The notes under the pieces were generated by a model. It did not search any database. It saw nothing but the letters and a program-made list of their open reading frames with translations, and had not been told where the DNA came from. Positions 1 through 22,941 of a stretch of DNA of 22,941 bases are shown piece by piece. Origin of the DNA: a virus; IMG/VR virus record IMGVR_UViG_3300021197_000428, positions 1 through 22,941 of that record. One strand, written 5' to 3'. The number at the start of each line of letters is the position of its first letter. Position 1 is the stretch's first letter. Both the position numbers and the translations under genes were made by a program.

Positions 1-695
1 GTATCAAGGAAGACATGGAGTACAACACCCTGTTCCGATTTATGTTTGGTGACCTGACAGAATCAATCCTTATGCTTATAATGAAAGAGGCTGGGGTAGA
101 TATTGTTGACTACCAACGAGCCGTTCAATTGCAGGTGGGGGACACACTGGTCAACGGTACTCTTGACGTTATCATCCGTGATGAGTTGGGGGTAGAGAAA
201 GTGTGGGATGTTAAGTCAGCAAGTGACTGGGCATTCAACTACAAGTTCACTGGTATGAACGGTGGCTACGACAAACTAAAAGAGGATGACCCCTTTGGCT
301 ATGTCATGCAGGGGTTTCTTTATGCGGAAGCTACGGGCTTACCGTTTGGGGGATGGATCGTTGTTAACAAGTCTAGTGGTATGGTGGCTATTGTTGAAGT
401 GCCGGATTGGGCGCAGGATGATAAAGAAGCCTATTTAAAAGATGCAGAAGAACGAGTCAAGTTTCTTACTAACCCTGATGTAGAACCGTTTGTTCCGTTC
501 AAGTCAGAGTTTGAATCTTACAAGCGCAACGGTGAAGTCATACGAACAGGTAACAAGGTTCTGCCCCGACAGTGTAACTTGTGCGGGTACAGATCACATT
601 GTTGGCCTGACGCTATTCTGCATGGTAAGGTTACTTCCAAAGCAAAGTTTCCACCGATGGTGTGGTACGACAAACTTAAAAAGAAAGAAATGTAA
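1..695 (+). CDS. Cas4-like PD-(D/E)XK exonuclease, 5' end cut by window
   Basis: Likely a 5'-3' type DNA exonuclease of the Cas4/RecB-nuclease group, acting in phage recombination or host-DNA breakdown. The reading frame is open to the window edge, and family members carry an N-terminal region upstream of the first visible ATG (position 15), so this is probably the C-terminal 230 residues or so of a longer protein. Numbering from that ATG, the nuclease core is visible: E16 in GDLTES, D51 in GTLD, D65-x-K67 in WDVKSAS, and Q99/Y103 in QGFLY, which fits the QxxxY motif. Near the C-terminus, C187, C190 and C196 (CNLCGYRSHCW) match the three-cysteine end of an iron-sulphur cluster; the fourth cysteine would lie in the missing N-terminal part. 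The next gene starts 2 bases downstream. The family call is strong; the biological role is inferred. Confidence 0.82.
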   Translation, partial: IKEDMEYNTLFRFMFGDLTESILMLIMKEAGVDIVDYQRAVQLQVGDTLVNGTLDVIIRDELGVEKVWDVKSASDWAFNYKFTGMNGGYDKLKEDDPFGYVMQGFLYAEATGLPFGGWIVVNKSSGMVAIVEVPDWAQDDKEAYLKDAEERVKFLTNPDVEPFVPFKSEFESYKRNGEVIRTGNKVLPRQCNLCGYRSHCWPDAILHGKVTSKAKFPPMVWYDKLKKKEM

Positions 696-697
696 AG

Positions 698-1078
698 ATG
701 CCGTACCTATTTGTGAAAGATTATGAGGTAGAGCTTATGGAACTAAACAGTGACCTTAGTCACGTGTATATAGAGTCCAGCAATGCCACTGGGGGAGAAC
801 GCAGGGTAACTCGTTTGCGGTTGCACAATAAGGGATTGCCTCTAACTCTGGTTAATCATTACGGTACGGATGGTCACCTAGTCTCTGACACAGAAGCACG
901 AGACATAAAGAAGGTAGAGACTGATCTACAGCTTATCAGTAGAACGTCATTTTCAGGAGCGTATGTATGTGTGCCGATGCACCCTTTGACAAAAGAACTT
1001 ACCAACATAGAAAAGTATTCACCCAAACTGGCAGGGTACCTAGAAAAAAGATTAATATCGATAGGGGTAACCTTTTGA
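698..1078 (+). CDS. Hypothetical protein, 126 aa
   Basis: Unrecognised. The protein is soluble, mixed in charge, with no transmembrane segment, signal peptide or metal-binding cysteine pattern. It starts MPYLFVKDYEVEL, 2 bases after the exonuclease stop, and its end overlaps the TTG start of the endonuclease I gene, so it sits inside the nuclease operon and is probably translated in coupling with its neighbours. The ribosome-binding site is weak (AAAG-type purines just before the ATG). A role in DNA metabolism is suggested only by position. The alternative, that this is a non-coding open frame, is unlikely because the gene fills the only space between two well-supported genes in the style of the rest of the operon. 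Confidence 0.7.
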   Translation: MPYLFVKDYEVELMELNSDLSHVYIESSNATGGERRVTRLRLHNKGLPLTLVNHYGTDGHLVSDTEARDIKKVETDLQLISRTSFSGAYVCVPMHPLTKELTNIEKYSPKLAGYLEKRLISIGVTF

Positions 1079-1446
1079 ATAACAAGGTAAAATACAGGTC
1101 TAAGTTTGAACTCAACTTGGCACGGACTTTAGTATCCAAGAACGTGACATTCTTTTACGAACAGGATAAGTTTGAATACATACCTGCCCCTCGACACTAC
1201 ACTCCAGACTTTTACTTCCCAGAAACAAACATTTACGTAGAAGCTAAAGGTCACCTAGATAAGGGTGACAGGGTGAAGATGGTACTGATGAAGAAACAAC
1301 ATCCTGACTTAGATATTCGGTTTGTCTTTATGAATGCCAAGAATAAGATTTACAAGGGTAGCAAGACGACGTATGCTGCTTGGTGTGCAAGATACAACTT
1401 TGAATGGGCCGAAGGGTCTATCCCTATGGAGTGGGTAAAAAAATGA
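1075..1446 (+). CDS. T7-type endonuclease I (Holliday-junction resolvase), TTG start
   Basis: Structure-specific endonuclease that cuts branched DNA (four-way junctions), used by T7-like phages for junction resolution, genome maturation and host-DNA degradation. At 123 residues it is slightly shorter than T7 gp3 (149). All four catalytic positions known from T7 endonuclease I (E20, D55, E65, K67) can be placed here as E12 (KFELNL), D45 (YTPDFYF), E56 and K58 (YVEAKG), with the same E-x-K spacing. The start is chosen as TTG at 1075: it overlaps the preceding TGA stop and has an AGGGG ribosome site at 1063-1067 with 7-base spacing. The frame runs back to an ATG at 967, but that would put 36 unrelated residues inside the previous gene. 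The stop overlaps the next ATG as ATGA. Confidence 0.88.
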   Translation: MNNKVKYRSKFELNLARTLVSKNVTFFYEQDKFEYIPAPRHYTPDFYFPETNIYVEAKGHLDKGDRVKMVLMKKQHPDLDIRFVFMNAKNKIYKGSKTTYAAWCARYNFEWAEGSIPMEWVKK

Positions 1447-1787
1447 CCGACGATATTGAGATACAAAAACAGGTGGAGATGATGTCCCTTTTACCAGACA
1501 GATACTACATCATACTTAAGCCTCTTGATGAAGAGAACTTTACCCTGACTGCCTACGATACAACAGATAAAACCTACGAGGATGACTCCGACTACAACCC
1601 CGCTATGATTATACAAGAGGGTATAATGGAGACGGTAAGGGAAGACCTTGAGGATGTGTATGATAAGGGTGCGGCCTCAATAAAGTTTAACCTTGTTGCA
1701 GAATCTATGATTGAAGAGGTAGAAGAAGAGTTGAAGAATCAACATGGTAACAATGTAATTAAAGTTAATTTTGGAAAGAAACAATGA
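1443..1787 (+). CDS. Hypothetical acidic protein, 114 aa
   Basis: Unrecognised small acidic protein (many Asp and Glu, for example YEDDSDYN and EEVEEELKN), without transmembrane segments or cysteine motifs. The start is ATG at 1443, overlapping the endonuclease I stop (ATGA), with GGAG at 1428-1431 upstream; an in-frame ATG at 1404 would intrude on the endonuclease gene. The stop again overlaps the next start as ATGA. Tight coupling on both sides suggests co-expression with endonuclease I and the DUF3310 protein. An acidic phage early protein could be a DNA mimic or an inhibitor of a host protein, but nothing in the sequence proves this. Confidence 0.72.
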   Translation: MTDDIEIQKQVEMMSLLPDRYYIILKPLDEENFTLTAYDTTDKTYEDDSDYNPAMIIQEGIMETVREDLEDVYDKGAASIKFNLVAESMIEEVEEELKNQHGNNVIKVNFGKKQ

Positions 1788-2089
1788 GACATGAAGAATT
1801 TATGAAGAAGCAAATGGACAGCCCTCAAATGAACTCGTGGAAGAACTGGGCAAATTCTGTGCCTAGTCAAGAAAGTAAAGTAGATAATGTTAACAAGCCG
1901 CCACACTACAATCAAGCAGGTGTCGAGTGCATTGAGGCAATCCAAGCGGCGACAGACAATGGGTTTGAGTACTACCTACAAGGAAACATCATCAAGTACC
2001 TCTGGAGATACCGTTACAAAAACGGAGTTGAAGACCTCAAAAAAGCACAGTGGTACCTAACCAAACTAATCGAAACAAAGGGAGAATAA
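1784..2089 (+). CDS. DUF3310 family protein (SaV-like)
   Basis: Small protein of the DUF3310 family, common in phage early or nucleotide-metabolism operons and of unknown biochemical function. The family signature occupies roughly residues 35-97: VNKPPHYNQ, then GVECIEAIQA, then GNIIKYLWRYRYKNG and EDLKKAQWYL. The first 35 residues are a polar leader of low conservation. The start ATG overlaps the previous stop as ATGA, and the ribonucleotide reductase gene begins 4 bases after the stop, with its GGAG ribosome site inside the end of this gene. Position directly before nrdJ fits a link with nucleotide supply, but that is inference. Confidence 0.88.
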   Translation: MRHEEFMKKQMDSPQMNSWKNWANSVPSQESKVDNVNKPPHYNQAGVECIEAIQAATDNGFEYYLQGNIIKYLWRYRYKNGVEDLKKAQWYLTKLIETKGE

Positions 2090-2093
2090 GAAC

Positions 2094-4034
2094 ATGAACA
2101 ACATGTTACCTACACCATACCAGCAGTTTATTCACAAGTCACGCTATGCTCGTTGGATTGATGGAGAAGAGCGTCGTGAGAATTGGGATGAAACTGTGGA
2201 TCGTTACATGGACTTTATGCAGAGTCAGGTAGAGGACAAGTGTAACGTTAAAGTAGATTTAGGTGAGGTTCGTGAGGCTGTTCTTAGTCTTCAGGTTATG
2301 CCGTCCATGAGGGCAATGATGACTTCAGGGCCAGCGTTGGCTCGTGACAATATCTGCGGGTACAACTGTAGTTACATCCCAGTTGATAGCCCCCGTTCAT
2401 TTGATGAGTGCATGTACATATTGATGTGTGGCACTGGTGTTGGCTTTAGTGTGGAGAGAGAAAATGTTGACAAACTTCCTATCGTATCTGATAATTTTAG
2501 CAATTCTAGCACTGTAATTAATGTAGCGGATAGCAAGCCGGGATGGGCTAAAGCTTACCGTGAACTGGTTGCACTGCTTTACGCGGGGCAGGTTCCTTCT
2601 TGGGATACCTCTGCTATTCGCCCTGCAGGTGCGCGGCTAAAGGTTATGGGTGGTAGAGCTAGTGGCCCCCAGCCTTTGATTGATCTGTTTAATTTTACTA
2701 TTAAGATATTTAAGAAAGCAGCAGGACGCAGACTGTTTCCTATTGAGTGCCACGACCTCATGTGTAAAGTGGGCGAGGTCGTAGTTGTGGGGGGCGTTCG
2801 TAGGTCAGCCTTGATTAGCTTATCTAATTTAAATGATGATCAGATGCGACACGCTAAATCCGGTGAGTGGTGGGATGAACCCGACAAACAAATATATCGT
2901 AATGGTCAACGAGCATTAGCAAACAACTCCGTAGCCTACAAGAGTAAGCCTGAGATGGGTACCTTTATGCGTGAGTGGCTTGCTTTGTACGACAGCAAGT
3001 CAGGTGAGCGTGGTATGTTTAACCGTGAGGCTGCTGAGAAACAGGTTGCTCGTAACGGCAGAAGAGAGACAGGACACATGTGGGGTACGAACCCTTGCAG
3101 TGAGATCGTGTTACGCCCATACCAGTTTTGTAATTTGTCAGAAATAGTTGTCCGTGAAAATGATACACTAGAGTCCCTTAAAGATAAGGTTAGACTAGCT
3201 ACCATTCTTGGAACTATGCAGTCTACCCTGACTGACTTCAAATATCTCAGGAAAGTGTGGAAGGATAACACAGAAGAAGAAAGGCTACTTGGGGTTTCTT
3301 TAACAGGTATCATGGATCACCATGTCTTGTCCAAGAATGTTGACAGTAAGATATGGTTGCAGGAGATGCGTGACGTAGCGATAGAAACAAACCGTGAGTA
3401 TGCGAAGTTACTGGGTATACCTGTCAGTGCAGCGATTACCTGCGTTAAGCCTAGCGGAACTGTCTCTCAGCTTACAGACTCTGCTAGTGGTATTCACGCA
3501 CGACACAACGATTACTTTATTCGTACTGTTCGTGGTGACAACAAAGACCCCCTGACACAGTTTCTTGTAGATAGCGGGGTACCTGCTGAACGAGATGTGA
3601 TGAAGCCGGACAACGTAACAGTCTTCAGCTTTCCAATGCAGTCTCCCAAAGGAGCGGTTACCCGCACACAAACTACAGCCATAGAGCAACTAGAGTTGTG
3701 GAAAACCTACGCTATACACTGGTGTGAGCATAAGCCGTCCATTACTGTGTCTGTAAAAGAAGAGGAGTGGATGGACGTAGGAGCGTGGGTGTATGAGAAC
3801 TTTGATGTAGCGTCAGGGGTTTCTTTCCTTCCTCACAGTGATCACACGTATAAACAGGCACCCTATCAAGACATAGAGCCTGACGAGTATCTTGAGTGGA
3901 AGCAACGCATGGAAGTGGTACACATTGACTGGAACAAACTGACAGAGTTTGAAAAGGAAGATAATACTACTGGCTCTCGTGAACTTGCTTGTACTGCAGG
4001 GGTTTGTGAAGTTGTGGACTTGACAGCGGCATGA
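2094..4034 (+). CDS. nrdJ: Class II (adenosylcobalamin-dependent) ribonucleotide reductase, monomeric type
   Basis: Makes deoxyribonucleotides from ribonucleotides with an adenosylcobalamin-generated thiyl radical, supplying dNTPs for phage replication. Expected residues of the monomeric Lactobacillus-type enzyme (RTPR) are visible: C92 in GYNCSY (like C119), the radical site N333-P-C335-S-E337 (like N406, C408, E410), the partner C346 (like C419, with the same 11-residue spacing) and the C-terminal redox pair C633/C638 in CTAGVC (like C731/C736). PSGTVSQL at about 453-460 fits the substrate phosphate loop. At 646 residues it is shorter than RTPR (739). No class I partner subunit is needed. 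The ATG at 2094 has GGAG at 2081-2084, 9 bases upstream; a second ATG at 2103 is less well placed. Activity depends on host or imported vitamin B12. Confidence 0.93.
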   Translation: MNNMLPTPYQQFIHKSRYARWIDGEERRENWDETVDRYMDFMQSQVEDKCNVKVDLGEVREAVLSLQVMPSMRAMMTSGPALARDNICGYNCSYIPVDSPRSFDECMYILMCGTGVGFSVERENVDKLPIVSDNFSNSSTVINVADSKPGWAKAYRELVALLYAGQVPSWDTSAIRPAGARLKVMGGRASGPQPLIDLFNFTIKIFKKAAGRRLFPIECHDLMCKVGEVVVVGGVRRSALISLSNLNDDQMRHAKSGEWWDEPDKQIYRNGQRALANNSVAYKSKPEMGTFMREWLALYDSKSGERGMFNREAAEKQVARNGRRETGHMWGTNPCSEIVLRPYQFCNLSEIVVRENDTLESLKDKVRLATILGTMQSTLTDFKYLRKVWKDNTEEERLLGVSLTGIMDHHVLSKNVDSKIWLQEMRDVAIETNREYAKLLGIPVSAAITCVKPSGTVSQLTDSASGIHARHNDYFIRTVRGDNKDPLTQFLVDSGVPAERDVMKPDNVTVFSFPMQSPKGAVTRTQTTAIEQLELWKTYAIHWCEHKPSITVSVKEEEWMDVGAWVYENFDVASGVSFLPHSDHTYKQAPYQDIEPDEYLEWKQRMEVVHIDWNKLTEFEKEDNTTGSRELACTAGVCEVVDLTAA

Positions 4035-4192
4035 ATTGCTGGCACTGTACATATGCCCTAACTTGGGGTGGTGACCATGATACAGAGGATGATCCAGATC
4101 ATTCTATGGTCACCAACCTTAGTTGCTCAAACTGTGGAGCGTTTGTTTTAGTATACTTACCTAGAGACGAGGAAGAAGACGATGACGGATAA
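4031..4192 (+). CDS. Small zinc-ribbon protein, 53 aa
   Basis: A 53-codon gene whose ATG overlaps the nrdJ stop as ATGA and whose end overlaps the next gene by 11 bases. The product starts MNCWHCTYA and contains two CxxC knuckles, C3-W-H-C6 and C32-S-N-C35, separated by 25 residues, the arrangement of a four-cysteine zinc ribbon. The spacer is acidic and the C-terminus is strongly acidic (DEEEDDDG). No catalytic motif is visible. It could bind metal and a protein or nucleic-acid partner; a link to the reductase upstream is only positional. Its reality rests on the exact overlap pattern shared by the whole operon, the paired cysteines, and the fact that it fills an otherwise empty gap. Confidence 0.78.
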   Translation: MNCWHCTYALTWGGDHDTEDDPDHSMVTNLSCSNCGAFVLVYLPRDEEEDDDG

Positions 4193-4409
4193 AGAGAATG
4201 TGGTTATTATAGACGAAGTAGAATACAAGGTAGATGACATGGGTCATGTGGATCAGTATACTGTCATGCAGATACGTGATGTACGTGATCAAATACAGAA
4301 GTTAAATTTTAGAATGGCCCAGCTACAGGCATCCCAGTCTACTTTTATGACTACATTAGCCCAGAGTCTTAAGGAAACAAACAGTGATACAGATCAAGAT
4401 AACGCCTGA
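4182..4409 (+). CDS. Hypothetical coiled-coil-like protein, 75 aa
   Basis: Unrecognised with certainty. The N-terminus (NVVIIDEVEYKVDDM) looks like a short beta hairpin, followed by a long helix-forming stretch (about residues 28-68, for example IRDVRDQIQKLNFRMAQL). This layout, a short beta element with EY.VDD then a polar helix, resembles small phage proteins grouped as DUF6447 in cyanophages; I offer that as a possibility only. The ATG at 4182 lies within the end of the zinc-ribbon gene and has a GAGGAAG-type ribosome site about ten bases upstream. The stop overlaps the following GTG-started gene by 26 bases. Confidence 0.68.
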   Translation: MTDKENVVIIDEVEYKVDDMGHVDQYTVMQIRDVRDQIQKLNFRMAQLQASQSTFMTTLAQSLKETNSDTDQDNA

Positions 4410-4860
4410 TATAATAGCCCGTGCCAAAAAGAAAGCCGCCTCTGTAGGCATCCTACAGGGCAGCATAACTGGTAGTCTTAGTAATGTGGTCGGGGCTATA
4501 GGCGAGGTGATTGTAAAGGATTACGTTGGCGGTACTGATGCCAACAACAAGGACTTTGATTTGCTGGTTGGAAAGAAACGGGTGGATGTAAAGACCAAGC
4601 GTTGTAACACAACCCCATCACCTAACTACGACTGCTCTGTGTCAGCGCACGGAACCAAGCAGGACTGTGATAGCTACGTCTTTGTCCGTATTCTCACGGA
4701 TCACAGCAAGGCGTGGATTCTTGGTGAGATACCAAAACAAACCTTCTACACAAAAGCAACCCGTTACAAAGTGGGTGACGTAGACCCAAGCAACGGCTTT
4801 GTATTCAAGGCTGATTGTTACAATCTAGCAATACAGGAATTAGAACAAGTAGATGGCTAA
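4384..4860 (+). CDS. PD-(D/E)XK nuclease-like protein, GTG start
   Basis: Probable member of the PD-(D/E)XK nuclease superfamily, 158 residues. The likely core is E41 in GAIGEV, D57/D59 in DFDLLV, and D68-V-K70 in VDVKTKR, with a beta hairpin between the last two. Family proteins of this size include restriction-like and repair endonucleases, so host-DNA degradation or DNA processing is likely, but substrate and specificity cannot be read. Four cysteines are scattered rather than paired. The start is GTG at 4384, supported by AAGGA at 4371-4375 with 8-base spacing; no in-frame ATG exists before the conserved region. It overlaps the preceding gene by 26 bases and the next by 8. It is the third nuclease-type gene in this 5-kb cluster. 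Confidence 0.68.
   Translation: MIQIKITPDIIARAKKKAASVGILQGSITGSLSNVVGAIGEVIVKDYVGGTDANNKDFDLLVGKKRVDVKTKRCNTTPSPNYDCSVSAHGTKQDCDSYVFVRILTDHSKAWILGEIPKQTFYTKATRYKVGDVDPSNGFVFKADCYNLAIQELEQVDG
4440..4460 (-). terminator. Weak candidate terminator for leftward transcription
   Basis: An inverted repeat CTGTAGG-CAT-CCTACAG (stem 4442-4448 with 4452-4458, extendable by one G-T and one C-G pair). On the minus strand the stem is followed, after several bases, by TTTCTTTTT (complement of 4426-4434). It lies about 600 bases beyond the end of the structural cluster, inside the plus-strand nuclease-like gene. The distance between stem and T-run is larger than in a good intrinsic terminator, so this is only a candidate for stopping read-through. 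Confidence 0.22.
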
Positions 4861-5077
4861 CAAAAGCAAAGAGGCTACCCTGTTTACATTTCAGGCTAAT
4901 CTAAAACAAAACGGCACCATAGAGTTAACTTGGGAAGGAGTGAAGCCAGAGCAGTTTGAATCTGCAATGGTAGAGGGATTACCCCAGTGGGATGGCTCAC
5001 ACTCGACAGCATCCCTTTTACGTTACCTTCGGTCTATGGCAGATGAGATGATGGAGAAGTCCAGAAACTACATCTAG
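4853..5077 (+). CDS. Hypothetical protein, 74 aa, last gene of the plus-strand cluster
   Basis: Unrecognised. The N-terminal half looks beta-rich (ATLFTFQANLKQNGTIELTW) and the C-terminal half helical (LLRYLRSMADEMMEKSRNYI). No cysteine motif or membrane segment. It starts inside the end of the nuclease-like gene (8-base overlap) and is the last plus-strand gene. Its TAG stop at 5075-5077 overlaps the TAG stop of the opposing gene (minus strand 5076-5074), the two sharing the palindrome CTAG, so there is no intergenic space between the two convergent clusters. Confidence 0.7.
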   Translation: MANKSKEATLFTFQANLKQNGTIELTWEGVKPEQFESAMVEGLPQWDGSHSTASLLRYLRSMADEMMEKSRNYI

Positions 5078-5424
5078 GCTTTCTTGCTTTTCTTCATGTT
5101 CTTTTGTATTGCTGCTTGACGTTTCTTTTCGTAGCCAGACATCTTGCCGTCTTCATCAAGGTCACCCAGCATAGCTTTACCACCTATTGCCATCCGCAAC
5201 TTCGGAGTCTGCATCATGGCAGTTTGCATCTGATTCATGTCACCTGATGTCATGGTGTTGTTCTGCATCATGTTCTGTTGTGGCTGACTTGCCGACATTG
5301 TACCGCCCCCGTAAGCTTTCTTGCGGGGTTTTTTCATGGCTGTACCACCATACATCATGGGTTTGCGACGGGACATACCGCCATACATCATTCCCTTGCG
5401 GGGGCCATTATTGTACTGTTTCAT
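5074..5424 (-). CDS. Met-rich basic protein with MMYGG repeats and an EF-hand loop, 116 aa
   Basis: Last gene of the structural cluster. Two regions are visible. Residues 1-43 hold three imperfect repeats of a basic stretch plus YGG (GMMYGGM, PMMYGGTAM, KAYGGGTM). Residues 88-99 form a full 12-position EF-hand loop, DLDEDGKMSGYE: acidic at 1, 3 and 5, Gly at 6, hydrophobic Met at 8, Glu at 12, followed by a lysine-rich helix. Between them lies a Met/Gln/Asn-rich linker. Nineteen of 116 residues are Met. The start is ATG at 5424, with AGAGGA seven bases upstream; the frame extends to 5478, but that would go deeper into the 1482-residue gene, which it overlaps by 17 bases. Possible calcium-binding virion or ejection accessory protein; function unknown. 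Confidence 0.75.
   Translation of the reverse strand: MKQYNNGPRKGMMYGGMSRRKPMMYGGTAMKKPRKKAYGGGTMSASQPQQNMMQNNTMTSGDMNQMQTAMMQTPKLRMAIGGKAMLGDLDEDGKMSGYEKKRQAAIQKNMKKSKKA
5306..5334 (+). terminator. Intrinsic terminator of the plus-strand cluster, inside an opposing gene
   Basis: On the plus strand CCCCGTAAG (5307-5315), a CTTT loop (5316-5319) and CTTGCGGGG (5320-5328) form a nine-pair stem with one G-U pair, followed at once by six T (5329-5334). This is the textbook form of a Rho-independent terminator for rightward transcripts. It lies 229 bases past the last plus-strand stop, within codons 31-40 of the minus-strand EF-hand gene, where the T-run is read as two Lys codons. On the minus strand no T-run follows the stem, so it should act in one direction only. 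Confidence 0.8.
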
Positions 5425-8400
5425 TTTGTGTCCTCTGTTGTTCTTGCTGTGCAGCAATGATTGCCTGTTGTGGTACAAAGTATTCAGCTTTGACTCCCTT
5501 TTTTGCCATCTCCCTAGCTAAAAATGATTTTAGTATTGTACCTAGTGTTTTAATCTCATCTTTTTCTACTTGTCCGGGAGTCTCAAGTATCTTCTGCATT
5601 ATCTTTGCTGCTTCTTTATCTGATGCCGCAAGACTCAAAGCGTTTATATCATTCTGTCCCATGAGACGAACCGCAAACTCAGCAGCGACGTAAGTAGGAC
5701 TAACCATACCTCGTGCAATATTAAAGGCACGACTTATAAGCTCGTTCGGAGATATACCCCGCATTTGTCCCTTTGGTTTGAAAGCACTGGCAGCAGTTCC
5801 TGATGCGTACATCATGTACTCACCAATGTCCTGCAGGAAAGCAATGTGATCTTCATCCATAAACTCTTCAAGGATTTGTGTGACATTAGGGTTGTCTAAG
5901 TCAGAAACAATAGTGGCGGCTTCCGTTAGAGTATTGACAGTTCTTTTTGTACCATCCAAAGCTTTAAAAGTTATCTGTTCGTTTGGTGCTACTCCTGCTC
6001 GTTTTAACAAGCCATTGGTCAGCATGTATATCATGCCCTGCTTAAACTCTTCTTGAGCAGCTTCGACAGTCATGTCACCATTCTTGGTTACAGCTTCAAT
6101 AAAGTTTGCTTTCAATCCCCGCACGAGTTCAACGTCATTATTCAAAATGTAATTCTCGTAAAACTCTAGGGGGTTTTTAGTGCCGGACAATTGTTCAAAC
6201 TCTTTTACTACTCGTGAGTCTAAGTCTATTGCTGTCTGGCCCATAGTTGCTGAGTTATCTATTTGGTTGTTTAAATCGTCAACAAATCGTCGGTGATCTG
6301 CTCTCGTGCTTGCACTTACAGCGAGGATGTCAACAATATCATTTTCAGTTGAAACCATATCACTTATATCAAATAACGGACGGGACACTACATCGTCAAC
6401 AAGCTCCCCGCCTTGATCTACAGGTTGTTTTACATTCACTTGTATTGCAGGAAGAACATTGTCTAGCAAGTTTACTCTTGCGCTAAAATCGTAGTCACCT
6501 GACTGTATGTCACCACCAATAAGGTTCTGTCGTGTAGCCGCAGAAAGTCCTCTCTCTTTTGCTGCACCCCAATACTCGTACAAATTAACTCTGACTAAGT
6601 TAGCTACGTTTTCAAACTTAGCACGGCCCCGTTCAGTTGTTAAATCAAACACAATATTTCCTGCATCATCCCTGTCTCCCCAGAAACGAGCTAGGTCTTC
6701 TATCATAATCTTTACTCTATCTGCGGCAAACTCTTTACCCTCTACGGCATCATTTATAGCTTTTCCTAAATCCCTGTGCCAAGTTTCGGGTTCCATACCT
6801 AGCTTGTATGGTCGCTTATAGCCGCCGGGGATTTTAGTAACAAACTCTGGTCCCGTGCTTGATTTCAGTATTTTCTCACCCCCACTAGAAGGTCGCGTCG
6901 GATCAAAGATTAAATCACGGTAAGTATCTCGTGCAGCCTGAACTTCTTTAAATACTCTGGGGTTAGCTCGTAGGGAACTTTCTATAGAGTCAGCAAAGTC
7001 ACTGAACGGCTTGGCTTCCTTCTTGTCTGTCTTTGACGATGCTACTTTGTCAAGGTGGCGACGAACTTCATCTAGCTCAAACGGCTTTGCAGAGAAGGGA
7101 GCAAACTGACTTCCCTCTTTCTTACCGAAGTGTAGGGCTAAGTCTATGTAGGATACATCTCCTACTTCACCCAAGAAGTCATCCCCTGATGCTGGGTTTG
7201 TTACCCACTGCATTAACTCACTCAAGTCTTCATCGTCTAGTTGCATGTTATTTCTGAGGGAACGTTCTGCCATGTCGTTAAAGGCATTGTACGCCATTCT
7301 GCCAGACCTGCTATTTAAAAAGTCTGCATTTGGATCAAACAAACCACGCAAGTCTTTAGCTTCTATAACGCCCTGAGTATCAGTAAATGCAGTTACTGCA
7401 CCCGATATGTCTATGCTCTCATTCCCTATTGCTTCATCAGCTTTAGTGTATGCGTTTCGAGCAGTGGCGTATATAGAAGACATGTGAACGTCGTATATGT
7501 CTTCCTGTAGTAAGCCTATTTGCCTACGAAAATCAGGTGATCCCTTCATGTCAAACACAATTTTGGAACGTTCGTTTATTCTGTTACGAACATCTGTTGT
7601 TGTCTGAAGAATAATCTCACGCTGCTGTTCAATACTATCCCTAGCACCGGGAACTAGTGCAATCTCCAGTTCTGCCAGCCTGTTAACAATGTCCTTGTCT
7701 ATGTCAACATCAGGATCAGAAATCATGTTTGTTTTGTACTCACGAAGAAGATTAAGGTACTCTATCTTTCGTTCTTGTATCTGCAAACGCTGTTTGTCTG
7801 CAGCCCCTTGAAAGTTCTTTACCCAACCAGCAAGAAACTTACTGTCTTCAGTGTCAACTCCTGATGTTTCTTTTATCATTTTCTGGAGTTGTTCTATGGC
7901 TGTTGATGCTATGTCCAAAGAGTTCTCACTCTGTAGTTGAAATTCAACAGCCTCTTGGATACCCTGTGGGCTTAACTTTTTAAGAGAAGAGACTTCTAAA
8001 GCCTGTAGCGGAGCAAGACCTGATATGTGAGCAAAAGAAAGTTTGAATACCTCTGCGGCCTTCTCTCTTTGTTCTCCCTCTGGAAACCTGTTAACAATAC
8101 GATCCCTTAGTTCGTTGTAGTTTTCAATGGATTTATACACGTTCTCCCGCTGTTCAATGGTCATGCCTTTCATCAGTTTATCAAGAAGATCAAAGGAAGC
8201 AACCTCTCCCTTTTCTAATGGCCTACCGATTGCCTGTTCTAGTTCAGCAATGCTTCTGTTTGTAAACAACCCCTTTGGAGCAAGGCTCACATCCTCAATC
8301 ATTTGAACCATGTTCATGCCGATTACACCTGCGTTACCCCCACTAATAAAGTTCACCACTTTAAAGGGAGCAGCCACTGTCATCTTAATGGCGGGTTTGC

Positions 8401-9856
8401 CTGCAAATGCAAATCCTAATGCCCCAAATATCTCTCCTGATCCCTCACTTAAACCAACCATAGGAAACAAATTGGCTCCGGCTGTCTGCCCTATGGCGAC
8501 AACTGCCTCATCAACCATCAGGCTAAACATGTAGGGATTACTTGCGCCACCAAAATTGATGCGATTCCTACGACTGTTAAGAGCTTCTATCTCTCCGTCA
8601 ATAACTTTTGCATCTTGAATGCGCTGAGTCTTGGGTACGTTTTGGTTGTTTAACGCCTTATCTCTGCGCTTGTTTGCATCCTTTAGCCTTGTGTCTATAT
8701 TCTTTAAGGCATCTCGTGCAGATTGATTTGCTTCTACGTTACCAATAGCTCCCCGATTGTTAAAGGATTGACCTATTCTAGCCGTTGCTTTTCTCCAACT
8801 TCGAGTAAATAGGTTTCGCTTTTCTTCAATCTCAATTTTACGAAGCAAACTAACTCTATCTAAGTTGCTGAATTGTGGATTCGTCTCTAAGTATTTATCA
8901 ACCTTTTTAATTTGGCGTCCACCCTTTGCAAGGTGCATCTTTCCTAGCACCCCACTCACAGGAACGTTTTGCACTACAAAGGATGCGAACTGTTCATCAA
9001 CAGGTAGCTCTCTAAACCCAAATGTTAAAAGCTGATCCCCTAACTCAGAAGGAACCAACTCGTTTTCAATTTGACCCAAGCCCTCTAGCGTTGGTGCGTA
9101 GTCTTGATCAAAAACATCCTGCCCGTACTTCTCAATAAATTTTTCTTTTATAAGTCGATTTAACTTTATACCGTACGTTGCGTCTACGCCGTATTCTCTT
9201 AGTGTTTGTCTGCCCTTTGCAAATACTGTAGCAACTTGGCCTTTTCTTTTTGCAAAGGCTTCACTGAAGGTTACGTCACCATCTTTAAAAAGGTCTAGTG
9301 GGCCTGACTCCAATACTGATGGTGCAACAAACCTAGCCAATACTTCCAAGTAGTCGTCTACGTTAGCAATAAATCTAGGAATCTCTCTAAGCTGCCGCCC
9401 TGTTTCGTTAAAGAACTCTCCTGTTTCAAAATGATCGATTAGTAAGTTACGAACTCTTTCATCAGGAATCTTACCCTCAAGAAACGAAAACAACCGTGTG
9501 CGGTTTTCTGCGTATCCTTTCATAGCTTGAGCTTCTTTTGGAGTGAGGTCCGATGGTAAATCCATCTTGAAACCTGTATCAGTCTGTACTGTTCCTGCAA
9601 TGGGCTGAGATTTTGAAGGAACAATTCCCGCCATGTCAATCCTAGAGCGGATAGAATTTTGAGCGGCAGTGTCCCCACTCAAGGCTAAGTCTATCTGTGT
9701 TTGTGGAATTTCAAACCCACCCACCATACGACTAGAGCCTGTAATAACCTGCTCGTAAGTAGGAGTTTCTACAGTGGGTGTTTCAAGCATAGCCGCCGCT
9801 ATTGGCTGCATAGCTGGTGAAAGATTTGCTTCTGGAGTTCTTTGTGGTTCAGCCAT
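5408..9856 (-). CDS. Very large internal virion / DNA-ejection-type protein, 1482 aa
   Basis: Probable virion protein of the ejection apparatus, by size, position and composition comparable to T7 gp16 (1318 residues), though I see no sequence motif shared with gp16 and no lysozyme or transglycosylase signature at the N-terminus. It is mostly predicted helical and charged, with coiled-coil-like stretches (for example around residues 375-435 and 640-780). One long apolar, glycine-rich region at about residues 440-520 could associate with or cross a membrane, as expected of a protein that builds a conduit during infection. The N-terminal 40 residues are Pro/Thr/Ala-rich. It follows the 807-residue gene after 3 bases and overlaps the EF-hand gene by 17. 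It is by far the largest gene here. Confidence 0.72.
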   Translation of the reverse strand: MAEPQRTPEANLSPAMQPIAAAMLETPTVETPTYEQVITGSSRMVGGFEIPQTQIDLALSGDTAAQNSIRSRIDMAGIVPSKSQPIAGTVQTDTGFKMDLPSDLTPKEAQAMKGYAENRTRLFSFLEGKIPDERVRNLLIDHFETGEFFNETGRQLREIPRFIANVDDYLEVLARFVAPSVLESGPLDLFKDGDVTFSEAFAKRKGQVATVFAKGRQTLREYGVDATYGIKLNRLIKEKFIEKYGQDVFDQDYAPTLEGLGQIENELVPSELGDQLLTFGFRELPVDEQFASFVVQNVPVSGVLGKMHLAKGGRQIKKVDKYLETNPQFSNLDRVSLLRKIEIEEKRNLFTRSWRKATARIGQSFNNRGAIGNVEANQSARDALKNIDTRLKDANKRRDKALNNQNVPKTQRIQDAKVIDGEIEALNSRRNRINFGGASNPYMFSLMVDEAVVAIGQTAGANLFPMVGLSEGSGEIFGALGFAFAGKPAIKMTVAAPFKVVNFISGGNAGVIGMNMVQMIEDVSLAPKGLFTNRSIAELEQAIGRPLEKGEVASFDLLDKLMKGMTIEQRENVYKSIENYNELRDRIVNRFPEGEQREKAAEVFKLSFAHISGLAPLQALEVSSLKKLSPQGIQEAVEFQLQSENSLDIASTAIEQLQKMIKETSGVDTEDSKFLAGWVKNFQGAADKQRLQIQERKIEYLNLLREYKTNMISDPDVDIDKDIVNRLAELEIALVPGARDSIEQQREIILQTTTDVRNRINERSKIVFDMKGSPDFRRQIGLLQEDIYDVHMSSIYATARNAYTKADEAIGNESIDISGAVTAFTDTQGVIEAKDLRGLFDPNADFLNSRSGRMAYNAFNDMAERSLRNNMQLDDEDLSELMQWVTNPASGDDFLGEVGDVSYIDLALHFGKKEGSQFAPFSAKPFELDEVRRHLDKVASSKTDKKEAKPFSDFADSIESSLRANPRVFKEVQAARDTYRDLIFDPTRPSSGGEKILKSSTGPEFVTKIPGGYKRPYKLGMEPETWHRDLGKAINDAVEGKEFAADRVKIMIEDLARFWGDRDDAGNIVFDLTTERGRAKFENVANLVRVNLYEYWGAAKERGLSAATRQNLIGGDIQSGDYDFSARVNLLDNVLPAIQVNVKQPVDQGGELVDDVVSRPLFDISDMVSTENDIVDILAVSASTRADHRRFVDDLNNQIDNSATMGQTAIDLDSRVVKEFEQLSGTKNPLEFYENYILNNDVELVRGLKANFIEAVTKNGDMTVEAAQEEFKQGMIYMLTNGLLKRAGVAPNEQITFKALDGTKRTVNTLTEAATIVSDLDNPNVTQILEEFMDEDHIAFLQDIGEYMMYASGTAASAFKPKGQMRGISPNELISRAFNIARGMVSPTYVAAEFAVRLMGQNDINALSLAASDKEAAKIMQKILETPGQVEKDEIKTLGTILKSFLAREMAKKGVKAEYFVPQQAIIAAQQEQQRTQNETVQ

Positions 9857-9859
9857 GTT

Positions 9860-12283
9860 TTAAAGCCCAACTTTCAGTGGTACAAATCTGCCGTTTAATA
9901 CGGTATATTTTCCGGGCAGTTTATTTCCGGTTGATTTTTCTATCAACTCAAAGCCTACTCTGTTGTTCCCGCCCGGTATGATTGTAACAAGTTTAGGGTC
10001 TATTCCCTCTGCCTGTTGTGTTTCTGGTGGTTTACCCGTATCTGCTGTAGGCGAAGCAGCATCCTCGCCAGTAACAGCAGGAGCAGCCTCGCCAGTAGCA
10101 GCAGGAGCAGGAGCTTCATTGGCAACAGCGGGAGCAGCAGCAGCCCCACTAGTAACATCAGCAGGAGCAGCAGGAGCAGCGGTAATAGATTGACTTTTAG
10201 GAACAGCATTTATAACGTTGCCATCAACATCTACGTACACTGCACCGCCCTTGCCATCAGGGTTAGGTATAGCAGCCCCATTATCATCAGTGGCTATGAA
10301 TGCTTGCCCACCGCTTTCAGAAACAAACTGAGTAGATATGTTAGCTGGATTAGGTGGGGAGTACGTTGTGGTTGCAGGTGTAATCTGACCCTCAAACTGT
10401 GAAAAGCTAGTAAACCCTGCTCTTTTAGCCAACCTATCTACTGCAATAATACCCTTAATAAGCTTCTTGGAACCCGCACTTGCTTTTCCACCAGCGTCAC
10501 CTACTAACTCAATTATAGCCCCGTACCTAGCTTGCTTTGTTTCAAAGTCACGTATTGATTCTTGAATACGAGCTTTCATAGCCGCAATCGTGTCGGTGTT
10601 CTTGCCCAGCCTTTGGAGTTGAGCTTCAATGTCTTGGTTAGACAAACGACCAGAGGGGTCAGCAGCACGAGCCATTTGGAAAGCAAGAGAAATACGAATT
10701 GCTTCAAACCGTGCATACCTTGCTCCGGCTTCCTCAATAGACTCTCCCTCTCTTGCGTTGCTTCTTCCTCTTTGTCTTGCCGCTTCTACGCTGCCGTTTA
10801 AGTCCTGTATAAAGCCTTCAGTTACAAACTTAACTTTGTCGCCATTCTCATCAACTTCATTTGCATTAACAAGTCTGGCTCCTTCAGCATCAGAAACAAT
10901 ATTTGACTGAGGGATAAGGGTGCTAACATTAGTTCTATTTAACTGCGCGGTATCTCCCCCCACAAGGGCAGAGAATATAGCTCCTACACTTGCAAGCTTA
11001 CCCTTGATATTGTCCACTGCAGCAGGTCCAGCAAAATTTGTTTCAACCATGTTCAACAAGCCGTAGAGTCCAGTCTCTCCACCCTCAACGCCAAGAACGT
11101 CTATGATTTCATTGTTAAATGTAACGAGCGTGTTGAAGTCACTTTCTTTAGCCAATTGTCCAAACAGTTCTCTGGAAGCAAACAGCTTATTTGTTATATT
11201 CTTATCCACCCGTTTTATACCATCAGCAGGGTTCCAGTTTGGCAACTCTTGGAATGCCCCCAGTACGTAGGCTACACCTACTGCACTTGACTTTCCATCA
11301 TCGTTTGCTATCTTTTCAGTTACTGTTTTAAGAAGTTGTCTTGCGGTGCTTGTATCCATAGTAGAAATAGACATAGGAGTGTTAGGAAGTTTCATACCAG
11401 CATCTGAATACTCTTGTGCTATATCCCTAGCAGCATTAAACCAAGTCTGTCTGGTGTTTATGTCTACACCTCCGGTTAAATTAGTGTAGCCAGCCCACGC
11501 TGCAGGTAGGTTGTCACTACTCGCTCCTAAAACCTTACCCATCGTGGTATAGCCCTGTCCAAATTCATCCATGTTACCCATAGTTATCATTTGACCCGGA
11601 TCAACATCGTCAACGAGAGTTGGTTGTCCCATTTCACCAGTGGCTATAATATTTAAAACACTATAATCCGGGTTCTTAGTTCTAACTTTCATTATTTCAT
11701 TAAAGTTTTTCATACCAGAAAATATAGATGTGTCTAGTGCTACGTTGGCTCCTTGCGCTCTTTTTACATTAAAATCGTTAAAGATAAGACCACCATGTGC
11801 CTTATACAAACCTTCAATTTCAAAAAGAAGACTGTCGGGAGCAGACGCAAGTTTCATCATAGATTTTTTGCTACCTAACAGACGGCTATTTAATTCTGTA
11901 ATAGCAGCGTAACTATCTCCTGAGGCTCCAAACTTACGAACATCAACCCCCATCCCAAACTTAAAATCACCTGATCCAACCACAGATTCATAGTCACCTA
12001 TACTGTTGATGGTACCCTGCAATTTGGCAAAGTCTATATCAATCCCGTCAGTCTTTCTACCAAACATGTCGATAGGCTTACGCTCTTTAAGTTGTTGACG
12101 AGCAGACTTGATAAGTGCAAAAGCACCTGATGTATCCTTCTTGGGATCAAGGCTGGCTGTAAAAGCAGCCGTTTCAAAGCCATCTATCTTAGCTTGTTCA
12201 GCTAACCGACTAGCTTCTTCCTTTTCTATATTCTTAGTAAAGCCCTTAACAAGACCTGTTGCAAATGCGGCACCAATACCCAT
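9860..12283 (-). CDS. Large internal virion-type protein with Ala/Pro-rich linker, 807 aa
   Basis: Probable internal virion or ejection protein, in the place and of the size of T7 gp15 (747 residues); this is analogy, not a motif match. The N-terminus (MGIGAAFATGLVKGFTKNIE) is amphipathic and leads into helical, charged sequence. Residues of about 698-760 are almost wholly Ala, Pro, Thr, Glu and Gly (positions 10004-10192), a flexible linker, followed by a separate C-terminal segment of about 47 residues rich in beta-forming residues (for example NRVGFELIEKSTG and KYTVLNGRFVPL). It lies 1 base after the 187-residue gene and 3 bases before the 1482-residue gene, so the three are one transcription unit. 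No enzyme motif was seen. Confidence 0.7.
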   Translation of the reverse strand: MGIGAAFATGLVKGFTKNIEKEEASRLAEQAKIDGFETAAFTASLDPKKDTSGAFALIKSARQQLKERKPIDMFGRKTDGIDIDFAKLQGTINSIGDYESVVGSGDFKFGMGVDVRKFGASGDSYAAITELNSRLLGSKKSMMKLASAPDSLLFEIEGLYKAHGGLIFNDFNVKRAQGANVALDTSIFSGMKNFNEIMKVRTKNPDYSVLNIIATGEMGQPTLVDDVDPGQMITMGNMDEFGQGYTTMGKVLGASSDNLPAAWAGYTNLTGGVDINTRQTWFNAARDIAQEYSDAGMKLPNTPMSISTMDTSTARQLLKTVTEKIANDDGKSSAVGVAYVLGAFQELPNWNPADGIKRVDKNITNKLFASRELFGQLAKESDFNTLVTFNNEIIDVLGVEGGETGLYGLLNMVETNFAGPAAVDNIKGKLASVGAIFSALVGGDTAQLNRTNVSTLIPQSNIVSDAEGARLVNANEVDENGDKVKFVTEGFIQDLNGSVEAARQRGRSNAREGESIEEAGARYARFEAIRISLAFQMARAADPSGRLSNQDIEAQLQRLGKNTDTIAAMKARIQESIRDFETKQARYGAIIELVGDAGGKASAGSKKLIKGIIAVDRLAKRAGFTSFSQFEGQITPATTTYSPPNPANISTQFVSESGGQAFIATDDNGAAIPNPDGKGGAVYVDVDGNVINAVPKSQSITAAPAAPADVTSGAAAAPAVANEAPAPAATGEAAPAVTGEDAASPTADTGKPPETQQAEGIDPKLVTIIPGGNNRVGFELIEKSTGNKLPGKYTVLNGRFVPLKVGL
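10004..10192 (-). repeat. Degenerate Ala/Pro codon-repeat tract coding a linker
   Basis: On the plus strand this stretch is dominated by GCA/GGA-type triplets such as GCAGCAGGAGCAG, repeated with variations (for example at 10075-10110 and 10120-10185). On the coding strand it gives an Ala/Pro/Glu-rich linker in the 807-residue protein. The triplet phase is kept throughout, so length changes would leave the frame intact. Confidence 0.6.
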
Positions 12284-12284
12284 C

Positions 12285-12848
12285 CTATTCAGCCTCTTCT
12301 TCTACGGGGTTCATGTTCATAAAGTTGTCTTCTTCAGGCTCTTCAGGAATGTAGCCCTTCCTGATCTGCTGGTTTATTTCTTCGCTTATGTAGCTAAACA
12401 TACCGGGGTTGTTTTGTTTCATCATACGGAAGAAAGTATCGTCATCCATTTCGTCTCGTTCTAGTTCGTTATCATTTTCAAACAGACGGTAAGGAATGCC
12501 TTCTTCTTCTGCCATACCAGCTAGTGCCATTGTAAGTGGACCCTTTATAAGCAGCCCCACATCAGGACTAAAACGACCCTCTGAAAATCCTTGAAAGACA
12601 TATCCTTCAACAAGAACCTCAATAGACGCACCTACAACAAGTAGCTTCATCAACTCTCGTTTGTTCTTCTTAGAACTAAGAGACTTAATAGCCTTCTTCA
12701 AAACAACTTCAGGATCAGCGTCTACAGCGGGGCTACCCCACGGATAGTTTTGATTGTCCTGAGTTAAACTGTATCCGGGAGGGGCTTTTGAAAAGGGGTC
12801 TTTTGCTTCGACGCTACCTCTTGGGGCTTCATTCTGATCTATCCTCAT
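12285..12848 (-). CDS. Virion-associated hypothetical protein, 187 aa
   Basis: Conserved-looking phage protein of unknown function. The N-terminal part has a PPGYSLTQDN segment followed by YPWGSPAVDADPEVVLKKA. The middle holds a hydrophobic helix-rich region (LLVVGASIEVLVEGYVF, then FSPDVGLLIKGPLTMALAG) and then GIPYRLFENDNE; the C-terminus is very acidic. This pattern (PPG.SLT, WGSP/YERPP, DPEV, a helical pair, YRLF) resembles a structural or assembly protein found in other marine podoviruses and cyanophages, but I cannot name the family. The ATG overlaps the previous stop as ATGA and the stop is 1 base from the 807-residue gene, placing it in the internal-protein block. Confidence 0.7.
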   Translation of the reverse strand: MRIDQNEAPRGSVEAKDPFSKAPPGYSLTQDNQNYPWGSPAVDADPEVVLKKAIKSLSSKKNKRELMKLLVVGASIEVLVEGYVFQGFSEGRFSPDVGLLIKGPLTMALAGMAEEEGIPYRLFENDNELERDEMDDDTFFRMMKQNNPGMFSYISEEINQQIRKGYIPEEPEEDNFMNMNPVEEEAE

Positions 12849-13324
12849 GTGATACCTACCTCACCCTTCAACACACCCTTTGAAAGGACTTGTGTTTTAC
12901 GCCCTGAAACAACAGTTGGTTGTACGTCAACTCCGGCTGCTGCCCGTAAATTTGAAACGTGGGGATTATTAGAGTTCATAAGTGTTTCCCAGTATCTAGC
13001 TACTTCTGGTGCTTGGTATAATTGTTGCTGAAGGGGTGGCATGTCTATATCAGCCATTGGTGTGCCGCGAGTTAGTTGGCTAATAGAACGAGGACGAACA
13101 TCAGGAGCTTGTGAGAATGCTTTCGCTCTACTTCCATCTGCATTCTTTTGGGACTCTAAAAACATACTGGCACCCTTTTGTAAGAATCCCAGCGCACTTA
13201 CACTTCTTCCTGCCCCCTCATTGTATTCAGGATGTCCCGGTCCCGGTCCTTTACCCCCGCCAAACAAACTACTACCTACCTGAAATAGTGTAAGCAGTGT
13301 ACCTGCCGTACTAAAAATACTCAT
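12845..13324 (-). CDS. Small virion-type hypothetical protein, 159 aa
   Basis: Unrecognised. The N-terminus is hydrophobic and glycine-rich (STAGTLLTLFQVGSSLFGGG), which could insert in a membrane or pack against a partner, as seen in some small ejection proteins such as T7 gp14; that comparison is speculative. The rest is polar with several Pro and Gln (MPPLQQQLYQAPEVARYW). It lies between the 440-residue and 187-residue genes, with 11 bases to the former and a 4-base ATGA overlap with the latter. Position makes a virion role likely. Confidence 0.68.
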   Translation of the reverse strand: MSIFSTAGTLLTLFQVGSSLFGGGKGPGPGHPEYNEGAGRSVSALGFLQKGASMFLESQKNADGSRAKAFSQAPDVRPRSISQLTRGTPMADIDMPPLQQQLYQAPEVARYWETLMNSNNPHVSNLRAAAGVDVQPTVVSGRKTQVLSKGVLKGEVGIT

Positions 13325-13335
13325 TTAATTTTTCC

Positions 13336-14658
13336 TTAACTATTTGCAATCCATGCTGCAATCCAGTTACCTACCCCTGCAGCAAGGTTATCTTTTTGCT
13401 GTTGACTGTAAATCTTTTGACTGTTAGCAAATTCCATAGCCATAATACCAACTTCATGCTGCCTCTGAATTGCAGATTCAGACTTATTAAAGTTCCAAGC
13501 AGCATTGTCACGGTACTGTTGCCACAAATTGTTCATTGCATTTTGAGTTGCGTTAAAAGTGTTTTGAACGTTCTGTCGGTTAGCTTCGTTTGTGGCTGCA
13601 GTGTTTGCTGTGTTGACTTGTCTACGCCATTGTGTGTTTGATTGATCAACGGCAAATTTCATGTTGGCATTGAATTTGTTACGAGCATCACTTATAGTTG
13701 AGTTAAACTGGTTTGTTGCGTTTGTCTCTCCTGCATTGAACTGGTTCATGGCTGCAGTACGATTAGCATTTGCTGTTTCAACTTGAGAACCAAGTTCGGA
13801 AAAGAACTGTTCAACTTGTGCTTCATTCTTTGCGTTAAATTGTTGACGGGCATTATCTTCTGCAGCATCCTTAAACAAACCCTGTGTCAAGGCGTTGTAG
13901 CTAAGAGTGTTTGCTTGTTGCCGCGCATCAAGGTTTTTTGTTTCAATAGCCAGAAGAGACTGTGCGTTAGTTACAGCAGAAGTAAGTCTCGCACTTAAAT
14001 TTGCTTTGTCCATTGCGGCAAAGGTTGCAGCGTTAGATAGTGCCATTTGCTGTTCGTTGTTTAAGTTTGCAAGTTGAATGTTTGCATACTTCTTTGCATC
14101 ATCAGCAGCAATGACTACGCCAGATTCCATGACTGCTTGTGTCATAGCAGCAGCAGCCATGCTAGAACCACCCAAACCTCTAGCTTGCATAATGCCGCTT
14201 ATCTTACGAACAGCCGGAGCAGCCCACGAAGGAAGAGGCTGACCCTGTTGGATGCCAGCCAGTAACTGCGACATTTGATATTGGGTTGTTGCCTGTTGGT
14301 CAAGCTGCTGGGTAGCAGCGGTTCCAATTGCACCTGCAGACGGACCTGACTGAACCCCTGTCATATCAACCTGTACGGGTTGAGTGATTTGAGAGCCAGT
14401 CATCGTCCCTATATTAGGGCTAACGTCAGTAGTCGCTGCGACAGTTCCTGTAGCTGTTCCTTGAGCAGGAAGAGGTGCTATTGTTCCTGTAGTACTTGCT
14501 AACGATGGGGTAACAACAGTGGGGGCAGCTATTTGAGTTCCTGATTGAATTTCATTTGTACTAACTGTTTGTGCTGTCGGTGTTGCTGCCGGAATACCCG
14601 CACCCGCTAAAGCACCAACTTCGGCCTGTAGTTCTTTATCTGTGGTTATTGTTGCCAT
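13336..14658 (-). CDS. Internal virion-type protein with 11-residue repeats, 440 aa
   Basis: Probable internal virion protein. Three parts are visible. Residues 1-125 are low-complexity (Ala, Thr, Gln, Gly, Pro, Val). Residues 126-270 are helical (for example PSWAAPAVRKISGIM, MAAAAMTQAVMESG). Residues 274-394 are a clear run of eleven 11-residue units with the consensus F-N-x(5)-A-x-N-Q, for example FNAGETNATNQ, FNSTISDARNK and FNANMKFAVDQ; an 11-residue period is the signature of a slightly right-handed coiled coil. The C-terminus ends in an amphipathic segment (GNWIAAWIANS). There is no enzyme motif. It lies 3 bases after the small membrane-protein gene and 11 bases before the 159-residue gene. 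Asn/Gln content is high, as in several ejection proteins. Confidence 0.72.
   Translation of the reverse strand: MATITTDKELQAEVGALAGAGIPAATPTAQTVSTNEIQSGTQIAAPTVVTPSLASTTGTIAPLPAQGTATGTVAATTDVSPNIGTMTGSQITQPVQVDMTGVQSGPSAGAIGTAATQQLDQQATTQYQMSQLLAGIQQGQPLPSWAAPAVRKISGIMQARGLGGSSMAAAAMTQAVMESGVVIAADDAKKYANIQLANLNNEQQMALSNAATFAAMDKANLSARLTSAVTNAQSLLAIETKNLDARQQANTLSYNALTQGLFKDAAEDNARQQFNAKNEAQVEQFFSELGSQVETANANRTAAMNQFNAGETNATNQFNSTISDARNKFNANMKFAVDQSNTQWRRQVNTANTAATNEANRQNVQNTFNATQNAMNNLWQQYRDNAAWNFNKSESAIQRQHEVGIMAMEFANSQKIYSQQQKDNLAAGVGNWIAAWIANS
13477..13839 (-). repeat. Eleven tandem hendecad (33-base) coding units
   Basis: Residues 274-394 of the 440-residue protein divide without gaps into eleven units of 11. 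Asn is at position 2 in eight of the eleven, and Gln, Thr, Lys, Arg or Glu ends each unit. The DNA units are diverged, so selection seems to act on the protein pattern rather than on the bases. Confidence 0.65.
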
Positions 14659-14661
14659 AGA

Positions 14662-14886
14662 TTAGTCTTTCTGTAAAACACGGTCTAGCTTATCTTCAAC
14701 ACGGTGTAGTGCTTCCATCACACGGCTCATGTCTTCACGAACCTCACTACGAGTGACGTACTCCTCACGAGTACGGTTGAGTAGTATCTCTATGCGCTTC
14801 TGTTCCTTTGTCATGCCGGAAAGAAACCACGCTCCACCCATTACAACTATACCGATTAGGGTGTCTATTATGTGTACTAAATCCAT
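14662..14886 (-). CDS. Single-pass membrane protein with C-terminal coiled coil, 74 aa
   Basis: Small inner-membrane protein: one apolar segment at about residues 5-25 (HIIDTLIGIVVMGGAWFLSG) behind a very short N-terminus, then a charged coiled coil. A regular heptad is visible at M53, V56, L60, V63, L67, V70. This topology is shared by i-spanins (Rz-like) and by some small phage holin-associated proteins; no holin or endolysin gene is visible beside it, so its part in lysis is only possible. It could instead be a membrane-contacting virion accessory. The ATG overlaps the previous TGA by one base (TGATG), and the 440-residue gene follows after 3 bases. Confidence 0.68.
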   Translation of the reverse strand: MDLVHIIDTLIGIVVMGGAWFLSGMTKEQKRIEILLNRTREEYVTRSEVREDMSRVMEALHRVEDKLDRVLQKD

Positions 14887-15065
14887 CAGTCAGCATCTGC
14901 AACGGTTAGAGTGCCAGCCGCTACTTGCTTTTGAATTTCTGCAAAATGAGTGTTGGCTGGGTCAAGTGGAATAGTGTAAGTTGTGCCATCGACTGTAGCC
15001 ACAATAGCAGTATTTACAGAACTGTCTCTGTCACTTGTTTGATATTTTGCATTTTCTATTTTCAT
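14886..15065 (-). CDS. Small tail-region protein, 59 aa
   Basis: A 59-codon gene filling the gap between the 345-residue fibre gene and the small membrane-protein gene. The product starts MKIENAKYQT, has a beta-type middle (VATVDGTTYTIPLDPAN) and ends in a helix plus acidic tail (HFAEIQKQVAAGTLTVADAD). Its ATG follows the fibre-gene TAA directly, and its TGA overlaps the next ATG (TGATG), so coupling is tight on both sides. The layout V.G.TY.VPLDP.N.HYAEI..QV..G.L.I.D.D is common among small proteins near tail fibres in marine phages; function unknown. Confidence 0.8.
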   Translation of the reverse strand: MKIENAKYQTSDRDSSVNTAIVATVDGTTYTIPLDPANTHFAEIQKQVAAGTLTVADAD

Positions 15066-16103
15066 TTATAACTCCGCAGATGCTGTAAAATCAGTAACTT
15101 CAGCATATTCAGAACTGCCCAAGCCATTTACAAAAGGACTATACCCCCAAGTGCTAATATGCTGGTTGCCTCTAGATGTTCCCGCATCGGCAGCTTCAAA
15201 AACCGTTGTAACAGAAGGCTGTGCCCTCATAGTCACTGGAAAAGAAATATTTGCCCTTGCATATCCACTTCCAAGATTATTCATAAAGCACCAAGCAAGC
15301 CCACCAGAACTAATATCATTGCCTTGCGTATAATACCTCTGACACTTAGCTAACGTAGTTCCTATGTCCTCATGCTCAAACGGCGTGGCCTGTTCGCCGA
15401 TTTCAAGCTGTACGCCCGTCACTGCCCAATCATTTGCAGTGCTGTCAAAAAAGTTTACGTTATGCCCATACAAAAACCCTGCATTTGAATAGTTACTCCA
15501 AGAGGTGCTATCTGAACTTGTAAAATCAGAACCCGCTGCTAAAACCCAGTACACATAAATTCCGGGACCATTATCATCAGCAATGCCGCCACCAGCCGTA
15601 TCGCCAGCAAAAGTGATTGTTTTAAACTCCCATGTGTCAGCAGAACTAATCGTATAAGTAGCCGTAATCTGTCTACCTGTGTTATCTGGCTTATATAAGT
15701 TTAGTCCCCACGTTCCTGTTTTATTAGATTTAACATAAAAACTTAACGTCAATGATTTTGCGGCAGAACTTCCATTGCTAATTTGTTGCAAATTTTGCGC
15801 TTCTATAGGTTGATAAAAAGTGGAGTATTCATCTGCTGCCAAAGCACTTTCAGCGGTTGTACAGTCTATTCTCCAAGACTTAGAAAACCCTGTTGGAGCC
15901 ACAGAAGATTGGACGTATGTGAAAGCAGCATTATCCATATTTGCTACAGTAAGTGAGAAACGGTCTACTGTATTATATCCAGTGGAAGCCGTTGCACTCG
16001 TACCCCGCTGCGCTACGTTCATCGCACCATTGACGACAAGATTTCTATTTTCTTGCGCCTGACCTGAACCAATCAGTGCGGCTAATTCTGCTGCTTTACT
16101 CAT
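15066..16103 (-). CDS. Tail fibre / carbohydrate-binding-like tail protein, 345 aa
   Basis: Probable tail-fibre protein that contacts the host surface. After a short helical leader (SKAAELAALIGSG) comes NRNLVVNGAMNVAQRGT and YNTVDRFSL, an arrangement typical of phage tail proteins carrying a beta-sandwich of carbohydrate-binding type; the region of about residues 30-235 is beta-rich with many aromatic residues. GVQLEIGEQATPFEHE at about 236-251, then KCQRYYTQG, is the usual end of that sandwich, and the last 90 residues form a further beta domain. It lacks the C1q-like domain of its neighbours. The start follows the 25-bp repeat, with GGAG 8 bases upstream. The role is inferred from family resemblance and place. 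Confidence 0.78.
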   Translation of the reverse strand: MSKAAELAALIGSGQAQENRNLVVNGAMNVAQRGTSATASTGYNTVDRFSLTVANMDNAAFTYVQSSVAPTGFSKSWRIDCTTAESALAADEYSTFYQPIEAQNLQQISNGSSAAKSLTLSFYVKSNKTGTWGLNLYKPDNTGRQITATYTISSADTWEFKTITFAGDTAGGGIADDNGPGIYVYWVLAAGSDFTSSDSTSWSNYSNAGFLYGHNVNFFDSTANDWAVTGVQLEIGEQATPFEHEDIGTTLAKCQRYYTQGNDISSGGLAWCFMNNLGSGYARANISFPVTMRAQPSVTTVFEAADAGTSRGNQHISTWGYSPFVNGLGSSEYAEVTDFTASAEL

Positions 16104-16125
16104 CTATCTATCTCCGATTAGCCAA
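16101..16125 (-). repeat. 25-bp junction repeat, copy 1
   Basis: Identical over 25 bases to 17945-17969. Read on the coding strand it holds the last Gly codon and TAA stop of a C1q fibre gene, the ribosome site GGAG, and the ATG of the next gene 8 bases later. Here it joins copy A to the 345-residue fibre. Confidence 0.9.
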
Positions 16126-17107
16126 TTAGTGCGCCTGAAAATACACTTTCAGTCGCGATATCAGTTTGTGACGTGCCTACTGACTGAACAACTTGCACTT
16201 TTGCGGTATCACTAGCATCCATATCAGCTATATGACTTATAGACATCACCCAATAATTTGGGTCTTGACCAAAGTCAGGGTCAAAAATAAATTGGTAGTT
16301 TCTATTGCTTGTTACTATAGTACACAAATAATAATTTGCTGCTGAATCCACCAATCCAAGTCGTATAGAAGTAGACAAAAAATACTTACCAGCCACAGGG
16401 GCTGTGAATGTATTAGATGCAAAGTTTGCGCCTACATCAAACACTTCTGTACCAAAAACTATATCTACATTTGAATTTATAGCGATATTATCTTGTGTGC
16501 TTGCGGGTCTGGCTTGAAACGATGGTTGCAGGGACTTTGTGACATGGCCTGAACTGTCGATACGCATAGTCTCGTCTGTTGCAGACCCATCATTCTTCTT
16601 AAAAATGATTTCGCCATCCGCTGAACCATCTCTAACGTTAATAATAAGCGCACCGCTAGTCGCTTGAAGGGTGGCAATATCGTTTGTACCTGACGAGTCG
16701 GTCATAGTGATTGTTGGGTCATCACTGGTCATAACCACATTATTTGTAACAGAGAGCGAACCAGTAACAGCAAGCGTACTTGCCATAGACACTGCACCAG
16801 CAAACGAGCCACCATCCTTTGCGCTAACTGTGTCGGCTATTGCAAAGGTATCGTAGGTAATCATCTCTACTACGTCATCAGTCGAAGCTCCTGTAACAAG
16901 AACAACGCTGGTTCCGGTTGTAGAAGCATAGTCAGTGACAGGCTTGAGAAGCACCCCGTTTTGATAAACGTCTAGGTACGATGGGTCATCGTAAACCAGA
17001 GATATACCCGCACTGTCGTTACCGCTAAAGCTTGTTTGCCCTGCAGTGGCAGCGTAGATGTATCTCTGACGTACTCCGTTTCCGGGGGATTTACCTATGT
17101 ATGGCAT
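16118..17107 (-). CDS. Tail fibre with C1q-like C-terminal domain, 329 aa (copy A)
   Basis: Probable receptor-contacting fibre. Residues 1-90 resemble an attachment domain (MPYIGKSPG, then SYLDVYQNGVLL and DY), residues 95-190 are repeat-rich shaft (VSMASTLAVTGSLSV, RIDSSGHVT), and residues 194-329 form a jelly-roll of C1q/TNF type: EVFDVGANFASNTFTAPVAG-K-Y, then TSNRNY and ADMDASDTAK, ending GALIG. The same C-terminal domain ends the 165- and 370-residue genes. The gene ends in the 25-bp repeat that also carries the start of the next gene. It starts 9 bases after the 98-residue gene. C1q folds are usually trimeric, fitting a fibre tip. The fold call is from pattern only. Confidence 0.78.
   Translation of the reverse strand: MPYIGKSPGNGVRQRYIYAATAGQTSFSGNDSAGISLVYDDPSYLDVYQNGVLLKPVTDYASTTGTSVVLVTGASTDDVVEMITYDTFAIADTVSAKDGGSFAGAVSMASTLAVTGSLSVTNNVVMTSDDPTITMTDSSGTNDIATLQATSGALIINVRDGSADGEIIFKKNDGSATDETMRIDSSGHVTKSLQPSFQARPASTQDNIAINSNVDIVFGTEVFDVGANFASNTFTAPVAGKYFLSTSIRLGLVDSAANYYLCTIVTSNRNYQFIFDPDFGQDPNYWVMSISHIADMDASDTAKVQVVQSVGTSQTDIATESVFSGALIG
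16539..16561 (-). repeat. 23-bp repeat before the C1q domain, in copy A
   Basis: Identical over 23 bases to 18395-18417. It codes IDSSGHVT in both genes, just before the C1q-like domain, and so marks the upstream border of the shared cassette. Confidence 0.88.
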
Positions 17108-17116
17108 ATTAACTTC

Positions 17117-17413
17117 CTATCCGATTGCAGATGCGTCATCCCGTGCTTTACGATTCTTGTAGTCACTACGAGCAAGAATAAGCGCAACAAAGTCTGCCTG
17201 ATTACTTGGGATGCTGTCAGTAAAGCTATCATCGTTCATCAGTTTAGTTGTCCACTCCTGCTGCATACGCTTCCAGCAGTTGTTGATTTTGCCGTCCACC
17301 GCTGCCTGTATCCAAGCATCTAAGCCAGAATTGTCGCTGGCGGTGTACAAATCGTTGCTCAAGATTTGCTGTTGTAGGTCAGTCAGTACGACTGCTTTAG
17401 TGTGATTTGCCAT
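17117..17413 (-). CDS. Hypothetical protein inside the fibre array, 98 aa
   Basis: Unrecognised helical protein, with LTDLQQQILSNDL, then LDAWIQAAVDGKINNCWKRM and ILARSDYKNRKARD. The VDGKINNCWKRM stretch appears to be typical of a small protein seen near tail fibres in marine phages, with no known function; I cannot name a family. It has the strongest ribosome site here (AAAGGAG, 7 bases before the ATG) and is separated from the 165-residue fibre gene by 36 bases, which hold a small GGGT-GAAAT-ACCC hairpin. It might be a fibre-assembly chaperone, as often found next to fibre genes, but that is a guess from place. Confidence 0.7.
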   Translation of the reverse strand: MANHTKAVVLTDLQQQILSNDLYTASDNSGLDAWIQAAVDGKINNCWKRMQQEWTTKLMNDDSFTDSIPSNQADFVALILARSDYKNRKARDDASAIG

Positions 17414-17449
17414 TTTGTGTCTCCTTTATGACAGGGGTATTTCACCCGA

Positions 17450-17947
17450 TTAACAAATTAATGCACCATTAAATTGGCACCAAGATATTGTATGAACTAC
17501 ATCTGTTTGTTGCGTACCATCTGCTTGATTTATTTTTATCTGTGCCGTGTCATTAGCATCCATGTCAGCAAGCGCACTATTAACAAACGACCAAAAACCA
17601 GCGTCTTGACCAAAGTCAGGGTCATAAATTATGCTATACGACCTGTTAGAAGTCACGATATGTAGTACATAGTAACTAGTCGCAGAGTCCAAAGCAGCAA
17701 CACGGATGGCTGTGTTTATCTGGTACTTTCCAGTAACAGGTGCAGTAAAAGTGTTGCTGGCAAAGTTTGCGCCTACGTCAAACACCTCTGTGTCAAACGT
17801 TATAAGTACGTCTGAACCAACAGCAATATTACTTTGCGTTGCACTTTTAGTAACAGAAAAACATGGTTGCGCTGCTTTTGTCACTTCGCCATCAGCCGAA
17901 ATGGTTACGTTGCTAATACCGGAGCCTTGTATTTTGGTTAGTGCCAT
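17450..17947 (-). CDS. Short C1q-like fibre protein, 165 aa (copy B)
   Basis: A minimal member of the fibre family: a 25-residue leader (MALTKIQGSGISN) joined to one C1q-like domain (residues 26-165). The domain is closest to copy A, sharing EVFDVGANFASNTFTAP, GKY, IVTSNRSY, DPDFGQD and LADMDANDTA, and DNA identity is retained in blocks (22 bp at 17603-17624 with 16262-16283). It lacks the PYLG-type N-terminal attachment domain and shaft of copies A and C, so it may bind to another fibre rather than to the tail itself, or be a decayed or captured domain. The ATG comes from the end of the 25-bp repeat. The C-terminus is GALIC in place of GALIG. Confidence 0.76.
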   Translation of the reverse strand: MALTKIQGSGISNVTISADGEVTKAAQPCFSVTKSATQSNIAVGSDVLITFDTEVFDVGANFASNTFTAPVTGKYQINTAIRVAALDSATSYYVLHIVTSNRSYSIIYDPDFGQDAGFWSFVNSALADMDANDTAQIKINQADGTQQTDVVHTISWCQFNGALIC

Positions 17948-17969
17948 CTATCTATCTCCGATTAGCCAA
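17945..17969 (-). repeat. 25-bp junction repeat, copy 2
   Basis: Identical to 16101-16125. Here it joins copy C to copy B. A diverged version (TAATCGGGTGAAAT) follows the end of copy B near 17440-17455. Confidence 0.9.
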
Positions 17970-19074
17970 GTAAAATTCCTTGTATGTAAGTCAGTGCTGA
18001 GTTGCTTACTATTGTTGCGTGGTTGTTAGTTCCAGAGTATTGTTGATACTGTAAGTAAGCCTCATCGTTAGCATCCATATCTACAATCGCGATATTATTT
18101 GGAGCAGAATATGCTTCATCTGAGGTAATGTCTACAATTTGGTCATAGGTTCTATTACTGGTGTATATTCTGTAATAGTAATAAGTTGCTCCCGCATCAG
18201 AACTATCTAATCTAAAACCCCATTTAATTAAATATCTACCCGTGACAGGAGCAGTAAATTTGTAAGTGCTTAAATTAAAATTCGACCCTACATCATATAA
18301 TTCAGCATTAGCAGCAAATGTGCTTAAGCTAGTTGAATTACTTACTGCGATATTTCCATTAGGGTAAGCGTGGAACGCTGGCTGATTAGGTGTAGTGACA
18401 TGGCCTGAACTGTCGATGGTCATTGGAATGGTAAACGAATGTGTTGCATCAGCCGAGCCAGCAGAAGCAGCAGAAGTAAACCATTTATGCGCTCCATTCG
18501 TTACATCTTGATAATAAGCCAAACCGTAACCAGTAGAAATACTTGTCCCCGTGTCAGAAGAATTGTAGTACGTATTGCTGGCTAAGTAGGTGTCTTTTGT
18601 TCTCTGGAATACTGTACCACTACCTACATTCAAACTTGACGTAACATTTGCATGCATAGTTTTTGGTGTAAAATCAATGCCCACTCTTTCTGACGAATCA
18701 ATAGTAATAGCTGTAGCATCTGCATTGTCGTCTATACCCGGAGATGTAAAGGCACCCGTAAAAGTACCCGTAGTCGCTGTCAGTGCAGACGTAGCTGGGT
18801 GTGCGACTGTAGCGTGAGTACGGGCTAGGTAATTTACAAAGATGTTGTTGCCAGAGTTACTAGACGGGGCAGCAGTAAAGGTCAGTGTCGTGCCGCTTGA
18901 TACGGCATACGCTGCTACGTCCTGTACAACACCATCCACACTCACCAAGATGTCTTGGTCAGAGGTTACAGGGAAGGACAGGGTAAACGCGGTAGTGCTA
19001 CCGTCACCGCTAAACTGGTCAACGGCAGGTTGACTTACAAACCTGTCAGCAGCCTCATTACCTAGATACGGCAT
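17962..19074 (-). CDS. Tail fibre with C1q-like C-terminal domain, 370 aa (copy C)
   Basis: Probable receptor-contacting fibre. Residues 1-85 form an attachment-type domain (MPYLGNEAADRF, FSGDGSTTAFTLSFPV, ILVSVDGVVQ), residues 90-225 a shaft that includes TIDSSGHVT, and residues 230-370 a C1q-like domain, more diverged than copies A and B (ELYDVGSNFN, KFTAPVTGRY, YTSNRTY, IVDMDANDEA, QGILLG). The start overlaps the TAA of the 121-residue gene by one base (TAATG). Its end lies in the 25-bp repeat that supplies the stop, ribosome site and ATG for copy B. The presence of a full N-terminal domain suggests that copies A and C attach to the virion independently. Confidence 0.78.
   Translation of the reverse strand: MPYLGNEAADRFVSQPAVDQFSGDGSTTAFTLSFPVTSDQDILVSVDGVVQDVAAYAVSSGTTLTFTAAPSSNSGNNIFVNYLARTHATVAHPATSALTATTGTFTGAFTSPGIDDNADATAITIDSSERVGIDFTPKTMHANVTSSLNVGSGTVFQRTKDTYLASNTYYNSSDTGTSISTGYGLAYYQDVTNGAHKWFTSAASAGSADATHSFTIPMTIDSSGHVTTPNQPAFHAYPNGNIAVSNSTSLSTFAANAELYDVGSNFNLSTYKFTAPVTGRYLIKWGFRLDSSDAGATYYYYRIYTSNRTYDQIVDITSDEAYSAPNNIAIVDMDANDEAYLQYQQYSGTNNHATIVSNSALTYIQGILLG
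18395..18417 (-). repeat. 23-bp repeat before the C1q domain, in copy C
   Basis: Second copy of the 23-bp element at 16539-16561, at the same place relative to the C1q-like domain. Flanking sequence differs between the two genes, so the identity is local. Confidence 0.88.
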
Positions 19075-19439
19075 TAGGTTATCTCCATTATACTCAATGT
19101 ACCTGAAAGTTTATCTGCGACACTACAGTCAATCGTAATCTGGTCTGTAGTCTCTAGGACAACCTTGTTTCCTGCCATCAATTCCAAACTACCGCCAACA
19201 GGAATAGGCGCATCTTTTACAATTACGCTTGTGCCGTTAGCTGTGTTGTTTGTTACTGCACGGTTGGCTGTATCACTAACCAAGTTAACTGTTGCAGTTA
19301 CTTGAGAAGTGTGTATGTTACTGAGAATCAAGCCTAGAACAACTGTAGTTGTACTACTGGCGGCAGTGTACATCACATAGGGTGTCCCGCTTGCGTTTGG
19401 TTCGGCTGCAAAGTTTACAACCTTAAATGTATTAGCCAT
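19074..19439 (-). CDS. Small beta-rich tail protein, 121 aa
   Basis: Small virion-type protein, almost all predicted beta-strand: TPYVMYTAASSTTTVVLGLI, then VTATVNLVSD, GTSVIVKDAPIPVGGSLEL and KVVLETTDQITIDC, ending in a strand that closes a sandwich (GTLSIMEI). This single-sandwich layout, with an IPVGGSLEL turn, is common for small proteins encoded next to tail fibres in marine phages; it may cap or connect fibres. It is the first gene after the consensus promoter at 19461-19489, with a purine leader (AGAGAGAG) before its ATG. The stop overlaps the start of the 370-residue fibre. No enzyme motif was seen. Confidence 0.74.
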   Translation of the reverse strand: MANTFKVVNFAAEPNASGTPYVMYTAASSTTTVVLGLILSNIHTSQVTATVNLVSDTANRAVTNNTANGTSVIVKDAPIPVGGSLELMAGNKVVLETTDQITIDCSVADKLSGTLSIMEIT

Positions 19440-19460
19440 TTGTCATCTCTCTCTGGATAT

Positions 19461-19489
19461 AGTATACGTTAATTATCGCGGTTTGTCAA
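19461..19489 (-). promoter_or_regulatory. Sigma-70 promoter driving the fibre array
   Basis: On the minus strand TTGACA (complement of 19484-19489), a 17-base AT-rich spacer and TATACT (complement of 19461-19466) give a perfect -35, ideal spacing and a one-mismatch -10. It lies in the 55-base gap between the 595-residue fibre stop and the 121-residue gene start, the longest gap in the structural cluster. Transcription should begin near 19454, leaving a leader of about 15 bases. This points to use of host RNA polymerase for the fibre genes. Confidence 0.82.
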
Positions 19490-19494
19490 CCCTA

Positions 19495-21282
19495 TCAGCC
19501 CAACGCAATTGCTAAAGCTGTGGCCTCGTTAGCTGCATCTGTGGCTGATGTTGCCCCAATGTCAGAAAGCACTTCTGATGCAGAGCGTCCCTCTATAGAA
19601 GTACCGTCGATACGAAGGAAGTCGTTGTCGGCTGCACCGCTGGTAAACACGGCTAGGTTGCCGTTGGATATGCCCGTAGATAATGTTGCTACGGTGGTGA
19701 TTGCTGTGCCGTTCAGGGTCATTGCATCAGCTTCGAGGGTGCCGTCAATATCAGCATCCCCAGATATATCTAGTGAACCAGCGTCTAACTCACCAGTTAG
19801 AGTTATGTTTCTAAAGCTGGCTACATCCTTGTTGGCATCTGCAGTTACGACTTTGCTTGCAACCACTACTCCTACAGCGGCACCTGTGTCCGTGTAGTTT
19901 AGTTCTGTTGCAGTAGCGTCAACAGCAGCTAACTTAGTTAGGTCAGCCTGTACTAATCCAGACACACCATCAAGTAGGTTTAATTCAGCGGCAGTAGATG
20001 TTACGGCGGTTGAACCAAGTATCAAGTCCCCGTCTGGTACAGTAACGTCACCTGTGAAGGTAGCCCCGGCTGTTCCGACAAGAGTCTGGTCGCCACCAGC
20101 AGGTAGCGTAAGAGTGTTTGTTACACCTGCAGAGTGAGGTTGGGCAATAACTTTTTGACCGTGCGAGTTTGACTCACAGTTAAATACGATAGCACCGGAG
20201 TTGGTGTTGCCTCGTACTACGACTGTGCCTGTGCCGTTAGGAGCCAAGTCGATTGTGGCGTTGGATGTCGTAACGATATCCGCACCGTTCATGTCGAGGT
20301 TGCCGCCTAATTGCGGAGTCGTGTCCTCTACTATGTTAGATAGAGCAACACCACCAACAGCCAAACCTGATACTATTGTGCTGCGTGTTATTTTCTTTAA
20401 GCCACCACCTGAAGTATCTACTGCCAAGAACACATCGTCATTTGCTACGGTTGATATTTCAGAAAGACTACCTGCCGCAACTGAATTAAAATTAGTTCCG
20501 TCTGCAATGAGTAGGTTACCAGCAGTGTTGGTAGCCATAGTGATGTCGTCACCAGATACAGTTAGGTCACCGGATACAGTTAAGTTACCAGCTACGGTCG
20601 CGTTTTGACTAGCATCAATTGTAAGAGCAGATGTACCGCCTGTGGCGATAGTTATAACGTCTGACCCGGAGAATGTTATGCTGGTGTTTGTATCTGCATC
20701 CCCAGCAATACTATCAAGCTGTATGCTGCCTACGTTTGTTATGTTGTTGTCGTTAAACGACGTAGCACCCAGCGACACTGTTCCTGTGGCAGTGAGGTTG
20801 TTGGAACCTGCACTCAAGTTACCACCGGATGTAAGGGTACCGGATACATCTACGTTACCGTTTATGTCAACTGTAGTCGCGGCAATCTGAATTTCTGTGT
20901 CGGCTATGAGGTCAAGCTGCCCGTCTGCGCTTGAGTGGATATATATAGCGGTGTCGCGGAACTGTATCTTTTCAGTTGTGGCAATAAGGATGTCGTCAGA
21001 GAACTCAAAGTAATCCTCATCTTCCATCCACTTTAGTACGCCATCATTTGTTTCACCATCGAAGGTGATTGTAATGTCTGTACCTGCAGTACCTGCCCCG
21101 AATGTCAGACTGTTGCTTGCTAACTTGGTAATAGGGCCACCTTCAGCGGCTGTACCGTCGTGAGTGTGTCCCGTACTTGCAGCAAATGCAGCTAGTAACT
21201 GATTAAATTCGTCATTGGTATGTGCGGCGGTGATTGTATCCCCGTCGGTATACGAAGACTGTCTAGTGTATGTAGCACCCAT
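19495..21282 (-). CDS. Tail fibre protein, repeat-rich beta shaft, 595 aa
   Basis: Probable major tail fibre. The N-terminus (TDGDTITAAHTNDEFNQLL, then GHTHDGTAAEGGPI at residues 38-51, with an HxH motif) is typical of the virion-attachment end of marine phage fibres. The remainder is repetitive, low in charge and rich in Gly, Thr, Ser, Ala and Asp, with recurring strands such as NLTVSGDLTVSGDD, GNVDVSGTLTSGGNLS and STAAELNLLDGVSG, as in beta-helical or triple-stranded fibre shafts. No C1q-like domain or intramolecular chaperone is visible at the C-terminus (SATDAANEATALAIALG). The start follows the TAG of the 504-residue gene directly (TAGATG); the promoter for the later fibre genes lies just beyond its stop. 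Confidence 0.8.
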   Translation of the reverse strand: MGATYTRQSSYTDGDTITAAHTNDEFNQLLAAFAASTGHTHDGTAAEGGPITKLASNSLTFGAGTAGTDITITFDGETNDGVLKWMEDEDYFEFSDDILIATTEKIQFRDTAIYIHSSADGQLDLIADTEIQIAATTVDINGNVDVSGTLTSGGNLSAGSNNLTATGTVSLGATSFNDNNITNVGSIQLDSIAGDADTNTSITFSGSDVITIATGGTSALTIDASQNATVAGNLTVSGDLTVSGDDITMATNTAGNLLIADGTNFNSVAAGSLSEISTVANDDVFLAVDTSGGGLKKITRSTIVSGLAVGGVALSNIVEDTTPQLGGNLDMNGADIVTTSNATIDLAPNGTGTVVVRGNTNSGAIVFNCESNSHGQKVIAQPHSAGVTNTLTLPAGGDQTLVGTAGATFTGDVTVPDGDLILGSTAVTSTAAELNLLDGVSGLVQADLTKLAAVDATATELNYTDTGAAVGVVVASKVVTADANKDVASFRNITLTGELDAGSLDISGDADIDGTLEADAMTLNGTAITTVATLSTGISNGNLAVFTSGAADNDFLRIDGTSIEGRSASEVLSDIGATSATDAANEATALAIALG

Positions 21283-22797
21283 CTATCTTCTCGCTCCAAG
21301 TTGGTATTCTAGCTGAAATCCCTTTAGTGAATATGGGGCAGATGTACCCCCGTCGTTTACTCGCAAAGCCACTGCAAACCCTGAACCTTCTACTGGTTGC
21401 CTAATCAAAGGTGATGACTGTCCACCATAAGTAGGAGTTCCGTAAGTGGATGAACCGTACAGAGCAACAACCTGTGAAGAATCTAAAGGGTAGGCTGCTG
21501 GTCTTGCAGAGGTTGGGGCTTCATAGTCGTAGCGAACAAACAAGTCAGCATCGATAGCAGCTTCTGGTTTGTAGTTTAAAATCACACGTTCCATGTGTTT
21601 GCGGATACCCGCATCGTTGAACGTCATATCAGGGCTTCGGTATTTTCCTAAGATTGTAGCCCCGTCAAAATCATTACCCTGTTCCTGCCTGTAGATGTAA
21701 CCGTTTGCGTAAGCCCCGTGTAAAACAATTACGTTTCCTGAAGAAACAAACGTGTCGGTAGCACTAGGTCGTATTCCTCGTAGTTCGGCAAACTCAAATG
21801 CTTGCCCCTTCATAACACAAGTCACACCCTTTGTGGCGTTTTCGTCAGTTGTACTCTTGGTAAAGAAAATGCGATACTGTGTTTTGTTGGGTATGACGAT
21901 GCTTTCAAACTCATCTGCAGAAGACAGGTTTTCGTCGAACAGGGACTGCACGTTAGCACTGATTGTACCAAGTTCAACGTCACCAATCCTAGCAGTACCA
22001 GCAACGGTACGAAGACCATCAGGCCCAAGAAAGATTAAGTCACCTGCAAATTCTTGGATGGTAAAACCGTTAATGCAGCCAATCTTACGAGTAACAGGAA
22101 CTACTGTAAAGTCACTAAGGGAACTGCCAGACATCTTGAATATTCTATTCTGACAGAATATGAACAAGTCACCCCGGAAACTTTTTAGTCCGGTGATAGT
22201 ATCGTCAACCTTGATGCTTCCCGCACCATCAGATGCGTTAAATCCGTCTTCATCAAAGGGTTCACTAAAGACTACTTCTTGAGGAGTGGACGACATGCCA
22301 GCGTAGAACATGTGGTTCTTAAATGCTACGACATGCTTTGCCCCTGCTACTGAACTGTCACTAACATCTGTGGCACTGAATGAGGTGTTGAATATGGTAG
22401 GGGCGTTAGTCTGGTCTACAACAATAATCTTGTCGTTACCGTCAAAGTTGTATCGTTCAAACTTGTACTTACCTGCGTTGGTTCGTCCACTGTCAATGCT
22501 TGTCCAACTACCACCGCCGGGAGTTGCTTGAAAGATACTGGTGCCTCTAGCTGCCATTACCTTGCCACCAAAGGTAGCTACCATAAGTATTTTTTCAGAG
22601 CTACTGGATGTGTGGGGAACAACTACCGATACGTATTTAGAAAACCCGTTTATTCTTCTGTACCCACCCCCAATGTCAGGCTCGAAGTTTTCTAGTTCGA
22701 GGGCTTCTCCGGGTTGCATCATAAAAGTAGAGCGGTTGAGTATCAAACCACCCTGACAGTTAAATGCTATGGGTTGCATTCCACTTAGGTCTGCCAT
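21283..22797 (-). CDS. Beta-rich tail tube / nozzle or stabilisation-like protein, 504 aa
   Basis: Probable structural tail protein. The N-terminal region (FMMQPGEALELENFEPDIG-G-YRRINGF) is typical of phage proteins that begin with a list of Leu-Glu-Asn positions, followed by many four-stranded units (SEKILMVATFGGKVMAARG, NDKIIVVDQTNAPTIF, AVAGAKHVVAFKN-type, GDLIFLGPDGLRTV), suggesting a beta-propeller as in P22 gp10-type stabilisation or podovirus nozzle proteins. Length (504) is near P22 gp10 (472). The C-terminal 100 residues form a further beta domain. It follows the cut upstream gene after 1 base, the order adaptor-nozzle-fibre being usual. The identification is by pattern, not by a firm family motif. 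Confidence 0.66.
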   Translation of the reverse strand: MADLSGMQPIAFNCQGGLILNRSTFMMQPGEALELENFEPDIGGGYRRINGFSKYVSVVVPHTSSSSEKILMVATFGGKVMAARGTSIFQATPGGGSWTSIDSGRTNAGKYKFERYNFDGNDKIIVVDQTNAPTIFNTSFSATDVSDSSVAGAKHVVAFKNHMFYAGMSSTPQEVVFSEPFDEDGFNASDGAGSIKVDDTITGLKSFRGDLFIFCQNRIFKMSGSSLSDFTVVPVTRKIGCINGFTIQEFAGDLIFLGPDGLRTVAGTARIGDVELGTISANVQSLFDENLSSADEFESIVIPNKTQYRIFFTKSTTDENATKGVTCVMKGQAFEFAELRGIRPSATDTFVSSGNVIVLHGAYANGYIYRQEQGNDFDGATILGKYRSPDMTFNDAGIRKHMERVILNYKPEAAIDADLFVRYDYEAPTSARPAAYPLDSSQVVALYGSSTYGTPTYGGQSSPLIRQPVEGSGFAVALRVNDGGTSAPYSLKGFQLEYQLGARR

Positions 22798-22798
22798 T

Positions 22799-22941
22799 CT
22801 ATACGGCTCTCATGTAATCTTTTCGGTTGAGTAGTTCTACCTTCATACGCTTCAGGCCATCCTCGTATTCCTTTAGGGAAAACTGTGCGGTTTGAACATC
22901 TGAACGAAACATATGAGTATAGTATTTTGCACGGGCAATAA
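22799..22941 (-). CDS. C-terminal end of a virion protein, start outside window
   Basis: The minus strand is open from the window edge to a TAG at 22801-22799 and codes 46 residues ending NRKDYMRAV. The visible part is helical and charged (SDVQTAQFSLKEYEDGLKRM), like the C-terminal helices of small head-to-tail adaptor proteins. The next gene begins 1 base after the stop. With so little sequence the adaptor idea is only a suggestion; the coding status is supported by spacing and frame. Confidence 0.6.
   Translation of the reverse strand, partial: IARAKYYTHMFRSDVQTAQFSLKEYEDGLKRMKVELLNRKDYMRAV

Follow-up and report, generated by a model that had tools for sequence, protein, structure and literature searches.

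C1q tips in marine phages, read as receptor-binding domains, have already been published (PMC3909814). Mizuno and colleagues describe C1q-domain genes that adjoin the tail fibre in pelagiphages, combine a well-recruiting N-terminus with an under-recruiting tip and are proposed to encode receptor-binding proteins; C1q tips are counted there among the commonest recognition domains in variable regions of marine phage genomes. The tail-fibre cluster gp44-gp28 of the Puniceispirillum phage HMO-2011 contains, in this order, an amidase-like gene, a tail fibre, a small structural gene, an MPYIG-type fibre, a C1q gene and a last fibre, and a single C1q gene (gp31, annotated as a C1q protein, PF00386) is detected among about a dozen short fibre genes. 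Pelagibacter phage HTVC115P carries three adjacent C1q-domain genes (gp59, gp58, and gp57), all of them short, with a PF16778 chaperone gene nearby.

The gene for a fibre chaperone commonly lies directly behind that of the fibre, with V22 gp27 as a precedent (PMC7289586). The small gene directly behind the C1q-tipped gene is Phage_tail_APC (PF16778) in HMO-2011 (gp30) and XkdW (PF09636) in HTVC203P (gp40). In cyanophage Pam3, gp25 chaperones and embraces gp24, a trimeric fibre with a TNF-like domain; the alpha-helical domain of gp25 mediates trimerisation and assembly, and gp25 also has a beta-sandwich domain (PMC9608196).

The window analysed here covers the entire virus record IMGVR_UViG_3300021197_000428 (22,941 bases), which is part of the genome of a marine phage and has no near relative at the DNA level in a set of 50,697 phage records. 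On the plus strand lie genes for a Cas4-type exonuclease, an endonuclease, and a ribonucleotide reductase, and the minus-strand part is the virion module. The tail is of the HMO-2011 type, since eight proteins of this module match the tail region of HMO-2011, a SAR116 phage, in largely collinear order, with identities from 61% down to 27%. The amidase-like H504 (504 aa) is 61% identical to its counterpart, A345 is 48% identical, the N-termini of E370 and B329 reach 55-56%, and G595, F121, I440, and L187 are further homologues. The fibre cassette runs in the order F121, E370, D165, C98, B329, A345:

19074-19439, minus strand: F121, small conserved gene opening the cassette, matching HMO-2011 gp42 ("putative structural protein")
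17962-19074, minus strand: E370, fibre gene with an MPYLG N-terminus (T7-fibre-like, just under the Pfam cut-off), a shaft, and a C1q tip at residues ~226-369
17450-17947, minus strand: D165, short fibre gene with a MALTK N-terminus (~28 aa) and a C1q tip at residues ~22-164
17117-17413, minus strand: C98, conserved 98-aa protein between D165 and B329, candidate assembly factor for C1q tips
16118-17107, minus strand: B329, fibre gene with the N-terminus MPYIGKSPGNGVR, a shaft, and a C1q tip at residues ~189-328
15066-16103, minus strand: A345, last fibre of the cassette, phrog_4492 tail fibre with a non-C1q tip

The cassette thus shares its gene order with HMO-2011, which differs in having one detected C1q gene followed by a PF16778 chaperone rather than by C98. 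As in the pelagiphages, C1q genes with a conserved N-terminus and a variable tip lie beside the tail fibre; the three-gene array, the 98-aa partner, and an RNA element in front of it are features of this locus that the available part of PMC3909814 does not describe. HTVC115P likewise has three C1q genes in a row, but they are all short and without C98. New here are the C98 family, its coupling to C1q tips, and a pair of hairpins, the existence of which is well supported.

Three fibre genes with a common tip domain

A C-terminal domain of about 140 aa is common to B329, D165, and E370. In BLASTP comparisons, B329 and D165 were 55.7% identical over 149 aa (E 6e-56) and D165 and E370 40.9% identical over 137 aa (E 1e-24), while B329 and E370 shared 32% over ~250 aa (E 5e-26) and ~42% over the tip. 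This similarity is far above chance, and the initial annotation's claim that three genes end in one common domain is thereby confirmed, with the reading frames at the positions it gave. The range 16118-19074 assigned to them also holds a fourth gene that went unmentioned, the 98-aa reading frame at 17117-17413. The tip motifs it quoted are present as well: in an alignment of 82 tips, residues F67, A69, P70, G73, and Y75 of D165 are invariant and S100, N101, and D128-A131 nearly so. At the other end, the N-terminal domain of the T7-like tail fibre (PF03906) scored 24.3 bits in E370 against a cut-off of 25.2 and had no match in B329. The three fibres encoded in the locus differ in their N-terminal attachment ends and have related C1q tips. 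Among the collected C1q loci, from which overlaps were not fully removed, 27 tip sets have at least two C1q genes and four have three. An array of three is uncommon, since few tip sets here reach that number, and not unique, since HTVC115P has three in a row.

The C1q assignment was supported by sequence profiles and by structure prediction. At the curated Pfam cut-off for C1q (PF00386, 23.7 bits), E370 scored 24.6 and B329 23.7; D165 alone gave no match and is 56% identical to B329. The profile of the 82 tips matched cerebellin-1/C1QL chains in the PDB, at ~1e-6 for single-domain chains. The AlphaFold (AF2) model of D165, predicted as a monomer, is all-beta with a pLDDT of 92.9, and its best PDB matches in Foldseek are the C1q domains of Caprin-2, Cbln4, and C1QL2 (E ~1e-8; TM-score by target ~0.7-0.8 against the top C1q domain matches). 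The next matches are phage chains from the tail of cyanophage A4 (9k09) and the short tail fibre of cyanophage A-1(L) (8ke9). The jelly-roll fold of the C1q/TNF type that had been proposed from the motifs was thus recovered for D165 by prediction and fold search, and it extends to B329 and E370 by homology. Since C1q domains form trimers, each fibre would probably end in a trimeric jelly-roll binding a cell-surface ligand, as is suggested by the domain family.

Exchange of tips between fibre genes

E370 was compared with related contigs. Its first 400 bases are 97.5% identical to L008 and the first 320 bases 94% identical to L010. The stretch that begins at nt 691, midway through the QPAF motif region, and runs to the gene's end shows 86% DNA identity to L006, L005, and L003 and 83% to L007. 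The carriers of these E370-like tips are a MALTK gene in L006, a gene with an MPYIGRPL start in L005, and a related E-type gene in L003. The junction falls in the linker immediately ahead of the tip, at the conserved T..QPxF, and by these DNA comparisons tips are exchanged as cassettes at this point. Modular swapping is supported, as other contigs carry nearly the same tip on different N-termini. Two sequences of 23 bp, located by script, bracket the tips of E370 and B329:

18395-18417 (E370) and 16539-16561 (B329), minus strand: linker sequence just before the tip, identical in both genes
17945-17967 (E370 stop/D165 start) and 16101-16123 (B329 stop/A345 start), minus strand: exact copies of a 23-bp repeat

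Between the stop codon and the following ATG, the sequence of the second repeat is also present behind E-type tips in L003, L004, and L009 and behind the B-type tip in L011. Tips would recombine between attachment ends and between phages at the T..QPxF linker, and possibly also at the repeat after the stop codon.

D165 had been described as a bare domain. It is indeed a short gene, yet about 28 residues of its own precede the tip, and its start (MALTKIQGSGISNVTISADGEVTKAAQP) is of a type that dozens of further short fibre genes share. In the collected loci, 61 reading frames have related MALT(K/Q) starts, joined to C1q tips and to several quite different C-termini; the MALTK start is therefore an N-terminal class among short fibre proteins. 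Genes of the D type that begin in the same way lie directly behind an E-type gene in L003, L009, and L011. In L011 the first 28 codons are 95% DNA-identical to those of D165, the tips diverge beyond them, and the overall amino-acid identity is 59%.

These observations bear on whether the extra C1q genes could be redundant spare tips, kept for recombination and not expressed as fibres, as the initial annotation had considered. Tips demonstrably move between bodies, and identical 23-bp sequences bracket those of E370 and B329, as such a reading would expect. However, all three reading frames are intact and have purine-rich leaders resembling ribosome-binding sites, the E370 tip is under strong purifying selection (dN/dS 0.09-0.12), and D-type genes, which have an N-terminus of their own, are found again in other contigs with the same neighbours. 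A store of silent tips is accordingly judged quite improbable. D165 is best taken as a short fibre gene rather than a degenerate or spare copy, because its start recurs and its type recurs behind the E-type gene.

C98, its coupling to C1q tips, and the paired hairpins

Relatives of C98 were found in at least 405 viral contigs, and the best 80 of these are 79-98% identical to it. The mean column identity is 79% for C98 versus 41% for the tips, and K42, K48, R49, and R88 are invariant. The predicted model is all-helical with a pLDDT of 91.6; its fold had no match in the PDB, and in BFVD only two uncharacterised proteins were retrieved with weak E-values. C98 had no Pfam match at the cut-off and no solid PHROG match, was absent from NCBIfam, and did not match the PF16778 (Phage_tail_APC) and PF09636 (XkdW) profiles. 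A 14-residue Pfam match to DTP-pb9 lay below the cut-off and was disregarded. No relative was confirmed in cellular genomes. In annotated isolates none was found at 1e-5 (tblastn), and only a distant family around S-SRM01 gp010 was recognised by its position and profile; hhalign relates the profiles of C98 and gp010 to each other (93%, E 2.5e-7).

Of 74 tested cases, 73 have a C1q-tipped gene directly before C98, namely all 52 in loci selected by C98 and 21 of the 22 in loci selected by fibre proteins; the contigs with this pairing are related to each other, and the cases are not fully independent. In the sole exception (L005), a C1q gene lies 888 bases upstream. The fibre-selected loci held both C1q and C98 in 27 cases, C1q only in 16, C98 only in 0, and neither in 68, a descriptive count that takes in small fragments and related contigs. 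The genes coupled to C98 begin with about 40 different N-terminal pentapeptides; single-linkage clustering of their N-termini merged most of them via shaft repeats and was left unused. The predecessor was C1q-tipped in 23 of 23 members of an MDISKR-type clade and in 38 of 43 members of the S-SRM01 gp010-type clade. Among the five gp010-type exceptions, inspected by eye, two predecessors end in YRQALRD..WP, the Phage_tail_APC motif, and two in an XkdW-like end. The coupling does not run in the opposite direction, as many C1q genes occur without C98. Among isolates, only S-SRM01 and Limnohabitans phage DC33 have a C98-type gene behind a C1q gene, and other genes take that place in the other isolates.

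Distances between C98 proteins and between tips showed no overall correlation (Mantel r -0.06, core set). No tip-by-tip co-evolution was therefore seen, and the proposal that C98 and the tip move as one cassette was rejected as stated.

Between the D165 stop and the C98 start, two small hairpins follow each other directly (whole element 17447-17418, minus strand):

17434-17447, minus strand: HP1, covarying mini-hairpin with GGG, the loop TGAAATAC, and CCC
17418-17433, minus strand: HP2, covarying mini-hairpin with TGTC, the loop ATAAAGGA, and GACA, its loop exposing the Shine-Dalgarno sequence of C98

Leaders for the covariation analysis were picked by loop motif and not by complementarity, those for HP2 for both loop motifs. 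Across 51 distinct leaders, the HP1 stem pairs in 97.4% of cells and shows 57 double changes, compared with 14.6 in shuffled data; when slid, it pairs in at most 62%. The HP2 stem pairs in 97.8% across 45 leaders, with 27 double changes against 7.4 in shuffles. A model of HP1 matched 42 sites in 1.0 Mb of loci, never more than one per locus and at the C98 leader wherever coordinates were compared; many of these matches also built the model, and the absence of other sites is the informative part. Rfam gave no match to the element. The case for the hairpins rests on covariation, because energy folding alone did not show them reliably (z-scores -1.0, -1.7, and 0.0), and with folding energies this weak, the structure would seem to require a ligand to keep it in place. 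In the MDISKR clade, the second hairpin is a tandem one, again of the first type. Both hairpins are absent from the gp010 clade, where the gene is instead preceded by a AATAAATACT box, which resembles T4-type late promoters.

A hairpin behind a target gene is reminiscent of the arrangement in diversity-generating retroelements, and one lies just behind the D165 tip. That tip diversity is made by such a dedicated mutator is nevertheless considered extremely improbable and is largely refuted: no reverse transcriptase (RVT_1) was found in 12 records (the window and 11 related records, which may be fragments), and the hairpin stems are only 3-5 bp long and tied to C98, not to C1q genes generally.

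A putative assembly role for C98

C98 most likely acts as a small cytoplasmic factor that helps C1q tips to fold or trimerise. Its position behind a C1q gene, its small size, and its constancy argue for an assembly factor; it adjoins a C1q-tipped gene, does not vary in the manner of an adhesin, and fills the slot held in relatives by genes of the fibre-assembly type, namely Phage_tail_APC and XkdW. One C98 would serve all three tips, and since C98 and tip distances are uncorrelated, it would be generic to the tip family. Pam3 gp24/gp25 is comparable in pairing a fibre with a TNF-like domain and a chaperone with an alpha-helical domain; gp25 differs in its additional beta-sandwich domain, and C98 is without a match to solved structures. 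No known chaperone matched C98 by sequence or fold.

The same coupling of C98 with C1q genes would also be expected if C98 were a component of the virion, for example a cap or collar on C1q-tipped fibres rather than a departing chaperone, and its high conservation would fit a fixed structural interface. This is thought unlikely, as some relatives have Phage_tail_APC or XkdW in that slot and Phage_tail_APC proteins are assembly factors. A similarly low probability is given to the reading in which C98 mainly regulates the fibre operon by binding RNA at the twin hairpins, with the C1q link reflecting operon architecture. A genome has only one copy of the element, always in front of C98, both stems covary, the four basic residues K42, K48, R49, and R88 are invariant, and C98 does not co-vary with the tip; however, in the S-SRM01-type clade the C1q coupling persists although the hairpins are absent, and other C98-type genes also lack the element.

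The assembly-factor reading is retained here, and the twin hairpins that cover the ribosome-binding site of C98 probably determine its level. As a whole, the explanation of three fibres with C1q tips swapped at the linker and C98 as their assembly factor under hairpin control is favoured on balance. A wider proposal is offered only tentatively and appears doubtful at present: C98 may found an undescribed family of fibre-assembly proteins dedicated to C1q tips, with at least three clades in aquatic phages, two of them with an undescribed octaloop-hairpin RNA element that would plausibly be an operator bound by C98 and matching the factor to the supply of tips.

The swap junction explains how tips change while attachment ends are kept. 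As an RNA element, the hairpin pair would be new and compact, its covariation is unusually clear, and C98-type loci in fragmentary contigs could be recognised by it. If C98 is a dedicated assembly factor, the C1q fibres of uncultured phages would be producible by co-expressing one small gene, and with such laboratory-made fibres the identification of receptors would become directly testable.

Repeat behind the C1q tips and leader of the 98-aa gene

16101-16123 and 17945-17967, minus strand: GGCTAATCGGAGATAGATAGATG, a 23-bp sequence repeated exactly and covering the stop and the next start
17418-17447, minus strand: two mini-hairpins side by side, with 8-nt loops and covarying stems

The first copy of the repeat is located behind the tip of fibre gene B329 and the second behind that of E370, and its stop-to-start portion was found again behind tips in the related loci L003, L004, L009, and L011. 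The hairpin pair lies ahead of C98, a candidate assembly factor gene, whose Shine-Dalgarno sequence is located in the second hairpin; the pair had no match in Rfam.

Leaders of the other partner-gene clades

In the MDISKR clade of C98-type partner genes, the first hairpin type is doubled in tandem (leaders of L035, L039, L043, and L058), and the stems of the second tandem copy vary as well (ATG/CAT, ATT/AAT, and ATC/GAT). Upstream of the S-SRM01-type partner genes, a conserved AATAAATACT box was found (L190:3465-3495; L292-L350). This box resembles a T4-type late promoter, so these genes may be transcribed from a promoter of their own.

Large window genes and related records

5408-9856, minus strand: 1482-aa gene
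9860-12283, minus strand: 807-aa gene

Both products are candidate internal virion proteins; neither gene was matched in PHROG, and the 1482-aa gene had no match among isolates either. In the related contig L011, positions 694-746 match the Mu-gpT-DE RNA (RF03012, 72 bits, Rfam). Limnohabitans phage DC33 (L191, PQ492659.1) is filed under Inoviridae, yet its 39-kb genome has tail-fibre-like genes; the entry is probably misclassified.

Short fibre genes

In the fibre clusters of L014, L050, L061, and L063, the E370-type and D165-type genes are separated by runs of short fibre genes (120-165 aa) with varied starts (MST/MAL) and a shared end (...GDLA), an arrangement also seen in HMO-2011.
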